NCBI RefSeq assembly: GCF_014202505.1
Contig: NZ_JACHGW010000001.1
Coordinates: 1,116,001-1,180,000 of the forward strand
Direction of reading: 5' to 3'
Length of the DNA stretch: 64,000 nucleotides
DNA from: Armatimonas rosea
GTDB lineage: Bacteria; Armatimonadota; Armatimonadia; Armatimonadales; Armatimonadaceae
Part shown: piece after piece, positions 1-64,000 of the stretch
How the letters are laid out: the number at the start of each line of letters is the position of its first letter
Position numbering within the stretch: position 1 is the first letter of the stretch
Notes under the pieces: model-generated
What the model was told of the DNA's origin: nothing
Database searches by the model: none
Seen by the model: only the letters and a program-made list of their open reading frames with translations
Translations under genes and position numbers: made by a program

Positions 1-1
1 C

Positions 2-136
2 AACGAGCCGCGCTTCTCGCCGCGCACCCTCTGGGCGATCGCCGCCGCCTTCGCCGACCGCTCGCCCCTCTCAACCATAACGCGTGGCTTGTTCAAGGCC
101 GTCCGCCAAGAGTGGCGCTGGCTCCGTCAGCGCTGA
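2..136 (+). CDS. C-terminal end of an unidentified protein (cut by window edge)
   Basis: An open frame enters from the left edge and stops with TGA at 134-136, leaving 44 residues. The tail is Ala/Arg/Trp-rich and ends WRWLRQR. It is too short to place in a family. Its last 10 bases overlap the end of the convergent DUF2500-like gene, so the two transcripts collide here. The call rests only on an unbroken frame with ordinary codon use for this genome. Confidence 0.4.
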   Translation, partial: NEPRFSPRTLWAIAAAFADRSPLSTITRGLFKAVRQEWRWLRQR

Positions 137-474
137 GCGTTGGTGTTTCGCTGCGCCTGGGCCTGCGGCTCAAAGCTCAGGACACGTGTCCCCCGCCGGG
201 TGAGCGGCCCCACCTGCCCGACCTGGAGCGCCGAGTAGATCTCCGTGTCCACCGCGAGCTCCTCTTGGAGGCCGCCCTCAAAGGCAAAGGTCACAAAGCA
301 GCCGACCCCATGGTACATCGAGGCAGTACGCTTCTCCATGACGGTCGCGGTGCACCGGATCAGGGGCTTGCGCCACACCCGCAGGTAGCTGGCGATCAGA
401 AAAGTCAGGAGCGCCGTGAGCGCGACACAGCCCAGAAGAATCAGTGAGCCTGTATGGATCGTATTCATGCCCAT
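127..474 (-). CDS. DUF2500-like small membrane protein
   Basis: About 115 residues. One N-terminal membrane helix (residues about 9-31, SLILLGCVALTALLTFLIA) is followed by a small beta-rich soluble domain. The soluble part contains HGVGCFVTFAFEGG and ends GTRVLSFEPQ, which resembles the DUF2500 (YhhM) family: a V-T-F strand, then a Y/E turn, then a G-T-R-x-L-x-F end. The function of that family is unknown. The start may be 474 (MGMNTI) or 468; no ribosome site decides it. It lies 20 bases downstream of the HNH gene on the same strand and may be cotranscribed with it. Confidence 0.65.
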   Translation of the reverse strand: MGMNTIHTGSLILLGCVALTALLTFLIASYLRVWRKPLIRCTATVMEKRTASMYHGVGCFVTFAFEGGLQEELAVDTEIYSALQVGQVGPLTRRGTRVLSFEPQAQAQRNTNAQR

Positions 475-494
475 GAGAGACCCGCAGGGCCCAA

Positions 495-812
495 CTAAGT
501 TGCCGCTCTCTCTGCCGCATGGAGCGCTTGTGCGTACGACGAGCCAATCAAGGCGTAGAGCTGGTCGGGGGAGAAGCCCGGTGCCGCAACTCCTGTCTCC
601 CAGAGCTGCTCGGCGAGCCGGTGGCACAGAGCACAGAGGCTGATGCCGTTCTCTTTGACATAGCCACCGCCGGGCAGGGTCGTGCGGTCGGAGATATGGT
701 GGGCATCCAGCGCGGTATCGCTCCGCCCGCAGACACGGCAGCAGTGGCCATCCCGGGCAAAGACCGCCTCCCGAAACGCTGCCCGCACGGCCTTTTTGTG
801 GTGTTTCCCCAT
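495..812 (-). CDS. HNH endonuclease family protein
   Basis: A 105-residue protein that is little more than one HNH nuclease fold. The N-terminus is basic (GKHHKKAVR). Two zinc knuckles, CRVCG (about residues 25-29) and CALC (about 79-82), flank the LDAHHI core (about 36-41) that supplies the catalytic histidines. HNH proteins cut DNA using one divalent metal ion. No methylase, phage or homing context is nearby, so the target is unknown. A purine-rich GAGAGG lies immediately before the ATG. Confidence 0.8.
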   Translation of the reverse strand: MGKHHKKAVRAAFREAVFARDGHCCRVCGRSDTALDAHHISDRTTLPGGGYVKENGISLCALCHRLAEQLWETGVAAPGFSPDQLYALIGSSYAQALHAAERAAT

Positions 813-832
813 GCCTCTCTATCGCACGAGGG

Positions 833-1909
833 CTAGCCGTCGGCAAGGATGAGGATTATGCGCCCACTGCCCACGGCCCCGCCAAAGCGCGTGAAGCCGC
901 TGTAGCGAAGGGCCTCCTGAACAACCTCCTGGGAAAAGAGGCTGGCAGGCGCACCCGAGAGTCCTAGGATCGCGGCCTGCTTGAGCTTGGTTCCGCGCAT
1001 GCGGAGCGGCCCGAGCGCCATGCTCCCCGTGCGGATCCAGCGCGGCGACGACAGCTTGGTAAACTGGGCGAGCTCGGCGGTGGCGCAGCGGGTGAGGGTG
1101 GCGTCCGGGCTCAGGCTGGAGCCGCTGAGCCGGACGAGCGGCTGACCACTCTCGGTAGCAGAGCGTGCGCCTGCTGGGACGAGGGTGGCGCGCTCGACCC
1201 GCTGCTTCTCGACCGTGAGGCTCACGACACGGCTGCGCTCCAGCGCGGCAAGCCCCGCCTCTCCCCCCAGCTGGGCCAGGGCTGTCTCGCTCAGGACGAG
1301 GGTCTTGTAGCGCGGCTCCGTGAGAGGCAGGACGGTAAGGCGGCGTGTTTTGGCAGCGAAGCGACGCACGCAGCCCTCAAGGCGATTGGGTTCGGGCGGG
1401 AGAAGGGGGAGGGGAGCACGGAGCCGCCGTGCCACTTTCAGCGACGGGGCAGGGTCGCGCATGCCCTCGGGGCCGTGGAGCTCAAAGTGCAGGTGCGGGC
1501 CATCGGCATCCCCGCTATCGCCGACATAGCCGATCAGCTGCCCCTCCCGCACCCGCTCCCCTGGGACGAGATTGGGCGCGAACATGAAATCCAAGTGCGC
1601 CTTGTTGTCGTTGGTGCCCGGGGTATCGTCGTTGAGGTGCGTCCCCAAGCACCCCCAGCCATCCTCGCGGACAATCCAAAAGGTCTGGGGCTTGAAGCCC
1701 AGCACCCCTGCGAACGGTGCGACCACGGGCGAGAGCTTGGGGGCGATCAGGTCACAGCCCGTGTGCCGGTGTGAGCCCCAGTCCTCGTTGTAGCTAGAGC
1801 GCCAGCGCGTGGGGTTGATCACCGGAAAGACCATGGGGATCGTCACCCGCTCCGTGGGCAGGTGCTGCTTGGTGTAGGGGGGGATGGGGGGAAGAAGAGG
1901 CTCAGGCAT
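833..1909 (-). CDS. M23-family metallopeptidase (LytM/peptidoglycan endopeptidase type)
   Basis: A 358-residue protein. The N-terminal half holds an M23 domain: the first zinc motif is H-T-G-C-D in RHTGCDLIAP, and the second is the HLHFE motif after GDSGDADGP. M23 enzymes cleave peptide cross-bridges in peptidoglycan. The roughly 190-residue C-terminal half is not recognised. There is no clear signal peptide from the ATG at 1909. An upstream ATG at 2002 would overlap the divergent apbE gene, so 1909 is preferred. It is divergent from apbE across 61 bases. The domain call is firm; the substrate and export route are open. Confidence 0.8.
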   Translation of the reverse strand: MPEPLLPPIPPYTKQHLPTERVTIPMVFPVINPTRWRSSYNEDWGSHRHTGCDLIAPKLSPVVAPFAGVLGFKPQTFWIVREDGWGCLGTHLNDDTPGTNDNKAHLDFMFAPNLVPGERVREGQLIGYVGDSGDADGPHLHFELHGPEGMRDPAPSLKVARRLRAPLPLLPPEPNRLEGCVRRFAAKTRRLTVLPLTEPRYKTLVLSETALAQLGGEAGLAALERSRVVSLTVEKQRVERATLVPAGARSATESGQPLVRLSGSSLSPDATLTRCATAELAQFTKLSSPRWIRTGSMALGPLRMRGTKLKQAAILGLSGAPASLFSQEVVQEALRYSGFTRFGGAVGSGRIILILADG

Positions 1910-1958
1910 AAGAAGGCAACAGAGAAAGGGTGTCCGTATTGTACCGCTTTGAAGGGGG

Positions 1959-1964
1959 TACAAT
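1959..1964 (+). promoter_or_regulatory. -10 box (TACAAT) for apbE, leaderless arrangement
   Basis: TACAAT ends exactly 6 bases before the apbE ATG at 1971. The gap is CCCCCC and leaves no room for a Shine-Dalgarno site. No good -35 hexamer is visible. Confidence 0.65.
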
Positions 1965-1970
1965 CCCCCC

Positions 1971-2816
1971 ATGAAGACCGTTCTGCTCGCGACCGAGGCC
2001 ATGCGCTGCCGCTTTGAGCTCGTGCTGGAGGGCGACTCGGAGGAGCGCTTGGTCGCGGCGGGCGAGGAGGCTCTGGCGGAGATCGAGGCGGTCGAGCGTC
2101 AGCTCTCTGCCTACGACCCCGAGAGCGAGCTCTGGGCGGTCAATGCACTGGCAGGGAAGGGGCCGGTGCGGGTTCGTCCCACGACCCTGGCGTTTCTGGA
2201 GGAGGCCCGCGCGCTGACCGAGCAGACCGCGGGGGCGTTTGACCCGACAATTGGGGCTCTGATCGCGCTCTGGCGTGGCAGCGAGGAGCCCACGGACGAG
2301 AGCGTCGCCCAGGCGCTCGCACGGACGGGATGGCAAGGGGTCCTGCTCGACCACGAGACCAACTCGATCACACTCGCGCGGGAGGGGCTTCGGCTCGACC
2401 CGGGGGCGATTGGAAAAGGCTGGGCACTGGACCGTGCCCGCGATATCCTGGAAGAGGCCGGAGTGACACGGGCACTGCTGCATGGCGGGACATCGTCGGT
2501 CGTGGCGCTGGGAGAGGGCTGGAAGGTGCAGATTGGGGGAGGACCGACCCTGACCCTGAGCAACCAGAGCCTAGGAGTCTCGGCACCGTCGGGGCGGTGG
2601 GCGGTCTTTGGAGAGCGGCGCTACGGCCACGTCCTCGATCCCCGCACGGGCTGGCCGGTCGGGGCCCGTGCCTGGGCCGCGGTAATCGCCCCCACTGCGA
2701 CACAGGCCGATGCGCTCTCGACTGCTCTCTTGGTGCGTGGCGAGGGAGCCTGGCCCGGCTGTCACACGTTTCTGCCCGAAGACGTTACTTTAGGCAACAC
2801 AGGAGAGATGAAATGA
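1971..2816 (+). CDS. apbE: FAD:protein FMN transferase (ApbE family)
   Basis: A 281-residue ApbE/flavin transferase. The family moves FMN from FAD onto a Thr/Ser of target proteins such as Rnf/Nqr subunits. Motifs visible are AFDPTIGAL (89-97), the hallmark LDPGAIGKGWALD (142-154), HGGTSS (171-176), GHVLDPRTG (219-227) and ADALST (246-251), the metal-site region. It lacks the signal peptide or lipobox that many ApbE proteins carry, so it may act in the cytoplasm. Its stop overlaps the start of the downstream lipoprotein gene (ATGAAATGA), so the two are translationally coupled. No obvious flavoprotein acceptor is encoded nearby. Confidence 0.88.
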   Translation: MKTVLLATEAMRCRFELVLEGDSEERLVAAGEEALAEIEAVERQLSAYDPESELWAVNALAGKGPVRVRPTTLAFLEEARALTEQTAGAFDPTIGALIALWRGSEEPTDESVAQALARTGWQGVLLDHETNSITLAREGLRLDPGAIGKGWALDRARDILEEAGVTRALLHGGTSSVVALGEGWKVQIGGGPTLTLSNQSLGVSAPSGRWAVFGERRYGHVLDPRTGWPVGARAWAAVIAPTATQADALSTALLVRGEGAWPGCHTFLPEDVTLGNTGEMK

Positions 2817-3778
2817 AGATGCGAATGCGGGCAGCGGTGGCGCTGCTAGGACTGACAACACTGGCTCTAGCGGGCTGTGGCGGTGGTGGGGGGACCACGA
2901 AGGAGAGTGGCGGTGGGTCGGGCGATCCGGCGGCGGGCTTCCGGGTGGTCTACACCCGCAATGGCGATATCTACCGGATGAACGGCGATGGCACCAATGT
3001 CCAGCAACTCACCAACACGAGCGCCTTCGACTTCCAGCCGACCCTCTCGGCGGACCGTCAGTGGATTATCTTCACGTCGGACCGGGCCGCGACCTACAGC
3101 AAGCAGTACCGGCTCTTTCTGATGCGCACCGATGGCACGCAGCTGGAGCAGCTCACCGAGAGCGCGGGCTTTGAGGCCGATCCGGCCTACTCCCCCGACG
3201 GCACCCGAGTGGCGTTTGTGAGCAACCGGGATGGCAACGATGAGATCTACGTGATGATCTTGGCAACGGGGGAGGTAAAGCGGCTGACCAACACCGCGGC
3301 GGCGGAGCAGACCCCCGCATGGTCCGCGGATAGCTCCCGGCTTGTCTTCGCCGCCACTCCGACCTCGACGGAGAACACGGATATCTACTCCATCCGCGCC
3401 TCCGACGGCGGCGATCTCGTTCGGCTCACCCAGAATGTCGCGACAGATGACTCCCCGAGCTTCTCCCCCGATGGCCGCTGGGTTGCCTTTGCGTCGAATC
3501 GGGACGGAGGCAAGTTCAAGATCTTCCAGGTGCGCACCGATGGCTCGGGCGATCTGCAGCAGCTCACCAGTGGTGGTAGCGGTGAGGATGGCTTCCCGGT
3601 CTATACCCCCGATGGTGCGTTCCTGATGTTCGATAGCGATCGGGATGTGGACTCGGATATCTACCGGCTGAACTTGAGCACGGGCCAGACCACCCGCCTG
3701 AGCAACTCCTACGACCCCGAGACCAACCCGGATACCCGGGCGGTGAAGCGAGGACGACAGCTACGCAGCAAGCGCTAG
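2813..3778 (+). CDS. Lipoprotein with TolB-like PD40 beta-propeller repeats
   Basis: A 321-residue lipoprotein. The signal ends in lipobox LALAGC with the lipidated Cys at residue 22, followed by a Gly/Ser spacer. About six PD40/WD40-like repeats then form a likely six-bladed propeller. Each carries the typical signature, such as YSPDGTRVAFVSNRDGN or FSPDGRWVAFASNRDGG, followed by IY and QLT. This matches the C-terminal propeller of TolB, without its N-terminal domain. The ATG at 2813 overlaps the apbE stop by 4 bases and has an AGGAGA site at 2801-2806. Likely attached to the inner or outer membrane; the binding partner is unknown. Confidence 0.85.
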   Translation: MKMRMRAAVALLGLTTLALAGCGGGGGTTKESGGGSGDPAAGFRVVYTRNGDIYRMNGDGTNVQQLTNTSAFDFQPTLSADRQWIIFTSDRAATYSKQYRLFLMRTDGTQLEQLTESAGFEADPAYSPDGTRVAFVSNRDGNDEIYVMILATGEVKRLTNTAAAEQTPAWSADSSRLVFAATPTSTENTDIYSIRASDGGDLVRLTQNVATDDSPSFSPDGRWVAFASNRDGGKFKIFQVRTDGSGDLQQLTSGGSGEDGFPVYTPDGAFLMFDSDRDVDSDIYRLNLSTGQTTRLSNSYDPETNPDTRAVKRGRQLRSKR

Positions 3779-3794
3779 CGCTCTTTTAAGTGGT

Positions 3795-3830
3795 GGGAAA
3801 ACCCAAAGAATTACTGGGTTTTTCCCCCTG
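3795..3830 (+). terminator. Intrinsic terminator after the apbE-lipoprotein operon
   Basis: GGGAAAACCCA at 3795-3805 pairs with TGGGTTTTTCCC at 3815-3826, with one bulged T. It lies 16 bases after the lipoprotein stop. The U-run lies partly within the stem, so strength is moderate. Confidence 0.6.
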
Positions 3831-3932
3831 AAGAATAAGCGTAGAGATTTCCATAATTCTTATGTATCCCAGTCCTGTGGGAGAACTAATCGGAGGAGCC
3901 CTGAAACACTCCCCGAGCCATTAGGAGAAAAA

Positions 3933-4298
3933 ATGAAATCTCTTCGCCGCGCGTTTACGCTTGTTGAAATTATGATCGTTGTCCTGATTATCGGTATCCT
4001 GGTCGCGATCGCTGTCCCCAACTTTGTCCGTGCTCGTGAGTCCGCTCGTGCTCGTGCTTGTGTTGCCAACCTGAAGCAGATCGACTCCGCCAAGGAGCAG
4101 TACGCCATGGACTACAAGCTGGCACAGGGCTCCACCATGCCCGCTCTGTCCGTGCTCTGTGGCGCGGGTACCACCACCTACATCAAGGGCGGTACTCCCA
4201 CCTGTGCATCGAGCGGCACCTACACGATCGGCAACCTGGGCACCGACCCCACCTGCTCCATCGGTACGGCCGCTGCCGTCGCTCACGTCCTGCCGTAG
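3933..4298 (+). CDS. Type IV prepilin-like protein (N-terminal methylation domain)
   Basis: A 121-residue prepilin with a short basic leader, MKSLRRA, then FTLVEIMIVVLIIGILVAIA. The conserved Phe+1 and Glu+5 of mature pilins are present. The residue before the cleavage site is Ala, not the usual Gly. The hydrophobic helix (about residues 8-30) is followed by a small globular domain with three later cysteines, which could form a disulfide loop. An AGGAGA site lies at 3923-3928. The gene is monocistronic between two terminators and about 40 kb from the pil operon. It could be the major pilin or a pseudopilin; the sequence does not say which. Confidence 0.88.
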   Translation: MKSLRRAFTLVEIMIVVLIIGILVAIAVPNFVRARESARARACVANLKQIDSAKEQYAMDYKLAQGSTMPALSVLCGAGTTTYIKGGTPTCASSGTYTIGNLGTDPTCSIGTAAAVAHVLP

Positions 4299-4317
4299 GT
4301 TTTATCGAGCTAAGTAA

Positions 4318-4350
4318 GGGGCGGCGAGACTTCGGTTTCGCCGCCCTTTG
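4318..4350 (+). terminator. Intrinsic terminator after the prepilin gene
   Basis: GGGCGGCGA at 4318-4326 pairs with TCGCCGCCC at 4338-4346, followed by TTTGT. The stem has nine G/C-rich pairs with an 11-base loop, 20 bases past the stop. Confidence 0.75.
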
Positions 4351-4358
4351 TCGTATGG

Positions 4359-4364
4359 TATCCT
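4359..4364 (+). promoter_or_regulatory. -10 box (TATCCT) for asnS, leaderless arrangement
   Basis: TATCCT ends 6 bases before the asnS ATG (gap GAGCCC). It lies immediately after the prepilin terminator, so asnS must start its own transcript here. Confidence 0.5.
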
Positions 4365-4370
4365 GAGCCC

Positions 4371-5756
4371 ATGGTAGAACCTGGGCAGTATCTTCGTGAT
4401 CTCTTCACCCAGCCCGTCGGCAGCGCTGTCGTCGCCCGTGGCTGGGTTAAAACCGTCCGCTCTGGCAAGGGAGTCTCTTTTATTCAGCTCTCCGACGGTT
4501 CCTGTTTTGCAGACCTCCAAGTGGTCGCCGACCCGAGCGTGGTTCCTGAGGGCGTGACCACGGGGGCCTGTCTTTCGATTGCAGGAGAGCTGGTCGCCTC
4601 GCCGGGCTCGGGACAGGCCGTGGAGCTTCAGGCAAAGGAGATTACCGTCCTTGGCCCCGCCGACTCCGCCACCTACCCGCTGCAGCCCAAGCGCCACACC
4701 TTTGAGTTTCTGCGCGAGCAGGCCCACCTGCGTGTCCGCTCCAACACCTTTGGCGCAGTCTTCCGGGTACGCAACGCGGTCTCCTGGGCGATCCATAAGT
4801 TCTTCCAAGAGCGCGGCTTCCTCTATGTCCACACCCCGATCATCACCACGAGCGATGCCGAGGGGGCGGGCGCGATGTTTGGGGTCACCACACTAGACCT
4901 GCAGAACCTCCCCCGCACCGAGGCGGGCGGCATCGACTTCAAAGAGGACTTCTTTGGCAAGCAAGCGCACCTGACGGTCTCGGGGCAGCTGGAGGCGGAG
5001 ATCTTTGCGCTGGCCTTCACCAACTGCTACACCTTTGGCCCGACGTTTCGAGCGGAGAACTCCAACACCCCGCGCCACCTCGCCGAGTTCTGGATGATCG
5101 AGCCCGAGATGGCCTTCTGTGACCTGGAAGGCAACAAAGCCCTCGCCGAGGCGTTTCTAAAGTACGTCATCCAGCACGTCCTCGATACCTGCGCCGCCGA
5201 TCTGGAGTTCTTCACTAAGCGCATCGACGAGAATGTCCTGCCGACTCTGGAGAAAGTGGCGACGAGCACCTTTGCCCAAGTTACTTACACCGAGGCGATC
5301 CAGCAGCTTGAAAAAGCCGCCAAGAGCCACAAGTTCGAGTTTCCCGTCTTCTGGGGCTGTGATCTCCAGTCCGAGCACGAGCGCTACCTGACCGACGAGG
5401 TCTTCCAGCGCCCTGTGATTGTCACGGACTACCCCAAGGAGATCAAGGCGTTCTACATGCGCCTCAACGACGATGAAAAAACGGTCCGGGCGATGGACGT
5501 GCTCGCGCCGCGGATTGGGGAGATTATCGGGGGGAGCCAGCGCGAGGAGCGCTACGATGTACTGATCGACAAGATCCGCAAGCAGGAGCTCCCCGAGGAG
5601 GCCTACTGGTGGTACCTGGAGCTGCGCAAGTACGGCTCCGCACCCCACGCGGGCTTTGGGCTCGGGCTAGAGCGCTTGGTGCTCTACCTCACGGGAATGA
5701 AGAACATCCGCGATGTGATCCCCTTCCCACGAACCCCCGGTAGCGCGGACTTCTAA
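4371..5756 (+). CDS. asnS: Asparagine--tRNA ligase
   Basis: A 461-residue class IIb aminoacyl-tRNA synthetase that charges tRNA-Asn with asparagine in the cytoplasm. The N-terminal OB anticodon-binding fold covers about residues 20-95 ([20 protein letters not shown]). The catalytic core includes motif 2 at 226-240 ([15 protein letters not shown]) and motif 3 at about 428-437 ([10 protein letters not shown]). The length is normal for bacterial AsnRS, and [20 protein letters not shown] favours Asn over Asp enzymes. It heads a tightly packed run (gaps of 4 and 2 bases, then an overlap) with a hypothetical gene, a phosphatase and nanE. Confidence 0.97.
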
Positions 5757-5760
5757 GCCC

Positions 5761-6336
5761 ATGCAGACCCTCATCCGCAGCGTGAGCTTCCAGTTCTTGC
5801 TCCCCTCAAAGTTTGTCGCGGAGCTGAAGAAGCCCCAGGGGATCAATGTGCTCCTCCCCGACGATAAAAAGATGCGGCTGACGGTCCAGGGGGAGAAAGA
5901 GGCGGTGGAGCTCGTGGCACAGCTCGCCAAGCTGGCTGATGTTCGCCCGCTGCGCTACCAGCTTGAGCTGCTTCTGGTGCGCTTGGGGCCGGGCAGTCGC
6001 CGCGAGGTGCTGGAGAAGAAGACCTTGCTGCTGACCAATAAAGAAGCACTGGCGGTAAACCTGGGCAACGGGGCCTGCGAGCTGGCAGGCACGCTCCATG
6101 GGAGCCCGAGCGAGGTCCAGCTGGTCTTTGAAGCGAAGGCGTTTCGGGTGGGAGGAGGGCGGCGCGTGGGGACGGAGTCGGTGCAGTCGACACGGCGTGT
6201 GCCCTTTGGCAAGCCGCTGGTTGTCGCCCGCTTCTCGGACCCCGCCACGGGGCCGCGCCAGGATAAGAAACCCACCCCCATCTCCCTGGTGGTCGAGGCC
6301 AGTGCCAGCGAGGCGACCGGGCGCCCTGAGCGCTAA
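5761..6336 (+). CDS. Hypothetical protein with a secretin N-domain-like segment
   Basis: A 191-residue protein with no confident family. Residues 35-75 (LTVQGEKEAVELVAQLAKLADVRP then YQLELLLVRLG) read like the short alpha/beta domains (N1/secretin-associated) in front of type II/IV secretins: a strand, helix EAVELVAQLAKLAD, then a strand L-E-L-L-L-V. No secretin channel domain follows. The C-terminal third is basic and Gly/Pro-rich. There is no signal peptide. It starts 4 bases after asnS, so it is almost certainly cotranscribed. The secretin resemblance is my inference from pattern only. Confidence 0.6.
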   Translation: MQTLIRSVSFQFLLPSKFVAELKKPQGINVLLPDDKKMRLTVQGEKEAVELVAQLAKLADVRPLRYQLELLLVRLGPGSRREVLEKKTLLLTNKEALAVNLGNGACELAGTLHGSPSEVQLVFEAKAFRVGGGRRVGTESVQSTRRVPFGKPLVVARFSDPATGPRQDKKPTPISLVVEASASEATGRPER

Positions 6337-6338
6337 CC

Positions 6339-7010
6339 GTGTTTACGATCGCCACGCGGCAGGCCAGCTACCGAGCGGAGTCTGAGGACCGGGCGCTGGT
6401 ACTCCAGGCAACCCCACAGGCGCTCGTCCTCGCACTTGCAGATGGAGTCGGGGGCCAGCCCGGAGGCGGGGAGGCAGCCCAGCTTGCAATCGAGACGGTC
6501 GAGCTGGAGGGAGCGGCGCTGATCCGACGTGAGGCGCGCTACTGGCGTGGGCTGGTGCAGGCGCTCGACGATGCCCTCGCGGCCCATCCTGAGGCCGGAC
6601 AGACCACTCTGATCGCGCTCTGCCTGACGGCGCACAAGATCCTCGGAGCCTCGGTGGGCGACTCCGAGGCCTGGTGGATCACCGCCGCGGGCCACTTTGC
6701 CCTCACCGAGGCACAGAAGCGCAAGCCCTATCTCGGAACCGGAGCCGCCGAGCCGGTCGCCTTCACCCTCCCGCTCACCGAGCCGGGGACCCTCTTGCTT
6801 GCCAGCGATGGCCTCTTTAAGTACGCCGACCCTCTCGCCATCACGGAAGCGGTTCGCACCGCCGTGTCGGTCGAAGACGCTGCCACGGCGCTGGAGACGC
6901 TCGCCTCCGCCCCCGCGGGGCGCTTCTACGATGACCTGGCGCTGGTGCTGGTTCGAGTTGATACAATAGCGCCGTGGATAAGATTTTTGAATCGCTTCAA
7001 GGCGGGCTGA
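6339..7010 (+). CDS. PP2C-like serine/threonine phosphatase
   Basis: A 223-residue PPM/PP2C-type phosphatase domain without extra modules. Visible motifs: early acidic SED (15-17), LADGVGGQPGG (33-43) holding a metal-binding Asp, GDSEAWW near residue 108, LLASDGLFKY near residue 151 and the final DDLALVLVR. These enzymes remove phosphate from Ser/Thr of proteins using Mn/Mg. No partner kinase is in the window. The start is GTG at 6339, 2 bases after the previous stop. The last 37 bases overlap nanE, and the nanE promoter is embedded in this gene. Confidence 0.82.
   Translation: MFTIATRQASYRAESEDRALVLQATPQALVLALADGVGGQPGGGEAAQLAIETVELEGAALIRREARYWRGLVQALDDALAAHPEAGQTTLIALCLTAHKILGASVGDSEAWWITAAGHFALTEAQKRKPYLGTGAAEPVAFTLPLTEPGTLLLASDGLFKYADPLAITEAVRTAVSVEDAATALETLASAPAGRFYDDLALVLVRVDTIAPWIRFLNRFKAG
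6962..6967 (+). promoter_or_regulatory. -10 box (TACAAT) for nanE inside the PP2C gene
   Basis: TACAAT ends 6 bases before the nanE GTG at 6974 (gap AGCGCC). It sits within the last 50 bases of the phosphatase coding region and gives nanE its own leaderless start. Confidence 0.6.
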
Positions 7011-7657
7011 TCGTCTCCTGCCAGGCACTCGAGGGGGAGCCGCTGTTTGGCTCGGAGATAATGGCAAAGCTCGCGCGCGCTGCAAAGCTCGGTGGCGCTG
7101 TTGGGATCCGCGCAAACACGCCGGTCGATATCGCCGCGATCAAGGCTGAGGTGCCTGAGCTGCCGCTGTTTGGCCTCTGGAAGGTCGTGGTACCCGGCTT
7201 CGACGAGGTCTACATCACGCCACGGCTCCGCGAGGCCGTTGCCGTGGCGGAGGCGGGCGCGGAGATTATCGCGATAGATGCCACGCTTCGTCCCCACCCC
7301 GAGGGCACGACCGCGGAGCTGATCCAGGCGATCAAGCACACGACGGGCCGCCTTGTGTTGGCCGATATCGACAACGAGGCCGCCGCACTTGCCGCGATCG
7401 AGGCGGGCGCTGATGCGATCTCCACGACGCTCTCCGGCTACACCCCGGATTCTCCTCAGTTCCCCGGCCCCGATCTGGAGCTGGTCGCGCGGCTGGCGGC
7501 CCGCAAGCTCCCCGTGCCGCTCTTCGCCGAGGGGCGGATTCACTCTCCGGAGGACGCCCGTGCGGCTCTGGATGCGGGGGCATTTGCGGTGATCGTGGGG
7601 GGCGCGATCACCCGCCCGGCGCAGATCACCGAGCGCTTCGCTCGGGCACTGAGATAA
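6974..7657 (+). CDS. nanE: N-acetylmannosamine-6-phosphate 2-epimerase
   Basis: A 227-residue TIM-barrel epimerase converting ManNAc-6-phosphate to GlcNAc-6-phosphate in sialic acid/amino sugar use. Family markers: GGLIVSCQA at the N-terminus, GLWKV with the likely catalytic Lys70, IDAT (101-104) followed by RP, DISN-like DIDN (131-134), the TTLSGYT loop (151-157) and FAEGRI with Glu186. The GTG start overlaps the upstream phosphatase by 37 bases. No nanA or nanK is beside it. A ROK-like gene, the family that includes NanK, is cut at the far right edge but is unlikely to be linked. Confidence 0.93.
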   Translation: MDKIFESLQGGLIVSCQALEGEPLFGSEIMAKLARAAKLGGAVGIRANTPVDIAAIKAEVPELPLFGLWKVVVPGFDEVYITPRLREAVAVAEAGAEIIAIDATLRPHPEGTTAELIQAIKHTTGRLVLADIDNEAAALAAIEAGADAISTTLSGYTPDSPQFPGPDLELVARLAARKLPVPLFAEGRIHSPEDARAALDAGAFAVIVGGAITRPAQITERFARALR

Positions 7658-7692
7658 AAAAAGCCCGCCGGACTGGCGGGCTTCTCTTTTTA
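7657..7692. terminator. Bidirectional intrinsic terminator between nanE and the sigma factor gene
   Basis: AAGCCCGCC at 7661-7669 pairs with GGCGGGCTT at 7675-7683. It is preceded by a run of A and followed by TCTCTTTTTATT, so it can stop transcripts from both convergent genes. Confidence 0.85.
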
Positions 7693-7701
7693 TTCTGTTG
7701 C

Positions 7702-8682
7702 TTACGCGATCACGGTATCGCGGAGGCGACCACCGACCTCGCTCCGGCGTAGCTTCTGCAGGGCACCGGCCTCGATCTGGCGGGCACGCTCCCGGGAAAG
7801 ATGCAGCGCCTTGCCCACCTGCTCCAGGGTCATGGGTTGCTCCTGGTCCTCGGAGAGGCCGTAGCGCAGGGAGAGCACCTCTTTTTCACGGCTGCTCAGG
7901 TGGTCGAGTGCCTTGTTGATCTCCTCGCGGAGGGCGCGGCGGAAGATGCGCGACGACGGGCTGGTGGCGTCTTCTGCGGGAAGCAGGTCGCCCAGGCGCG
8001 TGGTCGAGTCGCCCGCGGGCGCGTCCAAGCTCATCGGCTCGGGCGTCTCGGCCTCGAGCAGCGTCTCCACCTTATCGACCGGCAGGCTGATCTCATGGGC
8101 GATCTCCTGGGGGGTGGGGACACGGTTGAAGCGCGTGGCGAGCATCTCACGGGTGCGCTTGATCTTGCCCAGGCTCTCGATAGCGTGCGAGGGCAGGCGG
8201 ATCGTGCGGCCCTGGTTCTCGACCGCGCGGCCCAGTGCCTGGCGAATCCAGTGGGTGGCGTAGGTGGAGAAGCGGAAGCCACGGCGCCAGTCGTACTTGT
8301 CCACGGCGTGGATCAGGCCCAGAGTACCTTCCTGAATCAGGTCCTCCATGGCGATCCCACGGTTCTGGTACTTCTTGGCGATACTGGTGACAAGGCGTAG
8401 GTTGGCGTTGACCAGGATCTCACGAGCACGCTCACCCTGCTTGCCCCCACGCTCGACGCAGCGCGCAAGCCAGCGCTCTTGGCGCGGCGTCAAGAGCGCC
8501 ACACTGTTCGCACCCCCACGATCGGCGACAAATGCCGTGAAAGAGAACTCCTTCATGGGATCAAAGTTCTCTTCTTCGTCAGGTGCGAGCTGCGCAAGCT
8601 CCGGCTCGGAGAGAGCCGTCGTTGGCGCCTCCGCCGTATCCAGTTTCTGCTCTTCTATGGTATCCGGCGTTAGTGTAGTCAT
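7702..8682 (-). CDS. RNA polymerase sigma-70 family factor (RpoD/SigA-like, group 1/2)
   Basis: A 326-residue sigma factor with an acidic N-terminus, a region 1.2/2 block ([16 protein letters not shown], then [11 protein letters not shown] and [14 protein letters not shown]), region 3 and region 4 ([15 protein letters not shown], and the helix-turn-helix [20 protein letters not shown]). It lacks the long region 1.1 of housekeeping RpoD, so it may be the compact primary factor or a group 2 alternative. ATG 8682 (MTTLTPD) is preferred over 8700 because a TATAAG box ends 7 bases upstream of it. Region 2.4 residues fit recognition of TANNNT -10 boxes, the type found throughout this window. Confidence 0.92.
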
Positions 8683-8689
8683 TTTTTTT

Positions 8690-8695
8690 CTTATA
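8690..8695 (-). promoter_or_regulatory. -10 box (TATAAG) for the sigma factor gene
   Basis: On the minus strand TATAAG is followed by seven A and then ATG at 8682. This supports 8682 as the start and a leaderless mRNA. The 180 bases upstream (8701-8883) hold no gene that I can see. Confidence 0.5.
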
Positions 8696-8883
8696 CCCAA
8701 TGGGGGATCTCTCGACCGCCCCGGCCCGTGCCCCGACTTGCGGGGACAAGAATGTCTTATTATTTACGGTAAAAACCGCTCGTAAGTTCCCTATCGTTTT
8801 TAACAGGAAACGCGCTAAACGGACGTTCGCCTCGGCTCTATTTGTAATAGACGTCGTCCGTGCCCTCTAGGTTTCGGGCTTCC

Positions 8884-11451
8884 CTATAAGCGTGGGTCCA
8901 CAGGTTCAGACTCCAGCGCAAGGGTCGCAAAGGCGCACTCGTGCACCCGACGTAGGGGCTCTCGGCGGACAAACCGCTCCAGGCCCTCGATTCCTAGAGA
9001 GAACTCCCGGAGTGCCAGCGAGCGCTTCCCCGAGAGACCCCGCTCACGTAGGCGGGAGAGATGGGCTGGGTCGGTGTACTCGGGACCGTAGATGATCCTT
9101 AAGTACTCCCGTCCCCGCACTTTTACCGCAGGTTGAACACGCAGAGAGGCGACGGAGTTCCGAACCGGGATAGATTCGCGTGTCTTGACCACAATTCCTT
9201 CCATGCCTTCCTCTGTTTTTTTGTCCCACCAGGCGGAGAGTTCCTTCACCTGCTCGGCGTTATCGGCCTGGACAAGCTGGTACTGTGTCGCCACAAACCG
9301 CTCCGAGACCGCCGCGAGCCGTGCAAGTGTCTGCATATGCCAGAGATGGTCCTGCTCCAGCAGCGTCCTACCCTCGACCGCCAGAATCTGAAACGGCGCG
9401 AGCTTGACTCCCGACAACCCGCTCACACTCCAGCAGTAGCGTCCGTAGGCCTCCTGGTAGGCCCCGACACAGCTCTCCCTCTCCTGCAAGCGCTGTGCCA
9501 GCTCGGGGAGATTCGCTTTTTCCGCGAGCTCCCGCGCCGTCGAGAGCGCCACCCGCCCCGCCGCTCCCACGGGGGCGTACTGCCCGCGCAGGAGCCCCTG
9601 TGCCTTGGCATTCCAAGGGAGCAGCTCGCTGTCCAGGATCACCCAGTCCGTCTTCAGCTCATCCCAGAGCCCCGTCTCCGTGAGCGCCGCGCGCAGCTCG
9701 GAGAGGAGCGCCTCGGTCTGCTCTTGTGTGTCGAAAAACGGCCGCCCGGTGCGGGTGAGGATCACGCCCGTCTCACCACTCTCGGCTCCAAAGCGCCTCT
9801 GTGCTGCCGCTTGGTCGCGACAGACAACCACCACGGCGCGGCTGCCCATGTGCTTCTCCTGGGCGATCAGCTCGGTGAAGCCATTCTTCACGAAGTAGGC
9901 GCAGGCCTCTTCCGGGCGCTCCAGATAGCCCTCGGTCTTGCTGGTCTCGACGGGGCTCATGGTCGGCGGCAGGTAGGCCAGCCAGCGCGGGTGGGCCGCA
10001 AAGCGCGAGATCACCTCCAGCGCCGCCGCCGCATTGCCGTCGTTGACCGTGATATTCCCCCCGAGGCGCGTCTCGATGATGCGCCGCCCGACAAAATCGG
10101 CAAGATTCAACCTCTCCCCAACCCCCGGGTACTCTCTGGGTGCGGGCGCTCCTCCGTCGCTGGGAAAGGGGCTTTTGGCTGCTTCGGCTTCGCGAAGGGG
10201 TTGGGGGTGCTCCGCATAGCTTGCTTTAGCCTCAACACCGACAATCGTGCGCTCGGGCCAGCGCAGAGCGGTGAGCTGGCCACCAAAGACACAGCCGGTA
10301 TCGAGGTTGATGGTGTTGCCGCGCCACTGGGCACGCTCAATCGGGGTGTGGCCGTAGATCACGTTCGTCTTGCCGGAGTAGTCGGCGGCCCAGTCGCGGC
10401 GGATCGGGAGGCCACGCTCGTCACGCTCGCCCGTGGGGTCGCCGTAGAGGCAGAACTCCCGCACGGCGCGGCTGGCGCGGCCGATCAAGTCCTCGCGAAT
10501 CCCGGCATGGGCGACGCAGAGCGCACCGTCTTCCAGCCAGAGGTGAGAGACAAGGCTCTCCACAAAGGCGATAAACCGCGCCTTAAATGCCTCCCGCTCG
10601 GCCTCGGGGAGGGCATCGATCTGCTCCAGCGACTGCTCCAGCCCGTGGTTGACCGTCACCTTCTTGCCCTCAAGCGCCCGCTTGAGCTTATCGTCGTGGT
10701 TGCCCGGGACGCACAGCGCCCGTCCCGCCGCGACCGCCTCCATCACAAAACTCGCGACCTCGACCGACTTGGGGCCCCGGTCCACGAGATCGCCCACAAA
10801 GACCAGCCGCCGGTTCTCAGGGTGCCCCCCGGCTTCGTCGTAGCCCAGCTTGCCCAGTAGCGCCTGGAGCTCGTCGTAGCAGCCGTGCACATCCCCGATA
10901 AAGTCAAAAGGCCCGTGCTCCGTGCGCCGGTCGGTCCAGAGCGGCACGCGGGCTAGCTCCGTCGCCGCAATCGCCTCCTCGCCATCGAGGTGGAAGACAT
11001 ACCGGAAGCCCTCTTTCTTGAGGAACTTCAGGCTGCGCTTGAGCTCACGGCTGTGGCGCTGGACCACGTGGGGGCCAAAATCCCGATTCGGTCGCGCCTG
11101 GTTGCGGGCGTAGCAGGTCTTCTCTGGGACATCCAGGACAATCGCCACGGGGACCGCATGATACTGATGGGCCAGGGCGAGCAAGGGCTTGCGGGCGTGC
11201 TCCTGGACATTGGTAGCATCGATCACGGTGAGCTTGCGCCGCTTGAGCCGAATCCCTGCCAGGTAGTGGAGCGCCGCGAACGCATCGCCGGTCGCCTCCA
11301 GGCTGCCCTCGTCATCACAGACAACCCCGCGCAAGTAGTCCGACGAGAGCACTTCCGTGGGCAAGAAGTGCTTGCCCGCGAAGGTACTCTTTCCGCTTCC
11401 GCTCGCGCCCACAAGGACAACGAGCGCAAAATCTGGTAGGTCTATTTGCAT
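8884..11451 (-). CDS. pnkp: Polynucleotide kinase-phosphatase-ligase (bacterial Pnkp)
   Basis: An 855-residue, three-domain RNA end-healing and sealing enzyme like Clostridium thermocellum Pnkp (about 870 residues). The kinase P-loop is GASGSGKST (15-23). The metallophosphatase has GDVHGC (186-191), GDLVDRG (220-226) and GNHD (250-253). The nucleotidyltransferase/ligase has EKHMGSR with the likely adenylated Lys533. The enzyme phosphorylates 5'-OH, removes 2',3'-cyclic or 3'-phosphate, and activates for sealing. ATG 11451 is chosen because upstream codons overlap the divergent gene. Its usual partner Hen1, a 3' 2'-O-methyltransferase, is absent from both sides. The linker at about 414-446 is Pro/Gly/Ala-rich and is encoded by a palindromic repeat. 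Confidence 0.93.
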   Translation of the reverse strand: MQIDLPDFALVVLVGASGSGKSTFAGKHFLPTEVLSSDYLRGVVCDDEGSLEATGDAFAALHYLAGIRLKRRKLTVIDATNVQEHARKPLLALAHQYHAVPVAIVLDVPEKTCYARNQARPNRDFGPHVVQRHSRELKRSLKFLKKEGFRYVFHLDGEEAIAATELARVPLWTDRRTEHGPFDFIGDVHGCYDELQALLGKLGYDEAGGHPENRRLVFVGDLVDRGPKSVEVASFVMEAVAAGRALCVPGNHDDKLKRALEGKKVTVNHGLEQSLEQIDALPEAEREAFKARFIAFVESLVSHLWLEDGALCVAHAGIREDLIGRASRAVREFCLYGDPTGERDERGLPIRRDWAADYSGKTNVIYGHTPIERAQWRGNTINLDTGCVFGGQLTALRWPERTIVGVEAKASYAEHPQPLREAEAAKSPFPSDGGAPAPREYPGVGERLNLADFVGRRIIETRLGGNITVNDGNAAAALEVISRFAAHPRWLAYLPPTMSPVETSKTEGYLERPEEACAYFVKNGFTELIAQEKHMGSRAVVVVCRDQAAAQRRFGAESGETGVILTRTGRPFFDTQEQTEALLSELRAALTETGLWDELKTDWVILDSELLPWNAKAQGLLRGQYAPVGAAGRVALSTARELAEKANLPELAQRLQERESCVGAYQEAYGRYCWSVSGLSGVKLAPFQILAVEGRTLLEQDHLWHMQTLARLAAVSERFVATQYQLVQADNAEQVKELSAWWDKKTEEGMEGIVVKTRESIPVRNSVASLRVQPAVKVRGREYLRIIYGPEYTDPAHLSRLRERGLSGKRSLALREFSLGIEGLERFVRREPLRRVHECAFATLALESEPVDPRL
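10111..10207. repeat. Intragenic copy of the G/C-rich palindromic repeat family
   Basis: CCCCAACCCCC at 10116-10126 pairs with GGGGTTGGGGG at 10197-10207, around a roughly 70-base interior with further short inverted pieces. The left edge CTCTCCCCAACCCC reappears in reverse near 39698-39715. It lies in frame in pnkp between the phosphatase and ligase domains. Confidence 0.6.
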
Positions 11452-11523
11452 AGGGGAAGTGCCATAATACCACAGACTCGCCTTTTTTTGAAACATTTTG
11501 GAAATAATTTTGTGGTTCTCGCG

Positions 11524-11529
11524 TACAAT
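11524..11529 (+). promoter_or_regulatory. -10 box (TACAAT) for the alginate-lyase-like gene
   Basis: TACAAT ends 6 bases before ATG 11536 (gap ACCTCT); no Shine-Dalgarno. The 84-base spacer also holds TATTAT, a possible minus-strand -10 for pnkp 12 bases before its ATG. Confidence 0.65.
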
Positions 11530-11535
11530 ACCTCT

Positions 11536-12543
11536 ATGTTCACCCACCCCGGAGCCCTGCACACCAAGCCCGATCTAGAGCGTCTTCGCACGCGTCTCAA
11601 CGACGAGCCCTGGAAAGGGGGCCTTCAAAAACTCAAGGAGCACCCCGCGTCGTCGAAAGACTGGCGCATTCGTGGCGGCGCGTTTCCGATCGTCTGTCGG
11701 GAGACCAAGAAGAACGTGGGCAACGACGAGCTGGCCAGCGACTCCAACGCCGCGTATCAGAATGCGCTGCTCTGGTGGCTGACGGGCGAGAAGGCGCACA
11801 GAGACAAAGCGCTCGCCATCTTGGACGCGTGGGGCGGCTCGCTCCAGAGCATCACGGGCCACGACAAAGAGCTCGCCGCCGCGCTCTATGGCTTCAAGCT
11901 GGTCAATGCCGCCGAGCTCTTGGGCCACAAGCCCTTCGCGGAGTGCCTGCGCCGCGCCTTTATTCCCGTGGTGACCAGCTTCGCGACCTTCGCCAATGGC
12001 AACTGGGACACCGCCTGCATCAAGATGCTCCTCGCCTGCGGGGTGTTTCTCGACGACAAAGCGCTCTTTGACAAGGCGGTGGCCTACTACAAAACCGGCG
12101 CGGGCAATGGGCGGCTGACCCACTACATTATCAATGAGACAGGCCAGTGCCAAGAGAGCGGGCGGGACCAGCAGCACGTCCAGCTCGGGATCGCGCATCT
12201 GGCGGAGGCGGCGGAGATTGCCTGGAACCAGGGCGTGGACCTCTACAGCGAGGGTAACTTCCGCCTGCTCAAGGGCTTTGAGTACACCGCCAAGTACAAT
12301 CTCGGCGACGAAGTCCCCTTCGAGCGCTACAAAGACAAGACCGGCAAGTACGACTGGCCGACAATCTCCGACGAGGGCCGCGGCAAGCTCCGCCCGATCT
12401 ACGAGCTGGCGCTCAATCACTTCGAGGGACGACTTGGCAAGAAAGCCCCCTACACCCGCCGCGCCGCCGAGTCCCTGCGCCCCGAAGGCGCCGCCTTCCA
12501 AGCCGACCACCCCGGCTTCGGAACCCTGCTGTTCCTACGGTAA
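11536..12543 (+). CDS. Alginate lyase family protein (PF05426-like)
   Basis: A 335-residue, mostly helical protein matching the alginate lyase superfamily (alpha/alpha toroid). Diagnostic stretches are GNWDTACIKMLLACGVFLDD, then NETGQCQESGRDQQHVQLG, AEAAEIAWNQGVDLYSE and GFEYTAKYNLG. In this family the N-E-x-G-x-x-x-E-x-x-R-D-x-x-H block carries catalytic His/Arg/Tyr-neighbouring residues. The family eliminates polyuronates, but the true substrate cannot be read from sequence. No signal peptide is present from ATG 11536, so a cytoplasmic role or a wrong start is possible. The leaderless -10 supports this start. Divergent from pnkp. Confidence 0.82.
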   Translation: MFTHPGALHTKPDLERLRTRLNDEPWKGGLQKLKEHPASSKDWRIRGGAFPIVCRETKKNVGNDELASDSNAAYQNALLWWLTGEKAHRDKALAILDAWGGSLQSITGHDKELAAALYGFKLVNAAELLGHKPFAECLRRAFIPVVTSFATFANGNWDTACIKMLLACGVFLDDKALFDKAVAYYKTGAGNGRLTHYIINETGQCQESGRDQQHVQLGIAHLAEAAEIAWNQGVDLYSEGNFRLLKGFEYTAKYNLGDEVPFERYKDKTGKYDWPTISDEGRGKLRPIYELALNHFEGRLGKKAPYTRRAAESLRPEGAAFQADHPGFGTLLFLR

Positions 12544-12754
12544 AGTGGACTCCTTAAGTACCACCCTATAGTATCTGCTTGTCTAGGTATGCCTTCTGCG
12601 GAATATATACCGACGAGGGACGAGGAGGCGGCCGAAGGCCCTACAGCCCGGAGGTTTACCGTCCAGGGCTATCCAGGCGCAGGTTCGGGAATTTTTGTGG
12701 GATTTCCTTCTCTTTCTAGGTGAACAAACCAGGCCAGATTTCCGACAAAACCGG

Positions 12755-12760
12755 TAAAAT
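12755..12760 (+). promoter_or_regulatory. -10 box (TAAAAT) for the PSD1 operon
   Basis: TAAAAT ends 7 bases before ATG 12768. This favours that start over in-frame ATGs at 12720 and 12759, which lie upstream of or overlap the box. Confidence 0.5.
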
Positions 12761-12767
12761 GACGTTT

Positions 12768-15098
12768 ATGCGCAAGTTTATGGCGGCACTCCCTCTGATC
12801 GGGCTTTTTGCTCTCGGGGCGGCGGGGCAGAAGGTGGAGAGCACGAAGATGGTGAGCTTCCGGGAGGAGGTGGAGCCGATCCTCAAGGCCGACTGCACGG
12901 GCTGTCATAGTAAGGACGCAAAGCAAGGGGGCTTTGTCACCGAGGAGGCCGCGCTCTTTTCCGGCGGGAGCAAGTTCGGCAAGCGCGTGATTGTCCCCGG
13001 CAAGCCCAGCGAGAGCGCCCTGATCGGCTACCTGCGCGGCAAGCACCAGCCGCAGATGCCCATCGGGATGCCGCCGCTCAAAGAGGCGCAGATTCAGACC
13101 ATCGAGCGCTGGATCGCGCAGGGGGCCAAGATCGACGAGGCAAAGCTGGGCTGGCCTTATCTCGCGCCGACAAACCCGACACTGCCACGGCTCAAGAACC
13201 CGGTGCTGCGCGACGAGTGGGTGAAGAACCCGATCGATGCTTTTGTGCTGGCGAAGCTGGAGACGCAGAAGCTCTTTCCGAGCCCGCCCGCCGATAAGAC
13301 CACGCTCCTGCGCCGCGTATTTTTAGACCTCGTGGGTCTGCCACCGACCCCGCAGGAGACCGAGGCGTTTCTCTCCGACACGGCGCCCGATGCCTACGAA
13401 AAATTAGTGGACCGGCTCCTTGCGGACCCGCGCTACGGCGAGCGCTGGGGGAGGCACTGGCTGGACCTGGTACGCTACGCTGAGACACACGGCTTTGAGG
13501 CCGACAATATCCGCTCCCGTGCCTGGCGCTACCGGGACTATGTGATTCGCAGCTTCAACGCCGACAAGCCCTACGACCAGTTTCTGAGCGAGCAGCTCGC
13601 CGGGGACTTGCTCCCCAACCGAACCGCGGACTCGCTGATCGCCACGGGGTTTGCGCGCCTAGGCTCCTGGGACGAGCTCTCGCGCGACCCCGACGGCCGC
13701 TGGCAGGACTACCTCAACGATGCCACCGATACCGTGGGCTCGGTGATGCTGGGGATGACGGTGGGCTGTGCGCGCTGCCACGACCACAAGTACGACAAGA
13801 TCACCGCCCGCGACTACTACAAGCTCCAGGCGTTCTTTGCCAACACGCGCTGGTCCGACGAGCGCCTGCCCGGTGAGGTCGATAGCCCCGAGCTAGTCGC
13901 GCGCCGCAACGAAATCCAAGAGCAGCTCAAGGCAAAACGCGCCCAGCAAGAGGCCGAGCGCGCCGAGAAGGGCGACATGGAGGAGCCCAAGCGCAAGCGC
14001 AAGAAAGAGGGGATCGAAGCCGAGATCGATGCGCTCAACCGCCAGCTCGGCCCCATCGATAGTGTCGCGGAGGCGGTCACGGACAAGAACCAGAAGCCCA
14101 TCACCCATAAAGTGCTGGTGCGGGGGAGCCTCGCCACGCCGGGGGAGATCGTCAAGCCTGGCTACATCACGAGCCTCTGTGGCGGCAAAGACGAAGAAGT
14201 GACCACGGGGAAGGCACGGCTGGAGCTGGCACGCTGGGTCGCCTCGCCGCAGAATCCCCTGACCGCACGTGTGATCGCCAACCGGCTGTGGCAGCACCAC
14301 TTCGGGCAGGGAATTGTCGCGACGCCGTCGGACTTTGGGCGCAATGGTGCCAAGCCCACCCACCCAGAGCTGCTCGACTGGCTCGCCCGTGAGCTGGTAC
14401 AAAACGGTTGGAGCCTCAAGAAACTCCATAAGACGATCCTGACCAGCGCGACCTACCGGCAGAGCGTGGGGACAAACCCTGTCGCGGCCAAGCTCGATCC
14501 CGCCAACACGCTCCTGTGGCGGCAGCGACGGCAGCGCTTGGAGGGCGAGGCGATCCGGGACTCCATGCTCGCCGTCTCCGGGCAGCTCAACCCACAGATG
14601 GCCGGCCCCAGTATCTATCCCAAGGTCTCCGGCGAGGTGCTGGCGACCGGCTCGACCCATAAGTGGGGCAGCTCCGAGGGCGACCAGCAGCGCCGACGAA
14701 CAGTCTATGTCTTTCAGCGCCGCTCACTCGCCCTGCCCATCACCGAGGTCTTCGACGGCCCAGACATGGTCAACACCTGCCCCAAGCGCCAGTCCACCAC
14801 CATCGCGCCCCAAGCGCTGGCGATGTTCAACGGTGAGTTCGGCTGGGAGCAAGCAAGGCACTTCGCCGAGCGTGTCGCCAAAGACGCCGGAAGCGACCCC
14901 GCGGCGCAAGTGACACTCGCCTACCGTCTCGCGCTGGTGCGCAAGCCAACCCCCACGCAGCTTGCCCAAGCCACGGCGTTTCTGGCCAAAAAAGCCGAGC
15001 TCCATCGCGCCGAGAAGAAGGCCAACCCCGAGCAAGCCGCCCTTGCCGATCTCTGCCATATCCTGTTCAATACCAACGAGTTCCTCTATGCCGACTAG
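12768..15098 (+). CDS. PSD1 / DUF1549-DUF1553 protein with c-type heme motif
   Basis: A 776-residue exported protein of the planctomycete cytochrome C family. The signal peptide spans residues 1-20 (MRKFMAALPLIGLFALGAAG). A PSCyt1-type domain with heme motif CTGCH (43-47) follows, then DUF1549 with GCARCHDHKYDKI near residues 333-345, a Lys/Glu-rich coiled linker (about 380-425) and the DUF1553 domain (PLTARVIANRLWQHHFG, then ATPSDFGRNG). Its biochemical role is not established; the family clusters with DUF1501 and DUF1080 genes and is thought to serve polysaccharide breakdown. First gene of a three-gene operon, with a leaderless-type promoter. Confidence 0.92.
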   Translation: MRKFMAALPLIGLFALGAAGQKVESTKMVSFREEVEPILKADCTGCHSKDAKQGGFVTEEAALFSGGSKFGKRVIVPGKPSESALIGYLRGKHQPQMPIGMPPLKEAQIQTIERWIAQGAKIDEAKLGWPYLAPTNPTLPRLKNPVLRDEWVKNPIDAFVLAKLETQKLFPSPPADKTTLLRRVFLDLVGLPPTPQETEAFLSDTAPDAYEKLVDRLLADPRYGERWGRHWLDLVRYAETHGFEADNIRSRAWRYRDYVIRSFNADKPYDQFLSEQLAGDLLPNRTADSLIATGFARLGSWDELSRDPDGRWQDYLNDATDTVGSVMLGMTVGCARCHDHKYDKITARDYYKLQAFFANTRWSDERLPGEVDSPELVARRNEIQEQLKAKRAQQEAERAEKGDMEEPKRKRKKEGIEAEIDALNRQLGPIDSVAEAVTDKNQKPITHKVLVRGSLATPGEIVKPGYITSLCGGKDEEVTTGKARLELARWVASPQNPLTARVIANRLWQHHFGQGIVATPSDFGRNGAKPTHPELLDWLARELVQNGWSLKKLHKTILTSATYRQSVGTNPVAAKLDPANTLLWRQRRQRLEGEAIRDSMLAVSGQLNPQMAGPSIYPKVSGEVLATGSTHKWGSSEGDQQRRRTVYVFQRRSLALPITEVFDGPDMVNTCPKRQSTTIAPQALAMFNGEFGWEQARHFAERVAKDAGSDPAAQVTLAYRLALVRKPTPTQLAQATAFLAKKAELHRAEKKANPEQAALADLCHILFNTNEFLYAD

Positions 15099-15112
15099 AA
15101 ATAACATCCCTC

Positions 15113-15291
15113 CCCCCAGCCCCCTCCCTTCGCCTGAAACCCGACTTCGTCGGGGCGAAGGGAGGGGGAGGCAGAGGGGGTGGTGCCACTCCCCCGCCTC
15201 GTCCCTCGGCACCCCCTCTCCTCCCGACGAAGGAGGAAAAGAGGGAGAGGGGGTCGCAGGGGCCCCACTTGTGGGGTATGCGGGGGGAGTG
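15113..15291. repeat. Two tandem G/C-rich palindromic repeat units
   Basis: Unit 1: CCCCTCCCTTCGC (15121-15133) pairs with GCGAAGGGAGGGG (15155-15167), with an inner CCCGAC/GTCGGG hairpin. Unit 2: CACTCCCCCGC (15187-15197) pairs with GCGGGGGGAGTG (15280-15291). The left edge CCTCCCCCCAGCCCCCTCC recurs at about 39616. The units fill the gap between the first two genes of the PSD1 operon. Confidence 0.7.
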
Positions 15292-15299
15292 TCGAACTA

Positions 15300-16724
15300 A
15301 TGCCGACTAGCCCACACTTCACCCGCTCGACCTCCCGCCGCGACTTTCTCGCCCGCGCGGGAGTCGGTTTTGGAGCGCTTGCTCTAAGCGCACTCCTCGC
15401 CGAGGAAGCCCAGGCACAGACGGTCAAGAAGCCACACTATCCCGCCAAAGCTAAGTCGGTGATCTTCTTGTTCATGTACGGCGGCCCCAGCCAGATGGAC
15501 ACGTTTGACCCCAAGCCCGGCCTCGATAAGTACCACGGCAAGACCATGAGTGTCGCCCTGCCCACCGCGGGCGAGATAAAGACCTTTGGCGGTGGCAACA
15601 ACGCGCCGCTGATGCGCAGCACGATCCCTTTTAAAAGATACGGCAAGAGCGGTATCGAGGTGAGCGACTTCTTCCCGCATGTCGGGGGCTGTGTGGATGA
15701 TATCTGCTTCGTGCGCTCGGTCTTTGGCAGCTCCAACAACCACGCGCCTGCCCTCTTTGAGATGAACACGGGGACAATTCTCCAGGGCGCACCGTCGCTG
15801 GGCAGCTGGACGACCTACGGCCTTGGCTCGGAGAACCAGAACCTCCCCGGTTTCGTGGTGATGCTCGATCCCCGCGGCGGCCCGATCGGCGGTGCCCCGA
15901 ACTGGGCCAGCGGCTACATGCCCGCGAGCTACCAGGGGACAGTCTTTCGGCCCAGTGGTGTTCCGATCTTGGACCTCAAGCCCGGCGAGGGAGTCAGCGA
16001 CGATAACCAAAAACAAGACCTGGAGTTTCTCGCCCAGCTCAACCACGAGCACCTCACAGCCCGGCCCAGTGATAGTGACTTAGACGCCCGTATCAAGAGC
16101 TATGAGCTGGCCTATCGGATGCAGATGGCCGCCCCCGAGGCCGTGGACTTTTCCAAAGAGACGGAGGAGACCAAGGCGCTCTACGGCATGGACAAGCCCG
16201 AGACGGCGGACTTTGGGCGCAAGTGCCTCCTGGCGCGCCGCATGGTCGAGCGCGGTGTGCGCTTTATCCAGCTCTACTCAGGCGGGGGGCATGGCGACGA
16301 TACCTGGGATGCCCATGGCAATATCGAGAGCAACCACGGCAAGCACGCCGGCGCGACCGACAAGCCCATCGCAGGCCTGCTCCAAGACCTCAAGCGACGC
16401 GGCCTCTTGGACTCCACACTCGTTGTCTGGGCAGGGGAGTTTGGGCGCATGCCGATCTCACAAGGCGGCGCAGGACGCGATCACAACCCCGGTGTCCAGA
16501 CCGTCTGGCTGGCAGGGGGCGGGATCAAAGGCGGCACGGTGGTCGGCTCCTCGGACGAGGTCGGCTACAAGACCGGCGAAGACCCACACCCCATCAACGA
16601 CCTCCACGCCACTATCCTGCACTGCATGGGCCTAGAGCACACCCGGCTGACCTATCTCTTCAACGGCCGCAACCAGCGCCTCACCGGCACCGGCGGCACT
16701 ATCATCAAGAAAGCATTGGTATAG
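15300..16724 (+). CDS. DUF1501 domain-containing protein, Tat-exported
   Basis: A 474-residue protein with a twin-arginine signal: TSRRDFLARAG (residues 11-21), a hydrophobic run to about 36, and cleavage near AQA (38-40). The body matches DUF1501, a sulfatase/phosphatase-like fold: FLFMYGGPSQMDTFDPKPG near the N-terminus, VRFIQLYSGGGHGDDTWDAH and LVVWAGEFGRMP towards the C-terminus, and RDHNPG. Tat export implies folding in the cytoplasm, perhaps with a bound metal. The ATG at 15300 is the first one after the repeat. It sits between PSD1 and DUF1080 genes, a recurrent trio. Function unknown. Confidence 0.92.
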   Translation: MPTSPHFTRSTSRRDFLARAGVGFGALALSALLAEEAQAQTVKKPHYPAKAKSVIFLFMYGGPSQMDTFDPKPGLDKYHGKTMSVALPTAGEIKTFGGGNNAPLMRSTIPFKRYGKSGIEVSDFFPHVGGCVDDICFVRSVFGSSNNHAPALFEMNTGTILQGAPSLGSWTTYGLGSENQNLPGFVVMLDPRGGPIGGAPNWASGYMPASYQGTVFRPSGVPILDLKPGEGVSDDNQKQDLEFLAQLNHEHLTARPSDSDLDARIKSYELAYRMQMAAPEAVDFSKETEETKALYGMDKPETADFGRKCLLARRMVERGVRFIQLYSGGGHGDDTWDAHGNIESNHGKHAGATDKPIAGLLQDLKRRGLLDSTLVVWAGEFGRMPISQGGAGRDHNPGVQTVWLAGGGIKGGTVVGSSDEVGYKTGEDPHPINDLHATILHCMGLEHTRLTYLFNGRNQRLTGTGGTIIKKALV

Positions 16725-17678
16725 ATGAAAACAACGACGATTCTTGCGGCGCTGCCGCTGACGATGTTCTTGGCGGCGAGCGCTCAGGCGAAGCCGCCGT
16801 TTGCGCAGAAGGAGGGGGTCAAGTGTACCTACTGTCACAGTGGCCAGCAGCCCAAGCGTAACTACCGCGGCGACTACTACAAGCTGCACAACCTCACGTT
16901 TGAGGGCTTCGACGATGCCGCCGAGGCGAAAAAAGCGGGCGTCGAGATCGGCCCGCTCGCCGACTCCAAGCCTGCGAGCCTGACTGCACCCAAGCCTGTC
17001 GTGAAGCTCAACGCGGTCTATCCCGGCACCGGGACGCTGGCCTTTGGAGACGGCCCCGATGGCGTGGTCAAAGACGGTAAGCCGGTCGCCAAAGGCTGGA
17101 AGTCGCTCTTCAATGGCAAGGACCTCAAGGGGTTTACATGGGAGAAGGGCTACTGGTCTGTGGTCGATGGCGTGATTGTCGGCGATAAGAAGGGCAACAC
17201 GCCCCACCACCACTACCTCTTCACCGACCAGGACTACTCCGACTTTGAGATGCATGTCGATGTGAAGATGACCGGCTACAACAGCGGAGTCTGCCCGCGT
17301 GTGCAGCCCAAGTCCTTCGATGATGTGCCGGGCTACCAAGTGGACATGGGCGATGGCTTCTGGGGCTGCCTCTGGGACGAGCACCACCGCCAAAAGAAGA
17401 TCTTCGACTTCCCGACCGAGCTGCAGAACCAGCTCGTCAAGCAGGGTGACTGGAACCACTACTACTTCAAGATGGTCGGCACCCACATCACCATCTACCT
17501 CAATGGCGTCAAGACCGCCGAAGGCGACGACCCCGATGGCTTCAAGAGCGGCCCGATCGCCTTCCAGCTCTGCCACGGGCCCAATACCGTGGCAAGTTTT
17601 AAGAACCTCTACATCAAGCCGCTGGCAAAGCCCACCAAGGGTACTGCACCCAAAAGCGACGAAAACCCGAAGCCGTAG
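16725..17678 (+). CDS. DUF1080 protein with an N-terminal c-type heme motif
   Basis: A 317-residue exported protein. The signal peptide (1-22, MKTTTILAALPLTMFLAASA) is followed at once by a CTYCH heme-binding motif (34-38) in a small cytochrome-like segment. A DUF1080 (3-keto-disaccharide hydrolase-like, concanavalin A fold) domain covers about residues 120-300 (GWKSLFNGKDLKGF, then YSDFEMHVDVKM, GVCPR, and NHYYFKMVGTHITIYLNG). Some DUF1080 proteins hydrolyse 3-keto-glycosides. It begins at the base after the DUF1501 stop. The heme-plus-DUF1080 combination suggests an oxidation/hydrolysis couple in the periplasm; that is inference. Confidence 0.9.
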   Translation: MKTTTILAALPLTMFLAASAQAKPPFAQKEGVKCTYCHSGQQPKRNYRGDYYKLHNLTFEGFDDAAEAKKAGVEIGPLADSKPASLTAPKPVVKLNAVYPGTGTLAFGDGPDGVVKDGKPVAKGWKSLFNGKDLKGFTWEKGYWSVVDGVIVGDKKGNTPHHHYLFTDQDYSDFEMHVDVKMTGYNSGVCPRVQPKSFDDVPGYQVDMGDGFWGCLWDEHHRQKKIFDFPTELQNQLVKQGDWNHYYFKMVGTHITIYLNGVKTAEGDDPDGFKSGPIAFQLCHGPNTVASFKNLYIKPLAKPTKGTAPKSDENPKP

Positions 17679-17704
17679 CTGCCCGGCCTCATCGACCAAT
17701 ATTG

Positions 17705-17746
17705 CACACTACCTCTCTCCCTTGCACTTGGTGGAGAGGTAGTGTG
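17705..17746 (+). terminator. Hairpin after the PSD1-DUF1501-DUF1080 operon
   Basis: CACACTACCTCTC (17705-17717) pairs perfectly with GAGAGGTAGTGTG (17734-17746) around a 16-base loop, followed by a weak T-rich stretch GTATTTACT. It is a likely terminator, though the U-run is poor. Confidence 0.6.
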
Positions 17747-17786
17747 TGGTATTTACTATGATGCTACCTTGTTAGTAAACACGTGA

Positions 17787-18674
17787 ATGAATAGCTACGA
17801 CGTCCCCCAAAAAGACTTGCCAACCCTCCCAACCGAGTCCACCGGGGCAGCACTTGAGCACTACCAAGTTATCGAAGCCAAGAGCGGGCTAAACCTACCC
17901 TTCCGTGAGCTCTGGCGCTACCGTGAGCTACTCTACTTTTTGACCTGGCGCGATGTCAAAATCCGTTACAAGCAGACTGCCCTAGGAGCTGCCTGGGCGA
18001 TCCTGCAGCCCGTGATGACAATGATTGTCTTCTCCCTGCTTTTTGGCCGTCTCGCAGGGATGGATACTCGCACCGGGGGAGTTCCCTACCCTATCTATGT
18101 CTTTGCCGGGCTCCTGCCGTGGACATTCTTCTCGACGGCGCTTGCTAATAGTGGCAACTCCGTCGTTGGCAGCGCGAACCTGATTACCAAGGTCTACTTC
18201 CCTCGGCTCATCATTCCCTTGGCTTCTGCAGGGGCTGGCCTGGTGGACCTCGCCATCTCCTTTAGTGTTCTGTTGGTCATGATGGTCTGGTACAAAATCG
18301 CGCTGACTGCCCAACTTTTCTTGGTTCCTTTATTCCTCTTTGGGACCGTGCTTGCCGCAACGGGAGTAGGTACACTACTCTCTGCACTAACCGTGGCCTA
18401 CCGTGATTTTCGCTATGTCGTGCCCTTCCTCGTGCAAATCTGGATGTTCATTACTCCGGTCATCTACCCAAGCTCCATCATCCCAAAGGAATGGCGCTGG
18501 GTGCAGGCACTCAACCCCATGGCTGGATTAATCGACGGCTTCCGTGCCTCTTTCCTAGGGCGTCCCCTAGAGTGGGGCAACATCCTCATCTCCCTTGCTG
18601 TCTCTATCGCACTTTTCTTCATGGGGGTTTTCTACTTCCGCTCCGTCGAACGGCGATTTGCCGATATCATCTAG
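17787..18674 (+). CDS. wzm: Polysaccharide ABC exporter permease (Wzm-type)
   Basis: A 295-residue ABC-2 type membrane protein with about six helices. Family signatures: LLYFLTWRDVKIRYKQTALGAAWAILQP at residues 49-76, FAGLLPWTFFSTAL, VYFPRLIIPLAS, and near the end NPMAGLIDGFR. Wzm forms the channel that exports lipid-linked O-antigen or teichoic-acid-like glycans across the inner membrane with Wzt. The ATPase gene follows after 12 bases. A TATGAT -10 candidate lies at 17757-17762. GC content is still near the genome norm here, unlike the downstream genes. Confidence 0.93.
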   Translation: MNSYDVPQKDLPTLPTESTGAALEHYQVIEAKSGLNLPFRELWRYRELLYFLTWRDVKIRYKQTALGAAWAILQPVMTMIVFSLLFGRLAGMDTRTGGVPYPIYVFAGLLPWTFFSTALANSGNSVVGSANLITKVYFPRLIIPLASAGAGLVDLAISFSVLLVMMVWYKIALTAQLFLVPLFLFGTVLAATGVGTLLSALTVAYRDFRYVVPFLVQIWMFITPVIYPSSIIPKEWRWVQALNPMAGLIDGFRASFLGRPLEWGNILISLAVSIALFFMGVFYFRSVERRFADII

Positions 18675-18686
18675 AATCTCAAGACC

Positions 18687-19646
18687 ATGTCAAACCCCGC
18701 GATTCGAGTAACAAACCTCTCAAAATCCTACCAGTTAGGAGCAACTCAAGAGCGCTACCACACCCTCCGAGACTCGATAGCAGGTGCAGGTCAAGCACTC
18801 CGCCGCCGTTACACGGCAGGCCAAGACAAATCTGAATCTACGACTCTGTGGGCACTTAAGGATGTCAGCTTTGAAGTTGCTCCCGGTGAAACTCTCGGAA
18901 TCATTGGTCGCAATGGTGCTGGAAAGAGCACTCTCCTTAAGATCTTTTCTAGAATTACAGAACCAACATCTGGGAAAGTCGAACTATTTGGTCGCGTGGC
19001 ATCCCTTCTAGAAGTTGGAACGGGATTCCATCAGGAATTAACTGGGCGAGAGAATATATTTCTGAATGGTGCAATCCTAGGAATGTCTCGTCGAGAAATT
19101 GAACGAAAATTTGACGAGATAGTCGCTTTTGCTGAAGTAGAGAAATTCATAGATACGCCAGTTAAGCGGTTTTCAAGCGGGATGCAACTGCGCTTGGCAT
19201 TTGCTGTGGCGGCTTATCTGGAACCTGAAATACTTGTTATCGATGAAGTCCTTGCTGTTGGTGATGCGCCATTTCAGAAACGGTGCATCGAGCGTATGCA
19301 AAAACTTGCACAGTCGGGATGTACACTTTTATTTGTAAGTCACAATATGGAAATGATTCCTACTCTTTGTCGATCTGCTTTATGGATGCGAAATGGACAA
19401 GTCGTAGAGTATGGTATGTCAAACAGAATTATTGATAGTTATCTCTCAAGTTTGTCATCAGACGATAATTCAAAATCTTTAACTGATAAACAGCGCTCAG
19501 GGGATCGACGTGCCGTTTTTAAAAGTCTGGAAGTTCTAGATAGTATGGGGATCCCATTGTCATATGTTGAAAGTGGTAAGGATCTGAGATGTATACTTGA
19601 GATTGAAGCGAAAAAAATATTGGGAGAGTATCTATTGCAATTGTAA
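18687..19646 (+). CDS. wzt: Polysaccharide ABC exporter ATPase (Wzt), frameshifted before its C-terminal domain
   Basis: This frame codes 319 residues with a complete ATPase: Walker A in GIIGRNGAGKSTLLK (about 73-87), signature RFSSGMQLRLAFAVAA, Walker B EILVIDEVLAVGD, and the SHNM switch. After codon 308 it runs through an A7 tract (19611-19617) and stops at 19646 within an unrelated tail. The missing C-terminal glycan-binding domain is intact in the -1 frame (next entry). Either one A was lost (mutation or assembly error), or slippage on the A-run yields the full protein. GC content drops sharply through this gene. Partner of the upstream permease. Confidence 0.88.
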   Translation: MSNPAIRVTNLSKSYQLGATQERYHTLRDSIAGAGQALRRRYTAGQDKSESTTLWALKDVSFEVAPGETLGIIGRNGAGKSTLLKIFSRITEPTSGKVELFGRVASLLEVGTGFHQELTGRENIFLNGAILGMSRREIERKFDEIVAFAEVEKFIDTPVKRFSSGMQLRLAFAVAAYLEPEILVIDEVLAVGDAPFQKRCIERMQKLAQSGCTLLFVSHNMEMIPTLCRSALWMRNGQVVEYGMSNRIIDSYLSSLSSDDNSKSLTDKQRSGDRRAVFKSLEVLDSMGIPLSYVESGKDLRCILEIEAKKILGEYLLQL

Positions 19647-19936
19647 TTAAAACTTTGACTGGCACTAGGATTATCTCAAGCTGGACAGATGAAAAAGATG
19701 TCAAAATTGATCTGATTGAAGGGACACAAAAAGTTGAGTGTCGATTTTACCAATTGCCAATACGACCAGGTAGGCAAGTTATGTTTGAATTATGGATGTT
19801 TGATGGGGCATTGTTAGATCAAATCGAGAATGCCAGGATTCTTGATGTTGTTGAAGGCAATATATCAGGTTTTTCTAATAGAGCAGATCAAGGTGTTGTT
19901 ATATGTAACTATGACTGGAGATTTGAAAAAGCATGA
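19613..19936 (+). CDS. C-terminal domain of Wzt in the -1 frame
   Basis: Reading from 19613 in the -1 frame gives KNIGRVSIAIVIKTLTGTRI and continues to a stop at 19936. The pattern (SIAIVIKTLTG, ISSWTDE, F-Y-Q-L-P-I-R-P-G, then FELWMFDG and DQIENA) matches the C-terminal Wzt domain that binds the exported glycan. Joined to the upstream frame it gives about 416 residues, a normal Wzt length. The stop overlaps the next gene's ATG (ATGA), so translation of this frame is expected to couple to it. That argues the domain is or was translated. Internal initiation at ATG-like 19655 is possible but lacks a good ribosome site. Confidence 0.75.
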   Translation, partial: KNIGRVSIAIVIKTLTGTRIISSWTDEKDVKIDLIEGTQKVECRFYQLPIRPGRQVMFELWMFDGALLDQIENARILDVVEGNISGFSNRADQGVVICNYDWRFEKA

Positions 19937-20718
19937 GAAATAGTTGGAACTATTCGCTTTATAAGAAATGGAGAAAGTATATTGATTTTGCCTCAATATT
20001 AAAACTGAGGCAGTGTTTTTTACATGGTATCAATGATGAGGAGCATGTTACCTTTAAATTCAAGTCTGACATGATCAGAGATATCGTGATTAGAGGTGGT
20101 GATACTGATATTGCGACATTATGTGAGATTTTTGATGGTGAAGTATATGCTGGGATTTTTAAATATGTAAAGAATTGTTCATATGTTATTGACCTCGGTG
20201 CTAATATTGGTTTGGCATCAGCATTTTTTGCAATTAATTGTCCGAATGCGAATATATGTGCAGTTGAACCCGATACTGAGAATTTTTTGATACTGGAAAA
20301 AAATCTTAAGCTATTAGCTGCTAACGGGCGTGCAAAAAATATAAACGCTGCTGTTTGGGGTAGGAAAACTAATCTGATATTGAAAAATAAGGGTGGGCAT
20401 GCTAATTCTTTTGAGTTTGGAGAGGTTTTGCCAGGAGAAAGTTATGTTGATGCTATTGATGGTTTGACTATAGAAGATATAATCGGATTTTCTGGTTTTG
20501 AAACGGTTGATGTTCTGAAAATAGATATTGAAGGTGCTGAGATTGAATTATTTAGTCGTGATACTAGCTGGCTTAAAAATATACGTTGTGTAGCTATAGA
20601 ATTTCATGGTGATAGCCGAAAGATTAGTGATTTTGATAATCTGATAGTGGCTGCTGGTTTCGAGATAGCGGAAGAGAATGATCATACTACTATAGTCTTA
20701 AATAAGTATATGGGCTAA
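19933..20718 (+). CDS. FkbM family methyltransferase
   Basis: A 261-residue SAM-dependent methyltransferase. Motif I is VIDLGANIGLASAFFA (about 85-100); the later acidic CAVEPDTENF binds SAM ribose. The FkbM hallmark VDVLKIDIEGAEIELF is near residues 194-209, followed by IEFHG. FkbM enzymes O-methylate sugars or polyketides; here a glycan residue is likely. It overlaps the Wzt C-terminal frame by 4 bases. Base composition is very AT-rich compared with the genome, a sign of recent transfer. Which sugar is modified cannot be told. Confidence 0.88.
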   Translation: MRNSWNYSLYKKWRKYIDFASILKLRQCFLHGINDEEHVTFKFKSDMIRDIVIRGGDTDIATLCEIFDGEVYAGIFKYVKNCSYVIDLGANIGLASAFFAINCPNANICAVEPDTENFLILEKNLKLLAANGRAKNINAAVWGRKTNLILKNKGGHANSFEFGEVLPGESYVDAIDGLTIEDIIGFSGFETVDVLKIDIEGAEIELFSRDTSWLKNIRCVAIEFHGDSRKISDFDNLIVAAGFEIAEENDHTTIVLNKYMG

Positions 20719-20817
20719 TAATGGTTATGTTTGTGAGTTTTTTTTGCTGTTAATTGAAGTTTTTTTTGAACAAATGGAATTAATAGATTCTTTTATGTGA
20801 AGGCTATTGGTATTTTT

Positions 20818-22065
20818 ATGGAAAAAAAATATATAATTGGTTTTCATGATGAAAGTAAGGGGTTAGGAGGTACGACAAGGTATCTCCTAGAACTAGTAGA
20901 TGGATTGAATCGAGATAAATATTATCCGGTATTTTTTTCGACGAAATCTTTTCCATGGCATCAATTGTTAAAAGATTCTGATGTCGAATTAATAACACCA
21001 GACACAATCATGGATTCTCTTGGTGAAGTAACTAAGATTAACCACTCCGCGACCATAACTCGTAAGCGTTTGTCGTGGGTGAAAATTCCACATTTAGTTG
21101 CATGGACACTCGGCATGTTCAAAGAGAAATATGTACTAGAGGAACTATTCAATAGAAAGACTGTTGATTTGTTGCATACTAATCATGCGGGTGCAGAGAT
21201 CGCGCCTATTGCGATGCGCCGTGTTGGTGTACCTCGAATAGTGGCGACTTGGCATGTTGATTCTACCTATGATCTTGATGGTAATTTTCAAGGTAAGCAT
21301 TACCGATATTTAGAACGTCAATGTATGAATTCTATTGATCATGTGATCTCTGTAAGTGAAGCTACGAAGAATGATTGGGTTAATCGTTGTGGTTTGAACG
21401 AAGAGTATGAAAAGCGAATATCTGTGGTTTATAATGGTGTGGATGTAGATGCATTTACACAAGAGAGAGAGAAGTCTAAAATAAGATTAGCTTTCGGATT
21501 ACCGGGAAATGATAAATTTATTTTAGGAAGCCTAGGACGTCTTGATAAGGCTAAGGGATTTATGTATTTGATCGAAGCTCTTCCTAAAATACGTTTGCAT
21601 ATACCCAATATATTGGTTGTTATAGCGGGTTCTGGTCCACTGAAAGAAGAACTTATTGAACAGGCACAAAGACTGGGTGTGGCTGACTGTTTAATATTTT
21701 TAGGATTTGTAAGAGATACTCATGCATTCTTAGAGATGCTTGATGTCTATGTGCAGCCATCATTATGCGAAGCGCATCCATTTGGGACTTTGGAAGCAGG
21801 CGCTATGGGGCTTCCAATTGTGGCTTCTGCTGTTGGTGGTATACCTGAAACGATTGTTGATGGTGAGACAGGTTTCCTTGTTCCTGCAAAAAATGTAGCT
21901 TCTTTGGCAGAAAAAATCTGCATTCTAGGTCAAAATTCCTCTTTATGTCAGTCAATGGGGGAGAAAGGGCGTAAGCGTATTCAGGAAAAATTTACGAGTC
22001 AAAAAATGGTAAATGAAACTGTAGAAATATATGAAAGATTACTAATGGAGAAACCATATCGTTAG
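20818..22065 (+). CDS. Family 4 glycosyltransferase
   Basis: About 415 residues, GT-B fold. The N-terminal domain has KGLGGTTRYLLELVDGL and LHTNHAGAEI. The C-terminal donor domain has VVYNGVDVD, LGSLGRLDKAKGF, IAGSGPLKEEL, and the E-x7-E type motif EAHPFGTLEAGAMGLP, then GGIPETIVDG. These are retaining transferases that use nucleotide sugars. The start is ATG 20818; a GTG at 20797 would add seven residues, and no ribosome site decides. It is AT-rich and follows an 78-base gap after the FkbM gene. It likely adds a sugar to the exported glycan. Confidence 0.9.
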   Translation: MEKKYIIGFHDESKGLGGTTRYLLELVDGLNRDKYYPVFFSTKSFPWHQLLKDSDVELITPDTIMDSLGEVTKINHSATITRKRLSWVKIPHLVAWTLGMFKEKYVLEELFNRKTVDLLHTNHAGAEIAPIAMRRVGVPRIVATWHVDSTYDLDGNFQGKHYRYLERQCMNSIDHVISVSEATKNDWVNRCGLNEEYEKRISVVYNGVDVDAFTQEREKSKIRLAFGLPGNDKFILGSLGRLDKAKGFMYLIEALPKIRLHIPNILVVIAGSGPLKEELIEQAQRLGVADCLIFLGFVRDTHAFLEMLDVYVQPSLCEAHPFGTLEAGAMGLPIVASAVGGIPETIVDGETGFLVPAKNVASLAEKICILGQNSSLCQSMGEKGRKRIQEKFTSQKMVNETVEIYERLLMEKPYR

Positions 22066-22094
22066 TGGGGTATGTACATGGTATATAGCATGTG

Positions 22095-22964
22095 TTATGC
22101 CTTTATAGTGCGGATATGGCGACGGATATCTAAAAAATGAGTTGGTATGAAAGTTATTAACCACCAAGCTATGAGGGTTGCCGAAATTTGCATGTCTAAT
22201 GCTGATTTGAAGAGGATGCGAGCTTTTTTTTGATCGCGCATATTTACGAAAATTTTACCGTATGTCATCAGCACATCAACATGTTTTTTGAGGATCTGGT
22301 TTTTACTGATTGGTAAAATCTGCGATATTATTTCAATGTTTCGGATCTCTGCTTTGACGAATCTTTCGGTTTGTGATGATAAACTATTATGTGAAGGTGT
22401 ATAGTTAATAAGAAGATATGGTATTTGTGTAAAACTGCCGAGAGATAATAACCTGAGCCAAAGATTGTAATCTTCTACACCAATCAATGTTCTGTCTTCA
22501 TTAAACCCTCCCACGTTTTCAAAACTAAGACGGCGGACTAGAACCGTTGAGTTGATAATCTGGTTGCATTGCCATAGAGTTTCAAATGTAATAGGCGAAT
22601 CTATAGGTTTACTACAGCAATGTACCAAAACTACTTGAGGATCTTCTGTTAATGGAATTTGCTTTTCTAGTTTTTCCGGCAACCAAGTGTCGTCTGCATC
22701 TAGAAAGGCTAGCCAATCCCCTGTTGCATGTCGGGCTCCGTGATTTCGTGCGGATGCAGGACCACCATTCTCTTGACGAAGAAGATAGACAGGTGGTGGA
22801 TATTTGGAAACGACTTCTGCTGTATTGTCGGATGATCCATCGTCGATAACAAAGATTTCTGCAGCTGGATATGTTTGCTCTAGTACACTGTTAATGGCTT
22901 TCTCAATATATTCTGCTGCATTATAGGCAGGAATGATCACGCTGATTTTTGGCCTAGTGCTCAT
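22095..22964 (-). CDS. Family 2 glycosyltransferase
   Basis: A 289-residue GT-A enzyme. The N-terminal domain shows ISVIIPAYNAAEYIEKAINS (8-27), FVIDDGSSDNT, GGPASARNHGA and the metal-binding FLDADDTW (about 89-96). LIGVEDYNLWLRL supplies the ED(Y) acceptor-side motif near residue 160. The C-terminal 80 residues are helical with a hydrophobic end, perhaps membrane-associated. It is AT-rich and convergent with the upstream GT4 gene; it starts 4 bases after the stop of the other minus-strand transferase, so those two form an operon. It probably builds the same surface glycan. Confidence 0.92.
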   Translation of the reverse strand: MSTRPKISVIIPAYNAAEYIEKAINSVLEQTYPAAEIFVIDDGSSDNTAEVVSKYPPPVYLLRQENGGPASARNHGARHATGDWLAFLDADDTWLPEKLEKQIPLTEDPQVVLVHCCSKPIDSPITFETLWQCNQIINSTVLVRRLSFENVGGFNEDRTLIGVEDYNLWLRLLSLGSFTQIPYLLINYTPSHNSLSSQTERFVKAEIRNIEIISQILPISKNQILKKHVDVLMTYGKIFVNMRDQKKARILFKSALDMQISATLIAWWLITFIPTHFLDIRRHIRTIKA

Positions 22965-22967
22965 TTT

Positions 22968-24113
22968 TTATTTAGCCGCTACAATTTTATTGTATATGTT
23001 AATGTATTGTGGGGTGACTACGTCTTCTGAGAATATATTAAATGCTTGACTTTGTGCTTTAGAAGATAGTTTTTTTCTTATGCTTTCATCTGCTAAGAGA
23101 GCTAGCTGTTTACTTAGTGAACCTTCCTGTGAGAGATCTGCGAGTTTACCCGAGTCTCCTACTATCCAGCTTAGTGTTGGCGTATTATTGCAGGTAATCG
23201 GGAGGCCTGTTGCGATTGCTTCAAGAAACGCGATGGGGAGCATCTCGTGTAGTGCACCATGTGCGAAAATATCCGCGGATTGATAGAGGGATGGAATTTT
23301 CTCCCGTGGGACATTTTGAAGAAAGGAAATGCGATCCCCCAATAGCTCTTTCCCTAATTTTATGAGGGCATCGGATTCTGCTTCATGAGCACCCGCAACG
23401 ACGAGTACGCAAGGCTGAGAATAGGTCTTGGAGAATGCATGAAATTCTCGAATGAGGTAATCAACTCGCTTATGTGTGGATTTAATTGCTGCTATCGACA
23501 GAACAACAAGGCAATCTTGGGGTAAGCCCCAGATCCTGCGGGCTACTTCTTTATCGCCAGGTTTAAAGAGCTCCGTATTGACAAAATTTGGTATGGCAAA
23601 TGCCATTTGAGACTTAGGTCTCTGGGCTTCCCAGTCCTCTAAATAACACGGAGCAAGGTGCTGAAGATAGGTATACCGTCTGAGGGTACTGACACTTTCT
23701 TCTGTCCCATGACCCAGGATAACTTTCGGACGGCTTAGGCCAAGCTGGTGAAATTTTTGCATCAGGAGCGCAAGCCATGGGTCCTGTACATGAACAAGAT
23801 CATAGTCATGGCGTACTTGGGACAAGAGCTTCAGTGCAAAATGGGTTTGCTCGGCCTGATAGTCTGAGCCGAAGCCGTAGCGCCAGCCACCTCGTTTGCG
23901 CAGTGTACTAACTTCTTTGCTGATCTTTTGACTAAATCGCGAAGGTGTATTGAGGCACCTGACATACGAAGGTAAGGCATCGGAGGTACTGCCCCCTTGA
24001 AATAGGGTTACGTCACACTGGCGCTTGAAGAGTGCTTTGGCTAGGTCCTCGGCCCAAGTCTCAATACCTCGTTTGATGTGTCCTAGTCCGCTAGACGCAA
24101 TTGCAATTTTCAT
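22968..24113 (-). CDS. Family 4 glycosyltransferase
   Basis: A 381-residue GT-B protein. The N-terminal domain begins KIAIASSGLGHIKRGIETWAED (2-23), with DLVHVQDPWLALLM and VILGHGTEES. The C-terminal domain has VLSIAAIKSTHKRVDYLI and VVAGAHEAESD. The donor-site region is DIFAHGALHEMLPIAFLEAIATGLPI, where E-x7-E is conserved as EMLPIAFLE. GC content is intermediate between the AT-rich island and the host genome. It leads the minus-strand pair with the GT2 gene. Donor and acceptor sugars are unknown. Confidence 0.9.
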   Translation of the reverse strand: MKIAIASSGLGHIKRGIETWAEDLAKALFKRQCDVTLFQGGSTSDALPSYVRCLNTPSRFSQKISKEVSTLRKRGGWRYGFGSDYQAEQTHFALKLLSQVRHDYDLVHVQDPWLALLMQKFHQLGLSRPKVILGHGTEESVSTLRRYTYLQHLAPCYLEDWEAQRPKSQMAFAIPNFVNTELFKPGDKEVARRIWGLPQDCLVVLSIAAIKSTHKRVDYLIREFHAFSKTYSQPCVLVVAGAHEAESDALIKLGKELLGDRISFLQNVPREKIPSLYQSADIFAHGALHEMLPIAFLEAIATGLPITCNNTPTLSWIVGDSGKLADLSQEGSLSKQLALLADESIRKKLSSKAQSQAFNIFSEDVVTPQYINIYNKIVAAK

Positions 24114-24137
24114 CGTGATAACTCAAGCGGACACTCT

Positions 24138-25118
24138 CTACCCGGGGTACCAGATCACACGGGGATCGTCTGCGGGGCGCTGGTAGTCGTAGGCGGCGTC
24201 GATGAGTTTGGTGGTGTCGTAGACGGGTTTCCAGCCTAGGAGAAAGCGTGCCTTGGCATTGTCGAGCCAGGTGGTGTGAAACTCCGTGGTGAGCTTGACG
24301 CTGGGAAAGCCACGGGTTGTGCTGAGGTACTCTGCGACGACACCATAGTCCACGGGCTCGTCCATGCAGATATTGAAGGTCTGCTGACGGGACTTGGGAT
24401 GGTTGAGAGCGGCTAGGATAGCGCTCACCAGGTCATCGACATGCACAAAGTTGCGCTTGATCGGGTTGCCGTCGGGATCGCAGAGGACGGGGATGGTGTT
24501 AGTGGCTTGGTAGGCATCCGCCGCATCGGCACCGACCAGGTCACGCCAGCGAGGACCACCAAAGACATCGTCGCCGAAGCTCTGCGTGTACTTGAAGTCG
24601 TCCTTTTCCATGATCCAAGGGGCGCGTAGGCAGCAACCATTGAGGTTGTACTGGATGTAGTACTGCTCCAGCAGGACCTCTTCGAGGACCTTTGAGAGCG
24701 CGTAGCAGCCTGGGTAGGCGCTGTGGCGCTGGGTCTCGGTGACGGGAATCGGGTGCGGGTAGACAAAGTGCCCCATCCCCGCATCGCCGCCGATCAGGAC
24801 GAGCTGCTGAAAGGTGGGAGAGAGGCGCGCTTCCTCCAAGAGCCAGAAGAACCCCTTGATGGCGACATCCATGATGTCTTCGGGGGTCTCTTTACAGGTG
24901 GCTAGGTGGAGCACATGGGTGACGCCCTCCATCGCCCGCGCAACATCGGCGCGTGAGGACATCGAGCCCTTCACCACCTCGACCCGCTCCGTTGCCTCGA
25001 CAACGCGGTTGTGACAGAACGCCCTGACGATCGCACCGTCAAAGCGCTGGTCGGCGAGAAATGCCTTCAGGAATGTTTGTCCGACCTTACCTGTCGCACC
25101 TGTCACCAAAATTCGCAT
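24138..25118 (-). CDS. NAD(P)-dependent epimerase/dehydratase (extended SDR)
   Basis: A 326-residue protein. It starts MRILVTGATGKVGQTFLKAF, with the Rossmann G-x-x-G-x-x-G at residues 7-13. VLHLAT follows the second strand. The catalytic site is Y-x-x-x-K as YALSK near residue 136; NFVHVDDLVSAI and a C-terminal GWKP segment are also typical. It likely epimerises or reduces a nucleotide sugar, but the product is unknown. ATG 25118 is supported by a TACACT -10 box 6 bases upstream. Composition is normal for the genome, so it may mark the right edge of the glycan island. Confidence 0.88.
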   Translation of the reverse strand: MRILVTGATGKVGQTFLKAFLADQRFDGAIVRAFCHNRVVEATERVEVVKGSMSSRADVARAMEGVTHVLHLATCKETPEDIMDVAIKGFFWLLEEARLSPTFQQLVLIGGDAGMGHFVYPHPIPVTETQRHSAYPGCYALSKVLEEVLLEQYYIQYNLNGCCLRAPWIMEKDDFKYTQSFGDDVFGGPRWRDLVGADAADAYQATNTIPVLCDPDGNPIKRNFVHVDDLVSAILAALNHPKSRQQTFNICMDEPVDYGVVAEYLSTTRGFPSVKLTTEFHTTWLDNAKARFLLGWKPVYDTTKLIDAAYDYQRPADDPRVIWYPG

Positions 25119-25124
25119 AGCTCT

Positions 25125-25130
25125 AGTGTA
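25125..25130 (-). promoter_or_regulatory. -10 box (TACACT) for the epimerase gene
   Basis: On the minus strand TACACT is followed by AGAGCT and the ATG at 25118, a 6-base gap. It shares a 31-base divergent spacer with the next promoter. Confidence 0.6.
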
Positions 25131-25138
25131 CCCTGTGT

Positions 25139-25144
25139 CATAAT
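25139..25144 (+). promoter_or_regulatory. -10 box (CATAAT) for the VPS10/BNR gene
   Basis: CATAAT ends 5 bases before ATG 25150. The two outward -10 boxes are only 8 bases apart, so the polymerases would compete. Confidence 0.45.
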
Positions 25145-25149
25145 ATCGT

Positions 25150-27783
25150 ATGTTCGCTAAATCCCTCACGCTTTTTGCCCTCCTTCTTTTCTCGTTCTTT
25201 CCCGCCCGCGCTCAAGTGGCCTCAGCACGCTACGACTGCCTGACCTGGCGCTGTATCGGGCCGTTTCGTGGCGGACGAACGGTTGGGGCTGAGGGTGTGA
25301 TCTCCCAGCCCAACGTGCTCTTTATCGGGGTAAATAATGGGGGAGTCTGGAAGACAACGGACTACGGTCACACTTGGAAGCCGATCTTCGACAGTCAGCC
25401 TACCGGGAGTGTTGGCTGCCTCGCGATCGCCCAGAGCCGCCCCGACACGATCTATGTGGGCAGCGGCGAGGGCCTCCAGCGCCCCGATCTCTCGGTGGGT
25501 GACGGGGTCTACAAGACCACGGATGGTGGCAAGAGCTGGGTGAACACGGGCCTGAAAGATGGCTGGCAGATCAGCGATCTCTGCGTGGACCCGAAGAACC
25601 CAGACCGGGCGTTCGCCGCCGTGCTGGGGCACCCGTACGGACCCAACACCACCCGTGGGCTCTTTCGGACGCTCAATGGCGGCAAGAGCTGGGAGAGGGT
25701 GCTCTACAAAGACGAGAACACCGGCGCGGTGGAAGTCGCGCTCGATCCGACCAACCCGAGTACGGTCTACTGCTCGCTCTGGGCGGCGCGGCAGGCACCC
25801 TGGGAGAATGGCGTCTGGCAGGGGACGACCAGTGGCTTGTTCAAGTCTACCGATGGCGGCACGACCTGGACACCGCTTACCAAGGGCCTGCCGACGATCG
25901 CGCAGGGCCTTGGGCGGATCGGGTTCTCGGTGTTCGATGCCAAGCGGCTCTATGCCACGGTGGACGCGACCACGGGTGGGGGGATCTACCGCTCCGATGA
26001 CGGCGGCAAGAGCTGGGTCTTCACCAACGGCGAGCCGCGCCTCTGGAGCCGGGGGAGCGACTTTGCCGAGGTGCGCACCGATCCCAAGCAGCGCGATGTG
26101 GTCTACGCCGCCAATACATCGACCTATAAGTCCGTGGATGGTGGGAAGACCTTTGTCTGCATTAAGGGCGCACCCGGCGGCGACGACTACCACACGATCT
26201 GGATCAACCCGGTCAATCCCCAGATTATTCTGCTCGCGGCGGACCAGGGCGCGACGATCTCGGTGAACGGGGGGGAGACCTGGAGCTCGTGGTACAACCA
26301 GCCGACCGCGCAGTTCTATCATGTCAGCACCGACAACCAGTTCCCGTACTGGGTCTACGGCGGCCAGCAAGAGAGCGGCTCGGTGGGGATTGCGAGCCGC
26401 GGACAAGACGGCCAGATTACGTTCCGGGACTGGCACCCGGTGGGGGCCGAGGAGTATGCCTATGTCGCCGCCGACCCGCTCAACCCGGACATTATCTATG
26501 GTTCCAAGGGGAGTAAGTACAATAAAAAAACGGGCGAGGTGACCAGCATTCGGCCCAAGATAGAGGGCCTGCGCTATCTTCGCACGATGCCAATGCTCTT
26601 CTCCGAGGCCGACCCGCGCACGCTCTTTCTGGCGAGCAACCGCCTGCTCAAGACCCGCGATGGCGGCACGACCTGGGAGGCTATCTCCCCTGACCTGAGC
26701 CGCGAGACCTGGGATGTCCCCGCACCCTTCGCTGCCGTCTCGGACCAGGGAAAGACCATGCCGCGCCGGGGTGTTATTTATTCGGTCGCGCCCTCACCGA
26801 CCGATATCAACGTGATCTGGTGCGGCACCGACGATGGCCTGCTCTGGCTGACCCAGGACGGCGGCAAGAGCTGGGCAAATGTCACCCCGCCAGAGATTTC
26901 GTCGTGGAGCAAGATCGCGCAGCTAGAGGCGAGCCGTTTTGTGCCGGGCCGCGCCTACGCCGCCGTGAACCGCCTGCGCTGCGACGACAACAAGCCCTAT
27001 ATCTACAAGACGGATAACTTTGGCAAGACCTGGAAGCGCATCACCTACGGCCTCCTCGACGATGCCCCCGTGAATACCGTCCGTGAAGACCCCAAGAAGC
27101 CGGGCCTGCTCTACTGCGGCACGGAGCGGATGGTCTGGTTCTCCGACGACGACGGGGCGAACTGGAACCCGCTGCGCAACAACATGCCCGCCACGTCCAT
27201 CCGCGACTTAGTGGTCCACGACGACGACCTCGTGGTGGGGACCCACGGGCGCTCGTTCTGGATCCTGGACTCCATCACCGCTCTGCGCCAGCTCTCCCGT
27301 GAGCCGGTTGCGCTCTACGCCCCAAGCGTTGCCTACCTCGTGGACTGGAACCGCAACACCGACACGCCGCTTCCCCCGGAGGAGCCCGCGGGCCAGAACC
27401 CCCCCGATGGGGTCGTGATCGACTATTACCTCGCATTGGAGGCCAAGGAGGTCATTCTCGAGGTACGCGACTCCCAAGGCAAGGTCGTCCGAAAATGGAG
27501 CAGCACCGACAAGCCTGATACTCTCGACCCGCTTAAAATTACGGTCGATCCGCGCTGGGCACGCCCTTGGCAGCCGCTCTTAGCGACCACAGGCTCCCAC
27601 CGCTTTGTCTGGAACCTGCGTCAGTATGCCCCCGCCAGTGGGCTCGGCATGGACGCGATCTGGCAGAACACCCCGACGTCCAAAGCCCCCTGGGTCGCGC
27701 CCGGAAAATACACCCTCCGCCTGACCATTGAGGGAGGCATCTGGGAGCAGCCGCTTGAGGTAAAACCCGACCCGCGAAAGTAG
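25150..27783 (+). CDS. Exported VPS10/sortilin-like BNR (Asp-box) repeat protein
   Basis: An 877-residue protein with a signal peptide (1-22, ending PARAQ). The body, residues about 40-710, is a run of Asp-box beta-propeller blades such as YKTTDGGKSW, FRTLNGGKSW, FKSTDGGTTW, YRSDDGGKSW and WLTQDGGKSW, each S/T-x-D-x-G-x-x-W. The tail (about 740-877) is a beta-sandwich-like segment with LEVRDSQGKVVRKW and HRFVWNLRQYAP. Such proteins are often annotated as glycosyl hydrolases, but Asp-boxes are structural, not catalytic. It probably acts in the periplasm or outside. Divergent from the epimerase gene. Confidence 0.88.
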   Translation: MFAKSLTLFALLLFSFFPARAQVASARYDCLTWRCIGPFRGGRTVGAEGVISQPNVLFIGVNNGGVWKTTDYGHTWKPIFDSQPTGSVGCLAIAQSRPDTIYVGSGEGLQRPDLSVGDGVYKTTDGGKSWVNTGLKDGWQISDLCVDPKNPDRAFAAVLGHPYGPNTTRGLFRTLNGGKSWERVLYKDENTGAVEVALDPTNPSTVYCSLWAARQAPWENGVWQGTTSGLFKSTDGGTTWTPLTKGLPTIAQGLGRIGFSVFDAKRLYATVDATTGGGIYRSDDGGKSWVFTNGEPRLWSRGSDFAEVRTDPKQRDVVYAANTSTYKSVDGGKTFVCIKGAPGGDDYHTIWINPVNPQIILLAADQGATISVNGGETWSSWYNQPTAQFYHVSTDNQFPYWVYGGQQESGSVGIASRGQDGQITFRDWHPVGAEEYAYVAADPLNPDIIYGSKGSKYNKKTGEVTSIRPKIEGLRYLRTMPMLFSEADPRTLFLASNRLLKTRDGGTTWEAISPDLSRETWDVPAPFAAVSDQGKTMPRRGVIYSVAPSPTDINVIWCGTDDGLLWLTQDGGKSWANVTPPEISSWSKIAQLEASRFVPGRAYAAVNRLRCDDNKPYIYKTDNFGKTWKRITYGLLDDAPVNTVREDPKKPGLLYCGTERMVWFSDDDGANWNPLRNNMPATSIRDLVVHDDDLVVGTHGRSFWILDSITALRQLSREPVALYAPSVAYLVDWNRNTDTPLPPEEPAGQNPPDGVVIDYYLALEAKEVILEVRDSQGKVVRKWSSTDKPDTLDPLKITVDPRWARPWQPLLATTGSHRFVWNLRQYAPASGLGMDAIWQNTPTSKAPWVAPGKYTLRLTIEGGIWEQPLEVKPDPRK

Positions 27784-27786
27784 GGG

Positions 27787-28701
27787 TTATTGTGTGGTGG
27801 CCCAGACCTTAGAGAAGTCCCGGTTCCTGAGATCTTCGTCGCGGATGCCAAAGTAAACGGGGCCACCACGTCCAAACCACATCTCCGTTTCATCGGCGGC
27901 ATCTATCTGGAGTAAGAGACGGTTGGCTTGCTGCTCGGCTGTTGAGGCGGTTGCTGGAGGGAGCTCGGGCCAGAACTCGGAGCGCACCAGTTGGTAGCCG
28001 CCTTCAATGGCGTAGGGCTGAGAGTCGTCGCTATGGCCAAGAAGCAGGTGGCGGGGATAGACGGTCGCTTCATGACATAGCTCAGAGTAGATTTCCCACT
28101 CTTTTTGAGTCAGAACGTCGCCTGGTTCCCCGATCCAGCAGGTCTCGACATCGGGGAGTGTCCACGCCGTCTCTGGTTGAAGCGAACAGGCATAGTAGGC
28201 TCCATTTACCATGTCCTCATTTGTGACAAGATTGCCAGGAGGCGTTTGGCGCTGTAGTGACGTGGACTCATCGGGCCACCAGAGGACACGAAAGAGAGAC
28301 GAGCCATCGTACATAAATTCTACATGCGCCCCACCGTCATCGTCGTAGAGGGTGGCTTGCTGGCAGCCGGCGTAGAAAAAGTAGAGCCGCCCTTCGTCCG
28401 GTAAAAGCCCCGAGCCATCGTAGGGTTTCAGCTCAGAGCAGGCAAGCTGGGCCAGAAAAGGAAGGGCGATCTTGGCGGAGACATCACGCGAGAACCACTT
28501 TTGCGTGTGCAGGGAGACCGGCCAGCTCAGCGCCGCGGGCAGATCGGGATAGCCGCCGAGCTTGCTTGTCCCTAGTGCCAGAGCCACTTCCTCAACACGT
28601 GTCGCATGAAGCCGCACGGTCGGACGTACGAGCTGACGAAGTGTCTCTGAGACGCGACTTAGCTCGGGCGCAGCGACAATGGACTCAAGAAACTGCGGCA
28701 T
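27787..28701 (-). CDS. DUF1963 (YwqG-like) protein
   Basis: A 304-residue protein matching DUF1963: SKLGGYPDLPAALSWP (about 46-61), LPFLAQLACSEL, LLPDEGRLYFFY, and the late HLLLGHSDDSQPY, then NRLLLQIDAAD and MWFGRGGPVYFGI. The family is widespread, cytoplasmic, and often found near polymorphic-toxin immunity or housekeeping genes; its biochemical role is unknown. It ends 3 bases from the convergent BNR gene and begins 3 bases after the small upstream gene, so it is in one operon with it and the DUF4365 gene. Confidence 0.85.
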   Translation of the reverse strand: MPQFLESIVAAPELSRVSETLRQLVRPTVRLHATRVEEVALALGTSKLGGYPDLPAALSWPVSLHTQKWFSRDVSAKIALPFLAQLACSELKPYDGSGLLPDEGRLYFFYAGCQQATLYDDDGGAHVEFMYDGSSLFRVLWWPDESTSLQRQTPPGNLVTNEDMVNGAYYACSLQPETAWTLPDVETCWIGEPGDVLTQKEWEIYSELCHEATVYPRHLLLGHSDDSQPYAIEGGYQLVRSEFWPELPPATASTAEQQANRLLLQIDAADETEMWFGRGGPVYFGIRDEDLRNRDFSKVWATTQ

Positions 28702-28704
28702 TGC

Positions 28705-28965
28705 TCAGGCGGCGGTGCTGGCAATATGGGTATGGCTCAGCTGCGCTTCCGCCTGAAGAGGCGTGAGGAGGCCGTAGCGAACCAAGGTGTCATGGACATT
28801 ACGGCGCTGGGCGGGAGTGAGAGAGGTGTTAGGGGCATCATCAGGGAGGAGGAGCAGGGCACCATTTCCATGTCGATACACGGTCGCCTCGTCGCTGTGC
28901 TTCGCGACGAACCCAAGCTCGTTGAGCAGGGTACTTAACTCGTTGTAGGTAAGGGTTTCAGCCAT
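28705..28965 (-). CDS. Small protein, faintly HicA/YcfA-like
   Basis: 86 residues from ATG 28965 (MAETLTYNELSTLLNEL). The order helix, GF, strand with S-D-E-A-T-V-Y-R, strand G-A-L-L-L-L-P, then a helix beginning TPAQRRNVHDTL, resembles the double-stranded-RNA-binding-like fold of HicA toxins. The catalytic His of HicA (in G-S-H) is replaced by KHSDEA, and the similarity is weak. The start overlaps the DUF4365 stop by 8 bases, so the two are coupled. I do not assign a function. Confidence 0.6.
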   Translation of the reverse strand: MAETLTYNELSTLLNELGFVAKHSDEATVYRHGNGALLLLPDDAPNTSLTPAQRRNVHDTLVRYGLLTPLQAEAQLSHTHIASTAA

Positions 28966-29467
28966 GGGTTGTTTGCCTCTCATAGAATGCTACCAGATCA
29001 TTCTTTATTTGGCGAATGGTCTCAACGGCGTCTGGGTCGAAGATTTGGTTCGTGGGAAGATGGACGGTGCAGGTGGCTTGGTTTGTCTGAGCCAGCATAC
29101 GGAGTTCGGGACGAGTGAGCTGGAGCCAGTAGGCTCTGCTCTCTGAGGCATCGTAGAGAATCAAGATGATGGGAGAGAGCTCACGACTCCATGTCCACAG
29201 GTGTTTTCGTTCGAGCTCAAAAGCAATCGCACTTCGATCCGCAAGAAACTTGGGGTTATCGGTTGCCTTGACCTGGATCAAGATGTGGTCTGGTTCGAGA
29301 AAGCCCGTTTCAGTAAAGGTGATGAGGCGTAGGTCGTAGCCATAGTCATTGGAGAGGCGTTCGACCACATGCCCCTGAGGGATAATCATACTTTCCGCGT
29401 GAACGATACTTAGGTCAGCAAGGATGTGTTCGCGTGTGCGGCGTGTGCCTTCGGTAATGCGTAACAT
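28958..29467 (-). CDS. DUF4365 domain protein
   Basis: A 169-residue protein with the DUF4365 pattern: YGYDLRLITF (a D-x-x-hydrophobic strand), HILIQVKATDN with the Q-V-K characteristic of PD-(D/E)XK-like nuclease folds, LWTWSRELSPIILILYD and AYWLQL. The D...E/Q-x-K arrangement suggests a nuclease core, and DUF4365 genes are often next to defence or toxin genes. It begins 4 bases after the FtsX-type permease stop and overlaps the small gene downstream. Nuclease activity is inference. Confidence 0.75.
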   Translation of the reverse strand: MLRITEGTRRTREHILADLSIVHAESMIIPQGHVVERLSNDYGYDLRLITFTETGFLEPDHILIQVKATDNPKFLADRSAIAFELERKHLWTWSRELSPIILILYDASESRAYWLQLTRPELRMLAQTNQATCTVHLPTNQIFDPDAVETIRQIKNDLVAFYERQTTHG

Positions 29468-29471
29468 GGTC

Positions 29472-32400
29472 TTACTCGCTCCGTAGTGCTCCCAGGAGCG
29501 AGCTGCGGAGCGCTGCGGTGGTGGCGAGCCAGACCCAGAGCAGGCCGCTTCCTAGGACGCCGAGGAGGGTGAGTCCGAGGCTGACGAAGGGAACGCCGAC
29601 GCCGGGCGTCTTGAGCGACGGTAGGACGGCCACCAGCGCGGCGGCGACTCCGATGGCGAGGCCGAGGAAGAGGAGCATAACGTGCTCGGAGAAGACAAGC
29701 TGGTGGAGGGAGCGTTTCGTGAACCCGATCGCACGGAGCAGGGCGAGCTCGCCCTGGCGCTCTAGGACATTGCGGAGGACGATCACCCCGAGGCCGAGGC
29801 TTCCCAGGAGCAGGCCCATACCGCCGAGGATCGCAAAGATCGAGAGGTAGGTGTTCTCGACGGCACTGAACATTCCCAGGCGCTCGGGGGTGGTGGCGAC
29901 ACTGAGGCCGTTGTCTTCTAGCCCGCGCGTCAGGGACTCGGCGAGGGCCTTGGTCTTTGCCTCGGGGGTATCGACAAGAAATACCTGGTAGCCGCTGTGG
30001 TTGGCAAAAAGCTTGGTGAAGTGGCGCTCGGAGAGGATGAGGTTGCCCTGGAGCACGGAGTTGTTGATGATCCCCACCACCTTGAGCTTGTGGATCGTGC
30101 CGCGGTCGTCGGTGTAGTCGATTGTCTGGCCAACCCCGGAGTGGAGCATCCACATCACGGTGTTCATGTCCCCGATCACTGGGATGGTGTCGGTGCCGTC
30201 GTCCCAGTCCAGCAGGCTCCAGGGGCTGGCTTTTTTATCGGCGAGCGACTGGCTGAACCCGAAGGCGCTGCGCTCGGCGAGGAGCTTGGGATCGACTCCC
30301 AGCAGGCGCGGGGTCTGGGCGCGGTTGAGGTTGAGGCAGCTTGCCTCATCGCCCTCTCGCAGGCGGAACGGGACGACCTTTGCGTCGGCCATTTCTTGTC
30401 CGTCGAGCCCGAAGGCATCGCGACCCTCGGCGGAGTTGAGGTCCTGGTAGACCGGTAGCGAGGCCTCGGCATAGAGGGCGAAGCCGCCCGTCCCTGAGGC
30501 GCGCTCGCGGGCGGCCTCACGAGGATCGTGGCGGTTGGCCCCGACCGCGATCACCAGAAAGCTCCCGCAGGCGAGTAGCGTGATCGCGCCGGTGCTACGC
30601 GAGAGCCGCCGCGCCGCATTGCGCCGCCCGACACTTGTGAGGCTCAGCACTCCCTCGGTGCGCTCCAGCTTTTGCAAGAGCTGCCGCGCCGCCAGAATCC
30701 CGGCGATGAGAAGCAGGGCGCCCGACGTAAAGAAGATCCCTGCCGCCTCTTCGCCATGCTTGCCGATGCCAAAGAGAGCAAGGCCGACCGCGAGGAAGGG
30801 AAGGATAAGGGGGAGCCATCTCCCTGCCGCTGAGACGGCTTCCCTCTTCCCTGGCGCTCGTCCCTCGCTAGGAAGAGGGACTTCACGGTTGCCACTCAAG
30901 AGCGCTTGCGCGGTGGCTTGGCCTTGCTTGCGGGCGACGAGCCAGATAACGAGGAGCGCGACCAGGAAGCTGCCGATGCCGCCGCCGATCAGGGTCTCGG
31001 GCTTGGCGTAGTAGGTGAGCGGCGAGCTTACCACGGCGTCTTTCCAGACACTACCCAGCCCGGCGATCACGGCGCGGGTGTAGAGGGTGGCGACAAAGAC
31101 CCCGGCGACACTGGCGAGAGAGGCGATCAGGCCACCTTCGAGCAGGAGCAGTGTCCGCACGCGGCGTGGCGTCACGCCGATGGCGAGGAGCGTCCCGACC
31201 TCGCGGCTGCGCTGCTCGACCCCGAAGCCAAAGAGCAGGGCGGCGAGGAGCAAGGCGGCGACGATGAGAAAGATACTGAAGCCTAGAAAGAGCGAGCCAA
31301 AGTCCATGGAGTTCGCGCTGGCGGAGAGGGCGCGCTCGCGGATGGGCTGGAAGAAAAGCCCCAGTGCGGCAGGGCTGAGCGCTTGGCGGACACACGCCTC
31401 AACTGTTGCGCTGTCGGACTTGTAGCGAATCGCGGTGAGGTTGCCAAAGCGGTTGTTCCAGATGGTCTGGCCGGCCTTGAGGGTGATAAAGGCCTTGGGC
31501 GTGCCGCGAAAGGCGCTCCAGTAGGCCTGGTCTTTGTCGCGGATTTTTTCGAGATCGATGGGGACACCCGGCTCCCACTGGCGGCAGTCTTTCTTGTCGG
31601 AGAGGCCGGGGATATCGGGCATGAGCGCCGGGTCGAGTGTGGGGCCGGAGAGGGGGACGATGCCGCGAATTTTAAACGCGCTGGTGTGCTCTTCGAGCTT
31701 GCGGAGCGGCCCGACCAGCCAGTAGGTGAGCGTGATTTTATCTCCCACCTTGGCCCCGGTATCATCGGCGAGCCACTGGTTGATCAGCGCTTCGTCGTCG
31801 CCCATGCCGTCGGGCAGGGGAGCGCCTTCGAGCGCGGCGACCGTGGAGTAGGGCGTGGACTTTCCCCCAAATGTCAGGCGGTTGACAAAGTAGGTCAAGA
31901 TGCGGCGGGCGCCGGGCTGCGCGGTCTCGGCGGCCTTGGCGACCTCGGGCTCGAGGAAGACACGGTCGGTGCGGAGCTCTAGCTCTCCGGTGGCAGGGAC
32001 GGGCTTGAGCTTGAGGCCTGCATCGGTGAGCTTCCACTTCTCCCAGAGGGCGCGGGTGAGGGAGTCGGGCGCGATCCCGGAGCCGACCAGCAGGAGGTTG
32101 GCGCGGCCCTCCTGCCCGATGGCTTTTTGCAGGGTCGCACGGGGAATAAAGGCGTTGTAGGGCGGAATCTGGTTGGCATCGAGGCTGAAGTTGCCAAAGC
32201 GCTGCTCGGTGATCACAAAGCGCACCGGCAGGCGCAGGGCCACGGTGGCGTCCTCGATCTTGGAGAGCGGGGCATCGCGGGAGAGCAGGCTGGGCTTGTC
32301 CACCCGGATCAGCACCTCATCGCCCACATCGACCCCGAGGAACTTCGCCAGACGCTCGTTGAGCGCGACACCGTCCTCAGCCATGTTGACCGTGCCCGCG

Positions 32401-32753
32401 CCGCCTAGCTTCCAGAACGCCTCGTCCACGCCGACCACTTGGACGCGCCCCGCTCGCGCTGTCCCCTCGCTATTGGCCGCCGCGCCGCGAAGGAGGATCG
32501 CTGCCGAGGTCGGGGCCGCCACACCGAGCTCGCCCGTCAGCTCCGTTCGAAAGAAGCGCCCGGGGTTGTAGAGCGCGTGCTCGATCCCTCCAATGCGCGC
32601 GAGGGCTTGCTGTGTCAGGCTATAGCGCACCGAGTCCCCGACTGCAAGCGCCCCCGTGAGGATCGCCGCCGCCAGCACCGCCCCCAGAAACACCCCGAGG
32701 TGTGCTTTCTTGTGGAACTTGAGTCCTGCCAGAGCGAGCTTAAGGAGGTTCAT
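29472..32753 (-). CDS. Large ABC transporter permease with two FtsX domains
   Basis: A 1093-residue fused permease: N-terminal helix (about 19-40, LGVFLGAVLAAAILTGALAVGD), a long extracytoplasmic MacB_PCD-like region (about 45-480), an FtsX block with three helices (about 490-610), a short TM linker region (about 645-690), a second periplasmic core (about 735-950), and a final FtsX block (about 965-1085). This ABC3-type layout matches permeases of LolCDE/MacB-like systems for lipoproteins or export of envelope substances. Its ATPase follows upstream with a 4-base overlap. The linker near residues 625-638 is encoded by a palindromic repeat. Confidence 0.9.
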   Translation of the reverse strand: MNLLKLALAGLKFHKKAHLGVFLGAVLAAAILTGALAVGDSVRYSLTQQALARIGGIEHALYNPGRFFRTELTGELGVAAPTSAAILLRGAAANSEGTARAGRVQVVGVDEAFWKLGGAGTVNMAEDGVALNERLAKFLGVDVGDEVLIRVDKPSLLSRDAPLSKIEDATVALRLPVRFVITEQRFGNFSLDANQIPPYNAFIPRATLQKAIGQEGRANLLLVGSGIAPDSLTRALWEKWKLTDAGLKLKPVPATGELELRTDRVFLEPEVAKAAETAQPGARRILTYFVNRLTFGGKSTPYSTVAALEGAPLPDGMGDDEALINQWLADDTGAKVGDKITLTYWLVGPLRKLEEHTSAFKIRGIVPLSGPTLDPALMPDIPGLSDKKDCRQWEPGVPIDLEKIRDKDQAYWSAFRGTPKAFITLKAGQTIWNNRFGNLTAIRYKSDSATVEACVRQALSPAALGLFFQPIRERALSASANSMDFGSLFLGFSIFLIVAALLLAALLFGFGVEQRSREVGTLLAIGVTPRRVRTLLLLEGGLIASLASVAGVFVATLYTRAVIAGLGSVWKDAVVSSPLTYYAKPETLIGGGIGSFLVALLVIWLVARKQGQATAQALLSGNREVPLPSEGRAPGKREAVSAAGRWLPLILPFLAVGLALFGIGKHGEEAAGIFFTSGALLLIAGILAARQLLQKLERTEGVLSLTSVGRRNAARRLSRSTGAITLLACGSFLVIAVGANRHDPREAARERASGTGGFALYAEASLPVYQDLNSAEGRDAFGLDGQEMADAKVVPFRLREGDEASCLNLNRAQTPRLLGVDPKLLAERSAFGFSQSLADKKASPWSLLDWDDGTDTIPVIGDMNTVMWMLHSGVGQTIDYTDDRGTIHKLKVVGIINNSVLQGNLILSERHFTKLFANHSGYQVFLVDTPEAKTKALAESLTRGLEDNGLSVATTPERLGMFSAVENTYLSIFAILGGMGLLLGSLGLGVIVLRNVLERQGELALLRAIGFTKRSLHQLVFSEHVMLLFLGLAIGVAAALVAVLPSLKTPGVGVPFVSLGLTLLGVLGSGLLWVWLATTAALRSSLLGALRSE
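30841..30880. repeat. Intragenic palindromic repeat inside the ABC permease
   Basis: TCCCTCTTCC (30841-30850) pairs perfectly with GGAAGAGGGA (30871-30880). The loop holds CTCGTCCCTCG (30857-30867), also found at 15198-15208 and, reversed, at 12614-12624. It codes the linker PLPSEGRAPGKRE between membrane blocks. Confidence 0.55.
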
Positions 32754-33418
32754 ACCAGCACTCCTTCGTGGAGACGGTAGGTCTTGCCTAGACGGGAAGC
32801 GAGCTCGGGGGAGTGGGTGATGACCAGGAGCGCGACCCCTTCTTCTTTGTTGAGCTCGATCAGCAGGTCGGTGAGGTTGGTTGCGGAGTCTTGGTCCAGC
32901 GCGCCCGTGGGCTCGTCGGCGAGGAGCAGCTTGGGCTCGTTGAGGAGTGCCCGCACGACCGCAACCCGCTGGCGCTCGCCGCCGGAGAGCTGGCCGGGGC
33001 GGTGCGCAAAGCGGTCCGAGAGGCCCACGCGGCCGAGCAGGCGCTTGGCGCGGGCCTCGGTGGGCTCTTTACGCTGCGCGGGGCCCTCGGCGAGTGTGGG
33101 GATGAGCACGTTTTCGAGAACCGTGCACTGCGGCAAGAGGTGGTGGAGCTGGAAGATCATCCCGAGCTTCTGGCTGCGCACCCGCGCCAGGGCTCGCGCG
33201 TCGAGACCCGTCAGGCTGGTGCCGTCCAGCAGGACACTCCCGCTGTCGGGGGACTCCAGGGTGCCGATAATATTGAGCAGCGTGCTCTTGCCCGACCCCG
33301 ACGGCCCGACAATCGCGGCCATCTCACCCGCCTCGAGGCGCAGGTTCACCCCGCGCAAGACAGGCTTCTCCACCCCGACAAAACTCTTGACAACGCCCGA
33401 AAGCTCCAGCAGACTCAT
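32750..33418 (-). CDS. ABC transporter ATP-binding protein (LolD/MacB type)
   Basis: A 222-residue ATPase: Walker [13 protein letters not shown] (about 38-49), Q-loop [11 protein letters not shown], signature [16 protein letters not shown], Walker [13 protein letters not shown], and H-loop VITHSPE. The wording G-A-L-D and the FQLHHLLPQ motif place it in the LolD/MacB/FtsE group that works with FtsX-type permeases. The gene overlaps the permease start by 4 bases. A TACAGT box 6 bases before ATG 33418 gives the operon a leaderless start. The transported substance is unknown. Confidence 0.93.
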
Positions 33419-33424
33419 GGAGCT

Positions 33425-33430
33425 ACTGTA
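33425..33430 (-). promoter_or_regulatory. -10 box (TACAGT) for the ABC transporter operon
   Basis: On the minus strand TACAGT, then AGCTCC, then ATG 33418: a 6-base gap with no Shine-Dalgarno. Confidence 0.6.
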
Positions 33431-33454
33431 CCCGATTCGGGCTCCTCGCTACGG

Positions 33455-34231
33455 CTAGTTTTTACGCCGTCGCCGTAGAAGGAGCAGGCCCGCCGCTCCT
33501 GGCAGAAGGAGCCCCAGGCTTGTCGGCTCGGGGACGAGGGTAAAGGTAAAGTTTCCTCCATCGCCGCCCAGAGAGTGGGTCGCTGTCAGATCAATGGTCA
33601 GGGAGGAGTAGGTTCCATTGATCATCACCGAGCCATACCCCGAGCGCGTCCCTGAGGTTGTGGGGGTGGTGGAGGGGGCGATTCCCGCATCTCCTGTGGC
33701 GAGGTCAATGATCGTCTTCCCGCTAATCCCAAGACCATCCCCACCGCCACCATTGCCTTTGAGTAGGGTCAGCGAGGTGACTCCCCCACTGGCGGTAAAG
33801 TCCCAGATCGAGTTGTCGAGGTTGGCAACATTGATTACCAGATCTTTGATAGGGATGGAGAAGTTGATCTTCATGCGCGCCGTGTTATTGGTGCCCACAG
33901 GGTTGTTGTTGAAGAGGGTGTAGCCGAGCGTATCGACATTGTTCTTGGCGGTGGCGTAGATGGTGGAGTAGCTAAACTGGGGGGAGGTTCCTCCGGTGTT
34001 GGAGAGCTCCCATGCACCCAGGGTGCCACTACTGGTCGGGTTGAAGGTGAAGGAGTTGGCGTAGTTGGAGCTCAGGATACTCCCCGTCACCGTGGCTGCT
34101 CCCAGAGTCCCGGAGAAGGCACCGACACCCGTCCCACCACTGGTGAGGCTGGTGATATCCATAAATATCTGGGCATGGCTGGCTTGTCCTAAACCGAGGA
34201 GAAGCAAACAAAAATATAACTTCCGAATCAA
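33455..34231 (-). CDS. PEP-CTERM sorted extracellular protein
   Basis: A 258-residue secreted protein with a signal peptide (1-20, ending SHAQ), a Ser/Thr/Gly/Asn-rich beta body, and a C-terminal sorting tag from residue 233: VPEP, then a hydrophobic helix ([16 protein letters not shown]) and basic RRRRKN. PEP-CTERM tags are recognised by an exosortase, which is not in this window. The start is TTG at 34231; no upstream ATG keeps the signal peptide. A weak AGG lies 8-10 bases before it. A long inverted repeat lies immediately upstream. Function beyond surface display is unknown. Confidence 0.88.
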
Positions 34232-34286
34232 GTGATCTACCTATTATTTCCACGGGGTCTCAGCAGGTAAATAATTGGTAGATCAC
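34232..34286. repeat. Long inverted repeat upstream of the PEP-CTERM gene
   Basis: GTGATCTACCTATTATTT (34232-34249) and AAATAATTGGTAGATCAC (34269-34286) are inverted copies, 17 of 18 matching, with a 19-base loop. It could be an operator, or an mRNA hairpin ending at the TTG start. Confidence 0.7.
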
Positions 34287-34322
34287 AAGGCAATTGTTAG
34301 GGGAAGTCAAAAACCTGGTATT

Positions 34323-35207
34323 TTACGAGGTTTTATTTTGGAGCGAGGAGGGTAGCTCTAGGAAGTCCCGCCCGACGACAATCGTGCCGGAGAAGTAGGG
34401 GCGGACGGCATCGTGCCAGACCGAGTCGGGGAGGGGGGCACCGCCGGGGACAAAGTGCGAGAGGACGAGGGTCTTGACACCTGCCTCGGTGGCGACCCGG
34501 CCGACTTGCTCCGGCGTGGAGTGGCTGGCGTACAGGTGCTCCCGGAGGGTCTTGGCATTGGGCTCGCTGGCGATCAGCGGCTCCAGTGCGCTGGGGAGCA
34601 TGATCTCGTGCACCAGGAGATCGGCACCGGTGGCAAGCTCGACCACACTCTTGCTGTAGGTGGTGTCGCCGGAGAAGACCACCGAGCGGTCGGGCGTGTC
34701 GAAGCGGTAGGCAAAGGAGTGCTTCAGCGGCGGATGGGCATTGAGCGCCGCCCGCACCCGGACGCCGCCCTCGCTCAGTAGCTCGCCGGGCTTGGTGAGC
34801 TCCCGGATGCTCACAAAGCTCTCAAACGGCGGCCTGCCTTCGTCGGCGATCCGCGTCTTGATGTCCAGCGCCGCAAATGCCTGGAAGTGCTTCAGCATCG
34901 CCTTGAGCGGCGGCGGCCCCCAGAGCGTGAGCGGCTTGCTCGGGTTGGTCGCCCACGCCAAGAGAGCCAGTGTCCCCATATCGGCGCTATGGTCCGAGTG
35001 CTGGTGCGTCAGAAAGACATGCCGGAAGCTATTGATCCCAATTTTCGCCTTCGCCAGCTGTTGCCCGACCCCGTTACCCGCATCGATCACAAAGGTCTCA
35101 TCGCCGACTACCAGCGCATACGCCGACGGTGCCCGGTTGGCTTTGGGGGTCGGGCCACCTGCCGTCCCCAGTAAGATCAAGCGGGAGGGAGCCGCATCGT
35201 GGCTCAT
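34323..35207 (-). CDS. MBL-fold metallohydrolase (RNase Z-like)
   Basis: A 294-residue metallo-beta-lactamase fold protein. LILLGTAGGPTP opens it; the metal motif is LTHQHSDHSAD (about 65-75), with the later GDTTYSKS, HEIMLPSAL and LVLSHFVPGG supplying further ligands. The arrangement resembles RNase Z/arylsulfatase-type MBL proteins, but without the exosite that marks true tRNase Z; the substrate is therefore unknown. Its ATG overlaps the upstream oxidase stop by 4 bases, so the pair forms an operon. Confidence 0.85.
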   Translation of the reverse strand: MSHDAAPSRLILLGTAGGPTPKANRAPSAYALVVGDETFVIDAGNGVGQQLAKAKIGINSFRHVFLTHQHSDHSADMGTLALLAWATNPSKPLTLWGPPPLKAMLKHFQAFAALDIKTRIADEGRPPFESFVSIRELTKPGELLSEGGVRVRAALNAHPPLKHSFAYRFDTPDRSVVFSGDTTYSKSVVELATGADLLVHEIMLPSALEPLIASEPNAKTLREHLYASHSTPEQVGRVATEAGVKTLVLSHFVPGGAPLPDSVWHDAVRPYFSGTIVVGRDFLELPSSLQNKTS

Positions 35208-36436
35208 CCGAGCACTTGCTCCAAAAACGCATTCCAGAACTTGCCGCTGGGATCGAATTCTTTGCAGAGGCGCAGGAACTCGGGGAGCTTGGGGTAGTTT
35301 GTGGGGCGCATCGTGAAGACCTTGCCCCAGTGTGGACGCGGGGCAAACGGGGCGAGAGCGGCCTCGATAGTCGGGAGGAGAGCGAGCACTTCGGGGATAT
35401 TCTGTTTCCAGGTGAAGTGGAAGCCGACCGAGTCGCGCTGGTAGTGGGGGCTCAGCCAGAGGTTGTCAGCGGCGATCGTGCGGATCTCGGAGATCATCAG
35501 GTGCGGTGCGAGTTTTTCTCTCAGCGCGGCGATTGCCGTAAAAGCGGCGAGGGCGTCTCTGCGGTCCACGAAGTACTCGCTCTGGAGCTCCGCGCCGCTG
35601 CTGGGGGTGAAGGCGAGCTTGAAGTGCGGCAGGCGCTCGTGCCAGGGGCCGGGGATGCCGCACTGGGGTGTGCAGCTCTCGGCGGAGTGATCGGGAAGCG
35701 GGTGGCGGTCCTCGGTGGCTTTTTGCGCGCCAAAGAGCGTCTCGGGAAAGTCGCCCGTCCTGGACTTCACCCAGACCTGGTTGATAGAGTCGCTCTGCCA
35801 GTCGGTGAAGAGGCTGACGGAGTAACCGCTGCCGGTGATTGCATCGAAGTGGGCGTGCAGCGCCGCGACAGGGAGGTGGGTGTAGGCGGTCTGCGCGATC
35901 TCAAAGGTCGGCTCGAGGGCGAGCGTGAGCTGCGTCACGACGCCGAGTGCGCCCAGGTGCACCACCATGCCGTCGAAGTCCGCGCCGTGTGTCGCACGGG
36001 AGACGGCTACTTTGTCGCCACTAGCCGTGACCAGCTCCATGCCGACAACCGAGGTCGCGAGGTTCCCGTTGCCATCTCCTGAGCCATGGGTCCCGGTCGC
36101 CACCGCGCCCGCCACGGAGATATGGGGCAGCGATGCTAGGTTGGGAAGCCCAAAGCCCTCCGCGTGCAAGAAGCTCGCCAGCTCGCCGTAGCGCACCCCG
36201 CTCTCTATGGTGACCGTCCGCTGCTCCCGGTCCAGCCCAAGAATCTTGGTGAGCCGCTCGGTCGAGAGCATGTCCTGGGGGCAGTCCGCAATCGTGTTGA
36301 AACAGTGGCGCGTCCCGAGGGCGCGCAGTTTTTGGCACTGACAGACCAGGTCCTGGACCTGCGCCACACTCGTGGGCTTGTGGAGCCACTCCGCGCTATA
36401 GGTTAGGTTGCCCGCCCAGTTCTTTCGGCTTTCCAT
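35204..36436 (-). CDS. FAD-linked alditol oxidase-like protein (AldO/lactone oxidase family)
   Basis: A 410-residue VAO-type flavoprotein. RALGTRHCFNTIAD (38-51) holds His44, aligned with the His that binds FAD covalently in alditol oxidases. The FAD-binding domain continues with VRYGELASFLHAEGFGLPNLASLP, then AVATGTHGSG. The C-terminal ALO domain ends FDPSGKFWNAFLEQVLG, as in AldO. AldO oxidises sugar alcohols with oxygen, producing H2O2. ATG 36436 is set by the TACAAT box 6 bases upstream. It is followed by the MBL hydrolase in the same operon; the link between them is unclear. Confidence 0.9.
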   Translation of the reverse strand: MESRKNWAGNLTYSAEWLHKPTSVAQVQDLVCQCQKLRALGTRHCFNTIADCPQDMLSTERLTKILGLDREQRTVTIESGVRYGELASFLHAEGFGLPNLASLPHISVAGAVATGTHGSGDGNGNLATSVVGMELVTASGDKVAVSRATHGADFDGMVVHLGALGVVTQLTLALEPTFEIAQTAYTHLPVAALHAHFDAITGSGYSVSLFTDWQSDSINQVWVKSRTGDFPETLFGAQKATEDRHPLPDHSAESCTPQCGIPGPWHERLPHFKLAFTPSSGAELQSEYFVDRRDALAAFTAIAALREKLAPHLMISEIRTIAADNLWLSPHYQRDSVGFHFTWKQNIPEVLALLPTIEAALAPFAPRPHWGKVFTMRPTNYPKLPEFLRLCKEFDPSGKFWNAFLEQVLG

Positions 36437-36442
36437 GGGGCT

Positions 36443-36448
36443 ATTGTA
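36443..36448 (-). promoter_or_regulatory. -10 box (TACAAT) for the AldO-like operon
   Basis: Minus strand TACAAT, AGCCCC, then ATG 36436: a 6-base gap. AGCCC after the box recurs at the 55071 promoter (AGCCCT). Confidence 0.65.
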
Positions 36449-36472
36449 CGGTAATCTGCCTATCGCCGACGG

Positions 36473-36478
36473 TATACT
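36473..36478 (+). promoter_or_regulatory. -10 box (TATACT) for the BaiN-like gene
   Basis: TATACT ends 7 bases before ATG 36486. It faces away from the AldO promoter within a 49-base divergent spacer. Confidence 0.55.
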
Positions 36479-36485
36479 TGCCCGT

Positions 36486-37751
36486 ATGACTGAGGTGATT
36501 GTGGTGGGCGGTGGGGCGGCGGGGATGCTTGCGGCGTGGCGGGCGGCGCAGCGGGGCGCACGGGTGACTCTGCTGGAGAAAAAGAGCCGGCTGGGGACCA
36601 AGATTCTGATCTCCGGGGGCGGGAAGTGCAACCTGACCCATGCGGGGGAGATGGAGGAGATTCGCCGCCAGTTCCGTAGCAATGAGGCCGGGTTTCTCAA
36701 GCCGTCGTTCTACCGCTTCACCAACGAGGACTTTCTGGAGCTGCTCACGGGGCAGGGGATGAAGGTCTACACCCGCCCCGATGGCCGCATCTTCCCCGTT
36801 CCGCCCACCGATGCCAAGGACGTTGTCGAGATTCTGGAGCGCCATGTCCGTGATGCTGGCGTGAAGGTGCGCCTCGACTGCCCCGTGGAGAAGATCCTCG
36901 TGGAGGGCGGCGTGGTGACCGGCGTCCAGGTTGGTGAGAAGGTGCTTCCCTGCACGCGGCTGATTGTCGCGGTCGGGGGCTCGTCGTTTCCGGGCACGGG
37001 CTGCACGGGCGATGGCTGGAAGTGGCTGGCGGAGCTAGGGCACACGATTGTGAGGCTGACCGCCGCGCTCGCCCCGCTCTACCTGGACCCCACCCCGCCC
37101 GACGACTGGAGTGGGGTGGCGCTCCGGGACTGTGTGCTCCGCGCCCGCAAGCAAAACCCTGACAGTAGCACGGGCAAGGAGCGCATGCACTGGCGCGGCG
37201 ACCTGCTCTTTACCCATAAAGGTGTCTCCGGTCCGACCGCACTCGGTGTCTCCCGCGAGATCGCCGAGGCACTGCCGGAGAACTCCACGGTCGAGGTCGA
37301 TCTCTACCCCGATGAGGCCTTCGAGCAAGTCACCGCGCGGCTCCTGGCCCAGGCGCAGCAGAACCCGAAAAAGACCCTGCTCGGCCTCATCGACGATGCC
37401 CCGCTCCCGGAGCGCCTGCGTAAGCCCTTGCTCGAATCTGCCAAGCTCGATCCCGCAACGCGGTGTGCACAGCTTACCGCCAAAGACCGCAATCGACTGG
37501 CAAATACGATTAAAGGCTGGCAAGTAGGCCGCGTTCGTGCCGTTCCACTGGAGCGCGGCGAGGTGGTCGCAGGGGGTGTGGCGCTTGATGAAGTCGATTC
37601 CAAAACGATGGAAAGCCGAAAGATCAAGGGCCTCTACCTCTGCGGCGAGGTACTCGATATCGCCGGTCCCGTCGGGGGCTACAACCTACAAGCCGCCTGG
37701 TCCACGGGCATCGTCGCCGGAGACAGCGCTGCCCAAAATGCCGTAGAATAG
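36486..37751 (+). CDS. NAD(P)/FAD-dependent oxidoreductase of the BaiN/HI0933 family
   Basis: A 421-residue flavoprotein. Dinucleotide motif VVGGGAAGMLAAWRAAQRG (6-24), then LLEKKSRLGTKILISGGGKCNLTH, the hallmark of the HI0933-like group. FTHKGVSGPTALGVSR marks the middle of the protein, and the C-terminus holds GGVALDEVDSKTMESRK and LYLCGEVLDIAGPVGGYNLQAAWSTG, the second FAD contact. Members reduce C=C bonds in some gut bacteria (BaiN), but most have unknown substrates. Monocistronic or with the downstream Uma2 gene, which starts 4 bases later but has its own -10 box. Confidence 0.92.
   Translation: MTEVIVVGGGAAGMLAAWRAAQRGARVTLLEKKSRLGTKILISGGGKCNLTHAGEMEEIRRQFRSNEAGFLKPSFYRFTNEDFLELLTGQGMKVYTRPDGRIFPVPPTDAKDVVEILERHVRDAGVKVRLDCPVEKILVEGGVVTGVQVGEKVLPCTRLIVAVGGSSFPGTGCTGDGWKWLAELGHTIVRLTAALAPLYLDPTPPDDWSGVALRDCVLRARKQNPDSSTGKERMHWRGDLLFTHKGVSGPTALGVSREIAEALPENSTVEVDLYPDEAFEQVTARLLAQAQQNPKKTLLGLIDDAPLPERLRKPLLESAKLDPATRCAQLTAKDRNRLANTIKGWQVGRVRAVPLERGEVVAGGVALDEVDSKTMESRKIKGLYLCGEVLDIAGPVGGYNLQAAWSTGIVAGDSAAQNAVE
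37744..37749 (+). promoter_or_regulatory. -10 box (TAGAAT) for the Uma2 gene
   Basis: TAGAAT spans the end of the upstream coding region and ends 6 bases before ATG 37756 (gap AGAGAC). Confidence 0.5.
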
Positions 37752-37755
37752 AGAC

Positions 37756-38310
37756 ATGATGACAAAGCCACGAACTAAGCTCTGGACACGCGAAGAAGCT
37801 CGTTTTCTTCAGCATAGTGGCTTGCTCGACGATGGGCAATATGAGCTAGTGGAGGGAGAGCTTCTACGAAAGATGCCAAAAAATCCGGCACATGTCACTG
37901 CAACACGCCAGACAAATCATTGGGCGGTGGAGCACTTTGGGGAGAGCTTTGTGCGTGCGCAGGATCCGCTGATTCTTGATCTTTTCAATGAGCCTGAGCC
38001 TGATGTTGCCATTACGAAAGATTCTGAGGATGCCTATCTTGAGCTTCACCCGACAGCGACGGAGGTGCACCTTGTGGTCGAAATCTCAGATAGCACGCTA
38101 GAGTACGATCTCACCCGCAAGGCCAGCCTCTACGCCCGAGCAGGTGTCGCGGAGTACTGGGTTCTTGATCTACCCAACCGTCGCCTTCATGTCCACCTTG
38201 ACCCGTCGGAAGCAGGCTATGGGCGCATCCTCACCCTCGCCGAGTCCCAGACCATCGCCCCGCTTGCCCATGCCGACGCCACTGTCTTGGTAAGCACTTT
38301 ACTTCCCTAG
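37756..38310 (+). CDS. Uma2 family (DUF820) putative endonuclease
   Basis: A 184-residue protein with the PD-(D/E)XK-like Uma2 fold: LDDGQYELVEGEL (24-36), EPEPDVAI (75-82), HLVVEISDST (about 102-111), then YDLTRKASLYARAGVAEYWVLD, which ends in the invariant YWVLD. Uma2 genes are present in many copies in cyanobacteria, Chloroflexi and Armatimonadota. Nuclease activity is predicted from the fold and not shown for most. The start may be 37756 or the next ATG at 37759. Confidence 0.92.
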   Translation: MMTKPRTKLWTREEARFLQHSGLLDDGQYELVEGELLRKMPKNPAHVTATRQTNHWAVEHFGESFVRAQDPLILDLFNEPEPDVAITKDSEDAYLELHPTATEVHLVVEISDSTLEYDLTRKASLYARAGVAEYWVLDLPNRRLHVHLDPSEAGYGRILTLAESQTIAPLAHADATVLVSTLLP

Positions 38311-38778
38311 ATGCGCCTCTATCGCTACCTGGGAGCGACGGAGCTACTCGCAGAGACTGCCCGCTGGCCGATAAAATCGGCCGCAGATTTAGAGGCGTGG
38401 CGCAAGGGAGTCTTTGGGAGCACCGCGACCTTTGTTGTCACTGCCGACGGTATGCTCTGGCTGGCGGACCAGCGCTCGGAGCATGTCTCGTGTGCCCGTG
38501 GTGCGGAGGTTCAAGCGGCGGGGGAGCTGATTTTTTCGGGCGAGGAGCTGATCGCCGCCACCAATCTCTCCACCGGCTACTGCCCCGAGCCTGAGTGCTG
38601 GGCGGCGCTTCAGGCCGCGCTCGATAGAGCGGGGATCGTGCATCCCGGTGGCTTTACAACAAGCTATCTCTTCCGGCGCTGTGACCGCTGCGGTCAGCGC
38701 AATGTCATCAAGGATGGCATTTTCGAGTGTGGTGTCTGCGGCGAGCCTCTGTCCATTGTCTGGAACTTCGCCCGCTAG
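38311..38778 (+). CDS. Hypothetical protein with C-terminal zinc ribbon
   Basis: A 155-residue protein beginning at the base after the Uma2 stop, so cotranscribed. No family is recognised. The last 35 residues contain CDRCGQRN and ECGVCG, a four-Cys zinc ribbon. The central part (TFVVTADGMLWLADQRSEHVSCARG) is likely beta-rich. The middle has two further cysteines in YCPEPECW. It is cytoplasmic, with no signal or membrane segment. It could bind nucleic acid or protein through the ribbon. Confidence 0.72.
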   Translation: MRLYRYLGATELLAETARWPIKSAADLEAWRKGVFGSTATFVVTADGMLWLADQRSEHVSCARGAEVQAAGELIFSGEELIAATNLSTGYCPEPECWAALQAALDRAGIVHPGGFTTSYLFRRCDRCGQRNVIKDGIFECGVCGEPLSIVWNFAR

Positions 38779-39150
38779 CTACGGAGGCTTTGGGAGCCAG
38801 CCCAGCAGGCGCGTGACCCAGAGCAGGAGCATGAGCACGATAAGCACCCATGAGCTCACGCGGAGGAGCTTTGGGGAGGGCTGGAGCCGCGGAAAGAAGC
38901 GCAGGACGACCGCACCGATAAGCAGGCCAAAGAAGACCGGGCCGAGGGGGTGGAGCCAGAAGGCACGCACGAGCTCGCCGTGGGCACAGCAGACCAGGGA
39001 GCGGCTCATCCCACAACCGGGGCAGGGAAGGTGGAAGAGGGCCTTGGTGGGGCAGAGAGGGGGGAGACCCAGGAGAGACTTGTTGTCCAGGCCTGGGGTG
39101 GGAACAAGAAAGAGGGCCAGCAAGAGAAACGGGGCCGGGTGCCAGAGCAC
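38779..39150 (-). CDS. DUF2752 membrane protein
   Basis: About 123 residues with three hydrophobic helices. The family motif is CPTKALFHLPCPGCGMSRSL, in which C-P-G-C-G-M-[ST]-R is the DUF2752 signature, followed by ELVRAFWLHPLGPVFF. Function unknown. I place the start at GTG 39150, which has AGGGGG 4 bases upstream and avoids overlap with the DUF4234 gene. An ATG at 39201 is in frame but overlaps that gene by 26 bases. A G/C-rich hairpin (CGGGTGC/GCACCCG) covers the GTG and could reduce its use. Confidence 0.78.
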   Translation of the reverse strand: MLWHPAPFLLLALFLVPTPGLDNKSLLGLPPLCPTKALFHLPCPGCGMSRSLVCCAHGELVRAFWLHPLGPVFFGLLIGAVVLRFFPRLQPSPKLLRVSSWVLIVLMLLLWVTRLLGWLPKPP

Positions 39151-39175
39151 CCGACCCCCTTTTTGTACAGACTCC

Positions 39176-39550
39176 CTAAGCACGCCGAGCGTAGATCTCA
39201 TTGAGCTCGTTCTGTTGCAGGAACGGAACCACCATGCCCAGGCCGTAGATCGGGCCGGCACCGAGGATATCCAGCACCAGGTAGAGCCCGCTGTTGTTCC
39301 GGGACGTAATCCCGGCCAGCTGTTGCATCCGCTCGATCTTCTGCGCGGTCAGGATGTCCCAGGCAATACCCCAGAGCGTCCCCGTGAAGATCAGCAGGAG
39401 CAGGTGGACAATCGGGGGGATGCCCTGCTCGCCCGTGTACTCGTCCATCTCCTGGCTGGTCTTGTAGAGCCAGTAGAAGTAGTAGAGCCCACAAGTAACC
39501 AACATCAAGATCGCCATCATCAGCAGGTCGCGTCGTGTTCCATTTCGCAT
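39176..39550 (-). CDS. DUF4234 membrane protein
   Basis: A 124-residue protein. RNGTRRDLLMMAILMLVTCGLYYFYWLYKTSQEM is the DUF4234 opening: a helix with C-G-L-Y-x-x-Y-W, then a charged turn. Two more helices (about 46-66 and 93-110) bring the total to three. Function unknown; related proteins often have an extra zinc ribbon at the N-terminus, absent here. It precedes the DUF2752 gene, and small DUF2752/DUF4234 pairs recur in bacteria. Confidence 0.82.
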   Translation of the reverse strand: MRNGTRRDLLMMAILMLVTCGLYYFYWLYKTSQEMDEYTGEQGIPPIVHLLLLIFTGTLWGIAWDILTAQKIERMQQLAGITSRNNSGLYLVLDILGAGPIYGLGMVVPFLQQNELNEIYARRA

Positions 39551-39607
39551 TGAAGAATCGTGCCTCCACTTCCTACGACACGCGACCTACTGATTTAGTT
39601 ACAAGGG

Positions 39608-39720
39608 GTACTTCTCCTCCCCCCAGCCCCCTCCTCACCTAAAGGCAAGGAGGGGGAGCCAGAGAGAGGGTTTTCCGAAAGTCCCTTGCCTTTAGGTGAG
39701 GGGTTGGGGAGAGGAGAGGT
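39608..39720. repeat. Large palindromic G/C-rich repeat downstream of eno
   Basis: CCTCACCTAAAGGCAAGG (39633-39650) pairs perfectly with CCTTGCCTTTAGGTGAGG (39684-39701). The outer arms CTCCTCCCCCCA and GGGGAGAGGAGAG extend the pairing. It shares CCTCCCCCCAGCCCCCTCC with the copy at 15113. It could also act as the enolase terminator. Confidence 0.8.
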
Positions 39721-39722
39721 AC

Positions 39723-41050
<1,328 letters not shown>

Positions 41051-41091
41051 GCACGCGCGGAGACCCGCTTGTTTCTCAGGCGTTTAAGAGT

Positions 41092-42384
41092 TTAGCGGGC
41101 GCTTAAGATGCGGCCAAAGAGCCCACCGCGGCGGGCTTCTTTCGCGACAGGGGCAGGGCTTGGCGCGGGCATGTGGGTGGGGCGAGCGATTGTCTGCATC
41201 TCCGCAACGGCCTGGCAGTGGAGCGCTCGCTGGCAGAGTGTCCCCAGGAACGCGTCTTGCTCGACACTGATCAGCGGGTACTCCCGGCGGATGTAGGCGA
41301 GCTGCTGGAGCACCTGGCGGGGGAGGGCTTCGGTCTCGCGCTGGATTCGCTCGAGGGCGGAGCTCATGCGGGACTGGCGGATATTGTCCGACGACTTGTC
41401 CTGGTAGAGGGTGAGGAAGCACTGCTGGATCGGTCCCACACAGAGCAGGTCCTTGCTCAGGCGGACGATCTCCTGCTGGATCTCGGACTTATGGATCAGC
41501 TCACCAAAGCGCACCCGGCGTGGGTCTTCGTCGGCGAGGGGCAGCTCCTGGAGGTGCAGCAAGAGCTGGCGCGTCCAGACATAGTACTCCTCGTTGAGGA
41601 AGAGCTCCGCCGTGCGGATAAAGGCATCGGCTGCGATCCCAACTTTATCGGCGGGGATGACATCCAGGAGGCGGTGTGCGGTCAGGGCCGCGTTCTTCTC
41701 GTCCTCGTTCTGGATATAGACCATCACGAGCTGGAGCAGGGCATTGAAGTCCGAGAAGTCCTCTTCCTGGTCCATGAAGATCGCCTCTTCGAGCGCTTCG
41801 ATCAGCTCACGGGTGCGCCCCTGGCTTCGGTAGATGCGGGCGAGGAGCAGCTGGGCATCGTAGTGGGCTTCGTTAAGCTCTAGGACCCGCTTGAGCTCGG
41901 CCTCGGCCTCCGCAGGCTTTTGCTGGAACAGGTAGCAGCGGGCGAGCTTGCAGCGCAGCGCTTCGTCGTTGGGGGTCCGCCGCAGGAGCCACTGGTACTG
42001 GCGCTCGGCGAGGACATAGTCCCGGTTGCGCATCAAGAGCTGGGTCAGGAGCAGGCGCGGGCGCGGCAGGTCGGGAGCGAGCATCACCGCACTCTTGAGC
42101 AGGGAGAGCGCTTTCTGGGGGTCACGGTCGATCGCAAGAGCCGCCTGATCGACCAGGACGCGGACGCGCGGGCCACTCCTGCGGGTCTGGTCGTACTCGC
42201 TCCGGCGCTGGGGGTCGAGCAGGGTGTTGCGGGCCTCGTTGAGGGCCTGGTAGCGCTCGGGGTCACGCTGGGGTGGGCAGAGACGAACCAGACGAAAGTA
42301 AGCCTGCTGGATCTCGTCTTGGGTCGCCGTCTCGGGGACCTCCAGCGTGTCGTAAAGGCTCGTCTCGTAGGTTGTTTCGCTCAT
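41092..42384 (-). CDS. Divergent J-domain protein with TPR-like helices
   Basis: A 430-residue protein. The N-terminus (residues 9-67) has the J-domain outline: YDTLEVPETATQDEIQQAYFRLVR, ALNEARNTLLDPQRRSEYD. The diagnostic HPD tripeptide that stimulates Hsp70 ATPase is replaced by CPP (36-38). Residues about 75-240 form TPR-like repeats (QKALSLLKSAVMLAP, YVLAERQYQWLLRRTPND, AEAEAELKRVLELNE). The C-terminus is helical, then Pro-rich, ending KEARRGGLFGRILSAR. It is directly downstream of an Hsp70 gene, a natural partner. Binding to that Hsp70 through a non-canonical surface is inference. Confidence 0.85.
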   Translation of the reverse strand: MSETTYETSLYDTLEVPETATQDEIQQAYFRLVRLCPPQRDPERYQALNEARNTLLDPQRRSEYDQTRRSGPRVRVLVDQAALAIDRDPQKALSLLKSAVMLAPDLPRPRLLLTQLLMRNRDYVLAERQYQWLLRRTPNDEALRCKLARCYLFQQKPAEAEAELKRVLELNEAHYDAQLLLARIYRSQGRTRELIEALEEAIFMDQEEDFSDFNALLQLVMVYIQNEDEKNAALTAHRLLDVIPADKVGIAADAFIRTAELFLNEEYYVWTRQLLLHLQELPLADEDPRRVRFGELIHKSEIQQEIVRLSKDLLCVGPIQQCFLTLYQDKSSDNIRQSRMSSALERIQRETEALPRQVLQQLAYIRREYPLISVEQDAFLGTLCQRALHCQAVAEMQTIARPTHMPAPSPAPVAKEARRGGLFGRILSAR

Positions 42385-42430
42385 ACCGTGTCTTTTATTA
42401 TTGGTAGTGAGCGCTTTAGACTGGAGGGTG

Positions 42431-44185
42431 TTACGTCAACTCAAACAGCAAGTCCGTGAGCTTGTCCAGGCGCTTTCGGACCTCGTCCTCGTCGTTCTGG
42501 ATCACGGCGAGCTTGACAAAGCCGGCCATGTCATTCAGGGTACTGGCGATATCGGGGCGCTCCTTGACCTGGCGCTCAACCTGCTCGATCAGGGGCAAGA
42601 CCAGCCCCGCAAGGGGGGCGTTGCGCCAGACCTCCTGGGGAATCTCTGCGCCACCGGCTCCGGGGGCATCGAGGACGAACTTTCCATCGACCTGGACCAT
42701 AGGCGCACTGATGTAGCGTGCGGCGACCTCCAGGGTGCCATCGAGGGTGTAGCGGAACTCCACCTGGACAGGCTCGTCCTTGGACTCTTTATTGAGCGCA
42801 CGCAGCGCCAGCTCGGAGATCATCCGGTGCTCGCGGCAGAGGTTGCCCTCGGTGACCGCCTCGTAGATACGGATCGCGATGGGACCAGTGCCGTCCGAGA
42901 GGGTCATGTAGTCTCGCTTGGTGATCGCGGGCAGCTTGGCGTCCTTGGGGATCAGCTCGCTGAAGTAGTCCTCGACGAACTGCTCACTGCCGACCTGCTT
43001 GATCGTGGCCACTCCCAGCCGGTGCGGGGAGACATCCAGGATCATGATGTCTTTTTGCTGCTTCTGGTAGAGGTCCTGCTCGATTCCCGCCGCAATCGCC
43101 GCGCCCAGAGCCACGGCCTCATCGGGGTTCAGGCCGCCCGAGTAGAGCTCCTTCCCCGATGCGAACTGCAGGGCGCGCCGGAACATCGGGATGCGGCTGG
43201 AGCCCCCGATCGGCAGGATCACATCGATATCGTCCCACTTCAGCCGGGCGCGTGCTAGCGCTTCATTGACCACGGCCATGGCGCGCATGAGCATGTCTTC
43301 GAGCTGGGCATCGAGCTCATCGCGGGTGATCGTGCACACCAGGCTCTGGTCACCCACGAGATTGGGGAGGTTGACCTGGACACTCTCCGAGAACGAGAGG
43401 GTCTTCTTGACGATCTCTCCCTCTTCTTTGATGCGCTGGGCGGCCTTGCGGTCGCGCGAGGGGGGCGGCATCTTCTTGCCGGTGGTCTCCTTGAACTTAT
43501 CGCGCAGGAGCGCCATCACGGCCTCGTCGATATCTTTTCCGCCGAGCTTGTCGTCGCCCACCGACGTCCGAATATCCAGGATTCCCTCAAACATCTCTAG
43601 GACCGTCACATCGAGCGTCCCGCCGCCAAAGTCGAAGACCAACACCTTGCTCTGGTCGGCGATATGGCCCAGGCCGTAGGCGAGCGCCGCCGCGGTGGGC
43701 TCGTTGATCAGCCGGATGACCTCCAGGCCAGCGGCCTCGGCGGCCTTGCGGGTGGCCTCGCGGGCGGAGTTCTCAAAGCGTGCCGGCACCGAGATCACGA
43801 CATCCTTGACCTCACGGTTGAGCTTGGCCTCGGCGGCCTGCTTGAGGTGCTTGAGGATCTCAGTGCCGATCTCCTCAGGGAAGAAGACTTTCTTGCCGAG
43901 CTTGACGGTCTCGCCGGTGCCCATGAGGCGCTTGACCTCCATGGCCGTCCGGTCGTGGTAGGTGACCGCGCCGCTCTTGGCGACCGAGCCCACCACCAGC
44001 TGGCCGTCGGGCAGGAGCTGGACCATGCTGGGGACAATCGTGTCGCCGTTGAGGTCCTGGATCAGCTCGGGCTCACCGTCGGGGGTGAGGAAGGCGATGG
44101 CAGAGGTAGACGTACCAAGGTCTATCCCGATGATAGGACCGCTGGGAATATTTTTCGGAGCTACGCCACTGGGGGGTGTATTCAT
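42431..44185 (-). CDS. Hsp70 family chaperone (DnaK/HscC-like)
   Basis: A 584-residue Hsp70. ATPase domain motifs: GIDLGTSTSAIAF (20-32), EVKDVVISVPARFENSAR, INEPTAAALAYGLG, VFDFGGGTLDVTVLE, and ILPIGGSSRIP. The substrate-binding domain (about 395-520) starts ILDVSPHRLGVATI, and the lid is short, ending without the DnaK EEVD-like or acidic tail. GTST instead of DnaK GTTN and the shortened lid suggest a specialised Hsp70, not the housekeeping DnaK. It lies between PilB and the divergent J-protein, on the same strand. Confidence 0.93.
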   Translation of the reverse strand: MNTPPSGVAPKNIPSGPIIGIDLGTSTSAIAFLTPDGEPELIQDLNGDTIVPSMVQLLPDGQLVVGSVAKSGAVTYHDRTAMEVKRLMGTGETVKLGKKVFFPEEIGTEILKHLKQAAEAKLNREVKDVVISVPARFENSAREATRKAAEAAGLEVIRLINEPTAAALAYGLGHIADQSKVLVFDFGGGTLDVTVLEMFEGILDIRTSVGDDKLGGKDIDEAVMALLRDKFKETTGKKMPPPSRDRKAAQRIKEEGEIVKKTLSFSESVQVNLPNLVGDQSLVCTITRDELDAQLEDMLMRAMAVVNEALARARLKWDDIDVILPIGGSSRIPMFRRALQFASGKELYSGGLNPDEAVALGAAIAAGIEQDLYQKQQKDIMILDVSPHRLGVATIKQVGSEQFVEDYFSELIPKDAKLPAITKRDYMTLSDGTGPIAIRIYEAVTEGNLCREHRMISELALRALNKESKDEPVQVEFRYTLDGTLEVAARYISAPMVQVDGKFVLDAPGAGGAEIPQEVWRNAPLAGLVLPLIEQVERQVKERPDIASTLNDMAGFVKLAVIQNDEDEVRKRLDKLTDLLFELT

Positions 44186-44230
44186 AACGTCTATTAACTA
44201 TTGTGCGCTTTTGGAAGGCGATTCTTTAGG

Positions 44231-45952
44231 CTAACCGGAGTAGATGACACGCAGGCTCTCTTCGAGTGTCGTCATTCCCAGGAGGATCTTCTCCATGGCA
44301 TCTTCTTTGAGGGAGCGCATCCCTCCCTCGATCGCCGCCTCGCGGATGGCGTAGGCAGACGCGTGGGCCAGGATCAGCTCGCGGACCTTATCGGTGACCG
44401 GCATGAGCTCGTAGCAGCCGACACGGCCCTTGTAGCCCGTGCCCTTGCAGACCTCGCAGCCACGGCCACGGTAGAAAGTGACTCGGCTCCGCTCCATCTC
44501 ATCGAGGTTCATCCCCAGGCGCTTGATCGCCTCTTTGGGGGGCTCGTAGGTGGTCTTGCACTTATCGCAGACACGGCGCATGAGGCGCTGGGCCATGACG
44601 CCCACGGTGGCGGAGGCGATGAGAAACGGCTCGACTCCCATGTCCATCAGACGCGCGACCGCGCCGGGGGCATCGTTGGTGTGGAGTGTGGAGAAGACCA
44701 AGTGGCCGGTGAGCGCCGCCTCGATGGCGATATTGGCGGTCTCTTGGTCTCGCATCTCACCAACCATGATGATATCGGGGTCCTGGCGCAGCATGGCCTT
44801 GAGGCCCGCCGCAAAGGTCATGTTGGCCTTGTTGTTCACCCCGACCTGAGTGATGCCGGGGATCTCGTACTCGACCGGGTCCTCGATCGTGATAATGTTC
44901 TTCTCACCCGAGTTGACCTTGGCCAGGCTGGAGTAGAGTGTCGTGGACTTCCCCGAGCCCGTAGGCCCGGTCACCAGGATGATGCCATACGAGCGCATGA
45001 GCATCGACTCAAACATCTCAAAGGTGTGGGGGAGGAGCCCGAGGCGGTGCAGACCGATATTGATGTTGCTCTTGTCCAGGACGCGCATCACGATCTTCTC
45101 ACCGTAGACCGCGGGGAGGCTGGAGACACGGAAGTCAAACTGCTTGCCCTGGATAATCATCGAGATACGGCCGTCTTGCGGCGCGCGCTTCTCGGCGATA
45201 TCCATGTCCGCCATGATCTTAAAGCGGCTGGTAAGGGCGTTCTGGGCGTTCTTAGGGACCGTCAGGCCGTCCATGAGGATGCCATCGACACGATAGCGGA
45301 TGCGGATCGACTCGCGGCCGGGCTCGATATGGATATCCGACGCCTTCTCTTGGATGGCGCGGGAGATCAGCGCGTTGGCGAGCTGGATGATCGGGGCGGC
45401 ATCGGCCTCGGCCTGGTCCACCTCGGCGGCGAGGTCCTCGGGGCGCTTGCGGTCCAGCTCCACTTCCTCGGCCTGGAAGGTCTGGAGGACATTGTTGAGG
45501 TTCTGGGCAGCAACCCGGTAGCTCTCATTGATCGCCAAGAGGATATCGTCCTCCGGCGCGATCATCGGGATCACCTCTTTGCCCGTCATCAGGCGGATCT
45601 CGTCGGTGGCGAAGATATCCAGAGGATTCTTCATCGCCATCTTGATCCGGTTGCCGGTCAGCTCGACGGGGATCATCTTGTAGCGACGGGCGAGCTCTTG
45701 GGAGATGAGGTTGGTGACCTCACTGGGGATCATTAGCTCGGTGAGGTCGATGTACTCCACGCCCCACTGCTCGCCCAGTGCTTTGACACGGTCCTTTTCT
45801 GAGATCAGGCCCATGGAGACGAGGATCTCGCCTAGTGCCTGCTTACCCCCCAGCTGCTTCTGCTTGTCCATCGCGCCCAGGAGCTGGTCTTGGGTGAGGA
45901 GGCCTTTCTCAACAAGCAAGTCGCCGATTCGGTTTGTCTGTGTTGCTGTCAT
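44231..45952 (-). CDS. pilB: Type IV pilus assembly ATPase PilB (GspE family)
   Basis: A 573-residue hexameric ATPase powering pilus extension. The N-terminal MshEN/T2SSE_N domain (about 10-160) has GDLLVEKGLLTQDQL and the YKMIPVELTGNRIKMAM segment. The catalytic domain has ASDIHIEP, Walker A GPTGSGKST at about 329-337, ITIEDPVEYEI, the Asp-box region RQDPDIIMVGEMRD, and a zinc module CDKC (about 460) with CEVCKGTG (about 496). It is separated from pilQ by a terminator; a TAATAC box 9 bases before its ATG may be its own promoter. No PilT or PilC gene is in the window. Confidence 0.95.
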   Translation of the reverse strand: MTATQTNRIGDLLVEKGLLTQDQLLGAMDKQKQLGGKQALGEILVSMGLISEKDRVKALGEQWGVEYIDLTELMIPSEVTNLISQELARRYKMIPVELTGNRIKMAMKNPLDIFATDEIRLMTGKEVIPMIAPEDDILLAINESYRVAAQNLNNVLQTFQAEEVELDRKRPEDLAAEVDQAEADAAPIIQLANALISRAIQEKASDIHIEPGRESIRIRYRVDGILMDGLTVPKNAQNALTSRFKIMADMDIAEKRAPQDGRISMIIQGKQFDFRVSSLPAVYGEKIVMRVLDKSNINIGLHRLGLLPHTFEMFESMLMRSYGIILVTGPTGSGKSTTLYSSLAKVNSGEKNIITIEDPVEYEIPGITQVGVNNKANMTFAAGLKAMLRQDPDIIMVGEMRDQETANIAIEAALTGHLVFSTLHTNDAPGAVARLMDMGVEPFLIASATVGVMAQRLMRRVCDKCKTTYEPPKEAIKRLGMNLDEMERSRVTFYRGRGCEVCKGTGYKGRVGCYELMPVTDKVRELILAHASAYAIREAAIEGGMRSLKEDAMEKILLGMTTLEESLRVIYSG

Positions 45953-45982
45953 GATCTACAGGTATTATTGGCAGAGTAACGC

Positions 45983-46020
45983 AAAAAAAAGAGGCCAGAC
46001 GCTCGTGCACGTCTGACCTC
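45983..46020 (-). terminator. Intrinsic terminator after pilQ
   Basis: On the minus strand GAGGTCAGACG pairs with CGTCTGGCCTC (positions 46020 down to 45991) around an 8-base loop, followed by eight T (45990-45983). It is strong, and ends the pilMNOPQ transcript before pilB. Confidence 0.9.
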
Positions 46021-46036
46021 TTTTCCGTGAGGCACC

Positions 46037-48826
46037 CTAGTCTTTGGACAGGCGGCAGGTGATGAAGATCAGCACCTCGCTCTCCTTGATACGGCGCTCG
46101 TTTGAGCGGAAGAGCTGTCCCAGGACCGGCAGATCGCCCAGGCCCGGAACCTTCTTCATGGTGTCGATATCCTGCTTCTGCACCAGGCCCCCGATGGCGA
46201 TTGTCTCTCCATCCTTGATACGGATGGTGGTATCGACCATGCGCCGGGAGATCTGAGGCAGCCCCCCGACAAACTGGGTGATGGTGGAGATCTCCGGGTG
46301 GACATAGATGGTCATGGTGCCATCGCCGTTGGAGCGCCCCGTCACCTGGAGCTGGATTCCCGCATTGGCCACACCGGTCTGGACATTGAGGCCACCGGTC
46401 GGGCTGATGGACTGGGAGATGACATAGGGAATCTGGTCCCCGATAAAGGTCACCGCCGGGTTGCCATCGAGCGCCGAGAGGTTGGGGCGTGCCAGGATAT
46501 TGGCCTTGCCCAGAGTGGCAAGAGCATCGATCTGGCTGGCGACACTGTAGGGCGTCCGGAAGATCGCGCCGCCATTAAGCTTGCGTCCTCCACCAACCTG
46601 GTTGATCACGGAGCCATTGCCCCCGTTGTCGTTCTCCCCGATCTGTACGGCGCGGCCAAAGTCGTAGTTGATCCCAAGCTTCGTGAGATCGTCCTTGCTG
46701 ACCTCGACCAGGCGTGCCTCGTAGTTGAACTGTGGCATCTTGACATCGAGCTGCTTGAGCATGTCCTTGGCGCGGCTGACATCTTGCTCCTTGCCGGTGA
46801 GCAGGAGGATCCGGGACTCGACCAGGCCAGAGCCCGTGCCCGTGCCGCCGGCGGCACCATTGGCGGCTCCGGCACCACCCTGCGCACCGCCCCCTACCTG
46901 TCCACCGCCACCGCCGGCCATCTGGCCGCCGCCACCGCCTGCCCCGCCACCGCCGATGGCACCCAGAGCACCACCAAGGCCGCCGGGGTTGGCGATAAAG
47001 CGCTGGGAGGGCCCAGGGCGGATGATGATGTTGGGGACGCTCTCCAGCACCAGGCGCGAGACCTGGCTGGGATCGACGTACTTGACCTCATAGACATCAT
47101 TGACAAAGTTGCGCATCTGGTCAGACTTGCGGTCCGAGTCGCGCTGGGCGATCTCGACCAGGCCCTTCTCGGTGTCCTCGATCGTGCGGCGAATCTCGTC
47201 GATCACGGTGCGCGTTCCGACAACGTAGACCGAGCCACCGCGCGGCTTGATGCTGGTGAGCGAGGAGAAGGTGCCGCCCTCGGGAGTGCTCCCTGTGGTT
47301 GGCCTGAGGCTGGCGCCATCACCGGGAGGGACACCCTGCTTGCCTTCGTCGCTCTTCTTGGACTCCTCGCTCGCCTTGATGATATGGATCGTCACGTTGG
47401 GGAACGACGAGGTCAGGGCGGTCTTGAGCGACTCGGAGTCGGCGTAGAAGAAGGAGATATTGGCCGAGACGACATCCGGGGTCTGGTTGTTGGTGCGGCG
47501 TAGCAGGGTCACTTCCTGGCCACTGCCGACAATGATCGTGTTGGAGCCCTCCATGGTGTAGGAGATCCCCGAGGTGCGGGTGATCCAGTCCAGGGCATCG
47601 CGCAGCATGATCTTCTGCAGCGAGAGGGTTACCTTCTTGCCGATGATGCTCTGACCGGAGACCACGTTGACCTTGGCCTGCACCGAGAGCAGCTTGAGCA
47701 CATCCGAGAGCTCGGAGTTGACAAAGTCCAGGGAGACCAGGCGCTCCATGGGGTCGGCCTGCACCGGGGCGGGCTTGGGCTCGGCCTTAGGCTCGGGCTT
47801 CAGCTCCGTAGCGGGTGCCGCCGAGGCCGCCACGCTTGCCGTGAGGGCAGGGGAGGGCGGGTTGGCATTGACCACGATGGGCTTCTTCTGCTGGGCCTCG
47901 GCGGCGCGGGCAACGGGAGTCGCCAGTGCCTCCGTGACTGTCACCGGGCGCTCTGCCACGGTCGGCTTCTCGATCTTGGGAAGCGCGGGCCGTCGGACCG
48001 CAGCGACCTTGGGCTCTGCCGAGCGGGTGGGGTAGGGCTTGAGCTTGGCATCGCCAGCCGCGGCACCGGCGGTGGCCAGAGGCCGCGAGCGGGGGGTCAG
48101 GGCCAGGACATTGGCCAGGCTGAGCCGGGGCGCGGTGGTCAGGTCGTAGGAGACAGCGGCGGGTGTATGGAACGGGGCAAAGACCGTGCTGGAGGCGACA
48201 CGGGTCGCGGCGGCGGCAAGCGCCCGGGTATCCACCGAGACCACGGCGCGCTGGCTACGCACCGAGATGCCGGGGATTGGGTCTTTCTCCGTCTGAAGGG
48301 CCAGCTGCATCCGCGAGATACTCTTGGGGGCGGCGGCGGTGATCGGGGTGAGCTCGACCGGGCGCACCTCCATGGAGTTCAGCTCCGCGACCTCAGCACC
48401 CGGGGCGAAGAGAACCACCTCCCAGCGGGTCTTGTCCGCCGAGGGGACGAGCTCGTACTTGAGCGGCTTGCGCTGCTTGCTGTTGTAGTTGGCGACGATC
48501 CGAACTTGCTGGCTGGGGCGCATGGAGAACTGGCCGTAGCGGACAAAGGCGATTCCATTTTTCTGGATGGTCTGTGTCCCCGCACGGCCAGCCTGCCAGA
48601 CACCGGGGAGGGTGATGGTGGTCACGCCGGTCTTGCCCAGGCTCTTTACCTCAGGGGTGAAGGACTGAGAGCCCGTGATGACGATACGGGTCGCGGTTTC
48701 TTCTGCGGTGACACTCACCTCAGTGACATCGTTGACAGCACGCGGGGCCGCCAGAGATGGGCTTGCGGAGGCGATTACCCCCAGTGATGTTAGTCCAAGA
48801 GAGAAAATATTTTTTTGAGTTTGCAC
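46037..48826 (-). CDS. pilQ: Type IV pilus secretin PilQ
   Basis: A 929-residue outer-membrane secretin, the pilus exit channel. Signal peptide (1-27, ending PSLAAP), an AMIN domain (about 34-130, TRIVITGSQSFTPEVKS), a Pro/Ala-rich linker (about 250-350), an STN/N0 domain (MERLVSLDFVNSELSDVLKLLS, from about residue 352), N1-type domains, and the secretin core (LVEVSKDDLTKLGINYDFGR, then FRTPYSVASQIDALATLG, ending with RRMVDTTIRIKDGETIAIGGL and the barrel). A 50-residue Gly/Ala-rich insert at about 610-670 precedes the core and is unusual. Last gene of the pilMNOPQ operon. Confidence 0.96.
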   Translation of the reverse strand: MQTQKNIFSLGLTSLGVIASASPSLAAPRAVNDVTEVSVTAEETATRIVITGSQSFTPEVKSLGKTGVTTITLPGVWQAGRAGTQTIQKNGIAFVRYGQFSMRPSQQVRIVANYNSKQRKPLKYELVPSADKTRWEVVLFAPGAEVAELNSMEVRPVELTPITAAAPKSISRMQLALQTEKDPIPGISVRSQRAVVSVDTRALAAAATRVASSTVFAPFHTPAAVSYDLTTAPRLSLANVLALTPRSRPLATAGAAAGDAKLKPYPTRSAEPKVAAVRRPALPKIEKPTVAERPVTVTEALATPVARAAEAQQKKPIVVNANPPSPALTASVAASAAPATELKPEPKAEPKPAPVQADPMERLVSLDFVNSELSDVLKLLSVQAKVNVVSGQSIIGKKVTLSLQKIMLRDALDWITRTSGISYTMEGSNTIIVGSGQEVTLLRRTNNQTPDVVSANISFFYADSESLKTALTSSFPNVTIHIIKASEESKKSDEGKQGVPPGDGASLRPTTGSTPEGGTFSSLTSIKPRGGSVYVVGTRTVIDEIRRTIEDTEKGLVEIAQRDSDRKSDQMRNFVNDVYEVKYVDPSQVSRLVLESVPNIIIRPGPSQRFIANPGGLGGALGAIGGGGAGGGGGQMAGGGGGQVGGGAQGGAGAANGAAGGTGTGSGLVESRILLLTGKEQDVSRAKDMLKQLDVKMPQFNYEARLVEVSKDDLTKLGINYDFGRAVQIGENDNGGNGSVINQVGGGRKLNGGAIFRTPYSVASQIDALATLGKANILARPNLSALDGNPAVTFIGDQIPYVISQSISPTGGLNVQTGVANAGIQLQVTGRSNGDGTMTIYVHPEISTITQFVGGLPQISRRMVDTTIRIKDGETIAIGGLVQKQDIDTMKKVPGLGDLPVLGQLFRSNERRIKESEVLIFITCRLSKD

Positions 48827-48849
48827 GAGAGACTCCTCTAAATTTGCGC

Positions 48850-49611
48850 TCAGTTCACCTTGAAGGGGAAGCGGCGACTTTTGTCATTCGAATCAACGAT
48901 CTCCAGTTCACTCCCGCGATCCGTTCGGCGGATACTGCGGACGACAAAGCCACCTTCTAGCCGGTCTCCGATCGAGAGCCAGCGCGGCTTGTCATTCACA
49001 CGAACAATGGCCACACTCTCCCCCTGCCCGTTCTCGGCGACTAGGACGCCGGTGACCACGATATTGGGGGGCTGGGGAGGGGGAAGCTTCATGGGGACGA
49101 CACTCGAAGCCCCTGGCGCAGCCGGCGAGCTGCCCGTCAGATCCTCACCGCCGCCACGTGCGGGCTTGACCTCCAGGCCAAGTAGCTCACGCAAGGACTT
49201 GCCCCGCGCCGCCGCATTTGCCATCGCGATGTCCTGCTTGGCCTCCAGCGGGTTCTTGACCGGCGCTTGGGGGGCAGGGGCCGAAGGGGCCACAGGAGTG
49301 GTGCCCGGTGCGCCGGGCTGTGCACCCGCTGCGGGAGCGCCAGGGACCGTGAAGGGATCACGCACCAAGACGGGCTCCGAGAGACCCTCCAGGCGCTTGA
49401 GCCCCAGCATCATGGGGTCGTCGGCCGCCGCCACCGCTCCGGGCGCGGCACCGTTGGCAGGGGATGTCGCCGCCTTCTCCTCTTTCTTGGGAGGAGGAGC
49501 CGCGGTTGCTGTGCTCCCGACCAGGGAGTAGATGCCATACCCCAGCGCACAAACCGTCAAGCCAATCAGGGCGATTAGCTTGGGCATATCTTTCTTATCA
49601 ACAGGCTTCAT
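48850..49611 (-). CDS. pilP: PilP-like type IV pilus alignment protein
   Basis: A 253-residue protein. A short N-terminal segment is followed by one membrane helix (about 10-30, LIALIGLTVCALGYGIYSLVG), a long Ala/Pro/Gly-rich linker (about 35-120), and a C-terminal domain (about 175-253) with IVVTGVLVAENGQGESVAIVR, then LSIGDRLEGGFVVRSIRR, the beta domain that links the inner-membrane PilMNO complex to PilQ. Unlike proteobacterial PilP it has a membrane anchor instead of a lipobox. Gene position between pilO and pilQ fixes the call. GAAATAATAGGTAGA lies upstream of the ATG. Confidence 0.85.
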   Translation of the reverse strand: MKPVDKKDMPKLIALIGLTVCALGYGIYSLVGSTATAAPPPKKEEKAATSPANGAAPGAVAAADDPMMLGLKRLEGLSEPVLVRDPFTVPGAPAAGAQPGAPGTTPVAPSAPAPQAPVKNPLEAKQDIAMANAAARGKSLRELLGLEVKPARGGGEDLTGSSPAAPGASSVVPMKLPPPQPPNIVVTGVLVAENGQGESVAIVRVNDKPRWLSIGDRLEGGFVVRSIRRTDRGSELEIVDSNDKSRRFPFKVN

Positions 49612-49626
49612 GTGGTTTTCTACCTA

Positions 49627-50370
49627 TTATTTCGGCTGGGGACTCGGCGGACTGGAGAGCTGGTTTTCTGTCGCACGGCGCTCACTTAGCGAGCCGGGCT
49701 TCGGCTGCTGCACGGGGGCATTGGCGACATTCTCCGAGTCCGGGAAGACGTAGCCGGTCATGACAAGCCGAACGGAGAGGGAGGGCGACGAGCTGGTCGC
49801 GTCCATCTTGGTCTGCTCCATGACCGAGTTGACCGCGATGATCTTCTCAAAGCGGGTCAGGCTGTGGATAAAGCGTGCGACATTTCCGTAGGTCCCGTTG
49901 AGGTCCATCTCGATGCGCGCTTTGTTGTAGGGCGGGGGCGGGGGCGGCTTCTTGCCCGCTTTTTGTTCCTCGCGGCTGAGGGGCGGTGGGGGCGGTGGAA
50001 CCTCGATATTGTGGCGTGAGTTGGTCACCACAAGCCCAAAGGAGCCCGCGCGCTTCTCCATCTGCTGGAGCATGGTGGGGATGTAGGCCCCCGACGAGAC
50101 ATTCTGCTCTAGGAAGCGGAGCTTGCCATCGACCGCGGCGGCGTCTTGGCGAACCACTTCGAGCTGCTTGGCGGCACGCTCCCCGTGGTGCACTTCGTCT
50201 TGCTTGGCGGCGACATCTTTTTCAATGCGGTCGATCTCGCCGGTCTGCCAGAAGTAGAGCCCGCCTGTCATGAGTAAGATGCCTCCCGCCAAGGAGCCCA
50301 TGATGATGGCGGTGCGCTTGCTGGGACGGAACGAGAAGGCCCGTGCGCTCTTAATCGGGGCGTTATACAC
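49627..50370 (-). CDS. pilO: PilO-like type IV pilus protein
   Basis: A 247-residue bitopic protein: cytoplasmic basic N-terminus (1-20), a membrane helix (about 22-43, IIMGSLAGGILLMTGGLYFW), a coiled coil (about 47-85, RIEKDVAAKQDEVHHGERAA), and a ferredoxin-like core (about 95-220, then ARIEMDLNGTYGNVARFIHSL). The core carries an odd insert (about 123-147) with two runs of six prolines. The C-terminus is disordered. It overlaps the pilN end by 8 bases. With PilN it forms the periplasmic alignment subcomplex. Confidence 0.88.
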   Translation of the reverse strand: MYNAPIKSARAFSFRPSKRTAIIMGSLAGGILLMTGGLYFWQTGEIDRIEKDVAAKQDEVHHGERAAKQLEVVRQDAAAVDGKLRFLEQNVSSGAYIPTMLQQMEKRAGSFGLVVTNSRHNIEVPPPPPPLSREEQKAGKKPPPPPPYNKARIEMDLNGTYGNVARFIHSLTRFEKIIAVNSVMEQTKMDATSSSPSLSVRLVMTGYVFPDSENVANAPVQQPKPGSLSERRATENQLSSPPSPQPK

Positions 50371-51004
50371 GGCTGTTTCCTCCGGTGCTGGTCTCGGTGC
50401 TCTGGGCGGTCTTGTTGGGACCCGCCGGAGCGGCCGTGGGCATCACGACCTGCTTGATCGGTGCCGTGATCTGGAAGACAAAGCGGGAGTCTTTCTCCAC
50501 ATGGTTGGCTCCCTCGATACGGCTGGTGCTCAGGAGCTCCACTTTCTCGAAGAGGACTTGCTTCCTAAGGTTCAGGGCCAGGTCACTCGCCTTGCTCTGC
50601 GAGGGGGCCGAGCCCGCGAGGCTCACTACCAGCGGATCGCCCTCGGCAGCTCCCATGTTGGTGAGCCAGACATCCTTGGGCAGCGACTCCGCGACCGACT
50701 GGAAGAGCATGGTCCAGCGCAGGGTGTCGTAGCGGGCCTTCTCCAGAGTGTCTACCTTGGGCTGCTTGTCGGCGGTCTCTTTCTTGATCCGGTCGATATC
50801 GGCGAGGATGGGCTTGAGCTTCTCCATCTTGCGCTCCGCCTCATCGACATCGCCCTGGAGCGTGAAGCGCTCGGTCACGAGGTAGGAGCCGATCGCGACA
50901 AAGACCGCCAGGGAGCCTCCCAGGGTGAAGAAGAGGTTCCGGCTCAGGGTCTCCATGCGCCGTTTTTCTTGGCGGCGCTCTAAAATTAGGTTGATATTTG
51001 GCAT
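50363..51004 (-). CDS. pilN: PilN-like type IV pilus protein
   Basis: A 213-residue bitopic protein. The N-terminus MPNINLILERRQEKRR matches the INLLP-type motif through which PilN docks in a PilM groove. A membrane helix (about 25-45), coiled coil (about 48-90, LQGDVDEAERKMEKLKPILA) and the periplasmic core (about 95-180, VAESLPKDVWLTNM) follow; LPxxVWL is a conserved PilN stretch. The C-terminus is Pro/Thr-rich. Between pilM (21-base gap) and pilO (8-base overlap). Confidence 0.9.
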   Translation of the reverse strand: MPNINLILERRQEKRRMETLSRNLFFTLGGSLAVFVAIGSYLVTERFTLQGDVDEAERKMEKLKPILADIDRIKKETADKQPKVDTLEKARYDTLRWTMLFQSVAESLPKDVWLTNMGAAEGDPLVVSLAGSAPSQSKASDLALNLRKQVLFEKVELLSTSRIEGANHVEKDSRFVFQITAPIKQVVMPTAAPAGPNKTAQSTETSTGGNSRV

Positions 51005-51025
51005 GGTAGTTGTCTGTTTCCTCGC

Positions 51026-52153
51026 CTAGCGCTTCCCTGCGGCGACAGGGTTCATGTGCTCCTTCATCGCGAGGCCGAGCGCCGCGGTCAGGCTGGGGCC
51101 TTGGTCCTGGAGCCACTCCTCTGCCTCAGGGCTGGTCTCGATCCGAGCACTGGAGAACGGGTCGCACAGGCGGGTGGAGATTCCCAGGCGGGCCGACATG
51201 TAGGCCGCGATATTGCGCATCTGGGCCGAGCCTCCCACCAGCAGGATCTCTGAGAGGTTGGTGCTCACACCCTCCTCCGTGAGCTGCGACTGGAAGTAGT
51301 TGATCGAGCGGCGAATCTCCCGCAGGAGCTCGTCGATCGTGGTCTGGACAATGCGGGCCATCTCCAGCGACTCGGTGGTTCCCTCGCCGGTGATGAGAGC
51401 GCCCATGTCGATCTCCATCTTGCGCAGCTCGGCCTCGCTCGCCTCGATCCGCAGCTGGTTCTTCAGCGCATCGGCAAACGTATCGCCCGAGATGGGGATC
51501 GAGCGGGTGAGGGCGAAGTCGGGGCCGGAGAGAATGATCACCTCGGTGTGCGAGGCACCGATATCCACAATGGCGCGCAGGTTCTCGTCGGCGAAGTCAT
51601 CCGGGGAGAGGTCCACAATGGCGCGCATGATGGCAAAGGACTCGATATCCACCGCGACCGCATCCAGGTCGGCGAGCTGGGCCACCGCGACGCGGGAGTC
51701 GACAATCTCACGGCTGGTGCCCACGAGCATCACATCCATCTGCGTGGGGTCGTCCTCGGCAGGCCCAAGGATCTCAAAGGCGAGGGCGGCATCTTCTAGG
51801 TTGGTGTTGATGTACTTGCCCGCTTCGTAGCGAATGGCCTTGTTGAGGGTCGCCTCGTTCATCTTCGGGACACGGATCTGGCGGACGGTCACACTGGGGC
51901 CAGCTACGGAGAGCACCGCGGTGTTGGCGGTGATTCCGGCGGCCTGGAGCATCTGGCGGATCGCCGCTGCGACCGGCTCACGGCTGATGACGATCCCATC
52001 GCGTACCGCTCCCTGAGGCGTTTTCTGCTCCGCCGCCCGGACGATACGAAAGCCACCGCGGACAGCTTCGATCTGTACGGCCTTGATCATAGAGCTCCCA
52101 ATATCGAGCCCGACCACCACTTCTTTTCCAAACAGCGAGGACAGAATAGACAC
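51026..52153 (-). CDS. pilM: Type IV pilus assembly actin-like ATPase PilM
   Basis: A 375-residue cytoplasmic, actin-fold protein (normal PilM length about 355). Phosphate-1 motif VVGLDIGSSMIKAVQIEA near the N-terminus, QIRVPKMNEATLNKAIRYEAGKYI, then phosphate-2 AIVDIGASHTEVIIL and the adenosine motif EILLVGGSAQM. PilM binds the PilN tail and organises PilNO. The start is GTG 52153, since GGAGG lies 7 bases upstream; further in-frame codons upstream run through the leader. It heads pilMNOPQ and, unusually here, has a real Shine-Dalgarno and a leader. Confidence 0.95.
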   Translation of the reverse strand: MSILSSLFGKEVVVGLDIGSSMIKAVQIEAVRGGFRIVRAAEQKTPQGAVRDGIVISREPVAAAIRQMLQAAGITANTAVLSVAGPSVTVRQIRVPKMNEATLNKAIRYEAGKYINTNLEDAALAFEILGPAEDDPTQMDVMLVGTSREIVDSRVAVAQLADLDAVAVDIESFAIMRAIVDLSPDDFADENLRAIVDIGASHTEVIILSGPDFALTRSIPISGDTFADALKNQLRIEASEAELRKMEIDMGALITGEGTTESLEMARIVQTTIDELLREIRRSINYFQSQLTEEGVSTNLSEILLVGGSAQMRNIAAYMSARLGISTRLCDPFSSARIETSPEAEEWLQDQGPSLTAALGLAMKEHMNPVAAGKR

Positions 52154-52181
52154 AATCAACCTCCAAAATAAAACAGCTTCC

Positions 52182-52199
52182 TCCTCTCGCACGAGAGGA
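52182..52199. promoter_or_regulatory. Perfect palindrome in the pilM leader
   Basis: TCCTCTCG (52182-52189) and CGAGAGGA (52192-52199) are perfect inverted copies around CA, about 30 bases upstream of the pilM GTG. It could be an operator or a short mRNA hairpin just before the ribosome site. Confidence 0.5.
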
Positions 52200-52344
52200 C
52201 ATAACTGGATTATGGGAATCTGGCTCTGAATCTGTAGAGAAACCTGAAAAGCGGGGTCTTGAAGTTCTGGCGTTTTTACGGGGAGCGATCCCGTTATCTT
52301 AACAGGGCACCACCTCCTGGCCAGTACCGATAACTTTAGTAGCC

Positions 52345-54423
52345 ATGACAACACCGCCCACACTCTCGGAGAAGCAGGAGACCCTCTACCGGTTTCCGTA
52401 CTCACACACGGCGCTGGAGCTGGTCCCGGACAACCGGGATCTGTTCCGGGTACGCCTGTGCTGGCTCCGTGGTAAGGGGATCCGCGCGGTCTTTGAGACC
52501 ACCGCGTTTCGCCCGATCGCCGAGGTGACCCTGCGCGGGCAGACCTTCCCGGTCTACCTGAACCAGCACTCCCGCAAGAAGCGGGACCGGATCGTGCTGG
52601 CCGGGCGGCGCAAGACCGCGACTGCCTCCCGGGCGGCGCTGCGTTTTCTGGTCTTTATCGAGGGGCGTGAGGACACGCTGGCCTGGACCTGGCGGGTGGG
52701 AGCGACCGCACCCGCCCTGGCCGCGACGCCGCTGACCGACACCCCCGATACGATCCGCCTGCGGCTCCCGTTTCTTCCCGGCCAGCCGCAGGTTTTTTCC
52801 CTGGCTCTCGGGCTGGAGGAGAGGGCACTCGCGGTGTGGTCCAAGGAACTGGTGGCCACCCTGGTGAGCAAGACCGAGGGAGTCTCTCCCGAGGTGCGCG
52901 AGAATGCCATTGAGCTGGTGCATACCCACGCACAGCTCGGCGGGGAGGGGGCAACCCTCGGCTGGGAGACACGCTTGGCGCTCGCAAAGACCGAGGCCGA
53001 TGTCCATCAGGCACTCCGCGCCCACGCCGCGCTGGTCGCCGACACACGCCAGCGCCGCGCGGAGACACACGAGCCGTTCCTCTGGGAGCTCTCGACCCAA
53101 GCGGCGCTGGGGCTGATGGAGGAGGGGCGCGTCCGCAAGCGGGGAGTGGACCGGCTGAGCTACTGCCTCGATGAGAACCGGACCGCGGCGGGCGAGGGGA
53201 CCGATGCCGCGCTCGCGGCGACCGCGCTCCTGGGACGCTACTACCTCACCGGGGACGATGCCCTGCGCCGGCGGGCACGCCTCTTGGGCCGTGGGGTCTG
53301 CGACTACCAGGTGACCTCGGAGGAGAGCCCGCACTGGGGGGCGATCTGGGATGTCCACTGGCAAGAGCGCCGCTTTGAGGATATCCACGGCCAGCCCACC
53401 GTCTCCACCGCCGCGACCGCACGGGCCGCGACCGGGCTGCACATCCTCCACGCCCACTTCCAGACCGAGCTGCTCTCCCGCACCGCGATTGGCGCAGCCC
53501 AGTGGCTCCTGCTCCGCATGGACAAAGACGGCTTTCTCCAGGGCGAGCGCTTCCACGAGGGCGGCGAGGCACTGCCCCATGTCTCGCCCTGGGCGGTCGG
53601 GGAGGCACTCATTCCCCTGGTGGAGACCTTCCGGCGCACCAACAACGAGACCTTCCTGCGTGCTGCCCTGCGGAGTGTCGCCAATATCGAGGAGGGCATG
53701 GAGCTGGCGACCCTCGCCCCGGATGTGGCCTCGACCCAGCAGCTCGCCGCACTGGTCGAGGGGGTCCTGATGGTCTCCCGAGAGTACGAGAGCGAGCGCA
53801 TGATCGCCCTGGCCAAAGAGGTGGCGACCCTGCTGCGTACCCGTCGCCGCCCCGATGGCTCACTAGGCGACCCGCTCCACCCCGACGAGAACCTGCTGGC
53901 GACTCTGGCGGGAGCCCAAGCGGCAATCGCCCTCTCCCGTGTGGACAAGGACCACCGCTGGCTCCTGCTGGCGCTGCGTGCCCTGCGGGCGGCGAAGTCT
54001 CTGGCAGGCGACGAGCTCAACGCACTACCGGTGGCGACCCTGACCCGGCTGACCCAGCTTCCTCTGGCGCTCTTGCTTGCCGTGGGCGCGCTGGGGAGCC
54101 ACTGTAGCGCGGACCGGGAGAAGCTCGCTGTGCTCCGCCAGTGGCAGACCTTCGCCCCCGAGCCCGCCGCATGGGAGTACCTCCAGGTCACCACCCCCGA
54201 GGGAGAGCCCGTGGACTACCTGCCGCTGGTCTGTCCCACCACGCTCCAGGTGCTGATCCCCGTGATCGCGCCTCCGGGGACCAAGCTCTTAAAGATTGTG
54301 AAGAACCAACGCGAGCCGATGATGCGAAACTTGCTCAACGGCACTCTGGACACCCGCGCCGAGCTGATCCCGCTCGGGGATGGCAGTGAGGCCATGATCG
54401 GGGTGTTCCTCGCAGATACGTAG
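52345..54423 (+). CDS. Large protein of unknown function, probable helical toroid
   Basis: A 692-residue cytoplasmic-looking protein with no signal peptide or membrane helix. The N-terminal third (1-185) is beta-rich; the middle (about 230-590) is a series of helix pairs such as AALGLMEEGRVRKRG, ALAATALLGRYYLTGDDALRRRARLLG, ATARAATGLHILHAHFQTELL and WAVGEALIPLVETFRRT, suggesting an alpha/alpha six-hairpin glycosidase-like toroid. The C-terminus (about 600-692) is a smaller domain. No catalytic residues can be assigned. It is divergent from pilM and shares that regulatory gap, which hints at a pilus or surface role; that is inference. Confidence 0.8.
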   Translation: MTTPPTLSEKQETLYRFPYSHTALELVPDNRDLFRVRLCWLRGKGIRAVFETTAFRPIAEVTLRGQTFPVYLNQHSRKKRDRIVLAGRRKTATASRAALRFLVFIEGREDTLAWTWRVGATAPALAATPLTDTPDTIRLRLPFLPGQPQVFSLALGLEERALAVWSKELVATLVSKTEGVSPEVRENAIELVHTHAQLGGEGATLGWETRLALAKTEADVHQALRAHAALVADTRQRRAETHEPFLWELSTQAALGLMEEGRVRKRGVDRLSYCLDENRTAAGEGTDAALAATALLGRYYLTGDDALRRRARLLGRGVCDYQVTSEESPHWGAIWDVHWQERRFEDIHGQPTVSTAATARAATGLHILHAHFQTELLSRTAIGAAQWLLLRMDKDGFLQGERFHEGGEALPHVSPWAVGEALIPLVETFRRTNNETFLRAALRSVANIEEGMELATLAPDVASTQQLAALVEGVLMVSREYESERMIALAKEVATLLRTRRRPDGSLGDPLHPDENLLATLAGAQAAIALSRVDKDHRWLLLALRALRAAKSLAGDELNALPVATLTRLTQLPLALLLAVGALGSHCSADREKLAVLRQWQTFAPEPAAWEYLQVTTPEGEPVDYLPLVCPTTLQVLIPVIAPPGTKLLKIVKNQREPMMRNLLNGTLDTRAELIPLGDGSEAMIGVFLADT

Positions 54424-54447
54424 GCGAAACGAGAGACGCTTACTCTT

Positions 54448-54477
54448 GGCCCTGGCTCACCCCAGGGCCTTTTTTTT
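54448..54477 (+). terminator. Intrinsic terminator after the 692-residue protein gene
   Basis: GGCCCTGG (54448-54455) pairs with CCAGGGCC (54462-54469), followed by eight T. Strong and textbook-like. Confidence 0.92.
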
Positions 54478-54521
54478 GCGCCCCCGTAACCAAGGGGGAA
54501 CTCCTGCGTTTTAGGTCTGTC

Positions 54522-55028
54522 ATGCGAAAACAAACAGACACACAAAAACAAACAGAGCGAGCCTCGCAGGTTTTCTACACAGCTCCCGCCACGGTCGCAC
54601 GGGTTCTCTGCCTGCTTCTGTTCTTGTTGATGGCAGCAGTCTACGCCAGTATGTTTTTTCTCATGCCCGCAACCGAGGCACTCGCTCTACTCCCCCCACT
54701 ATTCCCCCTCTTTGCTTGGGGGATTCTTGGGGAAGTCGCACTGGCCTTTCTTGTCTCACGACTCTCTCCGATCCATATTGATAGCTCGGGGATCACTCTC
54801 ACGACGGTTTGGGGAGCCAAGCAGATCTTACGCTGGGACGAGATCCAGAGCGCGACTCCAGGCAAGTGCCTCTTTGTGTCGTATCTGAAGGTCTCACCGT
54901 CCCCTGAGAGTCGCCGTACGCCTCTGATTATTCCCATGACAGTAACCCGCCCCAGTGCGTTCGCGGACTCCATTCGGCATCACGCTCCCCAAGGCAATCC
55001 CGTCCAGCGATTCCTTGACAGCAAGTAG
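54522..55028 (+). CDS. Membrane protein with a PH-like domain
   Basis: A 168-residue protein with a polar N-terminus (1-25), two membrane helices (about 28-50 and 57-80), and a C-terminal soluble domain (about 84-160). The soluble part, IHIDSSGITLTTVWGAKQILRWDEIQSA, follows the bacterial PH (bPH) pattern, in which a strand, turn, strand and W-x-E/D-I are typical. Function is unknown. Monocistronic, between two terminator-like hairpins. Confidence 0.72.
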   Translation: MRKQTDTQKQTERASQVFYTAPATVARVLCLLLFLLMAAVYASMFFLMPATEALALLPPLFPLFAWGILGEVALAFLVSRLSPIHIDSSGITLTTVWGAKQILRWDEIQSATPGKCLFVSYLKVSPSPESRRTPLIIPMTVTRPSAFADSIRHHAPQGNPVQRFLDSK

Positions 55029-55037
55029 GCCTTTAAG

Positions 55038-55066
55038 CCGGAACTCTCGTGGTTCCGGTAACTTTT
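55038..55066 (+). terminator. Weak terminator hairpin after the PH-like membrane protein gene
   Basis: CCGGAAC (55038-55044) pairs with GTTCCGG (55052-55058), followed by TAACTTTT. It lies just before the next gene's -10 box. Confidence 0.45.
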
Positions 55067-55070
55067 GCCG

Positions 55071-55076
55071 TACAAT
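55071..55076 (+). promoter_or_regulatory. -10 box (TACAAT) for the phytanoyl-CoA dioxygenase-like gene
   Basis: TACAAT, AGCCCT, then ATG 55083: a 6-base gap. The start at 55065 given by an upstream ATG would lie before the box, so 55083 is chosen. Confidence 0.65.
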
Positions 55077-55082
55077 AGCCCT

Positions 55083-56108
55083 ATGCCCAGCGGGCCTTCG
55101 TTTCTGACTATCGCTACGGACTGCCTTGCGTACTTCGAGGCGCGTGCGGCGCAAGAGAGCCCGGCACAGGCGGCGTTCTTGCAGGGAGCCGATGCCGCGC
55201 GCCAGTGGCTTGCGCTCCTTCAGCTCGCCTCGCCTGATCCCTTTGCCGCCGAGGCGCTCTTTGCCCAGATGAACGCCCACCGCCACTTTCGCTCGTGGAG
55301 CGTCCGCTGGCACTACCTCGCGGAGGCGATGAACACCTGGCGCGAGGAGGAAGGTCTCTTCTCTATGGAACCCATTGGCACCGAGGCCGACGGCGGCCTC
55401 AAAGCAACCTACGAGCAGTTTGGCTACGTGGTCGTCCGGCAGCTCTTCCCCCCCGACGAGGTCGCGGCGCTCAAGGACGAAATACTAAAGATTGTCGCGG
55501 AGAAGGGGCACCACGCCGGGGTCTTTGTGGGGCTGGCGGCCAGTAGTCCGGTCTTTGCGGAGGCGGTGCGGGACCCGCGCCTGCTCGATGCACTGGAGCC
55601 GCTGCTCGGGCCGGATATCGAGTTCCTCTCCGATAAGGTGGTCTACAAGTCCGCCGATTTAGACTACGGCTCGCCGTGGCACCAGGACTGGCCCTACTGG
55701 AAAGGGGCGCACAAGCTCTCGGTCTGGGTGGCGCTGGAGGCCGCGACCAAAGAAAATGGCTGCCTCAAGCTCCTCCCCGGAAGCCACAAGTCTCTCGCCG
55801 AGCACGATGGCACGGCCAAGGAGGGCGAGGGCTTCGGTCACCGCCTGGCGGAAGATGCAGTCGATGAGACTCTCGCCCTCAGCCTACCCTGCGAGCCCGG
55901 CGATGCCGTCTTCTTCCACGATCTCACGCTGCACGCATCGCACCCCAACACCAGCGGCCAGGATCGCTACGCCTGGATTGTCACCTACCGCAGCGCCGCC
56001 GAAGAAGACCTCACGTATGAGTGGTCGGTCGCCGCCGCTATCGTGCGGGGGGAGCGTCGGAGAGCGGCAGCGGCTGTGGCGGTGGAAGAGGGCGCGTCAC
56101 CAGAGTAA
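55083..56108 (+). CDS. Phytanoyl-CoA dioxygenase (PhyH) family protein
   Basis: A 341-residue Fe(II)/2-oxoglutarate dioxygenase. A helical N-terminal region (1-95) precedes the PhyH core: YEQFGYVVVRQLFPPDEVAALKDEI, then the iron motif H-x-D in SPWHQDWPYWKG, WVALEAATKENGCLKLLPGSHK, and the distal His in FHDLTLHASHPN, with the 2-oxoglutarate-binding Arg in DRYAWIVTYR. The family hydroxylates small molecules; the substrate is unknown. Its last 71 bases overlap the convergent anti-sigma gene. Confidence 0.9.
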   Translation: MPSGPSFLTIATDCLAYFEARAAQESPAQAAFLQGADAARQWLALLQLASPDPFAAEALFAQMNAHRHFRSWSVRWHYLAEAMNTWREEEGLFSMEPIGTEADGGLKATYEQFGYVVVRQLFPPDEVAALKDEILKIVAEKGHHAGVFVGLAASSPVFAEAVRDPRLLDALEPLLGPDIEFLSDKVVYKSADLDYGSPWHQDWPYWKGAHKLSVWVALEAATKENGCLKLLPGSHKSLAEHDGTAKEGEGFGHRLAEDAVDETLALSLPCEPGDAVFFHDLTLHASHPNTSGQDRYAWIVTYRSAAEEDLTYEWSVAAAIVRGERRRAAAAVAVEEGASPE

Positions 56109-57225
56109 ACTCCCCCGAGCCCGAGCGCTCAAAGCGAAGCACGTAGTGCTCCTTGACAGTCTGGCGTTGTTTGGTGTCGATAAACTCAAGGATGACCCGA
56201 AAGAGAAACGCGACTGCATTGGGGTCTTGGGTCTTATTAGCCGGGATAGAACGCAGGAGCTGGTAGGTGAAACTCGTATTTTTTCTATCTGATGACTCTC
56301 TTGCCTTTGCAAAATCAGATATGGAGTTTCTGATGATGTTTGCTTCATTTGTTTGTAAATTTTTTTGTAGTATTACCTGTTTGGAGATACGTGAATAAGA
56401 TATCCTTTCGCAGGTGTCACTTATCTTGAAATCAGACTTACTCTCTGCACTCGTGAACACTCTGTTTCTCCAGACAATATGCCGTGTCTGGGGATCTACA
56501 ATGACAGTGTCTTCTTCTATACCTAAAGACGTGTAGTTGTACATATTTTTAGGCAGGTTGATTTTTCGTGTGAAGACAAGGGCACGCTTTCCTTGGAACC
56601 ACTGCACTTTTGGAGGCGAGAAGTGGTGCTGGTGCGCATCGGGGAGCAAGGGGTGCAGAGTGGTCCAGTCGCGGTTTATGACTGCGTCTAAGTTGTCTAG
56701 CTGGGGGCGTGGGGACGAGTCGAAGTAGGGATCGGAGTAGTCTCCCTGGTGCCAAGCAGGGGATTTTTGGTAGCTGTAGGAGTAGGTGAAGGTCGGAGCA
56801 GGTGGGTTGAGAGAGCGATCGCTCAGGCGAACCAGTGCGCTCACAACGGGAAGGGGATCGATACGCTCTTGTCGGATGGTGCGTTTCCAGTGGACACTCT
56901 CCACTTGCTTCATCGCCCTCTCCACGTCGGCCCAAGTGATCTCCGGCGTGAAAAAGCGCCACGTGCCAGCTCCGAGTAGGGCCAAAACGAGGCTGGAGCC
57001 AAGTAGCAGGCGGCGGTGTTTCTGCACAAGAGATTGTGTGAGCTCCGCCGGAATCGGGGCGAGGGTGCGGAGCTGTGTGTCGAGGGCAATACAGTGTGCA
57101 AGCTGCGCTTGGCAGCTTGTGCAGCGCCGGGTGTGGCTTTTCAGAGCAAGGGCTTGCCACCAGGGGAGGGCGCTCTCGTGGAGGGCGGTGAGGGTCTCGG
57201 GGGCGATTTTACAGGGCGTGGTCAT
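56038..57225 (-). CDS. Anti-sigma factor-like membrane protein with a large extracytoplasmic domain
   Basis: A 395-residue protein. The N-terminus holds a zinc-finger-like H-x3-C-x2-C motif (HTRRCTSCQAQL, about 31-42), typical of ZAS/HC2 anti-sigma domains, then one membrane helix (about 73-90, LLLGSSLVLALLGAGTW). The outer region (about 95-395) begins TWADVERAMKQVESVHWKR, resembling LolA/RseB-type sensor domains of other anti-sigma proteins. It overlaps the ECF sigma gene by 17 bases. The middle (about 56280-56560) is much more AT-rich than the ends. The last 71 bases overlap the convergent dioxygenase gene. Confidence 0.85.
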   Translation of the reverse strand: MTTPCKIAPETLTALHESALPWWQALALKSHTRRCTSCQAQLAHCIALDTQLRTLAPIPAELTQSLVQKHRRLLLGSSLVLALLGAGTWRFFTPEITWADVERAMKQVESVHWKRTIRQERIDPLPVVSALVRLSDRSLNPPAPTFTYSYSYQKSPAWHQGDYSDPYFDSSPRPQLDNLDAVINRDWTTLHPLLPDAHQHHFSPPKVQWFQGKRALVFTRKINLPKNMYNYTSLGIEEDTVIVDPQTRHIVWRNRVFTSAESKSDFKISDTCERISYSRISKQVILQKNLQTNEANIIRNSISDFAKARESSDRKNTSFTYQLLRSIPANKTQDPNAVAFLFRVILEFIDTKQRQTVKEHYVLRFERSGSGEFTLVTRPLPPPQPLPLSDAPPAR

Positions 57226-57733
57226 CGGTGAGTTCCTTTCGCAGGCGCTCGCGGGCGGTGTGGAGGCGGGAGAGGACCGTGCCGAGGGGAATCTCCAGCA
57301 CGGCGGCGATCTCGCGGCAGGAGAGCCCTTCGTAGAGGCGCAGCAGGAGCGTGGTGCGCAGCTCATCGGGGAGGGTGGTCAGGGCCTGGGCCAATGTGAG
57401 GCTCTGGTCGGGGGGCGCGAGGGTGGTGGGGTCGGGGAGGCGCTCGGCATGCTCGGGTTCGAGGCTGACAGCGGGGTGCCGGTCGCGGTAGCGGTGGATC
57501 GTGCGGACCGCGATTCGGTAGAGAAAGGTCGTGGGGGCGCACTGGCGGCGGAAAGTCGGGTAGGCGGCGAGTGCCTGGAGCCCGATCTCCTGGGTTAGGT
57601 CCTCGGCCAGCTCCGGGTTACCACAGAGCCGGGTCGCCAGGCGCTGGATACGGGGCCGCTGCGCCTCCCAGAGCCTCTCAAAGGCCGCATCGGACGTCTG
57701 GGTTCTTAGTTTTAGTGCCTGGAGCATTCGCAT
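57209..57733 (-). CDS. ECF-type RNA polymerase sigma factor
   Basis: A 174-residue sigma-70 factor with regions 2 and 4 only. Region 2: LATRLCGNPELAEDLTQEIGLQAL, followed by the TTFLYRIAVRTIHRYRDRH helix. Region 4: LTTLPDELRTTLLLRLYEGLSCREIAAVLEIPLGTVLSRLHTARERLR. It directs polymerase to stress or envelope promoters when its anti-sigma, encoded just downstream with a 17-base overlap, releases it. Start 57733 or 57727; AGAGAGG lies upstream. Its target promoter is not visible here. Confidence 0.95.
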   Translation of the reverse strand: MRMLQALKLRTQTSDAAFERLWEAQRPRIQRLATRLCGNPELAEDLTQEIGLQALAAYPTFRRQCAPTTFLYRIAVRTIHRYRDRHPAVSLEPEHAERLPDPTTLAPPDQSLTLAQALTTLPDELRTTLLLRLYEGLSCREIAAVLEIPLGTVLSRLHTARERLRKELTDDHAL

Positions 57734-57775
57734 CGCCTCTCTCTGTGTTTAGTAGCACAGAAGCAGGCGATTTAT

Positions 57776-57925
57776 TCAGAAGTGCCCAAACTTTATGCGC
57801 CGGGGCTCGTTGGTCCAGCGCCAGACATCCAGCACACGTAGCGTGAGTGAGACGATCCAGGTTAGTAGCGCGAGCAGGATCGGCACAAGGACAAGCGGGA
57901 TCTGATTCCAAAGAGCAAGAGACAT
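57776..57925 (-). CDS. Small single-helix membrane protein (49 residues)
   Basis: ATG at 57925 opens a 49-codon frame ending TGA at 57776. Residues 6-32 (WNQIPLVLVPILLALLTWI and on) form one long hydrophobic helix; the tail DVWRWTNEPRRIKFGHF is basic. An AAGAG lies close before the ATG. It lies between the GH42-like gene and the ECF sigma gene on the same strand. No family recognised. It fits the compositional profile of small bacterial membrane proteins, but is short enough to be chance. Confidence 0.5.
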   Translation of the reverse strand: MSLALWNQIPLVLVPILLALLTWIVSLTLRVLDVWRWTNEPRRIKFGHF

Positions 57926-57968
57926 GCTCTTATTCTCTGGTAGTTTTACGGGGTTCTTTAGGGCACGG

Positions 57969-59828
57969 CTAGCGCACGGAGAACAGGCTTGGCTTCCAGG
58001 GATCGAGCGTGAAGCGCAGGGTGGCAGTGCGGCCTAGTGACTTGCCGCTGGCAAGGTCGGTGACCAGGCCGGGCTTGTCGAGCGTGACGACCACGTCGAT
58101 GGGTTTCTCCAGCGCCTCGTTGCCGCCCGCTTGCTGCAGCGACTCGCTCATCTGGTAGCGGACACCGCGCTCGAAGGCGAGGAGGCGCTCGCTACCCGAG
58201 GTGTAGCGGTGGACACGGACATGGTCGCTGGGGCGTACCTGCACGGAGGGAGGCGGGAGCAGGCGCGCCAGCTCGTCGGGAGTGGGCGGCTGCGCGAAGG
58301 CTTTCATCGGGCCAGAGTAGCCGTCGGTGAGCTTCCCGTGACCGTCGAACACCCCGACCGGGCCGCTCGTCAGGACCGTCTTAAAGCGCGAGAGGGCCTT
58401 GCGCTCGGTGTCGGTGAGGGCGTAGGAGTGCGGCAGGATCACGGTCGCGTTGGCTGGGAGCGCGGCGAGGTCGGCGGTGAACTGCGGGGTGTAGCCCAGG
58501 TCATGGAGCGCCCCGAGCCAGGCGGCGCGGACCTTGGCGTGCTGGTTGTTCTGCGCCTCGTAGCTGGAGAAGCGCCGGTGCCAGGTCGAGCCATCCACGG
58601 TAGATTCTAAGAGCCACGCCACCTGGATGCTGGGCTGGGAGTAGTGGATATAGATCGGGTCGGTGGTGCGTGTCGCCTTGCGGAAGCGTGTCGCCACGGG
58701 GCCTTGCAGCTCTTTTAAGACCGGCGCGAGGGCTTGGGCGCGCTTGGTGAGCGGCCAGTCGTCTTTGCTAAAGTCAAGGCAGTCCTCGCTCCACCAGATA
58801 ATGCAGCCGGTGTCGCCCTGGAGCAAGAGGTGCCAGAGCCGCCGCTGGGCCGCGCGCGCGTCCGCCTCCCCGACTGTCGTGAGCATCGGCTTGCCGGGCA
58901 TGAAGCTCCCAAATATCTCCCGCGCGTTGCCGATATCATAGGGCTCCACCCAGTCTAGCGCCGTGGCGAGCCGCGCCAGATCGTAGCCGCCAAAGGCGCT
59001 GGGCATCTGTGTCCCCTCGATCCCGACTCTTGCGCTCGGATCGGTCGCCTTGGCGGCATCGCGAATCTCCGAGAGCGCGCGGGTGAGGGCGATATCCATG
59101 TAGGTCCGAAAGTCGCACCACGGCGAGAAGTTCCAGCGGGTCGGGTCTTTCTGCGCTGTCGCCGGGGCGAACTTGAGGGCCTGCACCTCGCCCCAGTCGG
59201 GCTTACCGCGGGGCTCGGGGCCGCCGCCGCCCATGCGGTTCTTGATCTTGTCGGTGGAGAAGGGGAGCACGGCATCCCAAGTTGCGAAGCTTGTCTGCCA
59301 CTGTGCGTTTAGCGCGGCGACACTCGCGTATTGGGTCTGGAGCCACGTCCGAAAGCCGGCTAGCGAGCGCGGGGAGAAGTCGTAGTCAAACGGGTTGGCG
59401 CTGATCGTGGTCGAAAGCTCGTCGCGGATATCGTAGAGCGCGGGCTTGTTGGCCTTGTGCACCGCCACCGCCGCCTGCATCTTCTTGGCCGCCTCCTGCC
59501 GCCACGCCGGATCGTCGAGGCAGTAGTCCCGCACAAACGCCGCCTCGGGGCGGCCGTCCTTGACCCACTGCGTCACGAACTTGTCCCAGTCCGTGACACG
59601 GGAGCTGAACTTCAGGCAGAGGCCACGGTTGACCACATTCTCGACATAGTAGGGCATCCCGGCTTTGACCCAGCGCGTCGGGTCTTCGTCGCCCGTGACC
59701 ATCCCGGTGTTGATGCCCATCTCCTTGAGGCGCTGCACAAAGAGCGGAAACTTCTCCGGGCGCTTGGCCTCCGAGCCCCCGACCCAGAGAATGGTCGTGT
59801 ACCTATCCGACTGCGGTGTCTGTTGCAT
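57969..59828 (-). CDS. GH42-like / beta-galactosidase-fold protein
   Basis: A 619-residue protein. The N-terminal domain (about 1-380) looks like a TIM barrel of the glycoside hydrolase 42/14 type: TTILWVGGSEAKRPEKFPLF, then YCLDDPAW, FRTWLQTQYASVAALNAQW (a common GH42 stretch), and SPWCDFRTYMDIALTRALSEIRDAAKATDPSARVGIEG. The middle (about 390-520) is an alpha/beta trimerisation-like domain; the C-terminus is beta-rich. I cannot name both catalytic Glu residues. No signal peptide. ATG 59828 is favoured because a TAAACT box ends 6 bases upstream; an ATG at 59834 abuts the box. Confidence 0.75.
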   Translation of the reverse strand: MQQTPQSDRYTTILWVGGSEAKRPEKFPLFVQRLKEMGINTGMVTGDEDPTRWVKAGMPYYVENVVNRGLCLKFSSRVTDWDKFVTQWVKDGRPEAAFVRDYCLDDPAWRQEAAKKMQAAVAVHKANKPALYDIRDELSTTISANPFDYDFSPRSLAGFRTWLQTQYASVAALNAQWQTSFATWDAVLPFSTDKIKNRMGGGGPEPRGKPDWGEVQALKFAPATAQKDPTRWNFSPWCDFRTYMDIALTRALSEIRDAAKATDPSARVGIEGTQMPSAFGGYDLARLATALDWVEPYDIGNAREIFGSFMPGKPMLTTVGEADARAAQRRLWHLLLQGDTGCIIWWSEDCLDFSKDDWPLTKRAQALAPVLKELQGPVATRFRKATRTTDPIYIHYSQPSIQVAWLLESTVDGSTWHRRFSSYEAQNNQHAKVRAAWLGALHDLGYTPQFTADLAALPANATVILPHSYALTDTERKALSRFKTVLTSGPVGVFDGHGKLTDGYSGPMKAFAQPPTPDELARLLPPPSVQVRPSDHVRVHRYTSGSERLLAFERGVRYQMSESLQQAGGNEALEKPIDVVVTLDKPGLVTDLASGKSLGRTATLRFTLDPWKPSLFSVR

Positions 59829-59834
59829 GGACAT

Positions 59835-59840
59835 AGTTTA
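59835..59840 (-). promoter_or_regulatory. -10 box (TAAACT) for the GH42-like gene
   Basis: Minus strand TAAACT overlaps the stop codon of the upstream membrane protein and ends 6 bases before ATG 59828 (gap ATGTCC). Confidence 0.5.
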
Positions 59841-60251
59841 CCTCTCGCGACCCACAAGATAGGCCAGCAGAACAAGACCCACCACAAGTGTAGGAAGACA
59901 GAAGAGGCTCCCTCCACTCAGCCAGCCAAGTACCCAGAGCCCACTGGAGGACAGCCCCACCAGTGTGAGCGTCCGACACACGCGAAACGGTTTTTTCTTG
60001 CGATCCAGGTACAGCACGGCAGAGGCAGCGCCGTAGAAGAAACCTCCCCACGTCGCGGTCGGAAAAAGCACCATTCCATACTGACCATCGCCCCCAATGC
60101 CGGGCCAGAGAAACTCGTGGTACGCCATCGTTAGCGCCGTGAGCCCCATCGCTCCCACGATTCCCCCGAGTAGCACGAGGGATCTATTGAGGACGATGCC
60201 ACTCACGAAGCGGAAAAAGTCTACTGCCGCCTCTTTGTTCTCGGTCGTCAT
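59838..60251 (-). CDS. Four-helix membrane protein of unknown function
   Basis: A 137-residue protein with four predicted helices (about 17-37, 55-78, 91-110 and 112-133). The first contains LNRSLVLLGGIVGAMGLTAL; the loop GPGIGGDGQYGMVLFP is polar, and KKKPFRVCR forms a basic cytoplasmic turn. No family is recognised. GGGAGAG lies about 5 bases before the ATG. It is divergent from the TPR-CHAT gene and 10 bases upstream of the GH42-like gene. Confidence 0.68.
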   Translation of the reverse strand: MTTENKEAAVDFFRFVSGIVLNRSLVLLGGIVGAMGLTALTMAYHEFLWPGIGGDGQYGMVLFPTATWGGFFYGAASAVLYLDRKKKPFRVCRTLTLVGLSSSGLWVLGWLSGGSLFCLPTLVVGLVLLAYLVGRER

Positions 60252-60353
60252 GCTGTCTCTCCCGTTGTTTTTTCTACCTCAAGCAAGATACCAAAAATGC
60301 GCCAGGTTTGGGGGAGCCCGCACGTTGGACGCGGTATCATGGACGATACAACC

Positions 60354-62612
60354 ATGCTCAACCGACGTCAGCTAATCGCCTCTGTGGGCCTCTTTTTGAG
60401 TGCTCGTCCGCGTGGCTTTGCGCAGGATACCCCACCCGCCAGTGCGCTCGCTAAGCCCGTGGTGGAGGCGCTCACCCGCTCGGCGGAGCAGCTCTCGACG
60501 CGCAAGTTCGCGGGGGCGGTCTCCGCGCTGGAGAAGGCCCAGAAAGAGCTTGGGGCCAAGCTCACCGACGACGAAAAGCGGGCGCTGGCGGTGGGGCTGG
60601 CCGATGCCCACTTTGCCTGGGGGCTGGAGTCGCAGAGGCAGGGACGCTGGCAAGAGGCGCTGACCCACTACCAGGCCGCCTATGCGCTGGACAAGACCTA
60701 CCGCGAGCAAGACGCCGCCGCGGACCTGCACAACCTGGGCGTGGTCTCCACGTTTCTGGGCGAGCCCGCCAAGGCGCTGGAGTTCTACAACCAGGCGCTG
60801 CCTTTGCGTCGGTCCACGGGCGATCAGGCGGGCGAGGCCAGGACCCTCAACAACCTCGGGAAGCTCTACGAGGATCGGGGGGAGCTACCGCGGGCGCTGG
60901 AGTTCTACAACCAGGCACTGCCCCTGCGCAAGGCCTCAGGCGACCGGGCGGGCGAGGCGCGGACCCTGGGGAGCCTGTTTGCGCTCTGGCAGTCGCCCCG
61001 CTTTGGGCAGCGGAGCCTTGCGGTGGCCTTGGTCTATGGCAAGCAAGCGGGCAACCTCTACCTGAGCCTCCCCGAGGGGATTCGCTCGCTGGACCGGGGG
61101 ACCGCTAAGAACCCGGTGCTCACGATCGAGGGGACCTTTCGCCTGCTTGCGGAGTCTTTGTTTACCCTGGACCGTAGCCAGGAAGCGCTGCAAGTCCTGG
61201 AGCAGGTCAAGACCGAGCAGTACCTGACCCTCTTTCCCAGCGAGCGCAAGAGTCTTGTCGTGGAGCCTAAGACCCTGGCCTTCACCCAGCGCGAGCAGGT
61301 GGCGACCTCGCGCCTGAGTGGGATCAGCGAGAGGCTCTCCCAAGTGGCGACCGAGCTGGCTCCGCTGGCGAAAAAGACAAAGCGCACGCCCGACGAGACC
61401 CTGCAGCACACCCAGCTGACCCAGCTCTTTGCCACGACACGCGAGCGTTTCCTGCAGGCCCTCGAAGAGCTCAACGACGAGTTCCGCCAGCCCGGAGTCC
61501 AGCAGGAGCGTGTCGATGCCATCCCCGAGGTGATCTCGATCCAGACCCTGCTGAAGGCGCTGGAGCCAGGGCATGTCGCGCTCTACACGTTTGTGGGCGA
61601 TGAGGCCCTCTTTGTGCTCCTGGTGACCCCCGAGACCGTGACCCTGCACAAATCCGCGATCAAGGCTGCCGAGCTGAAGAAGCTAGTGCAGCAGTTCCGC
61701 TGGCTCCTCCAGACCCCGAGCCTGGACCCGCGGCCGGCTGGGAAGGCGCTCTATGAGCTCTTCCTGGCGCCGTTTGAGAACACACTGAGCACGGCAAAGC
61801 ACCTGCTCCTGACCCTCGACCAGAGCCTGCCGGCGATCCCCTTTGCCGCGCTCTACGATGGCACCCGCTACGCTCTGGAGCGCTGGAGCACGAGCCTGTT
61901 GACGCCGGCCAGCCCCACCAGCCTGCTCCAGCCCGTGACCGCGGAGCGGTGCCTTGCCGTGGGGGTGAGCGAGGGGACGGGCACGACGATTCCGCTGGCG
62001 GGGGTGGCCCAGGAGGTGCAGGCACTCGGGCAGCCGGCACTGCTCAATGTGGACTTTACAGAGGAGCGCTGGCTGGAGAACCTGCAGAAAGAGAGGCTGG
62101 ACATCTGCCACGTGGCGAGCCCCTTCAACCTTGTCGGCCCGGAGGGCGAGTGGGGCCTCCTGCTCGCCGATGGCAAGAAGCTCTCCTTGGAGCAGCTCCG
62201 GCTCCTCCCGGCGGACCCACTCTCTAGCCTGAGCCTGCTGACCTTCTCGACCTTCCAGACACCGGCCCAAGACACCGAGCGTAGCCAAGGAGCGATCGAG
62301 AGTATCGCGCAGCTTGCCCAGAGCAAGGGGGTCGCGGCGGTGCTGACCAACGTCTGGAGCGTGAGCGACTCGATCACGAGCGCCCTGATGGTGGACTTCT
62401 ACCGGCGCTGGCGGCGCAACACCACCAAGTCCCTGGCCCTGCGCGATGCGCAGCTGGCGGTGCTCCGCGGTGAGACAAAACCGGGTGCCCAGCTCCGTAC
62501 GGGGCCGATGGGGCGGCTTCCGACCCTCACCGCGCCGGCCTACCCCGCCTTGGAGCGCCGGCTCCACCCGTTCTACTGGGCGGGGTTCGCCCTCTACGGC
62601 AACCCACGCTAG
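60354..62612 (+). CDS. TPR-CHAT protein with degenerate caspase-like site
   Basis: 752 residues from ATG 60354. The N-terminus MLNRRQLIASVGLFLSARP is a twin-arginine-like signal with a possible cut after GFAQ. Three TPRs follow (about 100-205, with LEFYNQALPLRRSTGDQAGE as repeat unit), then a helical spacer, and a CHAT domain from about residue 420. The family end LHPFYWAGFALYGNP is intact. The catalytic His motif (H-x-A-T-H-G) reads HVASPF (586-591) and the Cys motif (L-S-A-C-x-T) reads FSTFQT (631-636), so both dyad residues are missing. Probably a non-proteolytic scaffold. In-frame ATGs at 60297 and 60339 are alternatives. Confidence 0.88.
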   Translation: MLNRRQLIASVGLFLSARPRGFAQDTPPASALAKPVVEALTRSAEQLSTRKFAGAVSALEKAQKELGAKLTDDEKRALAVGLADAHFAWGLESQRQGRWQEALTHYQAAYALDKTYREQDAAADLHNLGVVSTFLGEPAKALEFYNQALPLRRSTGDQAGEARTLNNLGKLYEDRGELPRALEFYNQALPLRKASGDRAGEARTLGSLFALWQSPRFGQRSLAVALVYGKQAGNLYLSLPEGIRSLDRGTAKNPVLTIEGTFRLLAESLFTLDRSQEALQVLEQVKTEQYLTLFPSERKSLVVEPKTLAFTQREQVATSRLSGISERLSQVATELAPLAKKTKRTPDETLQHTQLTQLFATTRERFLQALEELNDEFRQPGVQQERVDAIPEVISIQTLLKALEPGHVALYTFVGDEALFVLLVTPETVTLHKSAIKAAELKKLVQQFRWLLQTPSLDPRPAGKALYELFLAPFENTLSTAKHLLLTLDQSLPAIPFAALYDGTRYALERWSTSLLTPASPTSLLQPVTAERCLAVGVSEGTGTTIPLAGVAQEVQALGQPALLNVDFTEERWLENLQKERLDICHVASPFNLVGPEGEWGLLLADGKKLSLEQLRLLPADPLSSLSLLTFSTFQTPAQDTERSQGAIESIAQLAQSKGVAAVLTNVWSVSDSITSALMVDFYRRWRRNTTKSLALRDAQLAVLRGETKPGAQLRTGPMGRLPTLTAPAYPALERRLHPFYWAGFALYGNPR

Positions 62613-62640
62613 GTACAGCAGCTACTTTCTTGCAACTTTC

Positions 62641-62666
62641 AAATCGTGAATTAAAATTCGTGATTT
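62641..62666. promoter_or_regulatory. Imperfect palindrome over the sbtAB promoter (candidate operator)
   Basis: AATCGTGAATT and AATTCGTGATT form near-mirror arms spanning 62641-62666, with TCGTGA also present as a direct repeat. It ends 4 bases before the TATAGT -10 box and covers the -35 region, where a regulator would act. Confidence 0.6.
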
Positions 62667-62670
62667 ATGG

Positions 62671-62676
62671 TATAGT
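62671..62676 (+). promoter_or_regulatory. -10 box (TATAGT) for sbtA
   Basis: TATAGT ends 8 bases before ATG 62685 (gap GCTCCGAG). Confidence 0.65.
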
Positions 62677-62684
62677 GCTCCGAG

Positions 62685-63665
62685 ATGCAATCTTGGGACT
62701 TGGTTCGGGCGAACCTCACCTCGCCGATGGTACTGGCTTTTGTGATGGGGCTACTGGCGACTTGGCTGCGGAGCGACCTGAGGCTACCCGCCGAGCTCTA
62801 CACAGTGCTCTCGTTCTATCTGCTTTTCTCCTTGGGGCTGAAGGGAGGGGAGGAGCTGGTACACACGCCCTTTTTGATGGTCTGGAAGCCGGCACTGGCG
62901 ACTCTGGGGCTTGGGGTGACCGTGCCCCTGCTCGCTTACTTTCTGCTAAGACGGCTAGGGAAGCAGAGCGTGACGGATGCGGCGGCGATTGCGGCGCACT
63001 ACGGCTCGGTGAGTGTGGTGACATTCTCGGCGGCACAGACAATGCTCACGATGGGCGGCTTCAAGCCCGAGGGGTTCTTGCCGGCACTGGTCGCGCTCCT
63101 GGAAGCCCCTGCGATTATCGTCGCCCTGGGCCTGGCGCGGCTCCGAACCGGGCGTGCCAACGGTGAGGGGGTGCGTGAGGCACTGCGCGACCTGTTGACC
63201 GGGAAGAGTATCTTTGCTCTTGTCGGGGGGCTTCTGATCGGAGTGATCTGCGGCCCGGAGGGGGTCAAGCCCGTGACAGTCTTCTTTTTCGATCCGTTCA
63301 AAGGGGCTCTGACACTCTTTCTGCTGGAGCTGGGCATGGTCACTGCGCGACGCCTCCGTGACCTTCGCTCCGCGTCTCGTTTCCTCTGGATCTACGCGAT
63401 CCTGGGGCCGATTCTACACGGTAGTGTAGGGGTGCTACTGGGAACGTCCGTGGGGCTCTCGGTGGGAGGGAGTGCTGTCCTGGGGAGCATGGCGGCGAGT
63501 GCCTCCTATATTGCTGCCCCCGCTGCGGTGCGTGTGGCCCTACCCGATGCGAATCCGGGCTACTACCTGGGCATGTCACTGGGCATTACCTTCCCCTTCA
63601 ACCTGACACTGGGGATCCCACTCTACGCGGCTCTCTCGCTGTACCTACACGGAGGTCATGGATGA
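62685..63665 (+). CDS. sbtA: Sodium-dependent bicarbonate transporter SbtA
   Basis: A 326-residue inner-membrane protein with about ten helices in two inverted five-helix repeats. Family pieces: LTSPMVLAFVMGLLATWLRSDLRLP at the N-terminus, YLLFSLGLKGGEEL (bicarbonate-site region), AAHYGSVSVVTFSAAQ (first core crossover), and MAASASYIAAPAAVRVALP (second crossover). SbtA takes up HCO3- driven by Na+. It overlaps sbtB by 4 bases. No carboxysome or Rubisco genes are in the window, so it may feed anaplerotic carboxylation or pH control. Confidence 0.93.
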   Translation: MQSWDLVRANLTSPMVLAFVMGLLATWLRSDLRLPAELYTVLSFYLLFSLGLKGGEELVHTPFLMVWKPALATLGLGVTVPLLAYFLLRRLGKQSVTDAAAIAAHYGSVSVVTFSAAQTMLTMGGFKPEGFLPALVALLEAPAIIVALGLARLRTGRANGEGVREALRDLLTGKSIFALVGGLLIGVICGPEGVKPVTVFFFDPFKGALTLFLLELGMVTARRLRDLRSASRFLWIYAILGPILHGSVGVLLGTSVGLSVGGSAVLGSMAASASYIAAPAAVRVALPDANPGYYLGMSLGITFPFNLTLGIPLYAALSLYLHGGHG

Positions 63666-63964
63666 ACCTGGTTGAGTTAAAGCGCATTACCATTATCAGT
63701 GAGGCCTTGCTGGAAGAGCGGCTCCTGGCCGATATCCGTCGCCTCGGGGCGCGTGGCTACACCGTAACCGAGGTTCGCGGAGAGGGCTCACGGGGAGTGC
63801 GCGCCAGCGAGTGGGAGGGCAACAATATCAAGATCGAGACCATCGTTGCCCCGGAGATCGCCCTGACCATCCTTGCTTGGCTCTCGGAGCGCTACTTTGT
63901 CAGCTATGCCGTGATCGCCTACCAGGAGACAGTCGAGGTGGTGCGCGGCGAGAAGTATGTCTAA
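63662..63964 (+). CDS. sbtB: PII-like regulator SbtB
   Basis: A 100-residue trimeric PII-fold protein. KRITIISEALLEERLLADIRRLGARGYTVTEVRGEGSRGVR shows the PII first half and a T-loop (about 40-55); the second half is IKIETIVAPEIALTILAWLSERYFVSYAVIAYQ. SbtB binds cAMP/AMP/ADP and plugs SbtA. The C-terminus ends VVRGEKYV, without the Cys-Gly-Pro-x-Gly-Cys redox loop of many cyanobacterial SbtBs. Its start overlaps the sbtA stop (ATGGATGA region), so the two are coupled. Confidence 0.9.
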   Translation: MNLVELKRITIISEALLEERLLADIRRLGARGYTVTEVRGEGSRGVRASEWEGNNIKIETIVAPEIALTILAWLSERYFVSYAVIAYQETVEVVRGEKYV

Positions 63965-64000
63965 AGAGCCAGCGCAGCGGCCCCGATCAGAGGTGCATCG
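63961..64000 (-). CDS. C-terminal end of a ROK-family-like protein (cut by window edge)
   Basis: The minus strand entering from the right edge reads DAPLIGAAALAL and stops at TAG (63961-63963). G-L/P-L-I-G-A-A-x-L-A is the usual end of ROK sugar kinases/regulators. Only 12 residues are visible, so the call is tentative. It overlaps the sbtB stop by 3 bases, convergent. Confidence 0.45.
   Translation of the reverse strand, partial: DAPLIGAAALAL

Follow-up and report, generated by a model that had tools for sequence, protein, structure and literature searches.

An intact pnkp gene unlinked from an intact hen1 gene in Armatimonas rosea

Bacterial Pnkp carries kinase, phosphatase and ligase domains and reportedly needs Hen1 in order to seal. 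In the Pnkp/Hen1 system, the N-terminal half of Hen1 activates ligation, and the two proteins form a heterotetramer. In PMC4411300, the pnkp and hen1 genes are stated to be always in the same operon, and a search of titles and abstract openings in the literature, covering few subscription papers, returned no exception to this rule. A second described arrangement is the Pnkp1-Rnl-Hen1 system of Capnocytophaga gingivalis, in which hen1 is distant from the other gene(s) and which, according to PMC4411300, combines a T4-Pnkp-like Pnkp1 with a separate Rnl.

Here we describe a pnkp gene in a 64,000-nucleotide stretch of the Armatimonas rosea genome, referred to in the following as the window. The genome holding it (G000; 6,325,924 bases, 19 contigs, 98.2% complete) shares with the canonical system the domain order, the full length and the catalytic residues of Pnkp, as well as a full-length Hen1 with both its Pnkp-docking and its methyltransferase half. 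The difference lies in gene location: whereas the canonical genes share an operon, those of G000 are on different contigs, and this arrangement is an exception to the statement in PMC4411300. The distant hen1 is a trait in common with the C. gingivalis system; the window protein itself does not belong there, as its ligase is fused and its phosphatase is of the calcineurin-like (Metallophos) type. The features of the window are:

8884..11451, minus strand: pnkp, polynucleotide 5'-kinase / 2',3'-phosphatase / RNA ligase (TIGR04075 and the 15-sequence alignment A1)
11026..11424, minus strand: kinase domain AAA_33, residues ~10-142 (Pfam, A1, solved Pnkp kinase 4gp6)
10342..10911, minus strand: calcineurin-like phosphatase domain, residues ~181-370 (Pfam, A1, solved Pnkp phosphatase 4j6o)
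8902..10026, minus strand: ligase (adenylyltransferase) domain, residues ~476-850 (PF16542, 529 bits; 4drf/4e6n)
7702..8700, minus strand: sigma-70 factor, next downstream of pnkp (Pfam)
~11536..12543, plus strand: divergent alginate-lyase-like gene (Alginate_lyase PF05426, 54.8 bits; Pfam, start read from the sequence)
11464..11492, minus strand: sigma-70 promoter-like site TTCAAA-17-TATTAT with TG ahead of the second hexamer (consensus match only)

The pnkp gene encodes a full-length bacterial Pnkp of 855 amino acids. Its open reading frame spans 8884..11562, and because homology begins only at residue 38 of this frame, the start was placed at the ATG at 11451. The family model TIGR04075 (bacter_Pnkp) is matched over its entire length (1-851 of 851) at 1210.6 bits (curated cut-off 750 bits), far beyond chance, and a Pfam scan gave the AAA_33, Metallophos and PNKP_ligase domains in this order. 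The preliminary description of this DNA had reported a Pnkp at these positions, flanked by a sigma factor and an alginate-lyase-like gene and lacking an adjacent Hen1, and all of this was confirmed: both neighbours were recovered by Pfam, no Hen1 was present among the five neighbouring proteins scanned, and the only Hen1 over the cut-off is on another contig. The solved bacterial Pnkp pieces 4gp6, 4j6o, 4drf, 4e6n and 3ty8 (ligase) are all matched by the protein; 4gp6, 4j6o, 4drf and 3ty8 are structures from Clostridium thermocellum. Invariant throughout A1 are K21, S22, D38, R41, R116 and R120 in the kinase, D187, H189, D221, R225, N251, H252, H315, H368 and D384 in the phosphatase and the motif I lysine K533 (in KHMG) in the ligase, which are the catalytic positions of the C. 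thermocellum enzyme.

Decay of Pnkp following its split from Hen1 was considered and rejected. The frame is unbroken and without stops, and private changes at otherwise invariant columns are not in excess (5, against 0-19 in the other rows). The mean distance of the ligase domain is the largest among 11 compared (0.468), by a small margin over G090 (0.465), where the pair is adjacent. In the tree, the protein groups with G006 and G008, members of the same family (f1), with support of 100/99, so that it was most simply inherited within the family rather than imported. Judged by its sequence, nothing sets the window Pnkp apart from other members of its known family.

Regarding the neighbours, the promoter-like site just upstream of the pnkp ATG was found once against 0.1 expected in shuffles. 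Apart from it, promoter scans gave two sites in the region of Hen1, with no element common to both loci. The same sigma gene adjoins Pnkp in G000, G006 and G004, and the pnkp remnant in the congener G001; it was not found beside Pnkp in G008. The idea that this sigma factor is a dedicated regulator of Pnkp was rejected on the basis of one species, because G001 keeps the sigma factor (96% identity) while its Pnkp is in remnants. Likewise, an MZA defence locus was set aside: the sigma factor scored 279.3 bits with the NCBIfam MzaA model (cut-off 800) and 176.5 with that of PADLOC, and RpoD models scored higher.

A profile search of the whole genome gave a single intact Hen1 over the family cut-off, at G000:C4:221172-222518 (+), matching TIGR04074 over its full length with 593.9 bits (ORF L009:8167-9525). 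Three further TIGR04074 matches reached about 20 bits each, far below the cut-off, and PF12623 (Hen1_L) was matched once, by the same protein (331.2 bits). Absence of Hen1 from the genome is thereby ruled out. The preliminary description had offered three options, namely a Hen1 elsewhere, a Pnkp that seals alone or a Pnkp that only heals ends; the first was borne out, and with it the other two are no longer needed. It had also named a Hen1 elsewhere with coordinated expression as the observation that would speak against its reading; the gene part of this is present on C4, and the reading as a whole is partly supported. This serves as a warning that a missing neighbour gene does not mean a missing partner.

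The N half of this Hen1 corresponds to the solved domain 4dqz. That domain recurs in 4drf and 4e6n, two entries that additionally hold the Pnkp ligase chain matched by the window Pnkp. For the C half, the structural matches are Hen1 methyltransferase domains. The metal-binding residues E353, E356, H357 and H405 are invariant in alignment A2 (15 rows, the G014 protein being entered twice), and private changes number 2, compared with 0-10 in the other rows. Identity is 60% to the Hen1 of G006 and 62% to that of G004. If contigs C1 (1,694,696 bases) and C4 (866,047 bases) form one linear replicon joined end to end, the two genes are at least ~788 kb apart, the sum of the distances to the closer contig ends (567 kb for Pnkp on C1 and 221 kb for Hen1 on C4). 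Hen1 is flanked on one side by a sigma-factor gene followed by TPR and NAD-kinase genes, and on the other side by a PQQ-repeat gene. This sigma gene (L009:7289-8062, -) looks FliA/WhiG-like by eye and is related to a scanned sigma gene, L075:6168-6947. It carries one in-frame stop in G000, and both halves are 93-95% identical to an unbroken gene of 257 amino acids in G001; the stop could be a recent loss, a sequencing error or a case of readthrough.

To place this arrangement, 291 Armatimonadota genomes were searched, at most 3 Pnkp and 5 Hen1 candidates being scored in each. Pnkp exceeded the cut-off in 47 and Hen1 in 45; both did so in 42, Pnkp only in 5 and Hen1 only in 3. The two genes are adjacent (gap of at most 105 bp) in 32 of the 42 pair-bearing genomes. 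They lie 0.6-1.9 kb apart in 3, 4.4-16.4 kb apart on the same strand in 4, and on different contigs in 3 (G000, G017 and G024). The pair is not in one operon in G000, where the genes are on different contigs, and, taking adjacency as at most 300 bp, 9 further genomes of the 42 lack adjacency as well. The different-contig cases are not merely broken operons, since G024 has 12.3 kb of contig upstream of Pnkp without Hen1 and G017 has 14.5 kb of contig downstream of Hen1, with Pnkp elsewhere. Altogether, the unlinked arrangement is uncommon and of modest novelty; it puts right the published claim that pnkp and hen1 are invariably in one operon.

Among the five genomes with Pnkp only, G078 is 72% complete; G008 is 85% complete, with an intact Pnkp and no Hen1 over the cut-off; G152 is 75% complete, with Pnkp at a contig edge; G172 is 91% complete, its Pnkp match beginning at position 67 and a fragment of Hen1 lying on a different contig; and G032 is 93% complete, its Pnkp match beginning at position 244 and a fragment of Hen1 adjoining. 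As for Hen1 only, G002 (82% complete, family f1) has no Pnkp over the cut-off, and G004 was counted here because its Pnkp lies in two frames and scores below the cut-off. These frames (L071:2440-4976, -; model positions 1-428 and 432-851) part in the linker between phosphatase and ligase, which may reflect a frameshift introduced in assembly or, alternatively, separate healing and sealing proteins.

Beyond the phylum, the best 80 of 538 confirmed Pnkp loci on GTDB contigs from many phyla were inspected. In 58 of these 80, Hen1 is encoded on the same strand no more than 300 bp upstream; the upstream distance is 0.3-1 kb in 6 and 1-8.2 kb in 11, and in 5 Hen1 is absent from the flank. Three of the five (L082, L083 and L099) are cut by contig ends at most 0.8 kb upstream, L134 has 5.2 kb upstream, and L124 (Saprospiraceae) is flanked by 10 kb of sequence on either side; L082 and L134 are apparently the same records as G008 and G078. 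A genome search for Hen1 was positive over the cut-off in two of the five: in the case of L083 the gene is on another contig, and in the case of L124 a partial Hen1 (model 159-461) sits at the edge of a separate contig of 3,207 bases. Several of the genes intervening between Hen1 and Pnkp in other phyla (L092, L102, L110 and others) look nucleotidyltransferase-like by eye, similar to RlaP. A single RlaP match (64.6 bits) was obtained in G000, at C1:332125-332679.

An adjacent pair is absent from all 12 genomes in the family of G000 (f1, G000 to G011). In G006, Hen1 and Pnkp share a strand and are separated by 5.4 kb; the intervening genes encode PhyH, a response-regulator cyclase and a PAS sensor kinase. 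In G004 the distance is 7.6 kb. In G001, the sole congener searched, decayed remnants of both genes occupy the two syntenic places. The Pnkp remnant sits between the sigma gene and a 42-residue alginate-lyase remnant (L076:7211-7336) and matches residues 1-91 (gapped), 507-772 and, in a different frame, 785-855; the kinase and phosphatase portion is largely missing. The Hen1 remnant, between the PQQ and sigma genes, comprises 77 residues with one internal stop. Thus, pnkp and hen1 are intact, unlinked and normal in sequence in G000, whose one examined congener has neither in working form. Because both neighbourhoods of G001 hold remnants, the two genes probably became separated before the two species diverged, and G001 lost both of them thereafter. 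This loss of two unlinked genes, although a single case in a draft genome, is the best evidence here for their joint action in G000. Distances of the Pnkp ligase domain and the Hen1 N half across 11 genomes correlate with 0.82, a value that does not single out the Pnkp-Hen1 interface, as all domain pairs correlate (0.73-0.86). A family with a broken operon, with both genes intact in one species and in remnants in its congener, constitutes a natural test of the dependence of Pnkp on Hen1.

G000 holds further RNA-repair genes. A second Pnkp-like protein of 422 amino acids on contig C3 (L010:8495-9763, -) has kinase and phosphatase domains, and a Pfam scan gave no ligase domain. It scores 415.3 bits with TIGR04075 (cut-off 750), over model positions 1-419 of 851 only, and is therefore not a member of that family. 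Such ligase-less forms (model ~1-421 only) occur in 6 of the 291 genomes among the matches listed (G000, G001, G003, G006, G008 and G017), all from the order of G000. The catalytic residues of the two domains are invariant in all six. In the tree mentioned above, whose bootstrap had not settled (correlation 0.961), the six form one clade, separated from 44 Pnkps by two branches with lengths of 1.44 and 0.85 changes per column; on this basis, a recent duplication of the window gene was rejected. Between G000 and G001 the protein is 89% identical with a dN/dS of ~0.08 (Nei-Gojobori count). Since G001 keeps it while Pnkp and Hen1 are remnants, it has a role of its own, presumably end-healing. A protein built like a heal-only enzyme, an option initially raised for the window gene, does exist at C3, but the window Pnkp itself has a ligase.

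Additionally, a cassette at C1 ~674.5-677 kb (L003:783-3188, -) encodes an RNA ligase (PF09414, 125.7 bits), an HD and kinase fusion and a weak RNA-ligase match (26.8 bits, just below the cut-off of 27). With its HD and kinase protein flanked by RNA-ligase-like genes, it resembles the HD-Pnk/Rnl cassettes (Runella slithyformis HD-Pnk), and it is separate from the window gene. Further RNA_ligase matches lie at C3:865634 (99.2 bits) and C6:141588 (at the cut-off), and two RtcB genes at C3:148818-150017 (L192) and C3:132336-133658 (L193), ~15 kb apart on the same strand. The preliminary description had advised a search for RNA-cutting toxins; this was carried out for the MazF family (PF02452), with no match at E <= 0.001 in G000, and no partner toxin is named here.

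Taking the sequence evidence together, the window Pnkp very probably works in the usual Pnkp/Hen1 repair, with Hen1 supplied in trans. Pnkp would phosphorylate the 5'-OH end of a ribotoxin-cut RNA and strip the 2',3'-phosphate. Hen1, made from the unlinked gene on C4, would dock on the Pnkp ligase domain and methylate the 3' ribose, which would license sealing. We infer that the two proteins still meet and that their chemistry is as in studied relatives. Against this stand the intact Pnkp of G008 without Hen1 over the cut-off and the Hen1 of G002 without Pnkp over the cut-off, both in incomplete genomes of the family, as well as the slightly greater divergence of the G000 ligase domain and promoter scans with no common element. 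It seems improbable that the window Pnkp is independent of Hen1 and seals alone, with Hen1 kept for another job such as methylating other RNA 3' ends. The genes are unlinked and separately transcribable, and Pnkp exceeds the cut-off without Hen1 in 5 of 47 genomes, but these five are weak evidence of a true absence of Hen1 in view of their incompleteness, contig edges and fragments, Hen1 retains its docking half, and remnants of both genes are present in G001.

The additional repair genes allow two other explanations. In one of them, the window Pnkp heals ends only and Rnl or RtcB seals, for which G000 has the standalone RNA ligases, the two RtcB and the ligase-less kinase-phosphatase; the full-length ligase domain of the window protein, with its motif lysine K533, makes this very unlikely, and the role would be better filled by the C3 protein. 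Just as unlikely is a Hen1 that partners the ligase-less kinase-phosphatase and a separate Rnl, in the manner of Pnkp1-Rnl-Hen1, rather than the window Pnkp. An unlinked hen1 with separate Rnl genes is typical of that system (PMC4411300), but Hen1 of G000 scores above the threshold set for the canonical family, its relatives in G006 and G004 are located 5-8 kb from a Pnkp, and in G001 the well-conserved ligase-less protein has outlasted both Pnkp and Hen1. Repair by Pnkp with Hen1 in trans thus remains our preferred explanation.

A bolder proposal, which we regard as rather doubtful, is that unlinking gives two separately controlled repair modes, along with a clade of end-healers feeding standalone ligases. 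If so, Pnkp or the ligase-less protein alone would provide plain healing (plus slow sealing), and methylating, immunising repair would occur only upon induction of Hen1. The ligase-less clade, seen here only in the order of G000, would then be a dedicated end-healer for standalone ligases.

Finally, a scan of viral contigs with the window Pnkp gave distant relatives only. Two of these, on contigs L163 (504 kb) and L166 (372 kb), match residues 9-855 with 21% and 23% identity, respectively.
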